Shown in pieces: positions 1 to 54,327 of a stretch of DNA of 54,327 bases. The notes beneath the pieces were generated by a model, which had not been told where the DNA came from, ran no database searches, and saw nothing but the letters and a program-made list of their open reading frames with translations. This stretch comes from Phycisphaerales bacterium (GTDB taxonomy: Bacteria; Planctomycetota; Phycisphaerae; Phycisphaerales; UBA1924): contig RECZ01000113.1 of the NCBI GenBank assembly GCA_007693765.1, positions 1 to 54,327 on the forward strand, in the 5' to 3' direction. The first letter of the stretch is position 1, and each line of letters opens with the position of its first letter. A program made the translations under genes and the position numbers.

Positions 1-62
1 GGCGGCGGAGGCGGAGGCGGTGGTGGCGGTGGTGGCGGAGGAGGCGGAGGAGGCGGAGGAGG
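1..62. repeat. Imperfect GGC/GGA/GGT triplet repeat encoding polyproline
   Basis: The first 62 bases are triplets GGC, GGA or GGT, read on the minus strand as CCN codons, giving at least 20 consecutive prolines in the FecR-domain protein. The mix of CCT, CCG and CCA codons shows that selection is on the protein rather than on a pure DNA microsatellite. The tract may continue beyond the window. Confidence 0.85.
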
Positions 63-878
63 CGTGTCGTCTTCCATAAAGCCCGGGTTCTGGGTTCGGA
101 AGTCACGTGTGCCGCCGCTCCCGCCGGCGGAGCGCTGCACGACCTTCGTCTCGTCGTCCTCGCGGGCGTTGTCGTCGCCGGTGTCGACGAAGCCGTCGTC
201 CTGCTTGATGTCTGTGGGGTCCTGATTTTCGGTGTCGGTCTCGCTGTCGTCGTCGATCTCGATCTCGGTGCCGTCGTCGTACCGGGCCTTGAAGTTGCCC
301 GTGTTGCCCTGTCCGCCCCACAGGCGGGTGTTGTGCCCGCCGGTGGACTCCATGGCGCCGAAGGTGCCGCCGACGGCCAGCGTGGCGTCCGGGGCGCGGA
401 TGGTGACGTCATTGGCGAACTCGGTCGACGTGATGTTGAACAGGACGCGCCCGTACTCCATCTCGACCTGCGTCTTGTCGATCCCCGCCTCGTTGATGGC
501 CTCGTCCAGCAGCACCATGCCGAAGCGGTCGATCGTGAGGATCTGCGAGGCGCCGATCCGCACCTGCACGGCGCTGAAGCGCCCGGTGCGGATCACCGTC
601 CCCTTGGCCAGCGCCTGCCCCGGCGCCGCGTTCGTCCACGGCCCCTGACGCGAGGTCGAGATCTGCACGTTGCCCTGCACGGCGATCACCACCGCGTAGT
701 TCGGGCGCGCATCGGGCTCGCCCGCGTGCTCGGTGAGGTCGGCGGCCCGCCCGTTCTGGTTGGCGGGCTCCACCGCGCTCGGCGGCTGACCGTCGACGGC
801 CTGCGCGCCCTGCGCCAGCAACGCCGAGGTCATGCCCAGCGTGAACGAAGTGACGAAGATCGGGATGCGAGGATCCAT
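1..878 (-). CDS. FecR-domain secreted protein, C-terminus cut by window edge
   Basis: Reading from the ATG at 878, 292 codons are visible before the window ends. Residues 1-27 form an export signal (hydrophobic core ending near AQGAQA). Residues about 55-170 match the FecR fold (PF04773): an entry strand VVIAVQGNVQIS, then GTVIRTGRFSAVQVRIG and a GGTF-type turn. An acidic linker (about 190-250) follows, then an unbroken proline run from residue 273 to the edge. It is the last visible gene of a four-gene operon, 59 bp after the CHASE2 cyclase. FecR domains elsewhere are periplasmic sensors or regulators, and they often sit beside CHASE2 cyclases; a role in feeding an envelope signal to the cyclase is inference. 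The true C-terminus is unknown. Confidence 0.8.
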   Translation of the reverse strand, partial: MDPRIPIFVTSFTLGMTSALLAQGAQAVDGQPPSAVEPANQNGRAADLTEHAGEPDARPNYAVVIAVQGNVQISTSRQGPWTNAAPGQALAKGTVIRTGRFSAVQVRIGASQILTIDRFGMVLLDEAINEAGIDKTQVEMEYGRVLFNITSTEFANDVTIRAPDATLAVGGTFGAMESTGGHNTRLWGGQGNTGNFKARYDDGTEIEIDDDSETDTENQDPTDIKQDDGFVDTGDDNAREDDETKVVQRSAGGSGGTRDFRTQNPGFMEDDTPPPPPPPPPPPPPPPPPPPP

Positions 879-937
879 GTGCGGTGCTCTCCCAACGCGT
901 TGCGCGTCTGGTGCTCTTGCGCCCGGCTGTGTCCGGG

Positions 938-3781
938 CTATTTCTCGACGAGTGAGATGGAGCCGTCAAAGTCCGGCGGCGTTGCGCCCGCGTCACGGAG
1001 GGCGGCGATCGAACGGCGGTACAGGCCCGCGAGGGCGGTGTCGCCGAAATCCTTCTCCAGCATACCGAAATTCCGCTCGCAAAGATCAAAATCCCCCCCG
1101 ATGAAGGCGTCTACGCCCGCCTCGGTGAGCCGGATCCACTCCTCGGTGCGGTCCCCGTGCGGCCGGCGGTCCCCGAGCAGTTCGAGGATCTCCACCCACT
1201 CGTGCTTCCCGACCATTTTCAGCCGGCCCAGCCGCCGCGTCCGGACGTTTTCGCTCAGCAATTCCCGGACCCGGCCTGTGATCACGGCGCTGGTCCCCAG
1301 TTGCTTGTTGGCCGACTCCAGCCGGGCCGCGAGGTTCACGCTGTCGCCGATGACCGTGTACGCGCTCTTGAGGGGTGGGTTGCCGAAGTCGCCCACGTTG
1401 ACGTCGCCGGTGGCGATCCCGATGCGGACGACCAGCTCGCCCGCGTCGCCGAAGACGCCCTCGCGGTTCATGCGGTCCAGGGCGTTGAGCATGTCCAGCG
1501 CCGCCTCCGCCGCGTGCGTGGCGTGGAACTCGTCCTCGATCGGCGCCCCCCAGAACGCCATGATGCCGTCGCCGAGATACTTGTCGAGCGTCGCCCGCCG
1601 GTTCTGCAGGATCTGCGTCATCTCGCGCAGGTACGCGCCCAGCACGGCGCTCGTCTTCTCCGTGCCCAGACGCTCCGAGAGCGTCGTGAAGCCCGCGAGG
1701 TCGGTGAACATGATCGTCAGCTCGCGCTTCTGCGGCGCCATCGTGTCGAGGTTGGGGTTGTTGACGAGGATGTCCACGAGGTCGGGCGAGACGTAGCTGC
1801 GGAACCGACCCTCCGTGCGCCGACGCGAACGCTCCTCGACCAGCAGCCGGTGCAGCGTCACGCTCAGCCAGCCGAGGCTCGCCGCCAGGAAGGGCCCAGC
1901 GCTGGCGACCATGACGCCCAGCCTGTCCCAGAACAGAACGTGGTTGAGCGCGAGGTACGACGCCATGACCGCCACCAGCGCCACCGGCCCCAGAAAGACG
2001 GGGAAGCGAACCCCGATCCACACGCCAAGCGTCCCCAGCAGCAGGAGCGCCGGCAGATCGAGCCACAGCGAGCCCGTGCGGATGAGGTGCGGCGTCAGAA
2101 TCGACGACAGCACCGCGCCGTGCACGTGCACGCCGGGGGTGTTGGGGTCGACCGACGTGGACACGAAGTCCGCCGCGGCGCCCGTCGCCGTCCACCCCAC
2201 GAAGCACACCGCCCCGTTGAGCCGGGAGCGGAGCTGCGCCCGCCACGCGACGACGTTCTCCACACCGCGCTCGATCACGGCCATCTGCGCCGGCACGCCC
2301 TCGACGATGGCCGCGCAAAGGTCGCGGAACGCGACGTCCTCTGGCGAGAGTTCCTCGACGCCCTCGAACGATTCGAGCAGCCACCGCGCGTGCTCGACGC
2401 ACGCCGTCCACGCCTCGCGCTGCTCGCGGAACGCCTCGCGCCATTCGGCCGTCTCGGGCTCCAGCGCGCGCAGCGCTTCGTCGCCCATGTTGAGCGCGCC
2501 CATGTCCACCGGCATGCCGCCCAGGGCCCTGTCGGCGAATCCGAGCCCCTCGTGCAGCTCCCGCAGGTTGACGCGGATGCGCCCGATCAGCCGGCTTGTC
2601 TCCAAGATGCGCGCCAGCGAGACCTCCCCGGGCTCGTGCGTCAAACTCCCATTGACAACGCGATCGCGCGCGAACTGCCAGCGCCACCCGCGCAGCGTCG
2701 GCTCCGGCGATCCCCACCCCGAGCGCGGCCACGCGACGTACAGCATCCCGTCGCGCACCCCGAGGTCGGCGATGTCCTTGAGCGTCGCCCGGTGCGTGCG
2801 CAGGCGCAGCGGCGACGCGCCGCCGCGCGGGATCAGCACCCCGCGCGCATCGATCACGATGTCGTCGAGCTCCACGCCCAGATGCACGGCCGCCGCGGCG
2901 AGGCCCAGCGTCGGGAAGAGCCGCCCCTCCACGTCCGTCCACAGCGGGATGCGCCGCACCACGCCGTCGGAGTCGCCGCCCGCGAACGACACGCTCGCCA
3001 GCATGGCCCCGACATCGGCGAACGCGGCGATCGGCGGCTGCGGCGCCGTCGAAATCGGCCACGCCTTGAGCACCTCCGGCGGTGCGAGCGTCGAGGAGCG
3101 ATCCATCGAGCGCAGCAGCGTCCGCGCCCGCTCCGCCTTCACGCGCAGGTCGTCCGTCGCCGGCCCCAGCGGCGGCGCCTCGGGCAGCAACGCCGCCCGC
3201 AGCGCATCGGTCGAGACGCCCCGATCGGCGCGGACCTTCCGCAGCACCTCGGGGAAGGGCGCCAGCCGCGCCGTCGACTCGCCGTACACCCTCGACTCGT
3301 CCCGGCGCGAGTACATGAAGCTCGTCGCCAGCACGACGCGCCCGTGCGCCTCGATCGCCGCGGCCAATTCGGCGTCGTTGTTCACGACCTCGCCCGTTTC
3401 GACGTCGATGATCTCCGGGCGCTGCGGGTTGTCGAGCAGGAGATCGAGCGCGATCACGCTGGCGCCGGCGCGGTCGATCTCGCGGATGGCCTCAGCCAGG
3501 TACCGGCGCGGCCAAGGCCAACGCCCGAACGTCTCGATGCCGCGGTCGTCGATCGTCGCGATCACCACGCGGTCGGTCGGCGGTGGGGCGTAAAAACGCC
3601 AGAGCCGCGCGTGCAGGTCGTCGAACCCGCGTTGCGCCGGGGCGAGCAGGCCGCGGGCGTGCAACGCGCCCACGATCAGCGCGATGCCGATGCCGAGCAT
3701 CCACTGCACGCGCTGCATGAGCGCTGCGCGGCTGCGCGCCGCACCGGCGCCGGACGCCCGCTGGCCGGCGCGTGGGCTCAC
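938..3781 (-). CDS. CHASE2-domain class III adenylate cyclase
   Basis: Membrane receptor cyclase of 947 residues that should make cAMP from ATP. There is an N-terminal membrane segment at about 22-46, a large extracytoplasmic CHASE2 sensor, three closely packed membrane segments, then a class III catalytic domain. Catalytic residues are intact: metal-binding Asp694 (FTDLAGF) and Asp738 (YLGDG), the adenine-selecting pair Lys734 and Thr809 (YTVIGD), and transition-state Asn816 and Arg820 (NLAARLE). The Lys/Thr pair argues for ATP rather than GTP. A TPR-like helical tail follows (about 880-935). The GTG start at 3781 overlaps the stop of the upstream lipoprotein gene (GTGA), so the two are translationally coupled. 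The extracytoplasmic ligand is unknown. Confidence 0.92.
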   Translation of the reverse strand: MSPRAGQRASGAGAARSRAALMQRVQWMLGIGIALIVGALHARGLLAPAQRGFDDLHARLWRFYAPPPTDRVVIATIDDRGIETFGRWPWPRRYLAEAIREIDRAGASVIALDLLLDNPQRPEIIDVETGEVVNNDAELAAAIEAHGRVVLATSFMYSRRDESRVYGESTARLAPFPEVLRKVRADRGVSTDALRAALLPEAPPLGPATDDLRVKAERARTLLRSMDRSSTLAPPEVLKAWPISTAPQPPIAAFADVGAMLASVSFAGGDSDGVVRRIPLWTDVEGRLFPTLGLAAAAVHLGVELDDIVIDARGVLIPRGGASPLRLRTHRATLKDIADLGVRDGMLYVAWPRSGWGSPEPTLRGWRWQFARDRVVNGSLTHEPGEVSLARILETSRLIGRIRVNLRELHEGLGFADRALGGMPVDMGALNMGDEALRALEPETAEWREAFREQREAWTACVEHARWLLESFEGVEELSPEDVAFRDLCAAIVEGVPAQMAVIERGVENVVAWRAQLRSRLNGAVCFVGWTATGAAADFVSTSVDPNTPGVHVHGAVLSSILTPHLIRTGSLWLDLPALLLLGTLGVWIGVRFPVFLGPVALVAVMASYLALNHVLFWDRLGVMVASAGPFLAASLGWLSVTLHRLLVEERSRRRTEGRFRSYVSPDLVDILVNNPNLDTMAPQKRELTIMFTDLAGFTTLSERLGTEKTSAVLGAYLREMTQILQNRRATLDKYLGDGIMAFWGAPIEDEFHATHAAEAALDMLNALDRMNREGVFGDAGELVVRIGIATGDVNVGDFGNPPLKSAYTVIGDSVNLAARLESANKQLGTSAVITGRVRELLSENVRTRRLGRLKMVGKHEWVEILELLGDRRPHGDRTEEWIRLTEAGVDAFIGGDFDLCERNFGMLEKDFGDTALAGLYRRSIAALRDAGATPPDFDGSISLVEK

Positions 3782-4458
3782 CGGGCCTCGTCTGGGATCC
3801 GCTCGGGCGCATCGCCGGGATCGTGCGCTTCATCGGCGCCCGTGTCGGCGTCGCGGAAGGGCGTGCGGACGTCCTCGCGCACGGGCACGCGGCGGACGGC
3901 GTCCGGACGCGCCCGTAGCTCGCCCAAGTCGCGCAGGAGCATGTAGTCCTGCGCCTTGCTGAATGCGCCGACGTAGTCGACCCCGCTGATGACCTGCTGC
4001 TCCGTGCCGTGGCCGAGCAGGCCGAGGTACACCAGTTCGCGCGTGGCGTAGCGCGGGTGCTTGTTGGTGATGGAGTACATCACCCCGCCCTCGATATCGA
4101 GCATGTGGGCGAGCGCCTTGGCCAGCACGCCGCGTTGCATGGCGAGGTCCGGCGGCTCGTCGAAGCCGCTCGGGAGCCAGCCCATCTCCTTGAGGCGCTC
4201 CACGCGGGCCTCGTAGGAGCCGGTCGTGTCTTCGCCCTTGGCGAAGAGCAGCACGCCGTGCAGGCCCTCGTCGTTGGTGACGGCGGAGCGCCCGGGCAGG
4301 TTGTGCCAGAAGTCGAGCTCGGCGGTCATGTCGCCGGGCTCGTACGTGGTTTCGAGTCGGTTCTCGACGACGGTCCGCGCGCACGCGCCGAGGGCGAGGG
4401 CCGCCCCGGCGAGCAGGGCGAATCGGGCGAGGCCGCGGAGGCGATGGTGCGTGGGCAT
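3778..4458 (-). CDS. Small lipoprotein of the cyclase operon, function unknown
   Basis: 226 residues. The ATG at 4458 is chosen because it is followed at once by a lipoprotein signal with lipobox L-G-A-C (acylated Cys26); an open frame extends upstream but lacks sense there. No family is recognised. The mature part is soluble and mixed alpha/beta, ending in a charged, acidic tail. It lies 13 bp after the outer-membrane barrel gene and overlaps the cyclase gene by 4 bp, so it is part of the same transcript and probably the same envelope device. It could be a linker between the barrel and the CHASE2 sensor domain; this is inference from order only. Confidence 0.75.
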   Translation of the reverse strand: MPTHHRLRGLARFALLAGAALALGACARTVVENRLETTYEPGDMTAELDFWHNLPGRSAVTNDEGLHGVLLFAKGEDTTGSYEARVERLKEMGWLPSGFDEPPDLAMQRGVLAKALAHMLDIEGGVMYSITNKHPRYATRELVYLGLLGHGTEQQVISGVDYVGAFSKAQDYMLLRDLGELRARPDAVRRVPVREDVRTPFRDADTGADEAHDPGDAPERIPDEAR

Positions 4459-4471
4459 GCGCGTGATCTCT

Positions 4472-5932
4472 TTAGAAGGAGAGCGTGACGCCGGCGAAGA
4501 TGAACTGGCGCACGTGCGAGCCGCTGGTGATGGCGTCGCCGGGGAAGAACAGGCCCGCACGGCCGGTGACGGCCAGATCGCTGGTGATGCGGTAGTTCAC
4601 GGAGAAATCGGTCTCGACGCCCAGGTAGCCGTCGTTCGAGGTTGCCTCGTCGATGGGGGCGTTGCTGTTGAGCTTGTTGAACACGATCACGTCCGCCCCG
4701 ACCTGGAGCTGCTCGAACATGCGGGATTCGGGGAAGGGCGTGGTGAGCGCGCCGAGGCGGACGGTGAGGATGTTGCTCAACGAGGGCGCGAAGGCCAGAC
4801 CCGTGTTGGCGAACCCGAGGCTGTTGAAGCCGCGGTCGTTGGTCCCGGGACGGTTGCCGCCGACGGTGTCCGATGAGGTGAGGCGGTCGCTGTCGCCGCT
4901 GGCGAGGAGCGTCTCGAACTCGAGTTGGGTGTTGTTCCGGTCGCCGAAGTAGTAGGTGAGCATCACGCGGGCGGCGTAGGCGCGGATGTCCTCGCTGCGT
5001 TGCGGCCCCTGCAACGGGTCAGACTGGCTCTCGCCGATCTGGTACACGAACTCGGCGAGGTACGCGAGGTTGTTGGTGAACGACCCTTGGGCGCCGATGC
5101 CGAAATACGTGGCCTCGTAGTCGAAATCGACGTTGATGGGCAGGTTCGCCCGGGGCGTGTCGCCCGAGTTGAAGTCGGGCATGTGCAGGACGTACGCGTA
5201 GAGCTGGGTGGCGTCCTGGAACCGGTACCGGAACGTGGCCCCGAAGAAGCCGCGCCACGTCTCGGAGTTGAAGTCGCGCCGGCTGGCGTCGAAGTCGGTG
5301 ATGGCCCGGTCGCCCGTGGTGACGCCGGCGATGCCCTCGATGCTGAACCGCCCGAGCTGCACCGTCGGCCGCGCGGCGTAGAGCGTCTCGGAGAGGGCGA
5401 GGCCCGCGTTCCAGTCGACGAACTGCCGACCCACGCGGATGTTGAAGTTGTTCTCCGGCGCCACGCCCTCGTACGCCGCCTGCGCCCGGGCGTGGTCGTA
5501 CTCGTACCAGTAGCGATCGAGGAAGGGCTTCGTCCAGCGGTCGCCGCGCCCGTCGAAGCTGTCGCCGCGGCTGAAGTCGCGGTACTGGAACCGCGAGCGG
5601 GCGAAGATGGTGTGGGCGCCGTCGATCACCGCGCGCCCGTACAGGGTGACCTCGGGCTGCAGCAGCCGCCGGTAGTTGCCGGTGTTGTCGCGGATGTTGA
5701 CCGCGGAGAAGCTCGCGAAGCCGCCCACATCCAGCAGCGAGCGCTCCGTCAGCCCGAGAGAGGTGTCGACTCGCAGTCGATAGGTCGGGTCGGCGATGCG
5801 CATGGCGCGCTCGATGCGCCGCTCCTCGTCCTGCGCGGCCGCCGGGGCGCTGAAGACGCCCGCGAGCAAACAGCCGCCGACGAGGATGCCCGCCGCCAAT
5901 CGCGCGCTTCGTCCGGTGGGTATGGACATCAT
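4472..5932 (-). CDS. Outer-membrane beta-barrel protein (alginate-export-like)
   Basis: 486 residues with a cleavable signal ending near APAAAQ (residue 34). The mature chain alternates aromatic and polar residues in many amphipathic strands, carries repeated R-x-F-Y/R-F strand patterns, and ends in a phenylalanine (GVTLSF), the usual barrel-assembly signal. Features such as GRQFVDWNAGL resemble alginate-export or phosphoselective porin families. The start has a GGAG ten bases upstream of tandem ATG codons. It is the promoter-proximal gene of the barrel, lipoprotein, cyclase, FecR operon. The transported substrate cannot be read from the sequence. Confidence 0.8.
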   Translation of the reverse strand: MMSIPTGRSARLAAGILVGGCLLAGVFSAPAAAQDEERRIERAMRIADPTYRLRVDTSLGLTERSLLDVGGFASFSAVNIRDNTGNYRRLLQPEVTLYGRAVIDGAHTIFARSRFQYRDFSRGDSFDGRGDRWTKPFLDRYWYEYDHARAQAAYEGVAPENNFNIRVGRQFVDWNAGLALSETLYAARPTVQLGRFSIEGIAGVTTGDRAITDFDASRRDFNSETWRGFFGATFRYRFQDATQLYAYVLHMPDFNSGDTPRANLPINVDFDYEATYFGIGAQGSFTNNLAYLAEFVYQIGESQSDPLQGPQRSEDIRAYAARVMLTYYFGDRNNTQLEFETLLASGDSDRLTSSDTVGGNRPGTNDRGFNSLGFANTGLAFAPSLSNILTVRLGALTTPFPESRMFEQLQVGADVIVFNKLNSNAPIDEATSNDGYLGVETDFSVNYRITSDLAVTGRAGLFFPGDAITSGSHVRQFIFAGVTLSF

Positions 5933-5981
5933 CGGTGGTCATCTCCGGCGCCGCCCGCAGGCGCACTGGTCACGAGACGCA

Positions 5982-6007
5982 ATACACCCCCAGACGACGG
6001 GGGGTAT
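5982..6007. promoter_or_regulatory. Candidate operator: imperfect C-run/G-run palindrome
   Basis: In the divergent gap between the barrel operon and the symporter gene, ATACACCCC and GGGGGGTAT form an imperfect inverted repeat around an 8-base centre. Its position between two divergent starts would suit a regulator binding site, but no independent support is visible. Confidence 0.25.
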
Positions 6008-6080
6008 ATGAAGGGCACACGCTGCGCGTGTCAAGCCCGAGACCTCCGGACGACGCCCCCGCAAGGGGCGCCGCGGTAGG

Positions 6081-7475
6081 ATGCCACCCCACGCGACGCC
6101 AGAGTCGCCGAACCGAGCCGCGACGTTGACCGACCGACTCAAAGACCTGCACCCGCGACCCCTCAAGCGTCTGCACGTGACGCTCGCCGTCCTCGTGCGG
6201 ACCCGCCTCTGGGCCCAGATCCTTCTCGGCATGGCGCTGGGGATTCTGGCCGGGACGATCCTCTCCCCCCGCGCCGGCTTCATCGCCGATCAGGCGACCG
6301 CCGACGCCATCGGCTCGTGGCTGGCCTTGCCGGGCCTGCTCTTCCTCAAGCTGATCTCCATGATCGTGCTGCCGCTGGTCTTCTGCTCGATCATCCTCGG
6401 GCTGGCCTCCAGCGAGAGCACCAGCGAACTCAAGAAAGTCGGCCTGCGCGTCGCGCCCTTCTTTGTGGTGACCACGGCCCTGGCCTGCGTCATCGGGCTG
6501 GCTGTCGGCGCGGCCGTCAACCCCGGCGGCTTCATCCCCGAGGAGGTCCGCCTCCAGGCGCGCGCCGTCGCGCTCGAAGAGGCTCGGGCGCCCACCGAGG
6601 CGCCCGAGCAGATCGATCGCCCCACGCTCGCAGACACCCCGCAACGCATCGTCGACCTGCTCCCGTCCTCGCCCCTCGAGGCGGCCGTGAACAAGGCGAT
6701 GCTGCAGTGGGTGCTCTTCTCGCTGGTCGTCGGCATCGCCGTCGTGCAGATGGCGCCCAAGGCTTCCCGCCCGCTCATCGAGGTGCTCGGCTCGGTGCAG
6801 GAGGTCTGCATGACGGTGATCAAGTGGGCGATGTTCATCGCGCCCGCGGCGGTCTTCGGGCTGCTGGCGCAGATCACCATCCGCATCGGCATCGAGGCGC
6901 TGCTGGGGATGTCCGCCTACGTGGGCGCCGTGGTGCTGGCGCTGCTGCTGCTGATGGTCATGTACGCGATGATCGCGTGGATCTTCGCGCGGATCCGCCC
7001 CCTGCGATTCCTCGGGGCCTCGCGCGAGGTGCTGCTGCTGGCCTTCGCCACGAGCAGCAGCGCCGCGGTGATGCCGCTCTCGATCAAGGTCGCGGAGGAG
7101 AAACTCGGCGTCCGCGCCGCCATCGCCCGCTTCGTGGTGCCGCTGGGCGCGACGGTCAACATGGCCGGCACCGCGGCCTACCAGTGCGTGGCGACGATGT
7201 TCCTCGTGCAGGTGTTCGACATCGAACTGTCCACCGGGCAACTGGCGATGGTCGTGCTGACGGCGGTGGGGGCCTCGGTCGGCGCCCCGGCCAGCCCGGG
7301 CGTGGGGATCGTCGTGCTTTCGATGATCCTCACCAGCGTCAACGTGCCGCCGGCGGGCATCGCGCTGATCATCGGCGTCGACCGCATCCTCGACATGTGC
7401 CGCACCGTCGTGAACGTCACGGGCGACCTCGTCGCCTGCGTCGTGATGGACAGGACGATCGGCCCCGAGCCCTGA
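6081..7475 (+). CDS. Dicarboxylate/amino-acid:cation symporter (DAACS family)
   Basis: 464-residue inner-membrane secondary transporter of the GltP/DctA type, coupling Na+ or H+ to uptake of glutamate, aspartate or C4-dicarboxylates. The family signature regions are present: serine-rich hairpin SSSAAVMPL, unwound-helix motif NMAGTAAYQ (family usually NMDGT), second hairpin GAPASPGVG, and the final helix with DRILDMCRTVVNVTGD. An insert of about 60 residues after the third helix is longer than in archaeal homologues. The ATG at 6081 gives the longest sensible protein; no clear Shine-Dalgarno precedes it, so a start up to 30 codons downstream is possible. The Asp-to-Ala change in NMDGT may alter Na+ binding. 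Confidence 0.9.
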   Translation: MPPHATPESPNRAATLTDRLKDLHPRPLKRLHVTLAVLVRTRLWAQILLGMALGILAGTILSPRAGFIADQATADAIGSWLALPGLLFLKLISMIVLPLVFCSIILGLASSESTSELKKVGLRVAPFFVVTTALACVIGLAVGAAVNPGGFIPEEVRLQARAVALEEARAPTEAPEQIDRPTLADTPQRIVDLLPSSPLEAAVNKAMLQWVLFSLVVGIAVVQMAPKASRPLIEVLGSVQEVCMTVIKWAMFIAPAAVFGLLAQITIRIGIEALLGMSAYVGAVVLALLLLMVMYAMIAWIFARIRPLRFLGASREVLLLAFATSSSAAVMPLSIKVAEEKLGVRAAIARFVVPLGATVNMAGTAAYQCVATMFLVQVFDIELSTGQLAMVVLTAVGASVGAPASPGVGIVVLSMILTSVNVPPAGIALIIGVDRILDMCRTVVNVTGDLVACVVMDRTIGPEP

Positions 7476-7490
7476 CGCCCAGCGCACGCC

Positions 7491-7533
7491 AAAAAAAACA
7501 CAACGGCGCCCGACGAGAACGCGTCGGGCGCCG
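7491..7533 (-). terminator. Intrinsic terminator between convergent genes
   Basis: An 11-bp perfect stem (CGGCGCCCGAC / GTCGGGCGCCG, 7504-7533) with an 8-base loop is followed on the minus strand by eight T residues (7491-7498). It is a strong terminator for the minus-strand sorted-protein gene and may also stop the symporter transcript from the other side. Confidence 0.85.
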
Positions 7534-7561
7534 TGTGAATTCGACAGAGGATCGATCGCGC

Positions 7562-8515
7562 TCAGGCGCGGCGGCGTCGGGCGCCGAGGAGCGCCATCAC
7601 CCCGAGAAGGGCGGCGGACCCGGGCGTGGGCACGATGGTGAACGTGGCCCAGTACACGCCGTAGTTCCCGCCGCGTTCGGCGTCGAAGGCGTACGTGCCG
7701 ATCCCGTCGGTGATGGAGAACGAGACGTCCTGGTTGCCCGCGGTGGGCTGACCATTGATGAGCATGCCGCCGAAGTCCATCACCGGCTGGTTGCGCGTGA
7801 TGGTGTCGTCGGGCGTGGCCTGATCGTTGGCCGTGTTGCGCAGCCCGATGGCGAGGTAGTACGTGCCGGGATCGTACTCGCGCGTCAGCAGCGATTGGAA
7901 GGTGGAGGAGTCGGGCCGGATGTTGGAGTAGCCCGGGATGGGGTTGAGGTTGGCGTCGTAGACGTGGATGTGCGTCGTCGAGGTGTGGCCCTGGTCGATC
8001 GTCGAGATCGAGATCTGGCCGGGGAGGAACGATCCGAGGACATCCGGGGTCACGACCTCCGTATCCATGGTGATCGTGTAATCCGCGGTCGTCGCCGCGG
8101 TGCCGAACACCTGGTAGTAGAACCTCTCGCCCTTGCCGAAGCCGTACCACTGGTTGTAGAGGCTCGGCTTCGTTGCGGGGAGGCTCGTCGCCTGCACCAG
8201 CACGTCGGTGTCGGGCACGATGTCGCCCGAGGCGGTCTGCTGCAGGCCCTTGATCCAGCCCCGCTGGTTGAGCGTGTCCGACTCGAACACCAGGCGGTGG
8301 CGGTAGATCGCCAGCGGCGCCGCGCCGACCTCGGCGAGGAAGTACGTGCCGTTGGCCTGCGCCGTGCTGTTGCCGGTGATGGTGCTGCCGGCGCTGATCT
8401 GGATGCTCTGCGCGTTGCTCTTGCTGTTGAACGCGGGGTCGGCGACCCACTGCGCGGACGCTGCGCCCGCGAGGCACGCGGCGCCGGCGGCGACGATGAG
8501 GTGTGAAATCTTCAT
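7562..8515 (-). CDS. Secreted protein with PEP-CTERM-like sorting tail
   Basis: 317 residues. The ATG at 8515 is preceded by AAGGAA at good spacing and begins a signal peptide (MKISHLIVAAG, cleavage near ASAQ). The mature part is predicted all-beta, with a repeated pattern DxGxYxLAIG that resembles pre-peptidase C-terminal type beta-sandwich domains. The C-terminus has the sorting tail: TPGSAALLG, a short hydrophobic helix, then GARRRRA. The protein should be exported and attached or processed at the cell surface. Its own function is not recognised. It follows a similar gene on the same strand 109 bp away. Confidence 0.8.
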   Translation of the reverse strand: MKISHLIVAAGAACLAGAASAQWVADPAFNSKSNAQSIQISAGSTITGNSTAQANGTYFLAEVGAAPLAIYRHRLVFESDTLNQRGWIKGLQQTASGDIVPDTDVLVQATSLPATKPSLYNQWYGFGKGERFYYQVFGTAATTADYTITMDTEVVTPDVLGSFLPGQISISTIDQGHTSTTHIHVYDANLNPIPGYSNIRPDSSTFQSLLTREYDPGTYYLAIGLRNTANDQATPDDTITRNQPVMDFGGMLINGQPTAGNQDVSFSITDGIGTYAFDAERGGNYGVYWATFTIVPTPGSAALLGVMALLGARRRRA

Positions 8516-8624
8516 TGGACGTGTTCCTTGTTTATGCATGCCCGCGGTCGGGCGGTGTGGGGGCGGTGTGGGGGCTTGGCTTCGAGGTGATGGTGGGGGG
8601 CTGGGCCGATCGTTGCCCGAAAAA

Positions 8625-9590
8625 TCAGCGACGACGGGCCGCGCCGAACGCCAGCAGCGCCAGTGGCGCCAGCGCCGAGGGCGCGGGGATGATGCCGAAC
8701 GTCACGGCGCCGACGCCCTGCACCAGGCCGTCGTACTCGCCGAAGTCGAACGAACGCCGGCCGGTGATCAGGAAGTAGTACTGCTCGCCCTCTTCGAGAT
8801 CGAACGCGATCGTGCGATCGCCGAAGTTGGTCGTGCCCGGCGCTGTGCCCACCCAGAAATCGAGGCGGTTGGCGTCGGGGTCGGTGGGGTCGAACGCGCC
8901 CTGATAGACCGCGATGACCGCGTCCCAGTTGCTGGAGGGGCTGACGGTGAACTGGTGGATGCCGGCGGTCTCGACGAAGAACGGCAGCGCCTCGTACCGC
9001 ACGTTCTGCACGTTGCTGGGCGTGTCGAACGACCCCTCACGCGTGTCGCGGAAGCGCGTCCACGTCGGCGCGCCGGTGAGGTCGCCCCCGAAGGCGGTGC
9101 TGACGATCGTGGTCGTGTCGAGCGTGATCGAGACGTCGCTCCACGTCGTGCCGGTGAAGGCGTTGACCTGCAGGTAGTTGAAGTACAGGTCCTGCGACCC
9201 GGAGACGGGCTGGTTCAGCACGCCCACCCAGCGCAGCGTGCCCGGCTCGAACTGCGGCACCAACGCGATCTGCGCGTTGACCGCGGGGCCGGGGTCGGCG
9301 TGGAAGGTCACGCCGGGCGCGGCGGGCGCATCCGTCAGGGCCCAGATGGCGTTCCACTGCCTGGCGTTCGCGAACGCGTCCGGCGCCCAGTCGAACTCGA
9401 CACTGAACGTGGTGTACGTCGACCCGGCCTGCAGCGTCGCCCCGGGCAGCAGCAGGTTCTGGAGCGTGTTCGCGCCCGAGTCGTTGGGCGTCGTCACGGT
9501 GAACGGCGCGTACGTCGCGGGCGAGGCCGCCGCGCCGACGCAGAGCGCGAACGCGACCGAGGAAGTACAAAGCAGAAGACGGTTGTGCAT
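8625..9590 (-). CDS. Secreted protein with PEP-CTERM-like sorting tail
   Basis: 321 residues from the ATG at 9590, which has GAGAGGAA upstream and starts a signal peptide ending near GAAASPA. The central part is beta-rich with repeated aromatic strands (for example FTVTPSSNWDAVIAVYQGAFDP), again like a pre-peptidase C-terminal or jelly-roll sandwich. The tail (APSALAPLALLAFGAARRR) is a variant sorting signal with Ser in place of Gly. The AGGAACACGTC ribosome-binding region is nearly identical to that of the neighbouring sorted-protein gene. Function unknown. Confidence 0.75.
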   Translation of the reverse strand: MHNRLLLCTSSVAFALCVGAAASPATYAPFTVTTPNDSGANTLQNLLLPGATLQAGSTYTTFSVEFDWAPDAFANARQWNAIWALTDAPAAPGVTFHADPGPAVNAQIALVPQFEPGTLRWVGVLNQPVSGSQDLYFNYLQVNAFTGTTWSDVSITLDTTTIVSTAFGGDLTGAPTWTRFRDTREGSFDTPSNVQNVRYEALPFFVETAGIHQFTVSPSSNWDAVIAVYQGAFDPTDPDANRLDFWVGTAPGTTNFGDRTIAFDLEEGEQYYFLITGRRSFDFGEYDGLVQGVGAVTFGIIPAPSALAPLALLAFGAARRR

Positions 9591-9769
9591 GATGACGTGT
9601 TCCTCTCTAGAGCCGGGCGTCCGTGCTCCCTGTGTAGGGCGCCAACCGTTGTTGACGTGGGCACGCGACGCGCGTCCTCTTTCATTGGTACCCGGGAATC
9701 CTCTGATATCCACGAAAATTTTCCGTACTTCGCGGTATCTTCACAATCCGCCCGCTACGCTCACCGCTC

Positions 9770-11062
9770 ATGACCCAGCGCCCGAAGTGGTTCCCCGGGT
9801 ACACCGTCGCCGTCGCCTCCACCGCGGCGTTTATCGCCACCGCGCCGGGGCAGACCTTCATCATCTCCCAGCTCAACACGCCCCTGCGCGAGGCGTTCGG
9901 CATCAACGAGCTCACGCTCAACACCGCCTACACCGTCGCCACGGTGCTCGCCGCGTTCCCGCTCGTCTACATCGGCGCCATGACCGACCGCCTCGGCCCG
10001 CGTCGCATGCTCGCCATCGTCGCGGGCCTGTTCGCCCTCTCGTGCCTCTTCATGAGCGCCGCGATGGGGCCGATCAGCGTCTTCGTCGGCTTCTTCCTGC
10101 TGCGCTTCCTCGGGCAGGGCGCGCTGGCGCTCGTCAGCCAGCACGCGGTCGCCATGTGGTTCCACCGGCGTCTCGGCTCGGTGCACGGCGTGAAGCAGGT
10201 GATCGTCTTCGGGGTGTGGATTCTGTTCCCGCAGGGGGCGCTGCTGCTCATCGAGGGCGTCGGCTGGCGCTGGACGTACGCGCTCTTCGCGCTGCTCGTC
10301 AGCGCGACGGTCATCCCCCTCTCGCTCTGGCTCGTGCGCGACCGCCCCGAGGACATGGGCCTCCGCATGGACAACGACGCCCCCGCCCCGCCCCGCGAGC
10401 ACGCGCCCACCACCTCGCCCGACCCCGGCGCCGACGCCATGGAGCACGACGACACGCCGCCCACACTGTTCGAGCCCGCCTTCACCCTCAAGCAGTCCCT
10501 GCGCACCCGCGCGTACTGGGTCCTCGCCGCCGCGTTCTTCCTGCCCCCGCTCATCGGCACCGCGTTCCTGTTCGACATCCAGCCCATCCTCGCCCTGCGC
10601 GGCCTCGACAAGGCCGCCGCGGCGATCACGGTCAGCGCGTGGACGGCCACCATGTGCCTCATGGCCGTCCCCGCGGGGATGCTCGTCGATCGCGTCAAGG
10701 CATCGACGCTCGTCGCCCTGGGGATGGGCTCGATCGCTGCCAGCGCAGTGGCGCTCATGCTCGCCCACAACCTGCCGCTGGCGATGCTCGCGCTGGGCCT
10801 CTTCGCGGTGGGGCAGTCGCTCGTCTCCAACTGCGCCGTCACGACAACCGCCCGCTACTTCGGTCGCGCCCACCACGGCGCCATCCGCTCATCGCTGACG
10901 CGCATCGGCGTCATCGGCACCGGCCTCGGCCCGATCTTCACCGGCCTGAGCGTGCATTTCACGCAGGGCTACGCCGCGTCGATGATCCTGTTCGTGACGA
11001 TGTGCGCGCCGGTGGTCGCCGCGTCGTTCTTTCTTCGGGCGCCGGACCGACCAACGGAATGA
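9770..11062 (+). CDS. Major facilitator superfamily transporter
   Basis: 430 residues with about twelve membrane helices in two six-helix halves separated by a hydrophilic loop (about 203-240). The motif A region GAMTDRLGPRRML between helices 2 and 3 is typical of MFS. Overall it resembles monocarboxylate or oxalate/formate-type permeases and the plastid-like MFS_1 group, but the substrate cannot be assigned. A TACGCT -10-like box ends 8 nt before the ATG and there is no Shine-Dalgarno, so it may be translated from a leaderless mRNA. Confidence 0.85.
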   Translation: MTQRPKWFPGYTVAVASTAAFIATAPGQTFIISQLNTPLREAFGINELTLNTAYTVATVLAAFPLVYIGAMTDRLGPRRMLAIVAGLFALSCLFMSAAMGPISVFVGFFLLRFLGQGALALVSQHAVAMWFHRRLGSVHGVKQVIVFGVWILFPQGALLLIEGVGWRWTYALFALLVSATVIPLSLWLVRDRPEDMGLRMDNDAPAPPREHAPTTSPDPGADAMEHDDTPPTLFEPAFTLKQSLRTRAYWVLAAAFFLPPLIGTAFLFDIQPILALRGLDKAAAAITVSAWTATMCLMAVPAGMLVDRVKASTLVALGMGSIAASAVALMLAHNLPLAMLALGLFAVGQSLVSNCAVTTTARYFGRAHHGAIRSSLTRIGVIGTGLGPIFTGLSVHFTQGYAASMILFVTMCAPVVAASFFLRAPDRPTE

Positions 11063-11112
11063 GGGTGTGGGCATGCGCGATGCACGGGCGCCCATCACTC
11101 GCTCGATCGCGC

Positions 11113-11289
11113 TCAGAACTCCGTGCCGTCGTGTCGGCACACGAAGCGGATGCGCAGCATGTCCGCCGAGAAGACCGAGACGAACGCCGCCATGAGCACG
11201 CGGAGCATGTTGACCGCCCCCTGCGCCGGGCGCGTGTCGCGCTCGCCGCAGGCGGGGCACGCGGGGTATCGAACCCGGAACGATCGCAT
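11113..11289 (-). CDS. Small zinc-ribbon-like protein
   Basis: 58 residues from the ATG at 11289, preceded by GAGG. It has a CPACG knuckle at the N-terminus and a second Cys/His pair at the C-terminus (FVCRHDGTEF), with a hydrophobic segment (NMLRVLMAAFVSVF) between. The arrangement suggests a one-zinc ribbon interrupted by a possible membrane-associated helix. It is convergent with the MFS gene. No partner is evident and the function is unknown. The short length keeps confidence moderate, although the paired metal-ligand motifs are unlikely by chance. Confidence 0.5.
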   Translation of the reverse strand: MRSFRVRYPACPACGERDTRPAQGAVNMLRVLMAAFVSVFSADMLRIRFVCRHDGTEF

Positions 11290-11676
11290 CGGCGCCTCGT
11301 TTCCCCCTTCTACGGATCTTCGCTGAACACGGCTCGACTCGGGTCCGCCAGGCAACCATACCCTCCGACGTGAACCACGGTTCCCGACAGGCCTGCCCCC
11401 CTATCTCGCCCGCCAACGCTCCCGCAGCGCGTAGTATAAGTGTTTATGCAGAAGCGGCTTGCGATCATTTGTGGCCCATGGCCGCGGCGCTCCGGGTGAC
11501 CGCATCGGCCACGACGCGGCACGAACACGGAGCGTACGGCGGTGCGCTCCTGCAAAATATAATTCTCATGGTGTTTATTCCCCGGCTCTGGTACCTTCAT
11601 CTTATCCGTCGGTAGATTGTGTGAGCCGGCGGTCGTAAGAACACGTCACACGTAGTCGAAAGAAAGAGGAAGAAAC
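11290..11676. other. Intergenic region, AT-richer, with promoter and leader
   Basis: This 387-bp gap contains no convincing gene. Its second half is clearly less GC-rich than its surroundings and carries the extended -10 element noted at 11589 and an untranslated leader of about 75 nt for the sorted propeller protein. Confidence 0.5.
11589..11597 (+). promoter_or_regulatory. Candidate extended -10 promoter element
   Basis: TCTGGTACCTT contains TGG directly before TACCTT, an extended -10 arrangement, about 80 nt before the sorted-protein start at 11677. No good -35 hexamer lies at 16-18 bp. The same TCTGGTA word precedes two other secreted-protein genes (17112 and 26228 regions). Confidence 0.4.
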
Positions 11677-12582
11677 ATGTCACGCATCCTTGCTGCAGCC
11701 GCGGCTGTCGCGTTGTTCGCCCACGGGGCGGCGAACGCACAGTTCATCATGATGCCGGACTCCACGAACAACCGCATCGTGTTGTTCAACCCGTCGGATG
11801 GCTCGCTCGTCAACTCCAACTACTTCGCGCTTCAGGGCGGCACCACGGTGCACGCGATGCAGGTCGGCAACGAGATCTGGGTCTCCGAGCAGATCGGCGA
11901 CCGCGTTTCTCGCTGGAGCCTCACCGGCTCTTCGCTGGGTCAGATCGGCGGCCAGTTCCCCGGTGGCGGCCTCGACAACATCCGCGGCATGGCCCTCGTC
12001 AACAACACGGTCTACGTGACCAACTCCGGCACGCAGAACAACGCCCCCGGCAACTCGGTGGTCATGTTCGACACCAACGGCGCCTCGATGGGTTTCTTCG
12101 CGACGCCCGCCGGCACCGCGCCCAGCCCCTTCGGCATCCTCGCGTACCGCAACGACATCCTCGTGTCGTCCAGCAGCGCGAACGACGACATCCACCGCTT
12201 CACGCTCGCCGGCGTTTCGCAGGGCACGTTCCACAACTCCACCTCACTGAACTTCGCGCAGCAGATGACGTACGCCCTCAACGGGGACATCCTCGCCTCC
12301 GGGTTCTCGTCGAACAACGTCGTCCGCCTCGACGCCGACACCGGCGCCATCATCAGCACCTTCGCCGCCAGCGGCGCGCGGGGTGTGTACCAGCTCGAGA
12401 ACGGCAACATCATGTGGACCAACTCCGCCGGCGCCCATGTCTACGACATCAACGCCGGCGTCAGCACGCTGGTCTACGCCGGTGGCGGCCGCTACCTCGA
12501 TTTCGTGCTGATCCCGTCCCCCGGCGCCGCGGCCATGCTCGGCCTCGCCGGGCTCGTGGTCGGCGCGCGTCGTCGCCGCTGA
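11677..12582 (+). CDS. Secreted beta-propeller-like protein with PEP-CTERM-like tail
   Basis: 301 residues with a signal peptide (cleavage near GAANAQ) and a strong AGAGGAAG ribosome site. The mature chain has repeated strand groups such as NRIVLFNPSDGSLV, GNSVVMFDTNGAS and NNVVRLDADTGAIIS, the pattern of NHL/SMP-30-type propeller blades. It ends in SPGAAAMLGLAGLVVGARRRR, a full sorting tail. It is probably a surface-bound binding or hydrolytic propeller; no catalytic set is recognisable. It is followed by its own intrinsic terminator, so it is monocistronic. Confidence 0.85.
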   Translation: MSRILAAAAAVALFAHGAANAQFIMMPDSTNNRIVLFNPSDGSLVNSNYFALQGGTTVHAMQVGNEIWVSEQIGDRVSRWSLTGSSLGQIGGQFPGGGLDNIRGMALVNNTVYVTNSGTQNNAPGNSVVMFDTNGASMGFFATPAGTAPSPFGILAYRNDILVSSSSANDDIHRFTLAGVSQGTFHNSTSLNFAQQMTYALNGDILASGFSSNNVVRLDADTGAIISTFAASGARGVYQLENGNIMWTNSAGAHVYDINAGVSTLVYAGGGRYLDFVLIPSPGAAAMLGLAGLVVGARRRR

Positions 12583-12616
12583 TCTTCCCTGAGGAGCAGC
12601 AGAGAGCAAGACCCAG

Positions 12617-12654
12617 CAACGCCGGGCCGTGAAGCCCGGCGTTGTTGCTTTTTT
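12617..12654 (+). terminator. Intrinsic terminator
   Basis: An 11-bp perfect stem (CAACGCCGGGC / GCCCGGCGTTG) with a 6-base loop is followed within four bases by six T residues. It lies 35 bp after the sorted propeller gene and ends that transcript. Confidence 0.9.
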
Positions 12655-12720
12655 GTCCGGGTGCACGAGCCGGCCGCGGCGGCGCGTACACTCGAATCCC
12701 CAACGCACGGAGCGCTGACG

Positions 12721-13083
12721 ATGAGCGACACGTTAGGTTGCGCGATCATCTACCGGTGGCGCCTCAAGCCCGGCAAGGAAGACCAGTTCCGCGAGGCGTG
12801 GTCCCGCGTCACGCGCTTACTGATGGAGCAACACGGCGCCCTCGGCTCCCGCCTGCACACCGCCAATGACGGCCTCGTGGTCGCCTACGCCCAGTGGCCC
12901 AGCCGTGAAGCCCGGGATGCCTCGGCCGCGCTGGAGCCGGTCGACCGGCGTGCGAGCGAGGCCATGGCGGACGCGATCGCATCCGCCGAGTCCCCGATCT
13001 TCCTCACGCCCGTCGAGGACCACCTCGTGCCGATCGCCGCGCGGGCGCCGTCGCCCCCCTCGATCCGGACGCGACCCACGTGA
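12721..13083 (+). CDS. ABM-fold (antibiotic biosynthesis monooxygenase-like) protein
   Basis: 120 residues. The ATG at 12721 has a GGAG nine bases upstream. The pattern IYRWRLKPGKEDQFREAW, then a helix, then GSRLHTANDGLVVAYAQWPS, matches the small ferredoxin-like ABM fold (PF03992), whose members include heme-degrading and quinol monooxygenases and many proteins of unknown role. No heme- or substrate-defining residues can be named here. It lies 76 bp before the tricorn gene on the same strand. Confidence 0.7.
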   Translation: MSDTLGCAIIYRWRLKPGKEDQFREAWSRVTRLLMEQHGALGSRLHTANDGLVVAYAQWPSREARDASAALEPVDRRASEAMADAIASAESPIFLTPVEDHLVPIAARAPSPPSIRTRPT

Positions 13084-13159
13084 GGCGGACGCGCTCGCCA
13101 CCGGCGGGGACGCGGTCGGTACAGTGTTCCGCCCCGATTCACCCCAAGGAACACCCAGC

Positions 13160-16100
13160 ATGAAGACCCTGTCGAGCACAGTTTTCCGTTCGTTCGTGAT
13201 CCTCGGCGCCCTGCTCGCTCTGCTGCTGCCCTGCGGGGGCGCCCACGCCCAGGACGTCTCTCCCAACTGGTTCCGCGCCCCGGCGATCTCGCCCGACGGC
13301 TCGACCATCGTCTTCGTCCACGGCGGCGACCTCTACACCGTTCCCGTCGAGGGCGGCCGCGCGACGCCCCTCACGCTGCACCCCTCGTACAACACCCGCC
13401 CTGTCTGGTCGCGCGACGGCTCGATGATCGCCTTCGCCTCCGACCGGCACGGCGACTTCGACGTCTTCGTGATGCCCGCCGCCGGCGGCGAGGCCACGCG
13501 CCTCACGCACCACAGCGCCGACGACTTCCCCAGCGACTTCACGCCCGACGGCAGCGCGGTCATCTTCGAGAGCGCCCGCATCAACGACGTCGACGCCGCC
13601 GTCTTCCCCACGCCCATCCTCGCCGAGCTCTACAGCGTGCCCGTCTCCGGCGGCACGCCCACACGCGTGCTCACCACGCCGGCGCTCAACGCCCGCTTCG
13701 ATCGCGCCGGCCGGCGCATCATCTACGAAGACCGCAAGGGCTATGAAGACGAGCACCGCAAGCACCACACGTCCTCCATCGCCCGCGATATCTGGATCTA
13801 CGACATCGCCGCCGGCACGCACCGCCAGCTCACCACGCACGCCGCGGAGGACCGCAACCCCCACCTGACGCCCGATGAGCGTTCGGTGGTCTTCCTGTCC
13901 CAGCGCAACGGCGATTTCAACGTCTTCACGATGCCCCTCGGCGCCGGCGGCGAGAACCAGGCCCGGCAGCGCACGTTCTTCGAGCACCACCCGGTGCGCC
14001 ACCTGAGCCTGTCGAACAACGGCCACGCCGTGTTCAGCTGGCACGGCGAGATCCACCACCTCACCCTCGCGCAGGACGCCGAGCCCCGGCGCGTGCCCAT
14101 CCAGATCCTGCTCGACCGCGGCGACGCCCCCGTCGCCGAGACCCGCCGCACCGGCGCCAGCGAGTTCTCCCCCGCCCCCAACGGCAAGGAGATCGCCTTC
14201 GTCCTCCGCGGCGACGTCTTCGTCACCTCCACCGAGTTCGACACCACCAAGCGCATCACCAATACGCCCGAGCAGGAGCGCTCCGTCGAGTTCGCTCCCT
14301 GCGGGCGCAAGCTCTACTACGCCGGCGAGCGCAACGGCTCCTGGAACATCTACGAGGCCTCCATCGCCGACGACAACGAGCTCTACTTCTTCAGCGCCAC
14401 CAAGATCAACGAGCGCCCCCTCGTCGCCACCGACGCCGACGAGTTCCAGCCCCGCGTCTCGCCCGACGGCAAGAAGATCGCCTATCTCCACAACCGCTCC
14501 ACGCTCAAGGTGCTCGACATCGAGAGCGGCGACATCGTGACCGCGCTGCCCGGCACGGCCTTCTACTCCTACAGCGACGGCGACTACGCCTTCGAGTGGG
14601 CCCCCGACAGCCAGCACATCGCCGTCCACTTCTACAACCGCGGCCGCGCGTTCGTGCACCAGATCGGCGTCGTTAAGGCCGACGGCTCGCAGGACTGGCC
14701 CATCGACATCTCCGACTCCGGCTACGACGACAACTCCCCCCGCTGGGCCATGAAGGGCGGCGTCGTGGTGTGGGCATCGGACCGCTACGGCATGCGCAGC
14801 CACGGCTCGTGGGGCGCGCAGTACGACGTCGTCGGCGCCTTCCTCACCCAGGACGCCTACGACCGCTTCCACCTCTCCAAGGAGGAGTACGAACTCCGCA
14901 AGGAGCTCGAAGAGAAGCGCAAGAAGGACGAAAAGAAGGACGAAAAGAAAGAGGATGAAAACGGCGATGACGAGGGCGAGAACGACGCCGACAACGGCGA
15001 CGACGCCAAAAAGGACGACGAGAAAGAGGCGCCCGAGCCCATCGAGATCGAGCTCGACGGCCTCGAGTCCCGCACCGTCCGCTTGACCATCCACGCCTCC
15101 GCCCTCGGCGACTTCGCCCTCGCCCCCGACGGCGACCGCCTCTACTACCTCGCCCGCTTCGAGCAGGGCTTCGACCTCTGGGTCCGCGACTTCCGCGCCG
15201 AGTCCACCAGCATGCTGCGCAAGCTCAACGCCGGCAGCGCCAGCATGCGCCTCTCCGACGACGGCAAGACCATCTACATGCTCGCCGGCGGCTCCCTCTC
15301 CACCATCAACGCCACCAGCGGCGACCAGAAGGCCGTGGCCTTCCGCGCCCAACTCGAGATCGACGGCCGCGCCGAACGCGCCCACCTCTTCGATCACGTC
15401 TGGCGCCAGACGAAGAAAAAGTTCTACCGACCCGACATGCACGGCGTGGACTGGGCCTTCTACCGCGACCAGTACGCCCCCAAGCTTGCGGGCGTGAAGA
15501 CCAACCGCACCTTCGCCGAACTCCTTTCAGAGATCCTCGGCGAGCTCGACGCCTCCCACACCGGCGGCCGTTACCGCCCCAGCCCCGGCGACGGCGACGA
15601 CCGCACCGCCTCGCTCGGCGTCTACTACGACAACAACCACACCGGCGACGGCGCCCGCATCGCCGAGATCATGGAGGGCGGCCCGCTCGACAAGGCCGAG
15701 TTCGACGTCGAGGCCGGCATGGTCATCACCCGCATCGACGGCGTGGACATCACCCCCGCCACCAATCTCTACGCGCTGCTCAACCGCAAGGCCGGCGAGC
15801 GCACCCGACTCACGCTCATCAACCCCGGCGCAGACGACGCCGAGCCCTTCGACGTCGTCGTCCGCCCCGTCACGCTCGGCGCAGAGAGTGAACTCCGCTA
15901 CCAGCGCTGGGTGCGCAACCGACGCGCCATCGTCGACGAGGCCTCCGCCGGCCGCCTCGGCTACATGCACGTCCGCGGCATGAACGACCCCTCCTTCCGC
16001 CGCTTCTACGCCGATGTGCTGGGTCGCAACTTCGACCGCGAGGCCCTCATCGTCGACACCCGCTTCAACGGCGGCGGCTGGCTCCACGACGACCTCGTCA

Positions 16101-16525
16101 CCTTCCTCACCGGCGTCCATTACGTCGACCTCCACCCCCGCGACGACGAGTCCCCCGAGGTCCACTACCACGGCGACTCCATGTGGCGCTGGACCAAGCC
16201 CTCCATCGTCGTCATGAGCGAGGGCAACTACTCCGACGCCCACTTCTTCCCCTGGGCCTACACCGAGGTCGGCGCCGGCGACACCGTCGGCATGCCCGTG
16301 CCCGGCACCACCACCGCCGTCTGGTGGGAGCGCCTCCACACCGGCGACCTCATCTTCGGCATCCCCCAGGTCGGCACCATGGGCAAGCGCGGCCTCTACC
16401 TCGAGAACAAGCAGCTCGAACCCACGCACAAGGTCCCCCTCCCTCCCGAGGCCGCCGCGGCCGGGCGCGACACGCAGGTGCTCGAGGCCGTGCGCATCAT
16501 GCTGGAGAAACTCGACAACGAGTGA
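13160..16525 (+). CDS. Tricorn protease homologue, exported
   Basis: 1121-residue serine protease. The ATG at 13160 follows AAGGAACA and opens a signal peptide ending near AHAQ, so the enzyme acts outside the cytoplasm. Order of parts: six-bladed TolB/WD-like propeller (about 35-310), second propeller (about 320-750, interrupted by a charged insert at about 572-635), PDZ domain (about 830-905), and the S41-type catalytic domain. The tricorn tetrad is visible: Ser799-His800 (ASHTGG), nucleophile Ser1025 with Asp1026 (NYSDAHFFPW), and Glu1082 (LENKQ). Spacing matches the archaeal enzyme closely. It likely degrades peptides in the periplasm. The Lys/Glu/Asp-rich insert is unusual and is probably a flexible hinge or loop. 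Confidence 0.95.
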   Translation: MKTLSSTVFRSFVILGALLALLLPCGGAHAQDVSPNWFRAPAISPDGSTIVFVHGGDLYTVPVEGGRATPLTLHPSYNTRPVWSRDGSMIAFASDRHGDFDVFVMPAAGGEATRLTHHSADDFPSDFTPDGSAVIFESARINDVDAAVFPTPILAELYSVPVSGGTPTRVLTTPALNARFDRAGRRIIYEDRKGYEDEHRKHHTSSIARDIWIYDIAAGTHRQLTTHAAEDRNPHLTPDERSVVFLSQRNGDFNVFTMPLGAGGENQARQRTFFEHHPVRHLSLSNNGHAVFSWHGEIHHLTLAQDAEPRRVPIQILLDRGDAPVAETRRTGASEFSPAPNGKEIAFVLRGDVFVTSTEFDTTKRITNTPEQERSVEFAPCGRKLYYAGERNGSWNIYEASIADDNELYFFSATKINERPLVATDADEFQPRVSPDGKKIAYLHNRSTLKVLDIESGDIVTALPGTAFYSYSDGDYAFEWAPDSQHIAVHFYNRGRAFVHQIGVVKADGSQDWPIDISDSGYDDNSPRWAMKGGVVVWASDRYGMRSHGSWGAQYDVVGAFLTQDAYDRFHLSKEEYELRKELEEKRKKDEKKDEKKEDENGDDEGENDADNGDDAKKDDEKEAPEPIEIELDGLESRTVRLTIHASALGDFALAPDGDRLYYLARFEQGFDLWVRDFRAESTSMLRKLNAGSASMRLSDDGKTIYMLAGGSLSTINATSGDQKAVAFRAQLEIDGRAERAHLFDHVWRQTKKKFYRPDMHGVDWAFYRDQYAPKLAGVKTNRTFAELLSEILGELDASHTGGRYRPSPGDGDDRTASLGVYYDNNHTGDGARIAEIMEGGPLDKAEFDVEAGMVITRIDGVDITPATNLYALLNRKAGERTRLTLINPGADDAEPFDVVVRPVTLGAESELRYQRWVRNRRAIVDEASAGRLGYMHVRGMNDPSFRRFYADVLGRNFDREALIVDTRFNGGGWLHDDLVTFLTGVHYVDLHPRDDESPEVHYHGDSMWRWTKPSIVVMSEGNYSDAHFFPWAYTEVGAGDTVGMPVPGTTTAVWWERLHTGDLIFGIPQVGTMGKRGLYLENKQLEPTHKVPLPPEAAAAGRDTQVLEAVRIMLEKLDNE

Positions 16526-16613
16526 ATCGCCCGCCAAGCGACGCTGCGTCGCGTGGCCCCCCGCATCACCAAGGACGTGCGCTGCGCCCCCCCCCCGCCC
16601 CCCGGCGTTTTAG

Positions 16614-16641
16614 TTGCTCACCCGGCCACGGCGGCTACAGT
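16614..16641 (+). promoter_or_regulatory. Sigma-70-type promoter for the small membrane protein
   Basis: TTGCTC and TACAGT are separated by 16 bp, about 45 nt upstream of the ATG at 16687. A ten-base C run (16587-16596) lies just upstream of the -35 box. Confidence 0.55.
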
Positions 16642-16686
16642 CGTCCTGCCAATGGAAACTGCCGGCCCCGCTAGGAGGGAACGCCG

Positions 16687-16959
16687 ATGCACACCCAGAA
16701 CCCAGCGATCACCGTTCGCCCGCGGCCGCGCCCCGGCGCCCTCGCGCGACTCGTGCGCGTGCTGCTCGCCGTCGCCCTCTTCTTCAGCCTGTGCGGCGTG
16801 CTGCTCTCGGTCATGACCCTCCTGGGCGCGGCGTCGCCCACCAACGCCCACCCCTCCATCGCGAGCGCCCCCGTCTGGGCGTTGCTCCGCTTCGCCATCA
16901 TCAGCGCGGCCTGCGCTGGCGGGCTGGTGTGGATGCGCCGCCAGCCCCGAACAGCCTGA
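16687..16959 (+). CDS. Small two-helix membrane protein, function unknown
   Basis: 90 residues, preceded by a strong AGGAGGG ribosome site and a plausible promoter. A basic N-terminus (RPRPRPGALARLVR) leads into a first hydrophobic helix (about 22-45), then a polar loop, a second helix (about 60-80) and a basic end. The positive-inside pattern puts both termini in the cytoplasm. No family is recognised. It stands alone after the tricorn gene. Confidence 0.6.
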   Translation: MHTQNPAITVRPRPRPGALARLVRVLLAVALFFSLCGVLLSVMTLLGAASPTNAHPSIASAPVWALLRFAIISAACAGGLVWMRRQPRTA

Positions 16960-17450
16960 GCGGATCGCCCCGATGCCCGGCGGCCCGCCGCGGCGCCGTC
17001 CTGATCGAGCAGTAACATGCTGTAAATACGTGGTTTACGCGCCGCGTGCGGGGCTGCCGCGCCTCTCGCATCAGAATATGGGCGACTTTTTTCTTGGCGG
17101 TTGCCGCCCGTTCTGGTACATTGCCAGCGTGAACGGTGTGGGCGGCCAGGAACGCCGCACGCCACGTTCGGCAGCGAGCGATTTGGAACACGTCAACAAG
17201 CTGGGAGGGAACACGCTCTCCACACGATGAAGAACAGGCAGAGGCGCCGCGGCGACCCGCGGGCGCAGAAGTGCTGTGATCTTCGATTCGTGTGCATCGA
17301 TTCCAATCGAGAGCGTCGATCCCCGCGGAACCGACCGCCAGCGATCCGCGTGCGACAGTCACACGTTGCCTGAAAAGGCGTAGTGAACCCGGCCGATCGT
17401 CGGCGGGGAATTTGATCTGTGCATCGCAGAAACTGAAGGGAAGAACACTC
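16960..17450. other. Gene-free region holding a promoter and a long leader
   Basis: No convincing gene lies in this 491-bp stretch. It contains a good promoter (17094-17122), so the mRNA of the following sorted protein would have a leader of about 320 nt. Inside that leader a 48-codon frame begins at 17227, but its basic, low-complexity sequence does not look like a real protein. No known riboswitch core was recognised. Confidence 0.5.
17094..17122 (+). promoter_or_regulatory. Sigma-70 promoter with extended -10
   Basis: TTGGCG and TACATT are spaced by exactly 17 bp, and TGG precedes the -10 box (extended -10). A short inverted repeat GGCGG-TTG-CCGCC (17096-17108) overlaps the -35 box and spacer and could be a repressor site. 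The expected start is near 17129, far upstream of the ATG at 17451. Confidence 0.65.
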
Positions 17451-18200
17451 ATGAGAACCGCATCATTCGCAATCGTCGCCGGTCTGGCGACCGCCCTGAC
17501 GGCAAACGCCGGCGGCGTCCTCTTCGACAACGGCGGCATGATCACGCACCCCGGCGCCGGCGCCGGCGGCCTCAACGTGAGCATGGCGTCCCCCGGCGCC
17601 CTGAACCTCGCGGGCTCCAACGTCCGGCAGATCCCCGGCGACCCCGGCTTCCGCATGGCGGACGATTTCACCGTCAGCGGCAACTGGATCGTCAACTCCA
17701 TCACCGTCTTCGCCTACGAGACCAACGCCGCCGTCCCCACGTGGACGGGCGCCAACATGAACATCTGGAGCGGCCGCCCCGGCGACGCCGGCAGCGCCAT
17801 CCTCGACACGTTCATGGCCCCCACCGTCGCGCAGACCGACATCTACCGCGTCTTCAACGGTCTGGCCAACCTCACCAACACCCAGCGTCGCGTGAACTCG
17901 CTCACCTTCGACCTCGGCGGCATGAACCTCGGCGCCGGCACCTACTGGATCGACTGGCAGGTCATCGGCAACGGCAGCGGCTGGGCCCCCTTCGTCATGC
18001 TCCCCGATCCCACCGGCGGCGCGGCCACCACCACCGTCCTCGGCAACGGCCGTCAGATGACCAACCTCGGCGTCTGGCAGGACATCGCCGGCGTGGACGG
18101 CCCGCTGGAGCTCCCCTTCATCGTCACCGGCATCCCCTCGCCGGGCGCCGCGGCGCTCCTCGGCATCGCCGGCCTCGTCGGCGCCCGCCGCCGCCGCTGA
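17451..18200 (+). CDS. Secreted protein with PEP-CTERM-like sorting tail
   Basis: 249 residues from the ATG at 17451 (GAAGGGAAG upstream), with signal peptide MRTASFAIVAGLATALTANA. The mature part begins GGVLFDNGG and has DFTVSGNWIVNSITVFAYE, typical of secreted planctomycete beta-sandwich proteins of unknown role. The tail SPGAAALLGIAGLVGARRRR is a canonical sorting signal. It has a long leader and its own terminator, so it is monocistronic and probably regulated on its own. Confidence 0.82.
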   Translation: MRTASFAIVAGLATALTANAGGVLFDNGGMITHPGAGAGGLNVSMASPGALNLAGSNVRQIPGDPGFRMADDFTVSGNWIVNSITVFAYETNAAVPTWTGANMNIWSGRPGDAGSAILDTFMAPTVAQTDIYRVFNGLANLTNTQRRVNSLTFDLGGMNLGAGTYWIDWQVIGNGSGWAPFVMLPDPTGGAATTTVLGNGRQMTNLGVWQDIAGVDGPLELPFIVTGIPSPGAAALLGIAGLVGARRRR

Positions 18201-18243
18201 GCCGATATCCGCACTGACGGACGGCCGTACGCAAGATCCCCTC

Positions 18244-18273
18244 AGCACCGCGTCGCAACGGCGCGGTGCTTTT
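18244..18273 (+). terminator. Probable intrinsic terminator
   Basis: A 9-bp stem (AGCACCGCG / CGCGGTGCT) is followed by TTTCT. The T tract is short, so termination may be partial. It is located 44 bp after the sorted-protein gene. Confidence 0.6.
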
Positions 18274-18362
18274 CTGCGCACACACATGAAACCGAGAACA
18301 TGGGGCGCGACACCCCGACGAGGAACGCGCCGTGCGAACGCCTCGCACCGCACACCACTCCA

Positions 18363-18590
18363 TCAACGCTTCGAGCCGTCGCCCTTCTTGTCGCCGCTTC
18401 CCTTGTTGTCCGTGGGTTGCTCTTCCGGGTACCCCTCCGGGCATTCCGGCTTGGTCGGGTCGCGACCCGACTCGTCCGACGGTGTGGGCTCGCAGTCGGT
18501 GGGGACGTGCAGTTCGGGCTTCTTGTCTTCACGCTCGGGGTCTTTGTTCGTGCGCGTGCTTGTGGGCTTCTTCTGTGCTCGCTCGCTCAT
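18363..18590 (-). CDS. Small hydrophilic protein, function unknown
   Basis: 75 residues, extremely polar: Lys, Asp, Glu, Pro, Ser and Thr make up most of the chain, with only two cysteines and almost no hydrophobic residues, so it is probably disordered. A GGGAGAGAG stretch precedes the ATG at 18590. It lies 48 bp downstream of a small membrane protein gene and is likely co-transcribed with it. No family is recognised. It could be a spurious frame, but codon composition and the ribosome site favour a real gene. Confidence 0.45.
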   Translation of the reverse strand: MSERAQKKPTSTRTNKDPEREDKKPELHVPTDCEPTPSDESGRDPTKPECPEGYPEEQPTDNKGSGDKKGDGSKR

Positions 18591-18638
18591 GGCCGCTTCT
18601 CTCTCCCGGACGCTGTCCGCATGCTGTTGTGAAACCGT

Positions 18639-18950
18639 TCAGTTCTCGCCATCGGCGATCTTCTCGCGCTCCGACGCCCGAAGCAGGCTCCCCCACACCG
18701 CGGGGTTGAAGGCCATGGCCAACACGCCGAGCACCGCGATGGCGACGCCGAAGGTGCGGTCCCACGCGAACGCGAGAATCACACCGACGAGCACGATCGC
18801 GAGCGCAACGCCAACGATCATCTTCCCGATGCCGACCCCGCGCAGGTCCGACTGCGCGGGCCGCCCCTCGGGCGATTCTTCCTCGATCTTCCGCGCCGTC
18901 TGGACTGTGTCTTCATCTTCGCTTGCGGCAGCGGGCTGTTTCGTGCTCAT
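18639..18950 (-). CDS. Small membrane protein with acidic N-terminus
   Basis: 103 residues from the ATG at 18950, chosen over an upstream start because of GGAG nine bases before it. An acidic, Ser/Glu-rich cytoplasmic segment (1-45) precedes two hydrophobic helices (about 47-68 and 72-93) and a short charged end with AVWGSLLRASEREK. It is probably the first gene of a two-gene unit with the downstream hydrophilic protein. Function unknown. Confidence 0.6.
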   Translation of the reverse strand: MSTKQPAAASEDEDTVQTARKIEEESPEGRPAQSDLRGVGIGKMIVGVALAIVLVGVILAFAWDRTFGVAIAVLGVLAMAFNPAVWGSLLRASEREKIADGEN

Positions 18951-19090
18951 GTCCGTCGCTCCCAAGTGTCGTCGTGTGTGCGAGTTATCGAGCAAGTATA
19001 GCGCCCAGCGGGCGACGACGCGGGCGAGAGGCGACGAAGCAAGGTGACAGTGTGGTGACTGCGTGCGCTCGGCGCGCGGTAATCTGGGCA

Positions 19091-20623
19091 TCACGGGCGC
19101 GACGATTCGATCACCTCACGCAGCCACGAATCGGTCTTGGCCTCGACGTAGTCATAAAACGGGTTGTGCCGCAGCCGCATCGTCAGCCCCTCCGAGACAC
19201 GCAGGACGCCGTGCTCGCCGCGCACCATGATCGACCCGAGGCTCGGCCCGGGAAACGCCGTAGTCGCTTCGCGCACGCCGAGGATCGGGTCATGCACCGA
19301 TATAGGCACGGCGCCGTGTGATAGCGAGAAGACGTCCGGCGGCCACGACAGCGAGAGCGCAACGTCGGTGAGCGCATCGCCGTGGCGCGTGCGCGCCAAC
19401 ATGCCCGCCTCGCCCTCGCCCGGCGCAGCGCGCTCGGCGTGCGTCACCAGCGTCAGGCGGTAGGGGAGCAGGGGGTTGTCCAGGCGCGCGCGGATGAAGG
19501 GCTCGTTGTCGCTCTGCAGCAGATCCTCGAAGAACGGCGTGCGATTGAGATCGAACAGCACCAGCTCGCTCGGCCCCCGCGGCAACCGCTCGTACAGCAC
19601 GTCCATAAGACCGGGCACGCTGATCGTCGAATCGACCACGGATTGGAACGTCAGCACAGGCGGCATCCGCTCGTAGCCGCCGCGAGCCGCCAGCGCCGAG
19701 AGGCGCGACGCCAGCCGGCGAGTGACCAGGAACGCCTGCTCGCTCGCGCCCGTCGGCCACGACGCGTACTTGTACGGGTCGATCTCCTCCTCGATCCGCG
19801 ACCACCGCACCTTCTCGAACGCGGGGATCCACGCGATCAGGTGGTGCAGCCGCGTGATCTTGGCGAAGGGCGTGATGCCGATCATCGGCGAGTAGAGCAC
19901 CAGTGCATCGGGCATCGCCAGCGAGGGATCATCCATCGCGTCGAGCGTGTAGTCCACGCACAGCGCGCCGCCGTTGCTGAACCCGAACAGCGCCAACGGC
20001 GCCCCGTCCGGGATACGCTCCCGCACCCCCGCCACGCCGATGCGCACCGCCGCGGCCCAGTCGTGCCGCGACGCCTCCACCAGCGCCGCCGGGCTCGTGC
20101 CGTGCCCGGGCACGCGCAGCGCCACCACCGTCCACCCCCGCGCGTGCAGCGACTCCGCCTGTGCGCGCAGCGAGTAGGGCGAATCGCTCAGCCCGTGCAC
20201 CAGCAGCGCCCCGCCGCGGGGCGCATCCGCCTCCAGCACGATCGTCCGGTTCCAGTTCCGCTCGAACCCCGACCCCGGGAAGCTCACGGATGCGCGGTTG
20301 AACCGACTGAACCGACGCTGCGCATCCTCGCGCCACACCCCGTCGATCAGCGCATCCAGCGCGTCGAAGAGCCTCGCCTCCTGCCGCAGGTAGTCGTCGA
20401 GCGTGTACCCCGGCGCCGCGTCGCGCGAAGTGAACTCTCCCCCCGGTGCGTCGGTGTGCCAGCCGGAAGGATCAGGAAGCGTGCGCGCAAACGTCGCCCA
20501 TCCCAGCAGAAACGCGACAAAGACGGCGACCGCCGACACACCCGAGTACACGGTCGTCACAACGATGACCCGGCGCAGGAACGATCGCCGACGGCCAACG
20601 CGCTGTAGCCCCGTAGTGTTCAT
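19091..20623 (-). CDS. Membrane-anchored alpha/beta hydrolase
   Basis: 510 residues. The N-terminus has a basic stretch and one membrane helix (about 18-42), placing the enzyme on the outer face. The hydrolase core shows the oxyanion strand LLVHGLSDSPYS, the nucleophile elbow GFSNGG (Ser in GxSxG), and late Asp/His candidates (for example in HDP near the C-terminus). It looks like the serine aminopeptidase/lysophospholipase group (S33-like), but the substrate is unknown. The ATG at 20623 is used; a TACCTT box ends 7 nt upstream, hinting at a leaderless mRNA. It is divergent from the GltS-like gene. Confidence 0.8.
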   Translation of the reverse strand: MNTTGLQRVGRRRSFLRRVIVVTTVYSGVSAVAVFVAFLLGWATFARTLPDPSGWHTDAPGGEFTSRDAAPGYTLDDYLRQEARLFDALDALIDGVWREDAQRRFSRFNRASVSFPGSGFERNWNRTIVLEADAPRGGALLVHGLSDSPYSLRAQAESLHARGWTVVALRVPGHGTSPAALVEASRHDWAAAVRIGVAGVRERIPDGAPLALFGFSNGGALCVDYTLDAMDDPSLAMPDALVLYSPMIGITPFAKITRLHHLIAWIPAFEKVRWSRIEEEIDPYKYASWPTGASEQAFLVTRRLASRLSALAARGGYERMPPVLTFQSVVDSTISVPGLMDVLYERLPRGPSELVLFDLNRTPFFEDLLQSDNEPFIRARLDNPLLPYRLTLVTHAERAAPGEGEAGMLARTRHGDALTDVALSLSWPPDVFSLSHGAVPISVHDPILGVREATTAFPGPSLGSIMVRGEHGVLRVSEGLTMRLRHNPFYDYVEAKTDSWLREVIESSRP

Positions 20624-20709
20624 AGCGGTGAAGGTACACCCATCAACGCCGATCCGCGCTCTCGACACATCCGCCTCGAACACGACACCGACGCCGAGTA
20701 TGCTCAAGC

Positions 20710-22158
20710 ATGCGACTCGAAGACGTCTTCGTCGCCGCGGTGCTGGTCGTGCTGCTCATCGCGGCCGGCAAGTCCATCCGCAATCACGTCCGCGTCCTGC
20801 GACGGCTGTATCTCCCGAGCTCGCTCATCGGCGGCGTGCTGGCCCTGCTCGTCGGTCCGCAGACGCTGGGCTGGGTCATCCAGCGGCTCGCCGACGACGA
20901 CGCCCCGCTCGCGTCGGGCATCTGGCCGGAGCGCGTGCTCGACGTCTGGTCCGCCGCGCCGGCGCTGCTCATCAGCGTGGTCTTCGCCGGCCTCTTCCTG
21001 GGCAAGCAGATCCCCAAGCCCCGGCAGATCTGGAAGCGCGCCGGGCCGATGGTCATGCACGGCCAGACGCTCGCTTGGGGGCAGTATGTCGTGGGCATCA
21101 CGCTGACAATCGTCCTCCTGTCGCCGGTGTGGGGCGTCAGCCCGCTCGCCGGCGCCCTGATCGAGATCGGCTTCGAGGGCGGGCACGGCACGGCCGCAGG
21201 CCTGAGCGGATCCTTCGCCGACCTCGGCTTCGCGGACGGCGCCGACCTCGCGCTCGGCATGGCGACGGTCGGCGTGGTGATGGGCGTGTTCATCGGCACG
21301 ATGCTCATCAACTGGGGCGTCGCCCGCGGGCACATACCCAAGCCCGACGCCGACGACCCCGACGACGAGGACGAATCAAACCAGCGCAGCGATCACGACG
21401 CCCGCGAAAAGACCAGAGTCCCCTCACGACTCCGCGACAGAGCCGTCGACTCGCTCTCGATACACCTCGGTCTCTTCGGCGCGGCGATCTCGATCGGCTG
21501 GCTGCTGCTCGAAGCGATGACCCGGCTGGAGGCCGCCCTGCTCGTCCCGCTCGGCTGGCCCGAGTTGATGAAGCACATCCCGCTCTTCCCCCTCGCGATG
21601 ATCGGCGGCGTCGTGGTGCAGGTGTCCGCCGCCCGCGCCGGATGGAGCCGGCGCATCGACCGCAAGCTGATCAACCGCGTGTCGGGCGCATCGCTGGACG
21701 TGCTGATCGTCGCCGCGATGGCCACCCTCTCGCTCGGTGCGCTCGGGGAGCATATCTGGGTGTTCGTGCTGCTCTGCGCCGCGGGCATCGCGTGGAACGT
21801 CTTCGGCCTGCTGGTGCTGGCGCCGCGGATGTTCCCCGAGAACTGGATGCAGAACGGCATGGCGAACTTCGGCCAGGGCATGGGGATGACCGTGGTCGGC
21901 CTGCTGCTGGTGCGCATGAGCGATCCCGACAACAAGACCAACGCCATGGACGCGTTCGGCTACAAGCAACTCCTCTTCGAGCCGGTCGTCGGCGGCGGGC
22001 TGTTCACCGCGGCGTCGCTGCCGCTGATCGCGGAGTTCGGCCCGGTCCCGGTGCTCATCGGCGTCGGCGTCTTGATGGCCGGTTGGCTCACCGCCGGGTT
22101 GCTGACGGCGAGCCGCGCATCGCGCCGATCCGACGCCGACGATGACTCGAGCGACTGA
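20710..22158 (+). CDS. GltS-like sodium:glutamate symporter family protein
   Basis: 482 residues with roughly ten to twelve membrane helices in two repeats. The paired GltS-type hairpins are seen: EIGFEGGHGTAAGLS in the first half and the NFGQGMGMTVVGLLLVRM region in the second. An acidic, soluble loop (about 215-240, rich in Asp and Glu) separates the halves. The likely role is Na+-driven uptake of glutamate or a related acid, but sequence identity to characterised GltS is probably low. A TATGCT box ends 5 nt before the ATG with no Shine-Dalgarno, so the mRNA is probably leaderless. Confidence 0.8.
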   Translation: MRLEDVFVAAVLVVLLIAAGKSIRNHVRVLRRLYLPSSLIGGVLALLVGPQTLGWVIQRLADDDAPLASGIWPERVLDVWSAAPALLISVVFAGLFLGKQIPKPRQIWKRAGPMVMHGQTLAWGQYVVGITLTIVLLSPVWGVSPLAGALIEIGFEGGHGTAAGLSGSFADLGFADGADLALGMATVGVVMGVFIGTMLINWGVARGHIPKPDADDPDDEDESNQRSDHDAREKTRVPSRLRDRAVDSLSIHLGLFGAAISIGWLLLEAMTRLEAALLVPLGWPELMKHIPLFPLAMIGGVVVQVSAARAGWSRRIDRKLINRVSGASLDVLIVAAMATLSLGALGEHIWVFVLLCAAGIAWNVFGLLVLAPRMFPENWMQNGMANFGQGMGMTVVGLLLVRMSDPDNKTNAMDAFGYKQLLFEPVVGGGLFTAASLPLIAEFGPVPVLIGVGVLMAGWLTAGLLTASRASRRSDADDDSSD

Positions 22159-22263
22159 ACCCGAGAGTGACGATCGCCGGTCCGTGTCGCTGCGCGCAAC
22201 ACGCGTCGCACGCCACGCCGCCGACGCGCAAACGTGCACTGCTCGCGGCCATGCGCACACCGC

Positions 22264-22292
22264 TTGAAACACGTTGCGCCGGCGCCTATGGT
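22264..22292 (+). promoter_or_regulatory. Near-consensus promoter giving a leaderless mRNA
   Basis: TTGAAA, 17 bp, TATGGT. The -10 box ends only 5 nt before the ATG at 22298, so transcription should begin at or within a base or two of the start codon. There is no Shine-Dalgarno. Confidence 0.75.
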
Positions 22293-22297
22293 TACGC

Positions 22298-22588
22298 ATG
22301 ACTGAGAAGCGCGACGCGTATGTCGACAAGTTCAAAGCCGAGCTCGATCGACTCAACGCCAAAATCAGCGAGATGGAAGCCAAGGCGCGATCCGCCACCG
22401 CGGACGCCAAGATCAAGTACGAGAACGAGCTCACGCAACTGCGCCAGAAGCGCGACGAGGCGAAGAAGAAGCTCGACGAGGTGCGCGACTCCAGCGGCGA
22501 CGCTTGGCAAGATCTCAAGGGGGGCTTCGAGCGCTCGTGGGAGAGCTTCAGCACCGCCGTCGGCAAGGCCGTCGAACGCTTCAAGTAA
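22298..22588 (+). CDS. Coiled-coil protein of the sll1863 stress-response type
   Basis: 96 residues, entirely helical and heptad-rich: MTEKRDAYVDKFKAELDRL, then KISEMEAKA, then KIKYENELTQLRQKRDEAKKKL, ending in an amphipathic helix (WQDLKGGFERSWESFSTAV). This matches a widespread small coiled-coil family annotated as sll1863-type stress proteins; the mechanism is not known. The ATG at 22298 is chosen over one 24 bp upstream because the promoter at 22264 would exclude the upstream codon. Confidence 0.75.
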   Translation: MTEKRDAYVDKFKAELDRLNAKISEMEAKARSATADAKIKYENELTQLRQKRDEAKKKLDEVRDSSGDAWQDLKGGFERSWESFSTAVGKAVERFK

Positions 22589-22775
22589 TCCGCGCGCGTC
22601 GTGCACGTCGTGAGCGGCGCCAGCGGGTCGAATCCCTGATCGGTCCCTGACCGCTCGATGTTCGGGTGTGAACAGCGCACTCCGGCGCAGCCCGGGGCGC
22701 CGTCGCAATCGCATTGCACCGCCGCCAACGGGGCGGCTCGGCGACGCCGGCGACGCCGTCTCGATGCGCATCCCA

Positions 22776-22804
22776 TTCAGATCGCTGCACGATTCACGTA
22801 TACT
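22776..22804 (+). promoter_or_regulatory. Promoter giving a leaderless mRNA
   Basis: TTCAGA, 17 bp, TATACT, with the -10 box ending 7 nt before the ATG at 22812. It supports that ATG rather than in-frame ATGs at 22668 and 22764, which lie upstream of or inside the promoter. Confidence 0.7.
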
Positions 22805-22811
22805 CGCAACC

Positions 22812-23453
22812 ATGTGCCGGCCGGTCGGCGACACCCCGCTGTGGTTCAAACTGGCGTACACGGGCTTCGTCGCCGTGCTGGTGCCGTTCTACGCGGCCGG
22901 GTACGGGATGGCGAACTTCCTGTGGTTCTCGAACATCGCGCTGCTGAGCACGGTCGCCGCGATCTGGCTCCGCCTGCCGCTGCTGGCGTCGATGCAGTTG
23001 GTGTCGGTCGGCGTGCTGGAGTTGATCTGGACCGTCGACGTGCTCGCCGGCCTCGTCCGCGGCGGCGAGTCATTGATCGGCCTGACGGACTACATGTTCG
23101 ATGCGCAGATCGACCTCCACCTGCGGCTGCTGTCGCTGTATCACCTGTTCATCCCGTGGGTGCAGCTGTGGCTCGTCTGGCGCCTGGGCTACGACGGCCG
23201 GGCGTGGTGGGCGCAGACACTGCTGGCCTGGGCCGTGCTGTTGCTGTGTTTTTTCGCGACGGACCCGGAGCACAACATCAACTGGACCTTCGGCCCGGGC
23301 GGCGCAGCACAAGACGCAATCCCGGCGTGGCTGTACCTGCTGCTGCTCATGGCGGCATACCCGCTTGTGGTCTACCTGCCGACGCACCTGTTGGCGCAAC
23401 GCCTGATCCGATGGCTGCGGCGGCGGGCGTCGGACGACGACAGGACGCGTTGA
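22812..23453 (+). CDS. Integral membrane protein, conserved but uncharacterised
   Basis: 213 residues with about six membrane helices. Conserved-looking polar motifs sit at membrane borders: NFLWFSNIALL, WTVDVL, FDAQIDLHLRLLSLYHLF, WRLGYDGRAWW and DPEHNINWTFGPG. This set resembles an uncharacterised membrane-associated protein family found in many bacteria; the Asn/His-rich loops suggest a small-molecule or metal site, which is inference. The start is fixed by the promoter ending 7 nt upstream. The C-terminus is basic and cytoplasmic. Confidence 0.7.
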   Translation: MCRPVGDTPLWFKLAYTGFVAVLVPFYAAGYGMANFLWFSNIALLSTVAAIWLRLPLLASMQLVSVGVLELIWTVDVLAGLVRGGESLIGLTDYMFDAQIDLHLRLLSLYHLFIPWVQLWLVWRLGYDGRAWWAQTLLAWAVLLLCFFATDPEHNINWTFGPGGAAQDAIPAWLYLLLLMAAYPLVVYLPTHLLAQRLIRWLRRRASDDDRTR

Positions 23454-23709
23454 GCCGGTCTTCGGCCGGCGCCCGTAACAGCGACGCGTCCTCGGGAAGC
23501 GCGATGCAGTCCCAACACCGTCAGCGCGCATCGAATCCGCCCGGCTCCCCCGGCAACCTCGTCGCGAGCGCGAACACTACCGCGGCGCCGAACGGCGTGA
23601 ACTCGGCAGACTCCATCCGCGGCAGGATGCCCGATCCCTCCAATGCCCATGACGCTGATCGCCTAGAATCAGATGTCCCATCCGTTCGAATCAGTATGGA
23701 GTGTTCACC

Positions 23710-23952
23710 ATGGGATGGTCAGAACATCGGATCAAAGAATATCGACAAGGCAAACCGGCGACGTGGTTGGAACGACGCATACTCGAACACGCCAACCCCG
23801 TGCATTTCACGCTGGCGATGATCGCCTTGGTCGGGTTCGTGTACGGGTTGTGGATGAACAACTGGATCTGGATCGTCGGCGCGGTCATCCTGTCCATGAT
23901 CGGGCATATCTACTGTTGGCTCTGGACCGACCGTCAGCCCGCTTCGTCATGA
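23710..23952 (+). CDS. Small conserved membrane protein
   Basis: 80 residues. The ATG at 23710 has a GGAG eight bases upstream; a GTG three codons earlier overlaps that site and is unlikely. The N-terminal amphipathic part (MGWSEHRIKEYRQGKPATW) leads to LERRILEHANPVHF and two membrane helices (about 36-53 and 57-74) ending in GHIYCWLW. This looks like a widespread short two-helix protein of unknown function. A TAGAAT box at 23664-23669 may be its -10 element. Confidence 0.65.
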   Translation: MGWSEHRIKEYRQGKPATWLERRILEHANPVHFTLAMIALVGFVYGLWMNNWIWIVGAVILSMIGHIYCWLWTDRQPASS

Positions 23953-24150
23953 ACCCCGCTATCAAAATCGGCCAACTTCGCGGCCCGCCGCCGGGCGCCC
24001 GTGCAGAGCCTCGAATCGCCCGCACGCCGCCGCAACCACCCACGCTCTCGAATCCGACGGCGCACCGCCAGTTCGGGCCCGCAACGGAGCGCTACGACAT
24101 CGGCCGACAGTGGTTAACACGCCCCCATGCCTCCTCAGTAAACTCGAATC

Positions 24151-24642
24151 ATGAAGCCGCTCACGAAACTGCCGGCGGTCGTCGCCTTGCTGGCGGCGGC
24201 CGGATGCCAGACGACGCAGGCCCCCGTCGCGCAGGAGCGCGACGTCACTGTCACGCCGTTCCTCATGTTCCAGGACGGCCGCGCCGAGGAGGCGATCAAC
24301 CACTACATCGAAGTCTTCGGCGACGGCAGCGTGATCTTTGTAAAGTGGTACGGACCCAACGGCGTCGGCCCCGAAGGATCGATCCAGCACGCCGCCTTCG
24401 AGATCCACGGCCAGCGCATCATGGTGACCGAGAGCCCCGTCGAGCACGTCTTCGGGTTCACGCCGTCGGTGTCGATGTTCGTCGACTTCGACTCCGCGGA
24501 AGAACTCGACCGCGTCTTCCACGCGCTCTCCGAGGGCGGCGAAGTCATGATGCCGCTGGGCAGCTACTTCTTCGCGGACCGCTTCGCCTTCATCCAGGAC
24601 CGCTTCGGCGTCTCGTGGCAACTCCACATGCTCACGGAGTGA
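24151..24642 (+). CDS. Lipoprotein with a PhnB-like VOC domain
   Basis: 163 residues. Residues 1-19 form a lipoprotein signal with lipobox A-A-G-C (acylated Cys19). The rest is a single glyoxalase/PhnB-type VOC domain: TVTPFLMFQDGRAEEAINHYIEVF, IQHAAFEIHGQRIMVTES, and a final DRFGVSWQLHM strand. Cytosolic homologues start just before the TPFLMF strand, so the export signal is an addition. The classical metal ligands of glyoxalase are not evident. A TAAACT box ends 6 nt before the ATG with TTAACA at 19 bp, so the mRNA is probably leaderless. Convergent with the AlkD-like gene 17 bp away. Confidence 0.8.
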   Translation: MKPLTKLPAVVALLAAAGCQTTQAPVAQERDVTVTPFLMFQDGRAEEAINHYIEVFGDGSVIFVKWYGPNGVGPEGSIQHAAFEIHGQRIMVTESPVEHVFGFTPSVSMFVDFDSAEELDRVFHALSEGGEVMMPLGSYFFADRFAFIQDRFGVSWQLHMLTE

Positions 24643-24659
24643 ACGAAGGCGGCGAGGCC

Positions 24660-25325
24660 TCACCCCTGCCGCTTCACCATCTCCCCGACCCACACCGGCG
24701 CATACGGCGGCGTGCACCCCTTGGAGACCGGCCAGTCTCGGTACAGGCCGATCGCCTCGCCGATGGCGACTGCGCGCGTGCGGTGCTCGGCGTGGTGGAT
24801 GCCGATCGCCGCGAGCGTGTTGTTCATCGTCCACTGCACTTCCGGCGCGGCCATAGGCATCTCCGATTCGATGCGGTCGAGCAGGGCCGGCAGATCGAGA
24901 CCATCCGCGTCCCGACTGACGCGCCCGGCGGTGAGATTCCAGCCCGCGCGGGCGGCCCAGCGATCCTTTGCCATCATCCACTTCACACGCAGCGCTTCCT
25001 TCTCGGGATGTTCCTTGACGACGTAGGCGTTCAGCCAGTCGGCGACGTGTGAAAAGGCGACGGTGCGCGTCAGCTTGTCGAGATCGTTCGCGGTAAGCGA
25101 CTTGGGTTCGATGATGAGCGTGGCGAGTAGCTGCGCCTCGACGTTCCCCGTGTCCCACAGCGCGAGGGCCAGCGTGTGATTGGTCTTGAGCTTCTTGGCG
25201 AGCGCACGGATGTCGCCGAGCTTGACGCCGAACTGATTATCACCGGCGCCATACTTGGCGTTGTGCTTGCGCCGGGCAGGATCGCCGAGCGACTCGAAAT
25301 GCGCGAGGATCTCTGTGACAGTCAT
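24660..25325 (-). CDS. DNA alkylation repair protein (AlkD-like)
   Basis: 221 residues of ALK/HEAT-type helical repeats (PF08713). The family pattern is clear: FGVKLGDIRALAKKLKTNHTLA, LALWDTGNVEAQLLATLI, and SHVADWLNAYVVKEHPEK. AlkD enzymes remove cationic alkylated bases such as 7-methylguanine and 3-methyladenine without base flipping. Whether this protein has glycosylase activity is not certain, since many family members are uncharacterised. The ATG at 25325 is preferred over one at 25334, which falls inside a TACGAT box that ends 7 nt before the chosen start. Confidence 0.85.
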   Translation of the reverse strand: MTVTEILAHFESLGDPARRKHNAKYGAGDNQFGVKLGDIRALAKKLKTNHTLALALWDTGNVEAQLLATLIIEPKSLTANDLDKLTRTVAFSHVADWLNAYVVKEHPEKEALRVKWMMAKDRWAARAGWNLTAGRVSRDADGLDLPALLDRIESEMPMAAPEVQWTMNNTLAAIGIHHAEHRTRAVAIGEAIGLYRDWPVSKGCTPPYAPVWVGEMVKRQG

Positions 25326-25465
25326 GGCCCCCATCGTACGAGCAGGCCGCAGACGCATAATGAACGTGCGTCTCGCGCAAGCCTCCGTCGATGAAGAATG
25401 AACAGCGGGGCATCGCGACTACCTCCGAACGGATCGCCCCTGCCAACCAAACGACCCCGCCAACC

Positions 25466-25500
25466 CCAAAAACGAAGTCGGCGCCCTCTCGGACGCCGAC
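25466..25500 (-). terminator. Intrinsic terminator of the tRNA transcript
   Basis: On the minus strand, GTCGGCG and CGCCGAC form a 7-bp stem around a 10-base loop (25477-25500), followed by TTCGTTTTT. It lies 19 bp after the tRNA 3' end. Confidence 0.85.
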
Positions 25501-25518
25501 CCAAACAGGTCTCTAAAA

Positions 25519-25592
<74 letters not shown>

Positions 25593-26350
25593 ACCTAGCC
25601 CGCGGCCGCGTACTGCTACGCCGCCGTGGGGTTGCGCTGTGGTCGAACCACAGAGGGGACGAGTGTATGCACCCCGAGGCGATTCCTCAAGCGAAGGCGC
25701 CCGCCCGAAGGCGCCCGCGCACGCCGAAGGCCAATCCGGCCCCGCACAGCCTGCCGGATACACCGCCGTCGCAGCGTCGCGACAGGCCTCGTGCGGCCCG
25801 GCTTGCGCTCGCACGCCGCGCTGTCATCGCAGGGTCAAAATCCACACTCGCATCGGCCACGCTCGAAATTGCCGCCGCTGGTGTGTTCGCTGTATGTACG
25901 GCATGACTGCGGGCCTTCCCTTCCGCCGCGTAAACGCTCCACGCGTCGCCCGGGAGGAGGGGCGTCGCGGGCATCCTCGCTTGTGTCGTGCTCGGCCGAT
26001 CGTCAGTCCCCGAGCACTTACAGCACTTTTCCAGCCTCCCAGAGCCTCTCAAGGCGCCACGGCCGGCGTCCCGCCCGCATCGTGCGCGAACGGATGCGAG
26101 AACACCCTCAAGGCGAGGGAACCCGCGCCCCGAGGGCGTGCGTATCGGACACCGCGGGGACGAACCCTCAATGCCCCCGCATCACCCCGGAAAGCGACGC
26201 GTTTCGCAGCCGCGAGCGTCGTACGATTCTGGTATGTTTTCAGGCTCGCGTGCACAGACGCCGAGCCACGGTTCGGCGACGTGCGGCCCCTCACAAGCTC
26301 GTCGCACGATGTGTCCGGCAGCCTCAACGACGAACACGACGGAGATCGGC
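25593..26350. other. Gene-free 758-bp region upstream of the dockerin protein
   Basis: Open frames here are short or extensions of the downstream frame without coding character. A perfect 7-bp inverted repeat (CTGTGGT-CGA-ACCACAG, 25637-25653) lies upstream of the tRNA. A TCTGGTATGTT extended -10-like word lies at 26228-26238, about 110 bp before the secreted-protein start. Nothing else is recognised. Confidence 0.5.
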
Positions 26351-28741
26351 ATGCCTATCCAAAACCCTCTTCCCCGCTCCACTTCAAACGCCCGTCAAGC
26401 ACTCGCGCTGACGCTGCTTGCAGGTGGCGTCTTCGGGGCCACCGCGACCCCGGCCCACGCCATCGCCGAGGCCGTACGGTCGCTCTGCCGCACCACGTCC
26501 CCGGGCGTCACGTGCCCGTGGTACGAGGGCATGTCGCCCGTGATCAACCTCGCGCTGGCGCAGCCCGTTCTTTTCGGCGAGCGCTCCATCGTCGGCGTGA
26601 TCGACGGCCTGCTGCCGATCGCTGAGCACGAGTCGTTCCTGAACGAGTTCAATGAGTCGCGGATCATCATCGAGATCATCGGTGGACTCGGCTTCGGCGA
26701 CCCCAACAACGAACTCGACGTCAACATCCGCACGCGTGCCTCGGGCATCATCGGCGCCGCCATCATGGACGGCGAGCCCTCGCTCCCCGAGCCGCTCGGC
26801 ACGGGTGTCGCGCCCCTCGCCCGCGGCGTCGTCGCCTCCGTCGGGCTCGGCAGCGGGCCCAGCGACACCTTCGTGCTGAGCAATCAGGGCATCACCGGCG
26901 CCATCCTCACGATGGCGGACCCCGTGACGGCCGCTTCATTCGGCGTCGCTCCCAACGAAATGCCCGACGTCATCGTCACCGCCGTCACCAACGTCGGTGA
27001 TTTCCCCGGCGACAGCTTCATCTCGCGCCTGCACGACGGCATCGCCTCCATGTTCGGCATCACGCTCATCGCCCCCAGCGGCGACGGCGCCGAGGCCATC
27101 GACCCCGACGATCCCAACTCCGTCTTCCGCACCGTCGGTGCACCCGCCACGGCGTTCAACGTCATGGGTGTCGGCGCCAGCACCATCGTCGGCGTCGACG
27201 CGGGCAACATCGCGTACGAAACAACCGCCGCATTCTCCGGCCGCGGCCGCGTCGATTCGCGCGACTATCGATCCGCCCAGCCCAACGCTCCCGGCGGGTT
27301 CGAGGTCATCGCCAACAGCCGCTTCGGCGTGGACATCATCGCACCCGGCGAGTTCCTCCGCCTCCCGGTGGCCACCGGTCAGGGCGAGTACAGCCGCGAT
27401 CCCGAGCTCACCGGCGACGGCAAGACCCCGCCTCCGGGGCCCGGCAAGCAGGAAGAACTGGGCAGCGCCAGCACCGCCTACGCCGCGGGGTTGATCGCCG
27501 GCGCTGTGGCCCTCTTGCAGGACGGCTACAAGGCGATCCGCCAGGCCAATCCAATCAACCCCGACCCCTTCTCTGAACTCCCCGACTTCTCCCACTTCCA
27601 AGACCGCACGCGTCTCCACAACACCGTGGTGCGTGCAATGCTGATCAACTCCTGCTCCAGGTCTGGCCAGTGGACCAACGTGGGCAATCAGGGTTCACTC
27701 CAGAACGAGATCGAGCCCATCACCACCCAACCGCTCGACACCACCGAGGGCGGTGGGCAGCTCAACCTGCAGTTCCTCGCCCAGCAGTTCCAGGGCGACC
27801 CCGGCAACGGCGCCGACATCCCCGTCCGCTACGCCACCATGGACACCATCATCACCGACCCCCAGAGGGCACGCATCCGCGAGCCGATCAGCGCGGGCGG
27901 AACCGGTGGCAACATCGTCATGGGTCTCGGCGGAGGCTTCGGCGGGCCCGATCCGGATCTCGCCGGCTGGAACCGCGACCCCGGCTTCCCGCCCCCGGAC
28001 TTCGGCGGCGGATTCCGGCCCAGCCCCGAGGTGTTCCCGCGTCCGGGGATCCCGCCGTCCGGTGGCACCCCGATGCCCCCCAACTCCGATCCGATGCTGC
28101 TCAGCGCCATCCCCATCAACCCCATCGGCTGGGACCACGCCCGTCTCGGCCCGGGCTTCCTCGACTACGAGTTACGCTTCCCCACCGCCCCCGGCGACCG
28201 CCTTGTCACCACCCTCGCGTGGAACCGCACCCAGACATGGGCGATCCCCAACGTCGCCGCCGGCGGCACGCTCAACCTTCAATTCGATGAGATCGCGCTC
28301 GAGCACGAGAACCTCAACCTCGAGGTCTGGCTGAGCGACGGCTCCGGCGCCATCAACACCCTCATCGGTCGCTCCAACAGCACATGGAGCAACGTCGAGC
28401 ACGTCATCACGCCCCTCTTCCAGAGCGGCAAGTACATCATCCGCGTCCGCTGGATGGGACGGCTCTACAACCGCTTCAACAACCTCCCCGGCTCCGACGT
28501 CGAGTACGGCCTCGCGTGGCGCATCGAGCCCGGTGGCGACCTCGCGCCTCCCGGCGGCCTCGACCCGCTGCCGCTCGTCGGCGACATCAACGGCGACGGC
28601 GTTGTCGATCAGGCCGACGTGCAGGTGCTCATGGACAACTTCGGCAGCACGGACTTCCCCGCCGCCGACCTGAACAACGACGGCGTCGTGGACTTCTACG
28701 ACCTGCAGATCCTGCTCAACAACATCGGCGCTACGAACTAA
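26351..28741 (+). CDS. Exported subtilisin-fold pseudoprotease with C-terminal dockerin
   Basis: 796 residues; the ATG at 26351 has GGAG six bases upstream and a signal peptide ending near ATPAHA. Residues about 75-395 follow the S8 subtilisin order: strand with Asp85 (VGVIDG), the SGIIGAA helix, the FNVMGVGAST strand, AAFSGRGRVDS, VDIIAPG, and the final helix AAGLIAGAVALLQ. The catalytic positions are altered: Ile126 where His is expected, Asp245 for the oxyanion Asn, and Ala376 for the nucleophile Ser. A Gly/Pro-rich linker (about 545-600), a pre-peptidase-like beta domain, and a type I dockerin (744-793: two Ca-binding loops GDINGDGVVD and ADLNNDGVVD) follow. It is probably a structural or binding protein held by a cohesin-like partner. 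An alignment could move the residue assignments. Confidence 0.75.
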   Translation: MPIQNPLPRSTSNARQALALTLLAGGVFGATATPAHAIAEAVRSLCRTTSPGVTCPWYEGMSPVINLALAQPVLFGERSIVGVIDGLLPIAEHESFLNEFNESRIIIEIIGGLGFGDPNNELDVNIRTRASGIIGAAIMDGEPSLPEPLGTGVAPLARGVVASVGLGSGPSDTFVLSNQGITGAILTMADPVTAASFGVAPNEMPDVIVTAVTNVGDFPGDSFISRLHDGIASMFGITLIAPSGDGAEAIDPDDPNSVFRTVGAPATAFNVMGVGASTIVGVDAGNIAYETTAAFSGRGRVDSRDYRSAQPNAPGGFEVIANSRFGVDIIAPGEFLRLPVATGQGEYSRDPELTGDGKTPPPGPGKQEELGSASTAYAAGLIAGAVALLQDGYKAIRQANPINPDPFSELPDFSHFQDRTRLHNTVVRAMLINSCSRSGQWTNVGNQGSLQNEIEPITTQPLDTTEGGGQLNLQFLAQQFQGDPGNGADIPVRYATMDTIITDPQRARIREPISAGGTGGNIVMGLGGGFGGPDPDLAGWNRDPGFPPPDFGGGFRPSPEVFPRPGIPPSGGTPMPPNSDPMLLSAIPINPIGWDHARLGPGFLDYELRFPTAPGDRLVTTLAWNRTQTWAIPNVAAGGTLNLQFDEIALEHENLNLEVWLSDGSGAINTLIGRSNSTWSNVEHVITPLFQSGKYIIRVRWMGRLYNRFNNLPGSDVEYGLAWRIEPGGDLAPPGGLDPLPLVGDINGDGVVDQADVQVLMDNFGSTDFPAADLNNDGVVDFYDLQILLNNIGATN

Positions 28742-28785
28742 ACCGGCGCACGCCGTCGCCCGAAATCATCAACGGTTCATCTCCG

Positions 28786-28824
28786 CGACGCCCCGGCTCC
28801 ACGCGAGCCTGGGCGTCGTTTCTT
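28786..28824 (+). terminator. Probable intrinsic terminator
   Basis: An 8-bp plus 5-bp stem (CGACGCCC.GGCTC / GAGCC.GGGCGTCG, one mismatch) with a 5-base loop is followed by TTTCTT, 45 bp after the dockerin-protein gene. Confidence 0.7.
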
Positions 28825-28896
28825 GCGCGCGTGATCAACGGGTGAATCGCGGCCCCGACTCGCCGGCGCCGCAGCCCCGGGAGCGGCGCGCCAGGC

Positions 28897-30300
28897 TCAG
28901 CCGACGCGATCGCGTCCGCCCATGTAGGGCCGCAACGGCTCGGGGATCGTCACGCTCCCGTCCTCGTTCTGATGGACCTCCAGCAGCGGGATCAGGATGC
29001 GCGGGCTGGCCAGCACCGTGTTGTTGAGCGAGTGCGCCGGCGCCGGCTTGCCCCCGGTGCTCTCGCCACGAACCCGCAGGTTCAGGCGCCGGCACTGGAA
29101 GTCGTAGAGCCGCGAGGCGCTGTGCGTCTCGCTGTACGCCCCGGTGGGGGAGCCGTCCGGGCCCTCATCGCCGCGGCCCGGCATCCAGCACTCGATGTCC
29201 ACCATGTCCGCGTTCTTCACCCCGAGATCGCCCGTGCAGCACTGCAGCAGGCGGTAGGGGAGGCGCAGGCTCTGCAGCAGCGCCTCGACGTACCCGATCA
29301 TCGTCGCGTGCCAGCGCCGGCTCTCCTGCTCGTCGGGGCGGCAGATGACCACCTGCTCCACCTTGTCGAACTGATGCACGCGGTACAGCCCGGCGGTGTC
29401 CTTGCCCGCCGCCCCCGCCTCGCGCCGGAAGCACGTCGAGACCGTCGTGTACCGCAGGGGCAGCCGGTCCTCGTCGATGATCTCGTCTTGGTGCAGCGCC
29501 ATGAGCGCCACCTCGCCCGTCCCCGTCAGGAACAGGTCGTGGCCCGAGCCCCGCTTGCTCTCCTCGATGTGGTACGCCTGATCGCGCCCTGCAGGGAAGA
29601 ACCCCGTGCCCACCATGCACTCTTCGCGCACCACCACCGGCGCCGAGACGGGCGTGAACCCGTTCCGCTCCACCATGAAGTCGAACGCGTACCGCAACAC
29701 CGCCTGGTGCAGACGCATCCCGTCGCCGGTCAGCACGTACGACCGCGAGCCCGCCATCTTCACGCCGCGCTCGAAGTCCACCAGCCCGAGTCGTTTGGCG
29801 ATCTCCATGTGCGTGCGCGCCGGGAAGCCGCGCTGGGCCTTGAAGGGCTTGGCGGGGTCGAACCCGTCCGCGTGCCACGTGCGGATCTGCACGTTGTCCT
29901 CCGCGCCCTTGCCCACCGGCACGTCCGCGTCCGGCGGCTGGGGGACGCTCAGCAGCAGGGCGTCCAACTCGGGAGAGATCGCGAGGATCTCCTTCTCAAG
30001 GATCTGGATGCTGTCCTTGAGCGCCGCCGGGCGTGCCCGCAACTCGTGCAACTCGGCGTCGATGGCCGCCTGCCGTTCGGCGTCCGCACCCTTCCGCTCG
30101 CCGCTCAGCCGGCCCATGCGTGGCCCGGCCTCTTTCGCCAGCTTGTTCTGCTCGGCCCGCAGCGTTTCCTGCTCCGTCATCAGGGCGCGGCGACGCTCGT
30201 CGAGGGACAGAATCCGGTCGATGTCCACGTCGACGCCCTTCTTGCGGGCGCCCTCGCGGTAGCGGTCCGGCTCGTCACGCAGTTGCTTCAGGTCGATCAT
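28897..30300 (-). CDS. serS: Seryl-tRNA synthetase
   Basis: 467 residues; charges tRNA-Ser (and selenocysteine tRNA if present) with serine in the cytoplasm. An N-terminal antiparallel coiled-coil arm (about 30-110) that grips the tRNA is followed by the class II catalytic core. Motif 2 is clear (CFRREAGAAGKDTAGLYRVH, then QFDKVEQV), as is motif 3 (HSLNNTVLASPRILIPLLE, with the conserved Arg). The ATG at 30300 starts the universal MIDLKQLRDEPD. A TACCAT box ends 9 nt upstream, so serS may have its own promoter after the terminator at 30401, separate from nadK and the RNA element. Confidence 0.97.
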   Translation of the reverse strand: MIDLKQLRDEPDRYREGARKKGVDVDIDRILSLDERRRALMTEQETLRAEQNKLAKEAGPRMGRLSGERKGADAERQAAIDAELHELRARPAALKDSIQILEKEILAISPELDALLLSVPQPPDADVPVGKGAEDNVQIRTWHADGFDPAKPFKAQRGFPARTHMEIAKRLGLVDFERGVKMAGSRSYVLTGDGMRLHQAVLRYAFDFMVERNGFTPVSAPVVVREECMVGTGFFPAGRDQAYHIEESKRGSGHDLFLTGTGEVALMALHQDEIIDEDRLPLRYTTVSTCFRREAGAAGKDTAGLYRVHQFDKVEQVVICRPDEQESRRWHATMIGYVEALLQSLRLPYRLLQCCTGDLGVKNADMVDIECWMPGRGDEGPDGSPTGAYSETHSASRLYDFQCRRLNLRVRGESTGGKPAPAHSLNNTVLASPRILIPLLEVHQNEDGSVTIPEPLRPYMGGRDRVG

Positions 30301-30400
30301 GGGCCACGGATGGTACCGAGAGCGCATCATCGTGCCACGCGCGTACGTTTTCGCCCCGTCCGCCGTGCACGCCCCCTCCCACGAACCGAACGACAGGCGC

Positions 30401-30437
30401 AAAAAAAGCAGCGGCCGCCGTAAAGCGACCGCTGCTT
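30401..30437 (-). terminator. Intrinsic terminator of the structured RNA
   Basis: AAGCAGCGG and CCGCTGCTT form a 9-bp stem (with further pairing inside) followed on the minus strand by seven T residues. It lies 100 bp before the serS start. Confidence 0.88.
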
Positions 30438-30686
30438 CTGCCACACTTCGGTCGGTAGACCGTCGTGCGTTGATCGGTGGGGGGGTCGGACCACCGAATC
30501 CCCCTGCGAGTCATCAAAGAACGACTCGCAAACGTGTTTTTGTGGCGCTCGACCCAGCGCCCTTCCCTCTCCCAGACACTTGCCTGGGACACCTTCGGCC
30601 GAAACCGAAGGCTGACGTGTTTCTCGCCCGTCGAACGGGCTTACCTCCCATTCCTGCTCCGAAGAACAGGTGCTTCCCTTACCAAC
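30401..30686 (-). ncRNA. Candidate structured non-coding RNA between nadK and serS
   Basis: No protein is encoded here, yet the minus strand has a near-consensus promoter, then about 285 nt packed with stable hairpins, then an intrinsic terminator. A closing helix joins GTGTGTTG at the 5' end (30690-30683) to CAACGCAC (30472-30465). Inside are stem-loops at 30653-30670 (7 bp, TTCG loop), 30626-30640, 30592-30611 (7 bp), 30571-30588, 30544-30561 (6 bp), 30505-30530 (8 bp) and 30475-30496 (6 bp). Conserved cores of RNase P RNA, tmRNA, SRP RNA and T-box leaders were looked for and not found. It could be a stand-alone RNA or, less likely, a serS leader ending in an attenuator. Confidence 0.65.
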
Positions 30687-30692
30687 ACACGC

Positions 30693-30721
30693 ATACTACC
30701 CCGGGAGTGGGTGGGGTGCAA
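30693..30721 (-). promoter_or_regulatory. Strong sigma-70 promoter of the structured RNA
   Basis: On the minus strand, TTGCAC (30721-30716) and TAGTAT (30698-30693) are spaced by exactly 17 bp. The expected start is about 30686-30688, directly at the closing helix of the RNA. The promoter lies just downstream of the nadK stop. Confidence 0.8.
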
Positions 30722-30741
30722 GGGAAAATCTGATGCAGTCG

Positions 30742-31653
30742 TCATTTTTTACCCGAACCCCCGCCGTCGCCCTGCGTAGAGGGCTCCCCGGGCGCCAGGG
30801 CCCAGTGCATCTTGCCGATCAGGGTCCGCCAGTACCCCGTTTCCGGGTTGGAAACGAGGGTCAGGGCGTAGGGGCTGCGGGACAGTCGTACCCGATCGCC
30901 CTCCCGCAGCGACGTCACGGCCTCCCCGTCCACCACGAGGGCGGTTCCCGCGGCGCCGCCCTCGCCCTCGTTCGATCGGCTCACCACCAGTTCGATGCGG
31001 CTCACATCCGGCAGCACGATCGAGCGGAACGACAACGAATGGGGCGCCAGAGGCGTGATCACGAAGGCCTGCAGCCGCGGCGTGAGGATCGGCCCCCCGG
31101 CCGAGGCGTTGTACGCCGTGGACCCTGTCGGCGTCGCCACGATCACGCCGTCGCCCGTCAGCCGCGGCCCCTGCTCGCCGTCGATCAGGATGTCCAGCCC
31201 GATCATCCGGTAGGGCGGGCCCGCGGTCACCACGCACTCGTTGATCGCCAATCCACTGCTGATCGCCCGATCTTTGCCGCGCGGCCCGGCCCGCAGCACG
31301 TCCGCCTGCATGAGCATCCGCTCGTGCAGCGACAGCGTCGAGCCCTCGAGGATCGCCGGCCCGTTCGCCCGCAGTGCGTCCATATCGAACTCGGCGAGGA
31401 ACCCGACCTTCCCGAAGTTCACACCCAGCACCGGCACGCCGCGCTCCGCGAACCGGCGGGCCTGCGTGAGCAGCGTGCCGTCGCCGCCGAGCACGATCAC
31501 GAGGTCGGCGTCCTCGGGCACGATCTCCGCGGGGCCGTCGGTGTGCTCGCCGGCGAGCACGCCGTGGCGCTCGATCATGGCGCGAACCTCGCCCAGCGCC
31601 GCGTCGACGCCCGGCTTCTCTCGGTTCGCGATGAGCAGGGCGCGTCTGGGCAT
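30742..31653 (-). CDS. nadK: NAD kinase
   Basis: 303 residues; phosphorylates NAD to NADP in the cytoplasm, using ATP or polyphosphate. The diacylglycerol-kinase-like fold shows the GGDGT motif (56-60), the NFGKVGFLAEF segment, an NECVV motif and the glycine-rich TPTGSTAYNASAGGP active-site loop. The ATG at 31653 is used; a GTG 12 bp upstream is possible. It lies 37 bp after dxs and is probably co-transcribed with it, which is sensible because the MEP pathway consumes NADPH. The C-terminus ends in a Gly/Lys-rich tail. Confidence 0.95.
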   Translation of the reverse strand: MPRRALLIANREKPGVDAALGEVRAMIERHGVLAGEHTDGPAEIVPEDADLVIVLGGDGTLLTQARRFAERGVPVLGVNFGKVGFLAEFDMDALRANGPAILEGSTLSLHERMLMQADVLRAGPRGKDRAISSGLAINECVVTAGPPYRMIGLDILIDGEQGPRLTGDGVIVATPTGSTAYNASAGGPILTPRLQAFVITPLAPHSLSFRSIVLPDVSRIELVVSRSNEGEGGAAGTALVVDGEAVTSLREGDRVRLSRSPYALTLVSNPETGYWRTLIGKMHWALAPGEPSTQGDGGGSGKK

Positions 31654-31690
31654 GGCGTGTCTCACATTCGAGCGGAAACAGTCGCGCCGG

Positions 31691-33709
31691 TTACGCCTCG
31701 GCGCCGACGCGACCCTCGTCCCGCTTCACAACAACGCCCATGCGGGCGCCGCCGCGCACCGATGCGCGGATCGCCGCCGCGATGGCTGGGGCGTCGAGCC
31801 CCGCCTCCGTGAGCTGCGCGGCCCGCGAGTCTTGGTGGATCCACGCGTCGGGGAGGCCCATCACCCGCACCCGCGAGGCGTCCAGCCCCTGAGCCGCGGC
31901 GGACTCCAGCACCGCGGCGCCGAACCCGCCGATGGCGCTGTGATCCTCGACCGTGACCACCGGCACGCGGCGCTCCAGCAGCGAGCGGATGAGCGCATCG
32001 TCGACCGGCTTCGCGAATCGGGCGTCGTAGAGCGAAACGCGGAGATCCTCGCCGAGGCTGTCGATCGCGTCCTTCGCTTGCTCCGCGAGGGCGCCGAACA
32101 CCAGCACCGCTGCGTCCGGCTCGTCGTGCTCGATCAGCGCCCGGGCTTTGCCGAACTCGAACGCCGGGCAGTCGTCGTGAGCGAATGTGTCGCACACGTT
32201 CTCACGCGGGTAACGCACCGCGCTCAGGCCGTCGTCGTGCGTGCGCATGAATTCCAGCGCCGCGACCAGCGAGGGCTCGTCGATCGCGGCGGTGATGACC
32301 GCGCCGGGCAGCGTGCGCAGCAGCGCCACGTCGCAGAAGCCGTGGTGCACAGCGCCGTCGCCGCCGACCAGGCCGGCCCGGTCGAGGCACAGCCGCACCG
32401 CCAGCCCCTGTAGCGAGACTTCCTGGAACGCCTGATCGAACGCCCGCTGCAGGAACGTGCTGTAGACGGCGAAGAAGGGCCGGAACCCGGACTTCGCGAG
32501 CCCGGCCATCATGTCCATCGCGTGCGATTCGCAGATCCCCGTGTCCCACGTGCGCTCCGGGAACGTGCGCATCACCTTCGACATCCCCGTGCCGTCGGGC
32601 ATCGCGGCGGTGCACGCCACGACCTTCTCGTCGCGCGTCATCACGCCCTCGATCGCATCGGAGAACGCCTTCGTGAACGAACGCCCGCCGGACTTGAGCT
32701 CCACGCGGCATCCCTCGGACGTCAGCGGCGCCTCGGGGCTGTCCGGATCGGTCTTCACGATGAACGCCGCGGGGGAGTGGAACTTCTCCGCGTCGCCCTC
32801 GGCGAACGCGATGCCCTTGCCCTTGATCGTCTTGACGTGCAGCACCATCGGGCGGTCGAACTCGCGCGCCTCGGCGAGGAACTCCACCAGCGTCGGGATG
32901 TCGTGCCCGTCGATCGGGCCGACGGTCACCAGCCCGAAGTGCTCGAACCACGCCAACTCCGGACCCGCCTCGGCGCGCTGCGCCAGCATCGCCTTGGTGG
33001 CCTCGCCCATGCGGTGGTACGCCTCTTCGATCAGCTTCCCGCCCGGCGCCTTGTCGAGCACCTTGCGCGCGGTCCGCTTCAAGTCGGCGTAGTACGGGTT
33101 GATGCGCAGGCGGTCGAAGTACTGCGCCATCGCCCCCTGCGGGTGGCTGATGGACATCCCGTTGTCGTTGAGCACCACGAGGAACTGCCGACGCAGCGTG
33201 CCCGCGTTGTTCAGGCCCTCCATCGCCACGCCGTTCACGATCGACGCATCGCCGATCAGCGACACCACGCGCCGGCCGTCGGGGCGCGATTTGGGGTCGA
33301 ACGAGTCCTTGTTGAGAAGGTCGCCCCGGGCCATGCCCACCGCCGTCGAGATCGCCGTGCCCGCGTGGCCCACCGAGAACAGGTCGAACCGCGACTCCCG
33401 CGGCTCGGGGAAGCCCGCCATCCCCTCGCGCGTGCGGAGCTTGCCCAGCAGCGGCAGCCGCCCCGTGAGCAGTTTGTGCGGGTAGCACTGGTGCCCGACG
33501 TCGAACAGCAGCCGGTCGTGCCCGAAATCGAACACGTAGTGCATCGCGATCGTCAGCTCGACCACGCCCAAATTGGGCGCGAGGTGCCCGCCGCTGCGAG
33601 AGATCTGCTCGACGATGGCCGCGCGGATCTCCGCCGCCAACTCCGGGAGCTGATCGATCGAAAGACGCTTCAGATCCTCGGGGTTCTGGATGCTCTGGAG
33701 CAGGGCCAT
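31691..33709 (-). CDS. dxs: 1-Deoxy-D-xylulose-5-phosphate synthase
   Basis: 672 residues; condenses pyruvate with glyceraldehyde 3-phosphate using thiamine diphosphate, the entry step of the MEP isoprenoid pathway. The conserved SGGHLAPNLG (His42), the thiamine-binding GDASIVNG (153-160; many homologues have GDG) with GLNNAG, the GHDIPTLVEFL segment, and DRAGLVGGDGAVHHG of the second domain are all present. GGAG lies five bases before the ATG. It is followed by nadK and preceded by the prenyl synthase, so isoprenoid genes are grouped. Confidence 0.97.
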   Translation of the reverse strand: MALLQSIQNPEDLKRLSIDQLPELAAEIRAAIVEQISRSGGHLAPNLGVVELTIAMHYVFDFGHDRLLFDVGHQCYPHKLLTGRLPLLGKLRTREGMAGFPEPRESRFDLFSVGHAGTAISTAVGMARGDLLNKDSFDPKSRPDGRRVVSLIGDASIVNGVAMEGLNNAGTLRRQFLVVLNDNGMSISHPQGAMAQYFDRLRINPYYADLKRTARKVLDKAPGGKLIEEAYHRMGEATKAMLAQRAEAGPELAWFEHFGLVTVGPIDGHDIPTLVEFLAEAREFDRPMVLHVKTIKGKGIAFAEGDAEKFHSPAAFIVKTDPDSPEAPLTSEGCRVELKSGGRSFTKAFSDAIEGVMTRDEKVVACTAAMPDGTGMSKVMRTFPERTWDTGICESHAMDMMAGLAKSGFRPFFAVYSTFLQRAFDQAFQEVSLQGLAVRLCLDRAGLVGGDGAVHHGFCDVALLRTLPGAVITAAIDEPSLVAALEFMRTHDDGLSAVRYPRENVCDTFAHDDCPAFEFGKARALIEHDEPDAAVLVFGALAEQAKDAIDSLGEDLRVSLYDARFAKPVDDALIRSLLERRVPVVTVEDHSAIGGFGAAVLESAAAQGLDASRVRVMGLPDAWIHQDSRAAQLTEAGLDAPAIAAAIRASVRGGARMGVVVKRDEGRVGAEA

Positions 33710-33789
33710 CGTGGCTCCGTCATAGGGTCGTCAGAGGAATTACCGAGCGGGAAGTGTACGTCGACCCGATCGGGAATGCAGCGAAAGGG

Positions 33790-34731
33790 CTATTTCGTGC
33801 GGACAGCCAGACCATCGGCGAGGCTCGTCAGAGCGACGCCCCCACCGCTGAGGGGCGCCAGCGCTTCGGCCGCGGCCCGGCGCAGCCGCTCGACCTCGGC
33901 CCGCGAGGCGTCCAATCCCAGAAGGCCGGGGTACGTCGCCTTGCCGGCCGTTTCATCCTTGTTTGTTCGCTTCCCGAGGTGTTCGGATGTCTGTTCGACG
34001 TCGAGGATGTCGTCCACGATCTGGAACATCAGCCCGATCGCGTCGCCGTACGCGCTGAGCGCATGCAGGCGGTTCTCATCAATATCGGGCCACATCCCGC
34101 AGATGGCGCCCATGCGGCACGCCGCCCGGATGAGCGCGCCCGTCTTGTGCGCGTGGATGCGGACCAGCCGCTCGTGGTCCGAGAGCCCCTCGCCCACTCC
34201 GCCCAGCGTGTCGTAGACCTGCCCGGCGATCATCGCCGACGTGCCGCGGGAGAGTTCGAGCGTCAGCGTGCCCGCCAACGCCGCGTCGCCCTGCTCGCCC
34301 AGCGCCTGGAAGGCCAGACTGAGCATGGCGTCGCCCGAGAGGATCGCCATGGCCTCGCCGAACCGCACGTGGGCGGTGGGGCGTCCGCGTCGCAGGTCGT
34401 CGTCGTCCATCGCCGGCAAGTCGTCGTGCACGAGGCTGAAGGCGTGGATCAACTCCAGCGCCGCCGCGGCCGGCAGCGCCCGCTCCCGCGATGACCCAAC
34501 GCTCTCGCAGGCCAGCAACGCCAGCACGGGTCGGAGGCGCTTGCCCGGCGCCAGCGCGCTGTACTCCACGGCCTCACGCAGCGAGTCGGGCAGGCGCGCC
34601 TCGCGCAGGAACGCGCCGATGTACGCGTCCGTCTCCCGGGCCAGCGCCGCGAAGCCCGAACCGTCCACCGGCGAGGCGGCGGAGGGTGCGACCCGTACGG
34701 GCGCGGCGCGTTGTGCGTGTGGGGTGTTCAC
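33790..34731 (-). CDS. ispA: Farnesyl/geranyl diphosphate synthase (IspA type)
   Basis: 313 residues from GTG at 34731; joins isopentenyl and dimethylallyl diphosphates into farnesyl or geranylgeranyl diphosphate. The GKRLRP motif, first aspartate motif DDLPAMDDDD (103-112) and second aspartate motif DDILD (240-244) are intact. The insert of two residues between the first two aspartates (DDxxxxD) is typical of bacterial type II enzymes. An open frame extends 30 codons further upstream, so the start is uncertain. It is 80 bp before dxs on the same strand. The product would feed HpnC/D/E encoded 13 kb away. Confidence 0.93.
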   Translation of the reverse strand: MNTPHAQRAAPVRVAPSAASPVDGSGFAALARETDAYIGAFLREARLPDSLREAVEYSALAPGKRLRPVLALLACESVGSSRERALPAAAALELIHAFSLVHDDLPAMDDDDLRRGRPTAHVRFGEAMAILSGDAMLSLAFQALGEQGDAALAGTLTLELSRGTSAMIAGQVYDTLGGVGEGLSDHERLVRIHAHKTGALIRAACRMGAICGMWPDIDENRLHALSAYGDAIGLMFQIVDDILDVEQTSEHLGKRTNKDETAGKATYPGLLGLDASRAEVERLRRAAAEALAPLSGGGVALTSLADGLAVRTK

Positions 34732-34858
34732 GTGATCGGTGTGGTCCTGGATGAGAACGCCCCCAGACAGGGCCTTCGCGGGGATTCTACGCCCGGGCAT
34801 TCGCCCCCACAATCCGCGCAAGGACGGCGCGTCGATCCCCCCGGGGCGGCCCGTGATT

Positions 34859-35320
34859 TCAGGTGGCGACTTCCTGCGACTGGAAGAGGTCGTACATCTC
34901 TTCGGCGCTCTCGGCCGCGTACACGCGGTCGCGGAAGTCCGCCACGGTCATCAGGCGGCTGATCTTGGCCAGCGCCTGGATGTGATCGGACGTGCGATCG
35001 ACGGGGCTGGCCAGCAGCACGATCAACCGCACCGGCTTCTGATCGATCGAAGAGAAGTCCATGCCTTCCGCGGGCTTGCCGATCGCCATGGCGAGATCAC
35101 GCACGCACGTGGATTTACCGTGCGGGATCGCCAGCCCGTGCCCGATGCCGGTGCTGCGAGCCTGCTCCCGCGCCCACACGGCCTCTTTGAGTTGCGGCGC
35201 ATCCGAGACCTTGCCCGCGGCCCGGAGCGTGTCCACAAGCTCGAAAATCGCGGATTTCTTGTCCGTCGCGGCGAGCGGGACCTTGATCGAGGCCGGGGTC
35301 AATATATCGAGGAGGTTCAT
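34859..35320 (-). CDS. PTS EIIA-like regulatory protein (PtsN type)
   Basis: 153 residues forming one EIIA type-2 domain (PF00359). The phosphorylatable histidine lies in GHGLAIPHGK, followed by the usual DFSSIDQKPVRLIVLLASP strand and the HIQALAKISRL helix. In proteobacteria PtsN relays nitrogen and potassium signals; in planctomycetes such stand-alone domains are common and their partners are unclear. No EI, HPr or permease gene is in the window, so it is more likely regulatory than transport-linked. Confidence 0.88.
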   Translation of the reverse strand: MNLLDILTPASIKVPLAATDKKSAIFELVDTLRAAGKVSDAPQLKEAVWAREQARSTGIGHGLAIPHGKSTCVRDLAMAIGKPAEGMDFSSIDQKPVRLIVLLASPVDRTSDHIQALAKISRLMTVADFRDRVYAAESAEEMYDLFQSQEVAT

Positions 35321-35408
35321 CGAACGATCTCGGGCGGGAAGTGCCGGCGGCTCATGAGTGTGGACGCGTAGATCAATCCTACACGCTCACAACGACGGGG
35401 CAACACGT

Positions 35409-36851
35409 TCATCGCAGCAAGACGAAGAAAGACCCGTCCGTCCACGCCGTGGCGGCCTCACCCGGCCCGCCCTCGGGCAGCCGCAGCGTCGTCCGTTCCG
35501 CCCGGAGCGAGTGCCAGCGGTCCGCCCACGCGACGTGCGCCTCGTTCTCGCGTTCGTCGAGGCTGCAGGTCGAGTAGAGGATCGCCCCGGTGCGCGCGCC
35601 CGAGGCCGACCGGGCCAGCAGCGGCACGGAGTCGGCGATGATCTGCCGCTGGATCCCCGCCAGCTCGCGCACCCGGGTCTCGTCGAACCGGTACCGCGCC
35701 TCGACCCGACGCGCCAGCACGCCGGAGTTCGAGCAGGGCACATCCAGCACCACGAGGTCGGCGCGGCCGTTGTAGTCACCCAACGACTTGTGCGGCACGA
35801 CGCGCACCCGCGGGTGCGACGCGAACGTTCGTGTGAGCGTATCGAACCGCGCCGGCGACACGTCCGTCGCGATGACCTCCGCCTCCGGGAACGTGTACGC
35901 CAGCAGCCGCGTCTTGGTGCCCATGCCGGCGCACGAATCGACGATCAGCGACGGGCGCAGGTCGCTCACCGAGGTGATCGCCAGCGTCGAGGCGGGGTCC
36001 TGCACCCAGACGTCGTTGCGCGACGAGAGCAGGTCGACGAGCTGGGCGCGCGTCCCGGTGAACACGCGGTGACCCGGCACACCGTGCGCCTCGCTGAAGC
36101 CCTCGACCAGCCCCGGCTCGCGCAGGAACATCGTGTTGAGGATGGTGGGGGGGGTGGCGACGCCGTGCAGCGCCAGGCGGCGCACATCGCGCATCGGCAT
36201 CCGCTTCATCCACGCCCGCAGCAACTCCAGCGGGTGGCTCGTCGCCACCGAGAGCCGACGCAACGGGTCGCGCGGCATGACGTCGTCGGTCAGGGCCAGC
36301 GCCGTGCCATCGGAGAGGGGGATCTCGTCCAGCCCGTCGTTCCAGCGGTCGCGGCGGACGATCTCGCCGTTCTCGTCCCGCGACAGCCGGCCGATGTTCC
36401 GCAGCACCGCGTTGACGATCGCCCCCGCCCCGGGGCGGATCGATCGCTTGGCCCATTCCACGCACTCGTCCACCGCGGCGTGGGGCGCCGTGCGGTCGAG
36501 CAGCAGCAACTGGGCCGCGCCCACCAGCAGCGTGGCCTGCAGCTTCGTCTCCGCCTCCACCCACGGGCGGCTCAGCGACGACTCCGCGATGTATCCGAGC
36601 GTGATCCACCGGCGGAGCACCGCATCCTCGATGGCGTGGGCGAACGCGGCGTCGCGCTCGTTCAGGCCCTCGGTGCGGAGGGGCTCGAGGTCGAGGTCGG
36701 GGAATCGGCGCGTCTGCTGGGCGATCCGCCGGAAGACCACCTCCCGCGCGCTAAGCGTGCGCACAGGGCGGTCGGTTGGGCGACCGCTCGGGCGGCCGCC
36801 CCGGGGGGGCTGGCCGCGATGAAATGGCTTGCGTGAGGGGGGGCGTGGCAC
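35409..36851 (-). CDS. rsmB: 16S rRNA (cytosine-967-C5)-methyltransferase RsmB-like
   Basis: 480 residues. A basic N-terminal tail (1-30) precedes a NusB-like RNA-binding domain (about 32-170) and a Rossmann methyltransferase domain. Motif VDSCAGMGTKT binds S-adenosylmethionine; the two catalytic cysteines lie in DVPCSNSG (motif IV) and YSTCSLDERENE (motif VI). It probably methylates C967 of 16S rRNA. The GTG at 36851 is preceded by TACACT ending 7 nt upstream, so the message is likely leaderless. It lies 42 bp after the MacB-type permease gene. Confidence 0.92.
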   Translation of the reverse strand: MPRPPSRKPFHRGQPPRGGRPSGRPTDRPVRTLSAREVVFRRIAQQTRRFPDLDLEPLRTEGLNERDAAFAHAIEDAVLRRWITLGYIAESSLSRPWVEAETKLQATLLVGAAQLLLLDRTAPHAAVDECVEWAKRSIRPGAGAIVNAVLRNIGRLSRDENGEIVRRDRWNDGLDEIPLSDGTALALTDDVMPRDPLRRLSVATSHPLELLRAWMKRMPMRDVRRLALHGVATPPTILNTMFLREPGLVEGFSEAHGVPGHRVFTGTRAQLVDLLSSRNDVWVQDPASTLAITSVSDLRPSLIVDSCAGMGTKTRLLAYTFPEAEVIATDVSPARFDTLTRTFASHPRVRVVPHKSLGDYNGRADLVVLDVPCSNSGVLARRVEARYRFDETRVRELAGIQRQIIADSVPLLARSASGARTGAILYSTCSLDERENEAHVAWADRWHSLRAERTTLRLPEGGPGEAATAWTDGSFFVLLR

Positions 36852-36893
36852 GGGGGCGAGTGTAGCCGCGGCGCCTCCCCGCGGCGCTCCCGG

Positions 36894-38222
36894 TCAGTCG
36901 TGACGGAGGGCGACGATGGGGTCTTGGCGTGCCGCCACGATCGCGGGATAGATGCCAAAGAGCAGCCCCGTGGCCGCGGCGACCCCGAACGAGAGGAAGA
37001 TCGACCACATCGTCAACTGCGTGGGCAGCGACGCGTCGGACTCGAACCAAATCCCCACCGCCGGCAACTGATGCAGGCGCGGGACCGTCCATTCAACGAT
37101 CAGGCTCAGGCCCACGCCCAGCGCGATGCCCACCAGACCGCCGATGGCGCTGAGCACGCCCGTCTCCACGAGGAACTGCCACACGATGTGCTTCCGAGTG
37201 GCGCCCAGCGCCCGGCGGATGCCGATCTCGCGGGTGCGCTCCGTCACCGACGCCAGCATGATGTTCATGATCCCGATGCCGCCCACCACGAGCGAGATGC
37301 CCGCGATGAACCCCAGCACGAGGTTCCACGTCATCGCCGACTTCCGCGCCGACTCGAGCAGCTCGTAGGGCACGATCAGCGTGATGTCCGTCAGGCGCGG
37401 GTGGCGCACCGTCATCAGGCGACGCGCCCGCTCGGCGTCGTTCATGACCTGATCGCGCCCCGTCGAGACGATGAAGACTTCCTGGATCTGCACCTCGCTC
37501 GCCTGGAACGAGCCGCCGTCGCGCCGCACCACGAGATCGCCGAAGACGCTCTCCGCGGTCGTGATGGGGATGTGGACGTCGAGGTTCATGTCCCGCCCGA
37601 CCAGCGCCGCGCCCGCGCCGCCCGAGAGGCCCACCGGCGTCAGCACGCCCACGATGGTGATGACCTTGTCGTCGATCCGCAGCATCTCCCCCAGCGGGTC
37701 GGTGAACGGGAAGAGCTTGTCCGCGATCTCGTTGCCGATCACGCCCACCATCTCGCGCCCGGCGAGATCCGCCTCCGTCAGGTACCGGCCGCGGGCCACG
37801 CGGAGGTTCGCCACCGATCGCAGTTCGGGTGTCGTGCCGAAGGCCTGGCTGGTGATCCGCCGCTCCTCGTTGAGCAACTGGCTGCCCACGCTCTTGAGGG
37901 GCACGATCGCCTCAGCGTCGGGGAAGTTCGCACGCAGCGCGACAAGGTCCTCGCGGGTGATGCCGTAGCGGCTGGCCCACGCGCGGCGCCCGCCACCACC
38001 ATCCGCGGCGTCGGGAGGCTGCTGCGACCGCACGATGATGTTCCGCGCCCCGAGGCTCTCGAGCTGGTCGAGCGCCTGCCGCTTCGATCCCTCGCCGATG
38101 CTCACCATCGTGATCACCGCCGTCACGCCCAGGATGATGCCCAGCGCCGTCAGCACGGACCGCAGCATGTGCAGCCGCAGGTTGTTCAGGCCCAGTTTGA
38201 CGGTCTCGAGCAGGAAGGTCAT
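36894..38222 (-). CDS. MacB/FtsX-type ABC transporter permease
   Basis: 442 residues with the four-helix MacB layout: first helix (about 18-40) with MLRSVLTALGIILGV, a large periplasmic MacB_PCD domain (about 42-280), then three helices of the FtsX domain, including GGIGIMNIMLASVTERTREIGIRRALGATR and the end IVAARQDPIVALRHD. Such permeases drive mechanotransmission across the periplasm or export of peptides and lipoproteins. The partner ATPase and adaptor are not in the window upstream or downstream, so they must be encoded elsewhere. Confidence 0.92.
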   Translation of the reverse strand: MTFLLETVKLGLNNLRLHMLRSVLTALGIILGVTAVITMVSIGEGSKRQALDQLESLGARNIIVRSQQPPDAADGGGGRRAWASRYGITREDLVALRANFPDAEAIVPLKSVGSQLLNEERRITSQAFGTTPELRSVANLRVARGRYLTEADLAGREMVGVIGNEIADKLFPFTDPLGEMLRIDDKVITIVGVLTPVGLSGGAGAALVGRDMNLDVHIPITTAESVFGDLVVRRDGGSFQASEVQIQEVFIVSTGRDQVMNDAERARRLMTVRHPRLTDITLIVPYELLESARKSAMTWNLVLGFIAGISLVVGGIGIMNIMLASVTERTREIGIRRALGATRKHIVWQFLVETGVLSAIGGLVGIALGVGLSLIVEWTVPRLHQLPAVGIWFESDASLPTQLTMWSIFLSFGVAAATGLLFGIYPAIVAARQDPIVALRHD

Positions 38223-38344
38223 GCGGGGTTCCGGGGACAACCGGGGATGCGGTGCGGCGGGAACGGCGGGAGTCGGCGGTGGGGCGCCCGTGGGGATCCG
38301 GGGGGATCCGGGGGCGTCGTCAGGAGCGATGGTAGTCTGACGGC

Positions 38345-38725
38345 GTGCCCGAGCCCACGCCGCACGATCCGGAACGTTCAGCCGACGCCGCGGCCAACGC
38401 GGGCGCCGACGTGCGCGCCGTGATGCGCGCCGAGGCGGAGAACGAGGTCGAGGGCGATGCCGGTTGGACGTTCGACGTCACGCTGTACCGGCTCGAGCGG
38501 CCCGGGGTTCCAGAGCAACGACTCGCGTCGACGATCTTGAGGCTCTCCTGGCAGGACTACGAGCGATGGTGCTCCGGCACGCTGCCGCCTTCGAGCGTGG
38601 CCGAGCAGGTCGTCCGCTGCGCTGCGGCGCGGCTGGGCGTCGACGCGATCCCGCCCACGGTCGACGCCTCGACGCTCCACAGGCGCACACCCGAACTCGA
38701 CGACGACCTCGCCGCCTGCCTGTGA
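38345..38725 (+). CDS. Hypothetical protein
   Basis: 126 residues from GTG at 38345. The N-terminal 35 residues are polar and Ala/Asp-rich; the rest (GWTFDVTLYRLERPG, then LRLSWQDYERWCSGTLPPS and EQVVRCAAARLG) looks like a small folded alpha/beta domain. A TAGTCT box ends 6 nt before the GTG and there is no Shine-Dalgarno, consistent with a leaderless message. No family is recognised. It is convergent with the PpiD-like gene; an inverted repeat (CGGCCT-CAG-AGGCCG, 38734-38748) lies between. Confidence 0.6.
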   Translation: MPEPTPHDPERSADAAANAGADVRAVMRAEAENEVEGDAGWTFDVTLYRLERPGVPEQRLASTILRLSWQDYERWCSGTLPPSSVAEQVVRCAAARLGVDAIPPTVDASTLHRRTPELDDDLAACL

Positions 38726-38758
38726 TCGACGCCCGGCCTCAGAGGCCGTCGCCGTTGA

Positions 38759-40648
38759 TCAGAACACACCGGAATCTTCGTCCTCGAAGACGCGGGTCTC
38801 GCGCACGTTGAGGCGCTTGCGCAGCCGGTCGAGGCTGAAGGGCTCGTCGTCGGGCACGAAGGCCCTGTTGCTCACGGCCAGCAGGTTCGCGCGGCTCGCG
38901 ATGCGGTCGAACTGCTGGCGCGTCAGCGGCTGACGCCCCTTGATCTCGACGAGCGCCAGCGCAAAGCCGGAGGGGATGGGCACCACGACCACGCGGTCGG
39001 CCAGCGGCGCTTCGCTGGTCTGGCGTGTCGGGTCGAGCTTCTGGGCGGCCGAGAGGATGGCTTGGCGGTACGCGATTTCGTCGTCGGAGAGCGATTCGGA
39101 CTCGAAGATGCTCCGGCGCGTCACGGGCCCCTCGCGGACCTGCAGCCCCGGGTGGCGCTGCATGTACTCACGCACGCCGATGCGGCGCACCTCGTCGCGG
39201 ATCTCGTCGATCCGCGCCTCGAGCGCGTCGTACGCCTGCTTGAGCCGGATGTTGCGCACGACCTCGTCGCGGACCTGCTCCACGCTCTCGGCCGGCCCCG
39301 CGGGCCGGGCGTCGGTGAAGCGGGGGTAGTACATGTTGCCGTTCGCGCCCATCAGCGGCCCGAAGGCCACGCCAACCTGCGCGACGCGGGCGTTCTCGCC
39401 GACGACCTCGCGCACCTCGAAGATCAGCGATTCGAAGGGCACGCTGGTGGGTCCGATGCGCATCGTGCTCGCGCCGATGCCCGGCAACGCCCCGAGATCG
39501 GTGCGCCGCAGCCACTCGTTGCGCCGCTGCACGACGGGCTCCACGCGGACGCCGATGCGCTCCTCGATGCGGTTGGCGACCTGAGAGGCGATCTCCTCGA
39601 ACGAGGTGACGCCGCCGCGCCAATCGGCCGGCACCGCACGCCAGCGACCGAGCTCGGGGAACGCCCGCACATCCTGAAGGATCGCGGCTCGGACGACCTG
39701 ATCGACGTCGCGCAGCACGCGGTCGGTGGCCTCCTCGCGCAGCGCCTGGTAGACGTTCTCGCGCTCGACGTCGAACTCGCCAGGGTAGTCTCCCCGGTTC
39801 TCCGTCCAGCGCTTGCGCGCCTCGATGCGGTCGATCTCCACAGCGCGGCGGACGCGCTGGCGGTCGATCGTCAGCCACTCCACCTGCACCGCGGCCGGCT
39901 GCAGGTAGCCGATGCCGCGCTCGCCCTGGCCGGGCGTCACGTCGCGGTACCGCTCGAAGTGCGCGAGGATCGCCTCCTCCGTGGGCTGGGGCGACTCGTC
40001 GAGGAAGAGTTCCGCGCTGAGCACGCCGAGGTCGATGTCCGCGGCGTCGAAGAAGTCCTCCGCGACGGCGACGGCCTCGGGGCCGGAGATCCGCGCCCGC
40101 GCGCCGTAGGCCTCGGACATGCGGATGACGCCCATGGCCCGCGACAGCGTCCTGTCGACCTCGGGGCCGCGCTGCGCGAGGAGGGCGTCGCGGGTCGAGG
40201 CGATCTGCTGGGCGTAGAAGGAAGCGAAGCTCTCGATGGTCGCGGGGTCGCGCTGCTCGGCGGGCAGTTGCTGGGCCATGCTCTGGGCGAGCTGCTGCGA
40301 GAGCAGGGTGACGATCTCGACGCCGCTGCTGGGGCCGCCGACGAAGCCCGCGCGCTCCGCCTCGTGCACGAGCAGCAGCCAGTGCAGCCGCTCGTTGGAG
40401 CCGTCCTCCATGTTGAGCAGCGCGCGGCGGAGATCCGGCCCCATGAGGGCGTCGATCATCTGCAGCTCGGAGCCGGCGTTGAAGAGGTCGCGCTCGCGCA
40501 GCGTGCCCCCGTCGTACCGCGCCGCGACCGGGCCCCGCGTCGCGCCGCTCGATTGCGTGAGCGCCTGCGGCACGAGGAACACGACCATCAGCAGGCTGCC
40601 GCCGACGACGAGGATGAACTTGTTGTACTTGCGAAGAAACTTGAGCAT
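38759..40648 (-). CDS. PpiD/SurA-like membrane-anchored chaperone
   Basis: 629 residues. The N-terminus MLKFLRKYNKFILVVGGSLL is a short cytoplasmic piece plus a single membrane helix (about 10-30), as in PpiD. A long helical SurA_N-like region follows in the periplasm, with two further mixed domains. No parvulin catalytic signature could be picked out by eye, so it may be a chaperone without isomerase activity. It lies 67 bp after rpsD on the same strand and may be co-transcribed with it, which is an unusual pairing. A role in folding exported proteins is inference. Confidence 0.7.
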   Translation of the reverse strand: MLKFLRKYNKFILVVGGSLLMVVFLVPQALTQSSGATRGPVAARYDGGTLRERDLFNAGSELQMIDALMGPDLRRALLNMEDGSNERLHWLLLVHEAERAGFVGGPSSGVEIVTLLSQQLAQSMAQQLPAEQRDPATIESFASFYAQQIASTRDALLAQRGPEVDRTLSRAMGVIRMSEAYGARARISGPEAVAVAEDFFDAADIDLGVLSAELFLDESPQPTEEAILAHFERYRDVTPGQGERGIGYLQPAAVQVEWLTIDRQRVRRAVEIDRIEARKRWTENRGDYPGEFDVERENVYQALREEATDRVLRDVDQVVRAAILQDVRAFPELGRWRAVPADWRGGVTSFEEIASQVANRIEERIGVRVEPVVQRRNEWLRRTDLGALPGIGASTMRIGPTSVPFESLIFEVREVVGENARVAQVGVAFGPLMGANGNMYYPRFTDARPAGPAESVEQVRDEVVRNIRLKQAYDALEARIDEIRDEVRRIGVREYMQRHPGLQVREGPVTRRSIFESESLSDDEIAYRQAILSAAQKLDPTRQTSEAPLADRVVVVPIPSGFALALVEIKGRQPLTRQQFDRIASRANLLAVSNRAFVPDDEPFSLDRLRKRLNVRETRVFEDEDSGVF

Positions 40649-40715
40649 GGGCGCTCCAAGAGGGGCGCGGCGCGGGCGCAGAGCCGGCCCTGTCGCGCGT
40701 GCGCCGCCCTTCAGA

Positions 40716-41315
40716 TCAGCGGTAGAACTCGACGATCAGATTGGTGTTCACGTCGAAGGGGATCTGGTCCGACGTCGGCGACGCCAGGACCGAGAGCGTC
40801 AGCTCCGACGGGTTCAGCTCCAGCCAGCCCGGCACGATGTGCCCGACCATCGACTCCATGGCGTCGCGCACGACGGGCTGGATCTTGGTCTTGAGCGTCA
40901 CCTTGTCGCCGACCTTCACGCAGTAGCTCGGGCGATCGACCTTCTGTCCGTTCACCATCACGTGCCCGTGCGCCACCAACTGGCGGGCGCCCCAGATCGA
41001 ACGCGAGAAGCCGGCGCGACGCACGACGTTGTCCAGACGGCTCTCGAGAAGCTGCAGCAGCAGCTCGCCCGTGTTGCCGGGGCGACGCGTCGCCTCCTCC
41101 ACCGTGTTGCGGAACTGACGCTCCAGCACGTTGTAGTGGAAGCGAAGCTTCTGCTTCTCGTTCAGGCGCACGCCGTAGTCGCGCAGACGACGGCCCCGGT
41201 ACCCGTGGATGCCCGGGGGGGTCAACTGACGCTTGGCGGTGTGCTTGGGGAGGTCGGCGATCGGCACGCCGACGCGACGGGACAGCTTGACCTTCGGTCC
41301 GAGATAACGAGCCAT
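40716..41315 (-). CDS. rpsD: 30S ribosomal protein S4
   Basis: 199 residues; a primary 16S rRNA-binding protein that nucleates the 30S body. It opens MARYLGPKVKLSRR and has the S4 RNA-binding domain with SRLDNVVRRAGF and ARQLVAHGHVMVNG. The N-terminal zinc-binding cysteines of some S4 proteins are absent (C-minus form). The ATG at 41315 has GGAG seven bases upstream; an in-frame ATG two codons earlier is less likely. It is transcribed from a promoter at 41472-41500 with a leader of about 150 nt, long enough for S4 autoregulation. Confidence 0.97.
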   Translation of the reverse strand: MARYLGPKVKLSRRVGVPIADLPKHTAKRQLTPPGIHGYRGRRLRDYGVRLNEKQKLRFHYNVLERQFRNTVEEATRRPGNTGELLLQLLESRLDNVVRRAGFSRSIWGARQLVAHGHVMVNGQKVDRPSYCVKVGDKVTLKTKIQPVVRDAMESMVGHIVPGWLELNPSELTLSVLASPTSDQIPFDVNTNLIVEFYR

Positions 41316-41471
41316 GAACATTCTCCGTCTGCCTCGGCGTTGCGCCGGGGAGTGCCCCCCAAAGCGGGAGGCGATCCGCGCGAGCGTCCGCGACTGCGGC
41401 CCGCGCTCAGAAATGGGGATCCGGTCTCTAAGAACGCGGGGCGGGCAGGGCCGCCGCCGCAACAAGGGCAC

Positions 41472-41500
41472 AGTAAAGCCGCCGCACGCCCCGCGGTCAA
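41472..41500 (-). promoter_or_regulatory. Sigma-70 promoter of rpsD
   Basis: On the minus strand, TTGACC (41500-41495) and TTTACT (41477-41472) are spaced by 17 bp. The expected start is near 41465, leaving a leader of about 150 nt before rpsD. Confidence 0.75.
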
Positions 41501-41532
41501 CCCGCGACGCGCGCACGACGCCCACCCGTCCC

Positions 41533-41538
41533 TATCAT
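41533..41538 (+). promoter_or_regulatory. Candidate -10 box of purF
   Basis: TATCAT ends 8 nt before the GTG start of purF. There is no convincing -35 box and no Shine-Dalgarno, so a leaderless mRNA is suggested. Confidence 0.45.
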
Positions 41539-41546
41539 GCCCACCC

Positions 41547-43070
41547 GTGCAGCGACCCAGCAAGACCCGTCCCGAGACCCTCGTCACGCTCCCCGTCCTC
41601 CGGGCGAACGGCGCGGGCGGTGCGCACCCCGCGGGGCCGGAAGCCAAAGAAAAATGCGGCGTCTTCGCCGTCTGGGGCGAGCCCGACGCCGCCCACCTCG
41701 CCTACACCGGCCTCTACGCCCAGCAGCACCGGGGGCAGGAATCCGCTGGCATCGCCGTCTCCGACGGGCAGCGGCTCGTCGGGCACACCGGCATGGGCCT
41801 CGTCCCGGAGATCTTCACCACCCGCATTCTCAAAGAACTCGGCGCCGTCGCGGCCAAGGGCTCGATCGGGCACAACCGCTACTCGACCTCGGGCGGCTCG
41901 CTCTCGTGCAACGCCCAGCCCCTGCTCGAGTCGTACATCGACGGGCAGGTCGCCGTCGCCCACAACGGCAACCTCGTCAACGCCGCGACCCTCCGCAGGC
42001 TCTACGAGGAAAACGGGCACATCTTCCACACCACCAGCGACACCGAGGTGGTGATCCACCTGCTCGCCTCGCCCCACCAGCAGCGCTCCGCCGATCCCCT
42101 CGCCGCGACGCTGCGACGCCTGCAGGGCGCGTTCAGCATGGTCTTCCTCTTCGCCGACCGCGTGGAAGCGGCGCGCGACCCGTGGGGCTGGCGCCCGCTG
42201 GTGCTCGGGCGCACGGAGAAGGGCGCCCCGTGCATCGCCAGCGAGTCCGTCGCCCTCGACGCCATCGGCGCCACCTACGAGCGTGAGGTCGAGCCGGGCG
42301 AGGTCGTCACCCTCAGCGACCGCGGCGTGGAGTCGCGACGCTTCGCCGAGGCCGTGTCGAGGCCAGCCCACTGCGTCTTCGAGCACGTGTACTTCGCCAG
42401 CCCTTCGAGCTTCGTCTTCGGGCAGACCGTCCAGATCGTCCGCGAGCGCCTCGGCGAGGAACTCGCCCGGGAGGCCCCCGTCGAGGGCGGCGCCGACTAC
42501 GTCATGCCCATGCCCGACTCGGGGCGCTCCGCCGCCAACGGCTACGCCCGCGCCAGCGGCATCCCCTACCGCGAGGGCATCGTTCCCAATCGCTACGTGG
42601 GGCGCACCTTCATCAAACCAACCCAGACCGAGCGCAACGCCGCCGTGCGCCTGAAGCTCAACGTCATCCGAGAGATCGTCAACGGCAGACGGCTGATCGT
42701 GGTCGACGACTCCATCGTCCGCGGCACGACGACGCAGGCCAAGATGTCGCAGCTCCGGGCCGCGGGCGCGAAAGAGATCCACCTGCGCATCTCCTGCCCG
42801 CCCATCCGCCACCCGTGCTACTTCGGCGTGGACTTCCCCGAGCGCACCCAGCTCATCGCCAACGAGCGCAGCGTCGAGGACATCAGGAAATACCTCGGCG
42901 TGGACTCGCTGCGATACCTCTCGCTCGAGGGCATGCTCAAGTGCGCGGCGACCCCGGGCATCCCCGGCGACCACTACTGCACCGCCTGCTTCTCGGGCGA
43001 GTACCGCATCGATATCGACCACCCCATCGCCCACGAGGCCTTCGAGCCGCGTCAGATGCAGTGGTTCTGA
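41547..43070 (+). CDS. purF: Amidophosphoribosyltransferase
   Basis: 507 residues from GTG at 41547; transfers ammonia from glutamine to PRPP, the first committed step of purine synthesis. The class II glutaminase domain begins at Cys37 (KCGVFAVWG), implying removal of a 36-residue propeptide, longer than the 11 residues in Bacillus. RYSTSGG, AHNGNLVN and the PRPP-binding loop VVDDSIVRGTTT are present. Cysteines in AHCVFEH, HPCYFGVDF and the CTAC pair near the end match the ligands of the 4Fe-4S, oxygen-sensitive Bacillus-type enzyme. Divergent from rpsD. Confidence 0.96.
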   Translation: MQRPSKTRPETLVTLPVLRANGAGGAHPAGPEAKEKCGVFAVWGEPDAAHLAYTGLYAQQHRGQESAGIAVSDGQRLVGHTGMGLVPEIFTTRILKELGAVAAKGSIGHNRYSTSGGSLSCNAQPLLESYIDGQVAVAHNGNLVNAATLRRLYEENGHIFHTTSDTEVVIHLLASPHQQRSADPLAATLRRLQGAFSMVFLFADRVEAARDPWGWRPLVLGRTEKGAPCIASESVALDAIGATYEREVEPGEVVTLSDRGVESRRFAEAVSRPAHCVFEHVYFASPSSFVFGQTVQIVRERLGEELAREAPVEGGADYVMPMPDSGRSAANGYARASGIPYREGIVPNRYVGRTFIKPTQTERNAAVRLKLNVIREIVNGRRLIVVDDSIVRGTTTQAKMSQLRAAGAKEIHLRISCPPIRHPCYFGVDFPERTQLIANERSVEDIRKYLGVDSLRYLSLEGMLKCAATPGIPGDHYCTACFSGEYRIDIDHPIAHEAFEPRQMQWF

Positions 43071-43078
43071 GGGGGGGG

Positions 43079-43232
43079 CTAGGCATCAGGCACTAGGCAT
43101 TAGGCATCAGGCCTGGAAAGAGGGCTTGAGACTGCTCACGCATCGCCACTTTTCCGAGTGCCTATTCCCTAATCCCTAATCCCTAATCCCTATTGCCTAG
43201 TGCCTATTGCCTAGTGCCTACTTCCTAATCCC
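43079..43232. repeat. Short-unit repeat patch with inverted halves
   Basis: The left part repeats TAGGCAT/TAGGCACTAGG on the plus strand; the right part has three CCTAATC copies in tandem (43168-43190), then GCCTATT and GCCTAGT alternating and a last CCTAATC. Left and right parts are largely inverted relative to each other around a unique centre (43112-43155), so the patch can form a long imperfect hairpin. The stop codon of the downstream flavin reductase gene (43225-43227) is formed by a repeat unit. Confidence 0.8.
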
Positions 43233-43866
43233 CCAACGCCTCCCGCCCCCACGGGATGTCGAACCGCTCGCGTGTGCGCACGTACGTCAAACCCGCCATG
43301 CGTCCCACCGCCCGCAGCCGCTCCGGGTCGATCCTGTACCGCTCGTCGACGACGCCGTCGCGCACAAAGACGTGCACCACGCGACCGATCACCACGTTGC
43401 CGCCCCCGGGGACGCCCGGGTTCAGGCGCACCACGTGCGTCGTCTCGCACTCGAAGCACACCGGCGCGAGCGCCACGCGATCGGGGCGCACCCGCGCGCT
43501 CGGGGCGCGCTCCAGGCCCGTCATCTCGAACTCGCTCTCGCCGTAGGGCAGGTCTTCCGCCGCCGCGGCCATCTGGCGCTCGTACGCCTCCGTCGTCACG
43601 TTCACCACGAACTGCCCAACGCCCCCCTCGCTCGCCGGCTTTGCGTTGCGCAGCGTGTCCTTCTCAGTCCCCGACGGGCTGTTGGAAGGGCAGAACAACA
43701 GCGACATCGGGTCCGAGCCGATCCCGTTATAGAACGAAAATGGCGCCAGGTTGTACCGGCCGTCGGGCGACACGGTGGACACCAGCGCGATCGGGCGCGG
43801 CACAATCGCGCCGATCAGCAGCTTGTACCGCTCCTGCAGTTCGATCAACGACGGGTCGATTTCCAT
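43225..43866 (-). CDS. Flavin reductase-like FMN-binding protein
   Basis: 213 residues of the flavin reductase/DIM6-NTAB split-barrel family. Recognisable parts are GAIVPRPIALVSTVSPDGRYN, the FNM-binding segment around PFSFYNGIGSDPMSLLF, and the VVNVTTEAYERQM helix. It binds FMN and probably reduces it or acts on a small substrate; no oxygenase partner is nearby. The ATG at 43866 follows TACACT by 6 nt, with no Shine-Dalgarno, again suggesting a leaderless message. The final codons and stop run into the repeat patch. Confidence 0.88.
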   Translation of the reverse strand: MEIDPSLIELQERYKLLIGAIVPRPIALVSTVSPDGRYNLAPFSFYNGIGSDPMSLLFCPSNSPSGTEKDTLRNAKPASEGGVGQFVVNVTTEAYERQMAAAAEDLPYGESEFEMTGLERAPSARVRPDRVALAPVCFECETTHVVRLNPGVPGGGNVVIGRVVHVFVRDGVVDERYRIDPERLRAVGRMAGLTYVRTRERFDIPWGREALGD

Positions 43867-43936
43867 GCCCGCAGTGTACGGCCCGCGCGCGCCAATCGGC
43901 GCCCACCGCGCAGCGGGCCGCGGCGGCCCCTCCGAT

Positions 43937-44614
43937 TCACGCGCCCGTCTTCTCCAGCCGCCACAACCCCTTGTCGATGTCGAGCAGGTCGGCGCGCAGT
44001 CGACCCGGGTACATCCCCAGCCACGCCTCCACGCACGCCCGCTCGCCGGGGCGCCGGCCGTCGTCGAGGATGATCGTCGCGCCGACGTTGATCGAATCCC
44101 ACAGCAGGGGCAGCGCGGGCGCCCGGCGTGGGCGCCCGTCCGTCGCCGGTGGGCCGTCGATGAACACCACGTCGTAGGGCCCCTCGGCCCGGGCAGCGCT
44201 GCAGCGCGAGTACCACGCGAACTCCTCACCCCCGATCCGCACACCGCTCGGACGCAACGGCGACACGAGCACGCTCGCGCGGCGTTGCAGCCCGTGCCGG
44301 CGCAGACGACGCCGGACGATCCTCGCCCACGCGCACGAATGCTCCATGCAGACGATCCGCGCATCCGTGCCAACTTCTTCGATCGCTCTCGCCATGACCA
44401 ACGTCGACGTGCCCGGCCCGCACTCGAGGACCCGCCGCACCGGGGGCGCCGACGCCAGCGACGCCAACAACGCGCCCGTGCGCGGCCCAACGCCGCCGAC
44501 CGGCCACCCGTCGACGCCGACCCCGCAGTCGGGCCTCGTGCGCACAACGCCGACCGCGCATGCCATCGCGATGTTCAGGTGATGCCGCCCCGCCGTTGCG
44601 ATGCCGTCCAACAT
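43937..44614 (-). CDS. Class I SAM-dependent methyltransferase-like protein
   Basis: 225 residues from the ATG at 44614 with AGGA about ten bases upstream. Motif I is RVLECGPGTSTLVMARAI, motif II ARIVCMEHSCAW, then YDVVFIDGPPA and ATIILDDGRR, the order seen in Methyltransf_24-type enzymes. A 60-residue N-terminal region lacks recognisable features. The substrate is not known; the acidic metal-site pattern of catechol O-methyltransferases (IDG, DD) is partly present. Located 70 bp before the flavin reductase gene on the same strand. Confidence 0.72.
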   Translation of the reverse strand: MLDGIATAGRHHLNIAMACAVGVVRTRPDCGVGVDGWPVGGVGPRTGALLASLASAPPVRRVLECGPGTSTLVMARAIEEVGTDARIVCMEHSCAWARIVRRRLRRHGLQRRASVLVSPLRPSGVRIGGEEFAWYSRCSAARAEGPYDVVFIDGPPATDGRPRRAPALPLLWDSINVGATIILDDGRRPGERACVEAWLGMYPGRLRADLLDIDKGLWRLEKTGA

Positions 44615-44750
44615 ACTCGAACGCTTCCTGTGCGAATCGAAGCGGTGGTGCTCCACCACCATTGGTCGCCGATCGTTCTTCGGGCGTCAAGGGCGTCGAT
44701 TGCGTGCGGCGGCGTCGAGAATCAGTCGCAACAGCCCGTTTCGATGCGTA

Positions 44751-45911
44751 TCAGGCCGTGCCGGCCTTTTCATGGCGGAGTTGGCCGCACGCCGCGGCGA
44801 TGTCGCGCCCGCGGCTGGCGCGGATGTGGGTGTTGACGCCCCGACGGCGCAGGATCTCCTGAAAGGCGCGCACGTCCTCCGTCCCCGGGCGCGCGTAGGG
44901 GATGCCCGCGACCTCGTTGTAGCGGATGAGATTGACGTTGGCCCGACCGCCGGCGCGCCGTCGCATCGCCTGCACCACCTCCGCGAGTTGCTCGGCGTGC
45001 TCGGCCCGGTCGTTCACGCCGCCGAGCAGGATGTACTCGAGCGTCACCTCCCGCCCGGTCTTTTTGAACCACACCGAGCACGCGTCCAGCAGCGTCTCCA
45101 CGGTGGTGAACTCCGCCCACGGGATGAGCTCACGCCGCAGGTCGTCGTTGGGCGCGTGGAGCGACAGGGCCAGCGTCACCGGCAGGTCCACCTCGCGCGC
45201 CAGCCGCTCGATCGCCTGCGGCAGGCCCACCGTCGAGACGGTGAGCTTGCGCGCCGAGATGCCCATGCCCCAGTCCGCCGCCAATGTGTGCAGCGCGTGC
45301 GCCACCGCGTTGAAGTTCGCGAGCGGTTCGCCCATGCCCATGAAGACGACGTTGGTGATCCGGCCGACCTCGGGGAGGCGCGCGAGCCGCCACACCTGCT
45401 CGACGATGCGCCCGGCGCTGAGGTTGCCGTCCAGCCCGCCCATGCCCGAAGCGCAGAAGCGGCAGCCGACGGGGCACCCCACCTGACTCGAGACGCACGC
45501 CGTGCGCCGGTCATCGGTGGGGATCATCACCGTCTCGGTCTGACGCGTGGGGTCGCCGCCCGCGCCGAGCAGCGGCAGGGCGACGCCCGCAACGCCCGTC
45601 GCGCCCCCGGAACCTCCCGCCCCCGTCGCGCGGCCCTCCTCCGACCACTCAATAAGCAGTTTCTGCGTGCCGTCGCTGGCCGACTGATGCGCGAGCTCGT
45701 CGCCGGAGAGGAAGGTCATGCCCTCGCGCAGCGTCGCGCGGTCGCGGGCGCTGAGGTTGGTCATCGCGTCTGGATCGACGACGCCCTTGCGGTACACCCA
45801 GTCGAGGATCTGCCCCGCCCGGTAGTTCCCCCCGGAGATCCCCGCCTCGGCGCACCACGCGCGCAGCGACTCGGGCGTGTGCTGGAAAATGTGCTGGTCG
45901 GGGTGGCGCAT
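44751..45911 (-). CDS. rlmN: Dual-specificity RNA methyltransferase RlmN
   Basis: 386-residue radical-SAM enzyme that makes 2-methyladenosine at A2503 of 23S rRNA and at A37 of some tRNAs. The cluster motif is CxxxCxxC at Cys146, Cys150 and Cys153 (CPVGCRFC), after the family segment CVSSQVG. GMGEPLANF, SLHAPNDDLR and the C-terminal catalytic Cys in ACGQLRHEK are intact. A Gly/Ala-rich segment at about 92-125 replaces a normally short link before the radical-SAM domain. The ATG at 45911 is chosen; TACGAT ends 7 nt upstream (leaderless type). The unused upstream frame is non-coding. Confidence 0.94.
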   Translation of the reverse strand: MRHPDQHIFQHTPESLRAWCAEAGISGGNYRAGQILDWVYRKGVVDPDAMTNLSARDRATLREGMTFLSGDELAHQSASDGTQKLLIEWSEEGRATGAGGSGGATGVAGVALPLLGAGGDPTRQTETVMIPTDDRRTACVSSQVGCPVGCRFCASGMGGLDGNLSAGRIVEQVWRLARLPEVGRITNVVFMGMGEPLANFNAVAHALHTLAADWGMGISARKLTVSTVGLPQAIERLAREVDLPVTLALSLHAPNDDLRRELIPWAEFTTVETLLDACSVWFKKTGREVTLEYILLGGVNDRAEHAEQLAEVVQAMRRRAGGRANVNLIRYNEVAGIPYARPGTEDVRAFQEILRRRGVNTHIRASRGRDIAAACGQLRHEKAGTA

Positions 45912-46060
45912 GGGGGGGATCGTAGCCGCCGCCGGCGCCGACTTCGTGGAGGCGTGGGCTGCCCGCTGAGAATGCGTGAAAATCAGGCGTGTTTCGGCGT
46001 CAGGCGTGACGCCCGTCGCACGCAGGCGCCGAACATGTTGCGCGGCGCCGTTCCGGTCAC

Positions 46061-46083
46061 CTCTCCCGACTACGTCGGGAGAG
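46061..46083. repeat. Extragenic palindrome, 10-bp perfect arms
   Basis: CTCTCCCGAC-TAC-GTCGGGAGAG, followed by GGCCGGGTGAGGG. The CTCTCCC / GGGAGAGG / GGTGAGGG combination is of the kind seen as dispersed extragenic palindromes in many high-GC bacteria. No T tract follows on either side. Confidence 0.6.
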
Positions 46084-46238
46084 GCCGGGTGAGGGCACCT
46101 GCCTCGCTCCATGAACGACCGCGCCTCGTCTTTGCAACAGCGGGCGCGGGTGCGTTCGGAGTGCGTGCCTTGATTGGTGTCCCGGTGATCTATTGGGTTG
46201 CTGCGAGCCGAGCACTGAGGAAGAGGAGTGGGGGGAGA

Positions 46239-46259
46239 GGACGGGCGGGACGCCCGTCC
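46239..46259. repeat. Extragenic palindrome, 8-bp perfect arms
   Basis: GGACGGGC-GGGAC-GCCCGTCC, 39 bp after the ispH stop. It may help end ispH transcription, but no T tract follows on the minus strand. Confidence 0.5.
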
Positions 46260-46297
46260 CAATAGGTTTTTCTGGGTTGAACGCGGCGCGCTTTGGC

Positions 46298-47332
46298 TCA
46301 GGTCTGTCCGATGGTCAGCGGCGTGGCGCCGTAGCGATCCGCCGTGATCTCGTAATGCCCCACGCGGATGCGTCGTTCTTCGGGGTCCACGCCGCGGTCG
46401 CGCATCATGTGCTTCAGGCTGGCGGGGAGGCCGAACTCCTGATCCTCGTCGAAGACGTCGCGCATCTCGATCGTTCCGCCGTACTTGTCGATCAGTCGTT
46501 TGCAGATGCCCGCGACGAGGTCCTCCGGCGCCGACGCCCCGGCCGTCACCAGCACCGTCTCCTCGCCGTGGAACAGGCCCTCGTCGAGCTCCGAGACGTC
46601 GTCGAGCAGGTGCGCGGGCACGCCCACGTTGCGCGAGATCTCCGTCAGCCGCACCGAGTTGGAGGAGTTCTTCGACCCCACCACCAGCACCAGGTCGCAC
46701 TCGGGCGCGATCTGGCGGACCGCGGCCTGCCGGTTCGTCGTCGCGTAGCAGATGTCGCTGCTCGGCGGCGACTTGATGTTGGGGAACGCCCGCTTGAGCG
46801 CATCGATGATCACCCCGGCGTCGTCGGTGCTGAGCGTCGTCTGCGTGAGGTACACGAGCTTGTCGGGGTCGTCAATGCGCAGGCCGCGGATATCGTTGGG
46901 CGATTCGACGACCTGGATCGCGTCCGGCGCCTCGCCGCGCGTGCCGACAACCTCCTGGTGGTCCGCGTGCCCGACGAGCAGGATCTGGTACCCCTGCCGG
47001 GCGTAGCGGATCGCCTCCATGTGCACCTTCGTCACCAGCGGGCACGTCGCGTCCACCGTGCGCAGGCCGCGCGACGCCGCCTGCTCGCGCACGGCCGGGG
47101 AGATGCCGTGCGCCGAGAAGACGAGGATCGAGCCCTCGGGGGCGTCGGCCACGTCCTCGACGAAGGTCACCCCGCGGTCGATGAAGCGGTGCACGACGTG
47201 CTTGTTGTGCACGATCTCGTGGTAAACGCAGATCGGGTCGTCCGGGCACAACTCGATGAGCTGGTTGACGACGTCGATCGCCATGTGGACGCCGGCGCAG
47301 AAGCCGCGAGGGTTGGCGAGGAGGATGCGCAT
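46298..47332 (-). CDS. ispH: 4-Hydroxy-3-methylbut-2-enyl diphosphate reductase
   Basis: 344 residues; the last MEP-pathway enzyme, giving isopentenyl and dimethylallyl diphosphates by reductive dehydroxylation on a 4Fe-4S cluster. Cluster cysteines are Cys12 (RGFCAGV), Cys97 (DATCPLV) and Cys195 (DICYATTNRQ). Substrate residues correspond to His42 (YHEIVHN), His75 (SAHG), and His125 with Glu127 (GHADHQEV). The ATG at 47332 gives the canonical N-terminus. The gene is divergent from hpnC (122-bp gap), where a minus-strand TATGAT (47417-47422) may be its -10 box. Confidence 0.97.
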   Translation of the reverse strand: MRILLANPRGFCAGVHMAIDVVNQLIELCPDDPICVYHEIVHNKHVVHRFIDRGVTFVEDVADAPEGSILVFSAHGISPAVREQAASRGLRTVDATCPLVTKVHMEAIRYARQGYQILLVGHADHQEVVGTRGEAPDAIQVVESPNDIRGLRIDDPDKLVYLTQTTLSTDDAGVIIDALKRAFPNIKSPPSSDICYATTNRQAAVRQIAPECDLVLVVGSKNSSNSVRLTEISRNVGVPAHLLDDVSELDEGLFHGEETVLVTAGASAPEDLVAGICKRLIDKYGGTIEMRDVFDEDQEFGLPASLKHMMRDRGVDPEERRIRVGHYEITADRYGATPLTIGQT

Positions 47333-47454
47333 GGGTCGTGGCGCCGAGGGGGAGGTGTTCGGGTGCGAGGGCCCGCCGAGCGTGCGTCGGACTCGACGAA
47401 ACGGGCGTTGTGACGCATCATAGCCCGATCGGGCGCCGCCGCGCCCCCGCACCC

Positions 47455-48507
47455 ATGCCGCACGCCACCACCCAGCACGACGCACCGTCGCCGCCCGCAT
47501 CACGGGGGCGTGGCCGCACGCGCCGCGGCCAGAGCCTCGCCGACATGCTGGCGCAGTGGGGCCCCGACGCCGATCCCGCCGCGCCCTCGCTCGACGAGGC
47601 GCGCCGCACCGTCCGCGCTCTCGCGCTCGGGCACTACGAGAACTTCCCCGTCCTCTCCCGCCTCGTCCCCGACGACCTGCGCGACGACTTCGCCGCCGTC
47701 TACGCCTTCTGCCGCTGGTCCGACGACCTCGCCGACGAAACCGGCGCCGACGACGCGGCCCGGGCCCGCTCCCTCGAACTGCTCGCGTGGTGGCGCGCCG
47801 GCCTCCGCGCCTGCGCCGCGCACGCCCGGGGCGACGCCCAGGACCCGCCGCGCCATCCCGTGTACGTCGCCCTCGCGCAAACCATGCGCGCCCGCGAACT
47901 CGACGAGGCGCCCTTCCACCACCTCCTCGACGCCTTCGAGCAGGACCAGCGCATCATCCGCTACGAGACGTGGGCGCAGTTGATGGGCTACTGCGAGGGC
48001 AGCGCCAACCCCGTGGGGCGGATCGTGCTGGCCCTCGCCGGCCACACCGGCGCCAAGCCCGGCGACGACGAGCGGCTGGCGATGTCCGACGCCACCTGCA
48101 CCGCGCTGCAACTGGCGAACTTCTGGCAGGACGTAAGGCGCGATCTCCTCGAACGCGGCCGCGTCTACATGCCCAGCGCCGAAACGGGCATCGACGCGAC
48201 GACCCTGCGGGCGTGGTCGCACCGCGACGACGACCCCAACGCCCGCGTGCGGTTCATCCGGGCGCTGCGGCCGCTGGTGTGCCGCACCCGCGAGTTGTTC
48301 GTGCAGGGGCGCCCGCTGGTGCGCACGCTCGATGCGCGCATCCGCCCCGTCGTCTGGCTCTTCGGCGCCGGGGGCGAGCGCATCCTCACGAAGGTCGAGC
48401 GAGCCGGCTGCACCACGCTGTGGGCACGCCCGCGCCTCACCGGCGTCGAGAAGGGCGCCCTCGTCGCCCGCGCCGCGGCCGGCCTGTACCCGGGGGCACG
48501 GGCATGA
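47455..48507 (+). CDS. hpnC: Squalene synthase HpnC
   Basis: 350 residues of the squalene/phytoene synthase family. First aspartate motif YAFCRWSDDLADE (about 83-95) and second motif NFWQDVRRDLLERGRVYMP are intact. By the HpnCDE pathway, HpnC turns presqualene diphosphate into hydroxysqualene. The ATG at 47455 is the likely start; the N-terminal 45 residues are low-complexity and probably disordered. Its stop overlaps the hpnD start (ATGA), so the three genes form a tightly coupled operon. Confidence 0.92.
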   Translation: MPHATTQHDAPSPPASRGRGRTRRGQSLADMLAQWGPDADPAAPSLDEARRTVRALALGHYENFPVLSRLVPDDLRDDFAAVYAFCRWSDDLADETGADDAARARSLELLAWWRAGLRACAAHARGDAQDPPRHPVYVALAQTMRARELDEAPFHHLLDAFEQDQRIIRYETWAQLMGYCEGSANPVGRIVLALAGHTGAKPGDDERLAMSDATCTALQLANFWQDVRRDLLERGRVYMPSAETGIDATTLRAWSHRDDDPNARVRFIRALRPLVCRTRELFVQGRPLVRTLDARIRPVVWLFGAGGERILTKVERAGCTTLWARPRLTGVEKGALVARAAAGLYPGARA

Positions 48508-49493
48508 GCAGCGTCGCCCGCACAGACCGAAACGCCCCCCGGGCCACGCCCGCGCCCGCGGGCGGCCCCGCCGATGCGCGCCTGACGCGCGCGCGCGAAG
48601 TCTGCCGCGACATCACCAAGCGCGAGGCCGGCAACTTCTACTGGGGCCTGCGCCTCACGCCCGAGCCCCGTCGATCCGCGCTCTACGCCATCTACGCGTG
48701 GATGCGCCGCGCCGACGACGAGGCCGACGGCGCAGCGCCCGTCGAAGAGCGCCGCGCCCTGCTGCGCAGCCGACGCGCCACCCTCGATAAGCTCCGCCGC
48801 GCCGGCGCCCAGCCGCCCGACGACCCCGTCTGGCTGGTCCTGCACGACACGCTCACCCGCTACGACATCGGTGTTGCGCCCTTCGAGGCGATGCTCGACG
48901 GCCTCGAGGAAGACCTCGATCACACGCCGTACGAAACCCGCGACGACCTCGCCCGCTACTGCCGGCGCGTCGCCTCGACCGTGGGCGTGGCGTGCGTCTC
49001 GGTGTGGGGCCTGCGCGACGGCGTCGCGCGCGACGAGGCGCTGGGGCTCGCCGAGCGACGCGGCGTCGGCTTCCAGATCACCAACATCCTGCGCGACATC
49101 GCCGAAGACCTCGGGCGCGGCCGCGTCTATATCCCCAGCAGCGACCTGCGCGCCCACGACCTCACCGCCGACGACCTGCGCGCCTGGAAGCACCCCGAGC
49201 GCTGCGCCGAATTGGTGCGCAGCCTGTGCGCATGGGCGCGGGCGGAGTATCAGGCGTCGGCGCCGCTCGACACGATGATCGACCCCGCCTGCCTGCCCAC
49301 CCTCCGCGCGATGACCAGCATCTACGCCGGCCTGCTCGACCGCATCGAGCGCGACCCCCAGCGCGTGGTGCGCGAGCGTGTGCGCCTCTCGAAGGCCAGA
49401 AAACTCACCATCGCGATCGGCGCCGTCGCCGGCGCGAAACTCGGCGCCGGGCGCAGCGGCGCCGGGGCCCCCGCGGGGCGTGAGGGCGCGTGA
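48504..49493 (+). CDS. hpnD: Presqualene diphosphate synthase HpnD
   Basis: 329 residues. The aspartate motifs YAIYAWMRRADDEADG (Asp71, Asp72, Asp75) and QITNILRDIAEDLGRGRVYIP bind the Mg-diphosphates of farnesyl diphosphate. HpnD joins two farnesyl diphosphates to presqualene diphosphate, supplying HpnC. The start overlaps the hpnC stop and its own stop overlaps the hpnE GTG (GTGA). A Gly/Ala-rich C-terminal tail follows the last helix. Confidence 0.93.
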   Translation: MSSVARTDRNAPRATPAPAGGPADARLTRAREVCRDITKREAGNFYWGLRLTPEPRRSALYAIYAWMRRADDEADGAAPVEERRALLRSRRATLDKLRRAGAQPPDDPVWLVLHDTLTRYDIGVAPFEAMLDGLEEDLDHTPYETRDDLARYCRRVASTVGVACVSVWGLRDGVARDEALGLAERRGVGFQITNILRDIAEDLGRGRVYIPSSDLRAHDLTADDLRAWKHPERCAELVRSLCAWARAEYQASAPLDTMIDPACLPTLRAMTSIYAGLLDRIERDPQRVVRERVRLSKARKLTIAIGAVAGAKLGAGRSGAGAPAGREGA

Positions 49494-50938
49494 GCCAGTC
49501 GCGCCCGGACGTGATCGTCGTCGGCGGGGGCGTGGCCGGGATCGCGGCGAGCGTGCGCCTCGCCGGCGAGGGCGCCCGCGTGCTGCTGCTGGAGACGCGC
49601 AAGAAACTCGGCGGCCGCGCCACGTCCTTCACCGATGTCCGCACCGGCGAGACGCTCGACAACTGCCAGCACGTCGCCCTCGCCTGCTGCGTGAACTACC
49701 TCGACCTGTGCGCACGCCTGGGCGTCGACCACCTGCTGCGCTGGACGGAGGAGATCCACTGGGCCGAGCCGGGCGGGCGCATCAGCACCATGCGCCCCGG
49801 GCCGCTGCCCGCGCCCGGGCATTTCACGGGCTCGATGCTGCGGGCGACGTTCCTCGATCTCTCTGAGAAGCGCGCGATCGCGGGCGCCATGCTCGCGATC
49901 CTGCGCACGCGCGAGGCGTCGGGCACGTTCGGCGACTGGCTGCGCGCCCGCCGCCAGCCGGAGCGGGCAGTGCGCCGGTTCTGGGAGCCCGTCGTCGTCA
50001 GCGCCTGCAACCTCGGGGTGGACCGCGTGGACGCGTCGTGCGCGATCAAGGTCTTCCGCGACGGTTTCCTCGCCGCGCGCGACGCCTCGCGCATGAGCGT
50101 CGCCGGCGTGCCCCTCGTGCGCCTGTACGACCCCGCCGAGCGGGCTATCCACGACGCGGGCGGCGAGGTGCGGCTGGGCGTGAGCGTGTCGCGCGTGGGG
50201 GAGACGAGCGTCACGACCGATGCGCACGAGACGATCGTCGCCGAGCGTGTGATCTGCGCTGTGCCGCCCGAACGGGGCGCGAAGATCATCGACGCCGACC
50301 TGCGCGTGCGCGACACCCGCCTGCACGCGCTGGAACGTTTCACCCACAGCCCCATCCTGGGCGTACACCTCGAACTCGACCGCCCTGTGATGGATCTGCC
50401 CCACGCCGTGCTGCTCGACCAGCGCACCCAGTGGGTCTTCAACAAGGACGAGACGCCCCCGCCCCCGGAAGTTGCTCGGGACGGGGCCGTCATCGGTGGA
50501 GATGTTTCCGGGGGAGGCACGGGGGCCACTTCCGGGGGCGGGGGCGCCTCCGGGGGGCAGCGCCTGCACGCGGTGGTCAGCGCCGCGGACGAGTGGATGG
50601 GCCTCACCGAGGAGGAGATCGGCGCCCGCGTGCTCGAAGACGTGCGCGCCTGCTTCCCGCGCGCGCACGACGCATCGCTGGTGCGCGTGCGCGCGGTGAA
50701 GGAGAAACGCGCCACCTTCGCCGCCACGCCCGAGGTGGAGCGCATCCGCCCGACGATCACCGGCGAGACATCGCTGCTGCTGGCGGGCGATTACACCCGC
50801 GTCGGCTGGCCCGCCACGATGGAGGGCGCAACCCGAAGCGGCTACCTCGCCGCCGCGGCGTGCCTGGGCAAGGACGAGGCGTGGGCGCTGTCCCCGGACC
50901 TCGCCCCGGCCCTGTTGCCGCGAATGCTACGTAGGTAA
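49490..50938 (+). CDS. hpnE: Hydroxysqualene dehydroxylase HpnE
   Basis: 482 residues from the GTG overlapping the hpnD stop. The FAD-binding motif is VIVVGGGVAGIAASVRLAG near the N-terminus, followed by GGRATSF and LDNCQHV; the C-terminal FAD signature is LLLAGDYTRVGWPATMEGA. HpnE reduces hydroxysqualene to squalene. Residues about 322-353 are a Pro- then Gly-rich insert (PPPPEVARDGAV, SGGGTGATSGGGG) between the QWVFNKDE strand and the HAVVSAADEW strand that are normally close together; it is encoded by a DNA element with perfect 19-bp inverted ends. Confidence 0.93.
   Translation: MSQSRPDVIVVGGGVAGIAASVRLAGEGARVLLLETRKKLGGRATSFTDVRTGETLDNCQHVALACCVNYLDLCARLGVDHLLRWTEEIHWAEPGGRISTMRPGPLPAPGHFTGSMLRATFLDLSEKRAIAGAMLAILRTREASGTFGDWLRARRQPERAVRRFWEPVVVSACNLGVDRVDASCAIKVFRDGFLAARDASRMSVAGVPLVRLYDPAERAIHDAGGEVRLGVSVSRVGETSVTTDAHETIVAERVICAVPPERGAKIIDADLRVRDTRLHALERFTHSPILGVHLELDRPVMDLPHAVLLDQRTQWVFNKDETPPPPEVARDGAVIGGDVSGGGTGATSGGGGASGGQRLHAVVSAADEWMGLTEEEIGARVLEDVRACFPRAHDASLVRVRAVKEKRATFAATPEVERIRPTITGETSLLLAGDYTRVGWPATMEGATRSGYLAAAACLGKDEAWALSPDLAPALLPRMLRR
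50454..50546 (+). repeat. In-frame palindromic element inside hpnE
   Basis: CGCCCCCGCCCCCGGAAGT (50454-50472) is repeated as its exact reverse complement at 50528-50546, leaving 55 bp between. The word TTCCGGGGG occurs a third time inside (50506-50514). The whole 93 bp is a multiple of three, has no in-frame stop, and encodes the Pro/Gly-rich loop of HpnE. Confidence 0.75.
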
Positions 50939-50972
50939 GCCGACGGCTCGCGCACACACATCTGGCGTGTGG

Positions 50973-52196
50973 TCACATCGGGCATGCGGCCACGCCGTCG
51001 AAGAACGCGGCATACTGCGGCTCGATGACCTCCGGCGCGTACATGCACCCGGCCTCACGGGCGCGGGCGCTCGACTGTTCGTAGAACGGCTCGTCGTCGC
51101 AGAGCCGCTCGATGAGATCCGTCCAATCGCGCACTTCCTCGCGTGTGGGCACGATGTGTGTGCGGTGCGTGAGGCGTTCCGGCAGCGGGAGCACGAAGCC
51201 GCCGCCCTCCTCGGGGCCGCCCTCGGGGCGGACAGTGTCGGGCAGGCCGCCGCGGTCGCTGACGATCGGGGGCACGCCGTTGACGAGCGCCTCGGCGCCG
51301 ATGCGCCCCGATGGTTCGCACCACAGCGAGGGCACGAGCACGATGCGCGACTGGGCGTAGATGCTCGCCGGCATGGCCACGCCGGGCGCGTGCATCAGGC
51401 TCTGGTGGCGAGCGAGGTCGACGCCGGCGTCGTTCGCGGCCCGGAGGATCGCCCCCGTGTCGCCGCGCGACGCGACGGTGAGCAGGGGGATGTCCGGCCT
51501 GCGGACGCCGAGTTCCTCGAACATGCGCACCATCGCGTACACGCCCTTCTCGAGCGTGGGGTTCACGGCCGTCACGAAGACGGGCTCGTGCCGCGGCGCG
51601 ACCACGTCGGCGGGGTCGATGGGCGTGGGGATGGGCACGCTGTCGAGGCCGATCTCGCGTTTGTACGTGTCGCTGAGCCAGCGCCCGGCGCTCAGGACGT
51701 GGTCGACGTGCTCGAAGGCTTCGCGGTGGAGGTAGCCCGCGTTGCGCAGGCCGAAGACGATCGCCGACCCGCGGGCGCGGGCGGCGCGCAGTCGGGCGAC
51801 GTGCTCGGCGGAGCCGCCGTAGGTGAAGACGGCGTCGGGGCGTTCGTCCTCGAAGGCGGCGTCGACGATCCGATCCAGCGCTGCGTTGTGCCCGCCGAGG
51901 CGCCCGCGGAAGGAGGCGCCGCCGCTGATGAGCACGGTGTGCTCGACGGCGCGGTGCGTGCAGCGCAGGGCCCGGGCGCCGGCGACGCTGTGCTCCGCCA
52001 CGCCCGCGCACCCGTTGCGCCGGAGCGTCTCGAGCGCGTCGAGCGGCGCGGCGGCCTCGGTCTCGGTGGTGCTCACGGCGCGCACGCGCCACCCGTTGCG
52101 GGCGGCGATCTCGCTGATCGTGCGCATGGACCGCGCCGCCCCACTGGCGGGGTCGAAGGGGAACTGTTCGAGCAGGAGCAAGAGGGAGCGAGACAA
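50973..52196 (-). CDS. GT4-type glycosyltransferase
   Basis: 407 residues with two Rossmann-like halves. The N-terminal half starts LLLLLEQFPFDPASGAARSM; the C-terminal half has VFVTAVNPTLEKGVYAMVRMF and the donor-site region LVPSLWCEPSGRIGAEALVNGVPPIVSDRGGLPDTV, with the GT4 glutamates. It transfers a sugar from a nucleotide donor to an unknown acceptor. A TTG at 52196 is taken as the start because GGAGG lies eight bases upstream and the frame from there matches the fold; a GTG at 52295 lies inside a hairpin and is rejected. Confidence 0.8.
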   Translation of the reverse strand: MSRSLLLLLEQFPFDPASGAARSMRTISEIAARNGWRVRAVSTTETEAAAPLDALETLRRNGCAGVAEHSVAGARALRCTHRAVEHTVLISGGASFRGRLGGHNAALDRIVDAAFEDERPDAVFTYGGSAEHVARLRAARARGSAIVFGLRNAGYLHREAFEHVDHVLSAGRWLSDTYKREIGLDSVPIPTPIDPADVVAPRHEPVFVTAVNPTLEKGVYAMVRMFEELGVRRPDIPLLTVASRGDTGAILRAANDAGVDLARHQSLMHAPGVAMPASIYAQSRIVLVPSLWCEPSGRIGAEALVNGVPPIVSDRGGLPDTVRPEGGPEEGGGFVLPLPERLTHRTHIVPTREEVRDWTDLIERLCDDEPFYEQSSARAREAGCMYAPEVIEPQYAAFFDGVAACPM

Positions 52197-52288
52197 CGCG
52201 TCGGCCTCCGGCGGCGCGCCGCAGCGCGCATGGGGTCGCGTGGGCGCGTCCGAGGGGATCAAGACGAGCGGACGCCAGACCCCACAAC

Positions 52289-52319
52289 GTAACACGGCCC
52301 CGCGGGGGGGCCGTGTTAC
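52289..52319 (-). terminator. Strong hairpin after the sorted-protein gene
   Basis: GTAACACGGCCCC and GGGGCCGTGTTAC form a perfect 13-bp stem with a 5-base loop, 29 bp after the stop of the sorted-protein gene. The following bases (GTTGTGGGG) are not a T tract, so termination may be inefficient or Rho-assisted. Confidence 0.6.
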
Positions 52320-52347
52320 AACGGGTCCTGCGCGTGTTTTGCTGCGA

Positions 52348-53019
52348 TCAGCGCCGCCGGCGCAGCGCGATCAGCCCGGCGATGCCCAGGAGGGCGAGGG
52401 CGCCGGGCGTGGGGACGATGAGGATGTCGATCGAGTTCGGCGGGATGGTGAACGTGAGCTCCGACGAGGTGGTGAAGCCCGTCCAGTTGAACGCCACGCC
52501 GAAGCTCCAGAACCCGTTGGCGTCGATGTCCGACGACCACGGCTCGGCGAGCAGCGTGTCGATGAACACGCCCGAGCCGTTCTCGGCCATGTGCGACAGG
52601 AAGCGCGCGTTGTCGCCGCCCGGGTTGACGGCCGCCCCGACGGTCCACTCGATCTCGCCGTCGGTGACGTCGATCTCGATGTCGTAGGTCATGGCGAGGA
52701 AGTCACCGGCCTTGATCGGGCCGCTCATGGACCCGAAGGCGAGGACCTCGAACCCGAACGCGCTGAGGCTCTCCCACTCGTCTCCGGTGATCGTGCCCGT
52801 CGTGCCGTGCATCTTGACGCCGGCGCCGTTCTTGAACGCATCGGCCTGGAACCCTCCGCCGTCGAACTGCCCGCCGGAGGGGAAGCCCCAGACGATGTCG
52901 GTGACGGTAAACGTCGCCGCGTAGGCGTTGGCGCCGGCGACGGCGAGGGGGGCGACCGCCAGCGCGGTCTTCCCGGTGGACATCAGCGCCCGGGCGCGAT
53001 CCATGAGTGTGCTGCTCAT
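52348..53019 (-). CDS. Secreted protein with PEP-CTERM-like sorting tail
   Basis: 223 residues from the ATG at 53019, with AGGAGG upstream and a longer signal segment (cleavage near GANAYAA). The mature chain is beta-rich (FTVTDIVWGFPSGG, FLAMTYDIEIDVTDGEIEW). The tail is TPGALALLGIAGLIALRRRR. Transcribed from a promoter at 53112-53141 with a leader of about 90 nt containing a CCACGC/GCGTGG hairpin (53084-53099). Function unknown. Confidence 0.8.
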   Translation of the reverse strand: MSSTLMDRARALMSTGKTALAVAPLAVAGANAYAATFTVTDIVWGFPSGGQFDGGGFQADAFKNGAGVKMHGTTGTITGDEWESLSAFGFEVLAFGSMSGPIKAGDFLAMTYDIEIDVTDGEIEWTVGAAVNPGGDNARFLSHMAENGSGVFIDTLLAEPWSSDIDANGFWSFGVAFNWTGFTTSSELTFTIPPNSIDILIVPTPGALALLGIAGLIALRRRR

Positions 53020-53111
53020 CTCCGAACTCCTCCTGTGCGTCGCCGGGGTGTGCGGCCCTCGACGACATTCCCTGTGCAAGACCCCACGCCTCTGCGTGGA
53101 GTTCCTGACCC

Positions 53112-53141
53112 AGACTACCGGTCCCCGGCGCCCGTGATCAA
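53112..53141 (-). promoter_or_regulatory. Sigma-70 promoter of the sorted-protein gene
   Basis: On the minus strand, TTGATC (53141-53136) and TAGTCT (53117-53112) are separated by 18 bp. Confidence 0.6.
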
Positions 53142-53208
53142 GGGTTTTTCCGGAACACATCGAAGTTTCACACGATTCTGCGGCGTCCGGCGCTCGATGT
53201 GTGCGCGC

Positions 53209-53247
53209 AAAGAGAAGCCCCGCAAGGACTTGGCGTCCCTGCGGGGC
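53209..53247 (-). terminator. Intrinsic terminator of rpmI-rplT
   Basis: On the minus strand GCCCCGCA and TGCGGGGC form an 8-bp stem with an inner GGAC/GTCC pairing (53217-53247), followed by TTCTCTTT. It is 32 bp after the rplT stop. Confidence 0.75.
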
Positions 53248-53279
53248 GGATGGTCGGATGTGTGATTTTCGGCCGGCGT

Positions 53280-53663
53280 TCAGGCCGCGGCGGCCGCGGC
53301 GGGCACGGCGCGGGAGGCCTTCGTGGCCTGGGCGACGATCTTGTCGAAGGCCGCGGGGTCGTGGATGGCGATCTCGCTGAGCATCTTGCGGTTGAGCAGG
53401 CAGCCGGACATCTTCAGCCCGTTCATGAACAGGCTGTAGCGCGTGCCGCGCATGCGGCACGCGGCGGTGATGCGGGTGATCCAGAGGCGGCGCATGTCGC
53501 GCTTGCGGGCGCGACGGTCGCGCCACGCGTAGCGGCCGGCGCGCATGAGCGCGACCTTGGCCTGCTGGAAGTGGCGGGACTTGGTGCCGAAGTAGCCGCG
53601 TGCTTCACGGAGCACGCGCTTGTGCTGGCGCTTGCGGGCGGCGCCTTTGCGTACGCGGGGCAT
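53280..53663 (-). CDS. rplT: 50S ribosomal protein L20
   Basis: 127 residues; binds 23S rRNA early in 50S assembly. The canonical opening MPRVRKGAARKRQHKRVLREARGY is shortened here to its start; further identifiers are AGRYAWRDRRARKRDMRRLW and RYSLFMNGLKMSGCLLNRK. The C-terminus ends in an alanine run (PAAAAAA) beyond the usual length. Lies 155 bp after rpmI and is probably in the same transcript. Confidence 0.97.
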   Translation of the reverse strand: MPRVRKGAARKRQHKRVLREARGYFGTKSRHFQQAKVALMRAGRYAWRDRRARKRDMRRLWITRITAACRMRGTRYSLFMNGLKMSGCLLNRKMLSEIAIHDPAAFDKIVAQATKASRAVPAAAAAA

Positions 53664-53818
53664 GGGTCGGTCTCCTGCGTCGGACGGGGCGGGACGGGCG
53701 CCCTCACGCGGGGCGGCTCCCGGTCTTGCGGACCCGGACGACGGTTCGGGGGTTTCTCGGGCAATCGCCCGCGCACCGCGTCAGCGGCGCGCGTGGCGTG
53801 AAGGTCGATACGAATCGC

Positions 53819-54115
53819 TCAGAGGCTCGCGGCGGCCTTGCGTGCGGCCTTGATCGCGGCGCGCTCGGCGGGGGAGGGGCTGCGCCGCGACGTGGTGCGC
53901 GGCTGGTCGCGCCCGCGCAGGCGCCGGTGCAGCATCTTCTCGAGACGCTTGGCCTCGCCGCTGGGCATGAACTTGTCGATGCGGAACTTGCGGAGGCGCG
54001 ATCCCGGCTTGTCGGAGCGGAGGTGCTTGCCGCCGCAACGCTTGTGCTTCACGAGCCCGGTCTTGGTGACGCGGATCCGCTTGAGGATGGCCTTGTGCGA
54101 CTTGTTCTTGGGCAT
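53819..54115 (-). CDS. rpmI: 50S ribosomal protein L35, C-terminally extended
   Basis: 98 residues from the ATG at 54115, against about 65 for the usual L35. The family core is residues 1-62: MPKNKSHKAILKRIRVTKTG, then KHKRCGGKHLRSDK and SRLRKFRIDKFM. The extra 36 residues are basic and helical (RDQPRTTSRRSPSPAERAAI). It is the first gene of the rpmI-rplT unit; the usual upstream partner infC is not seen within the 212 bp left in the window, and a promoter lies directly upstream. Confidence 0.93.
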   Translation of the reverse strand: MPKNKSHKAILKRIRVTKTGLVKHKRCGGKHLRSDKPGSRLRKFRIDKFMPSGEAKRLEKMLHRRLRGRDQPRTTSRRSPSPAERAAIKAARKAAASL

Positions 54116-54168
54116 GATGACGACGTCCCTTGGGTCGGGCGTGCGGGTGGATCGGGTGTACGGTCGGC

Positions 54169-54202
54169 CTCGCCGCGAACAAGCCCCAGCCCGTGCGGCG
54201 AG
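54169..54202 (-). promoter_or_regulatory. 5' hairpin in the rpmI-rplT leader
   Basis: CTCGCCGC and GCGGCGAG pair perfectly (8 bp) around an 18-base loop right at the expected 5' end of the mRNA. L20 represses its own operon through leader structures in several bacteria, so an autoregulatory role is possible, but no specific L20-site match is claimed. Confidence 0.4.
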
Positions 54203-54208
54203 CCGGGC

Positions 54209-54237
54209 AGTGTAGGAGCCACACCCCCGCCCCGCAA
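54209..54237 (-). promoter_or_regulatory. Sigma-70 promoter of rpmI-rplT
   Basis: On the minus strand TTGCGG (54237-54232) and TACACT (54214-54209) are spaced by exactly 17 bp. Expected start near 54202, with a leader of about 87 nt. Confidence 0.7.
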
Positions 54238-54327
54238 GGATGGGCCGTGGGGAAGGCGGAGGGGGTGTGCGGCGGTGGGGGCGCCGTGGCCTCGCCCCTG
54301 GCGTGGCCACGATCCGGGGGTCAGAGG

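Follow-up and report, generated by a model that had tools for sequence, protein, structure and literature searches.

Facing heptamer arrays between purF and a convergent flavin-reductase gene in a Phycisphaerales genome, probably copies of a dispersed gene-edge repeat

The convergent gap beyond purF

The window, meaning the whole 54,327-nt stretch that was analyzed, is contig RECZ01000113.1 of the Phycisphaerales assembly GCA_007693765.1. It contains purF and a flavin-reductase-like gene, which converge on a patch of 7-base repeats at 43080-43232. Because purF ends at 43070, the patch occupies the entire 154-bp gap between the two genes. The features of the locus are as follows.

41547..43070, + strand: purF, amidophosphoribosyltransferase, with glutamine amidotransferase domain matches (Pfam); its 3' end carries the left array
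43080..43112, G-rich strand on +: left heptamer array, beginning 9 nt past the purF stop
43082-43111, + strand: core of the left array, four units, GG CATCAGG CACTAGG CATTAGG CATCAGG
43113..43160, no strand: centre between the facing arrays, 48 bp, without a T-tract terminator
43161..43232, G-rich strand on -: right heptamer array, about 10 units
43225..43227, - strand: TAG stop of the flavin-reductase gene, within the last CCTAATC unit of the right array
43225..43866, - strand: flavin-reductase-like gene (Pfam PF01613), with its 3' end inside the right array
43068..43227, either strand: RNA-folding stretch comprising the gap and both stop codons, with a long imperfect stem on either strand

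Tandem Repeats Finder, run on the window, reported period 7 at 43080-43112 (4.7 copies) and at 43161-43232 (10.3 copies). The initial annotation had described tandem 7-base units here, and both the program and direct reading bear this out. The 17-base pattern CCTNNTNCCTNNTNCCT has 11 matches in the window, all within 43081-43226, and 0 in 100 dinucleotide shuffles. The units had been given as CCTAATC/GCCTAGT. They are heptamers, but their composition is a mixture of variants: CCTAATC, CCTATTC/G, CCTAGTG, and CCTACTT in the right array and CCTGATG, CCTAGTG, and CCTAATG in the left. The array halves form an inverted repeat (I1, 40-nt arms, 80% complementary), as had been noticed, around a centre of 48 bp rather than 45 bp. 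The same annotation was right that a repeat unit supplies the flavin-reductase stop. It was also right to set aside a CRISPR (repeats of about 20-50 nt with unique spacers), since the window has 7-nt units head to tail without spacers.

The G-rich strand of both window arrays starts at a stop codon. Each of the two convergent genes, purF and flavin reductase, has one copy at its 3' end, with the G-rich strand of the copy leading outward. Since the G-rich strand of each copy points away from its own gene, the two copies make an inverted repeat. The polarity of arrays thus turns the inverted halves first noticed into one array per gene end. The patch is probably a pair of facing copies of a dispersed gene-edge repeat, one for each gene end.

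The same convergent pair is present without an array in G007, a family-level relative from another genus, where the stops are 8 nt apart. Its flavin reductase is 58% identical to that of the window and has the C-terminus RKALERSPPPPSDR, compared with REALGD in the window. As G007 has no array and a different C-terminus, the right array probably replaced the last codons of the flavin reductase. The comparison is indirect, G007 being of another genus, but it suggests that the right copy extended into the coding sequence, where it now provides the stop. No array was found at any readable purF end among 22 other purF loci (22 genomes); the end is not visible in two of these loci at least (L198 and L202), and the caller misplaced purF in some. 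In one locus, that of G012, an array lies some 600 nt beyond the purF end.

Distribution and polarity of the arrays

Arrays were found at about 10 sites in the same genome (2.9 Mb, 176 contigs) with patterns of two to four units. They lie on contigs C4, C11, C43, C53, C76, C103, C104, C112, C135, and C142. The patch is therefore not unique. For the initial annotation, uniqueness in the genome together with absence from close strains would have pointed to chance local slippage, and the first of these two does not hold. The pattern CCYRRTSCCYRRTSCCYRRTSCC matched in 19 of 41 genomes, namely the window's own, 14 of 24 from the same family, and 4 of 16 from the same order. Positive genomes had 1 to 162 matches. 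The same pattern read backwards gave near zero except in G011 (5) and G032 (27, exceeding its 2 true matches). Matches were present in 37 of 392 genomes of the phylum, and counts ran from 0 to 202 in one genus of seven genomes. These uneven counts among related genomes indicate that the heptamer array family is patchy and fast-changing.

Many matches to the backwards control, a CCSTRRY heptamer, were seen in G150, G168, G285, G148, G376, and others, several of which have few or no matches to the true pattern. This suggests another heptamer family in some members of the phylum. In viral contigs, 104 stretches match the four-unit pattern, a few contigs repeatedly (e.g., IMGVR_UViG_3300001677_000001 and 3300039412_000878). 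Loci with heptamer arrays in named organisms include many from cyanobacteria.

We placed 118 arrays relative to genes in six genomes. Genes were called by a codon-usage model seeded with the window model, and this home-made caller sets the gene edges. Edge genes had a Pfam match on the called strand in 29 of 29 tested (G000 and G012). The arrays of G012, G209, and G133 came from the three-unit pattern (about 100 or fewer listed places each) and those of G001 from 20 regions of its list, and the array statistics rest on this non-random subset of arrays.

Of 100 listed arrays with both neighbors, 82 had the nearest gene edge on the 5' side of the G strand and 18 on the 3' side; the other 18 of the 118 had one neighbor uncalled or lay inside a gene. 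Counting only edges within 15 nt, the G strand follows a stop in 56 of the arrays listed and lies beside a start in 5, and the C-rich strand follows a stop in 5. Only 1 of the 118 listed arrays lies inside a called gene. Close facing pairs have the order G-arm, centre, C-arm among the matches listed. The named-organism loci have the same polarity, 33 versus 4 in low-GC loci (mostly cyanobacteria) and 24 versus 8 in high-GC loci, among the 80 loci sampled from 117 listed stretches. At L071 (G012), an array at 2004-2040 begins 13 nt past the stop of rho (Rho_RNA_bind match).

The expectation that arrays sit at convergent gene ends held as an enrichment only. Array regions in the window's own genome are 2 convergent, 4 tandem, and 1 divergent (7 classifiable). 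Across the six genomes, convergent gaps make up 29 of 76 listed array regions versus 88 of 451 gene junctions (p 0.0006), and divergent gaps are depleted, at 7 of 76 versus 88 of 451 (p 0.035). The junction baseline is one 605-kb contig of G209.

Cassette structure and origin

The G-strand consensus of the cassette is GG-[SAYYRGG]n. Arrays range from 2 to 16 units and more. Among listed arrays of at least 2 units, lengths peak at four in G012 and at two and four in G001, where none is longer. The listed four-unit arrays of G012 have a C-starting unit first in 11 of 14, last in 14 of 14, and in the middle in 5 of 28. The corresponding counts in G001 are 13 of 13, 13 of 13, and 14 of 26. Middle units are often G-starting in both. 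Inspection by eye of four-unit arrays from cyanobacteria and others showed no such end-unit pattern. Arrays resemble one another in unit order more than shuffled units do (matched by 0/1000 shuffles in G012; p 0.001 in G001, p 0.048 in G209). Whole four-unit words recur in G001 (4 pairs versus 0.43, p 0.001), and no identical words recur in G012, in both cases among the arrays listed. The array flanks of G001 are conserved and purine-rich (AAGAAGG and AAGA).

In G012 (60.4% GC) the second Y of the unit is C in 3% of units, compared with 94% in G001 (61.7% GC). Unit palettes are genome-specific, and GC does not explain them. Cross-genome pairs of array-bearing edges are orthologous in 5 of 1,823 cases versus 82 of 253,408 for other edges of the same loci. 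Five array sites are common to different genera or species, and orthologous sites include an ATP-synthase beta-type gene, an iscS-type aminotransferase, and an AdoHcyase gene. Some array sites are old or favored while their units differ.

Other repeats were seen near the arrays. Arrays of G001 (L141-L160) are often followed by a few recurring hairpins, e.g., of the CATGCTC..GAGCATG and GCACTGACC..GGTCAGTG types, apparently another dispersed family of gene-end repeats. At L073:4890-4943 (G012), a period-8 repeat (GGCACTTC) directly follows a heptamer array.

Copying of a cassette between loci fits best, and we consider this spread, which we infer, the probable origin of the arrays. A cassette of typically four heptamers, GG-[SAYYRGG]n, would spread copy by copy between gene ends. 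Dispersed copies may recombine or undergo gene conversion with one another, or some other copying process may be at work. Slippage would lengthen and shorten the copies, which would persist where they do little harm, mostly within about 10 nt past a stop codon. Two copies in the RNA of either strand could then pair. The five shared sites also fit a functional or old site and not only recent spread.

A more specific version is a tentative possibility. A four-heptamer cassette of fixed polarity may be copied whole to gene edges and homogenized per genome (concerted evolution) by an unrecognized process in several phyla. In that case, quadruplex potential would be incidental to one palette, and what is conserved would be the 7-nt GG spacing and the direction away from the gene. 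As for a copying enzyme, reverse transcriptase (PF00078) and the REP-type transposase (PF01797) are absent or unrelated to array number in the 41 genomes, and this rejects an origin from a mobile element or reverse transcriptase.

A pure slippage microsatellite, not copied between loci and found at gene edges by tolerance only, is unlikely. It would account for the wide range of lengths and for gene interiors being nearly array-free. Period 7 is also the commonest intergenic tandem-repeat period in the G012 loci and in one G209 contig. Slippage leaves unexplained the fixed strand polarity, the C-unit ends and G-unit middles, the conserved flanks, and the genome-specific palettes at equal GC. 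On contig C1 of G209, intergenic period-21 repeats (three times seven) are nearly as common as period 7, at 11 versus 12 (e.g., 206-393, 59153-59327, and 180915-181100).

The arrays might instead be quadruplex elements, in which four G-tracts fold in DNA or RNA and modulate expression, as proposed for Xanthomonas and Nostoc repeats. The four-unit preference and the G-rich strand at gene edges, here and in excerpts of PMC4692102, agree with this. So does the right window array, with four GGG tracts at 7-nt spacing; it is the one quadruplex-capable array of 9 in its genome. Among listed arrays of at least 3 units in the six genomes, 32 of 94 are capable of the G3x4 form. The other 62, among them every such array of G001 (19) and of G133 (10), are incapable of a three-tetrad form and yet keep the polarity (46 versus 7, compared with 18 versus 9 for capable arrays, among those listed). 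G001 has no capable array and still has many of four units. Two-tetrad quadruplexes are possible for GG-only arrays. As an account of the family, the quadruplex is rather improbable.

The initial annotation saw the patch as perhaps a transcription barrier between purF and the convergent gene. In such a barrier, the hairpin of the paired arms would end both transcripts. The RNA of 43068-43227 does fold strongly on the two strands (-71.7 and -73.5 kcal/mol, z -4.98 and -4.75), and the enrichment of convergent gaps given above would also suit a barrier. Among the arrays listed, and as simple counts, a hairpin lies in the 100 nt past the array for 6 of 17 paired versus 28 of 41 single arrays, as if the paired arms stood in for it. 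The region 42900-43500 has 0 terminator-like sites with a T-tract. It is thus without an intrinsic terminator in the sense of a GC-rich hairpin with a T-tract. A search of 42800-43600 against Rfam gave no match at E of 1 or less. Hairpins within 100 nt after a gene end are no commoner after arrays (34 of 58 ends, among arrays listed) than after other ends (216 of 384), which rejects arrays as transcription terminators. In the other genomes, the readable purF ends likewise carry no array.

Facing pairs occur in G012 between the co-directional genes rpsM-rpsK, iscS and a NifU-like iscU, and clpP-clpP. The genes of rpsM-rpsK, iscS-iscU, and clpP-clpP are normally co-transcribed. Because paired arms lie between such genes, a general barrier role is unlikely. 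With pairs inside apparent operons, no T-tract, and no enrichment of hairpins, a barrier as the purpose of the patch is not upheld, and we regard this reading as quite improbable. Arm complementarity within a locus is barely above that between arms of different loci (permutation p 0.058), and selection on the hairpin is thus not clearly evident. The likeliest effect of pairing between the two copies would be a stable 3'-end or intercistronic hairpin acting on mRNA decay, rather than a dedicated transcription barrier.

Comparison with known repeat classes

REP/BIME elements have gene-end positions, inverted pairs, and dispersed copies. The window family has all three. Its heptamer units are not palindromic, unlike REP, and PF01797 is unrelated to array number and absent from the array-rich G001. 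REP with RAYT was rejected on these grounds.

The STRR1 consensus is CCCCART. The window units are CCTRRTS, which excludes cyanobacterial STRR1. CCCARTC arrays of Nostoc, Scytonema, and Fischerella match the degenerate CCYRRTS with the same polarity as the window family. The STRR heptamers of heterocystous cyanobacteria are 7-bp repeats, as in the window, and are described in excerpts of PMC2670836 as hairpin-capable and of no known function. Excerpts of MacGregor (2015, PMC4679880) place the TAACTGA heptamer repeats of Beggiatoaceae just upstream of start codons. Like the window's, these are dispersed intergenic heptamer direct repeats beside genes, patchy across phyla; they differ from it in sequence.

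The closest class is that of the GGGAATC arrays in Xanthomonas and the GGGGA(C/T)T arrays in Nostoc, which are intergenic (Rehm et al. 2015, PMC4692102, excerpts; likewise for all statements on this class below). These arrays lie nearer the ORF on their 5' side, regardless of how that ORF is oriented, and no more than 50 bp from a stop (coding strand) or a start (non-coding strand). They overlap stop codons and favor four units, and facing pairs are frequent in Xanthomonas. They form quadruplexes in vitro, and their function was left open. The initial annotation had proposed a lineage-specific hairpin repeat that was neither a CRISPR nor a known insertion sequence. The repeat is dispersed, lineage-variable, and hairpin-capable, but its kind is this class, described in 2015. 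We found no report of the class in planctomycetes in the literature (including excerpts of PMC2408588) and no detailed study of it besides PMC4692102.

The window family shares with this class the tandem 7-nt units (at least two), the intergenic and dispersed location, the overlap with stop codons, the facing pairs, the preference for four units, and the position nearer the ORF 5' of the G-rich strand (the 82 versus 18 above). It differs in its mixed letters, GG-[SAYYRGG], and in that most arrays are without GGG tracts. The unit GGGAATC (others GGGANTN) is absent from the window arrays, the left having only GGC units and the right GGGATTA. A GGG tract is not present in each unit, as the capable fraction of 32/94 listed arrays indicates. 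This lineage also has four-unit cassettes with defined end units, conserved purine flanks in one genome, and rarer start-side arrays (5 versus 56 within 15 nt).

The arrangement of polarity, inverted pairs, and four-unit preference is thus already known in kind from Xanthomonas and Nostoc, and the window arrays are a looser version of that repeat class. What appears new is this lineage, the two-G units that keep the polarity, the four-unit cassettes with defined ends and flanks, and the genome-specific palettes. The one detailed study that we found characterizes the class as quadruplex-forming and, in the excerpts available, assigns it no function. In the GG-only arrays, polarity and four-unit length occur without three-tetrad quadruplex potential, which makes these arrays a natural test of the quadruplex idea. 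With palettes at gene ends that are specific to each genome, it becomes a question what keeps short dispersed repeats alike within one bacterial genome.
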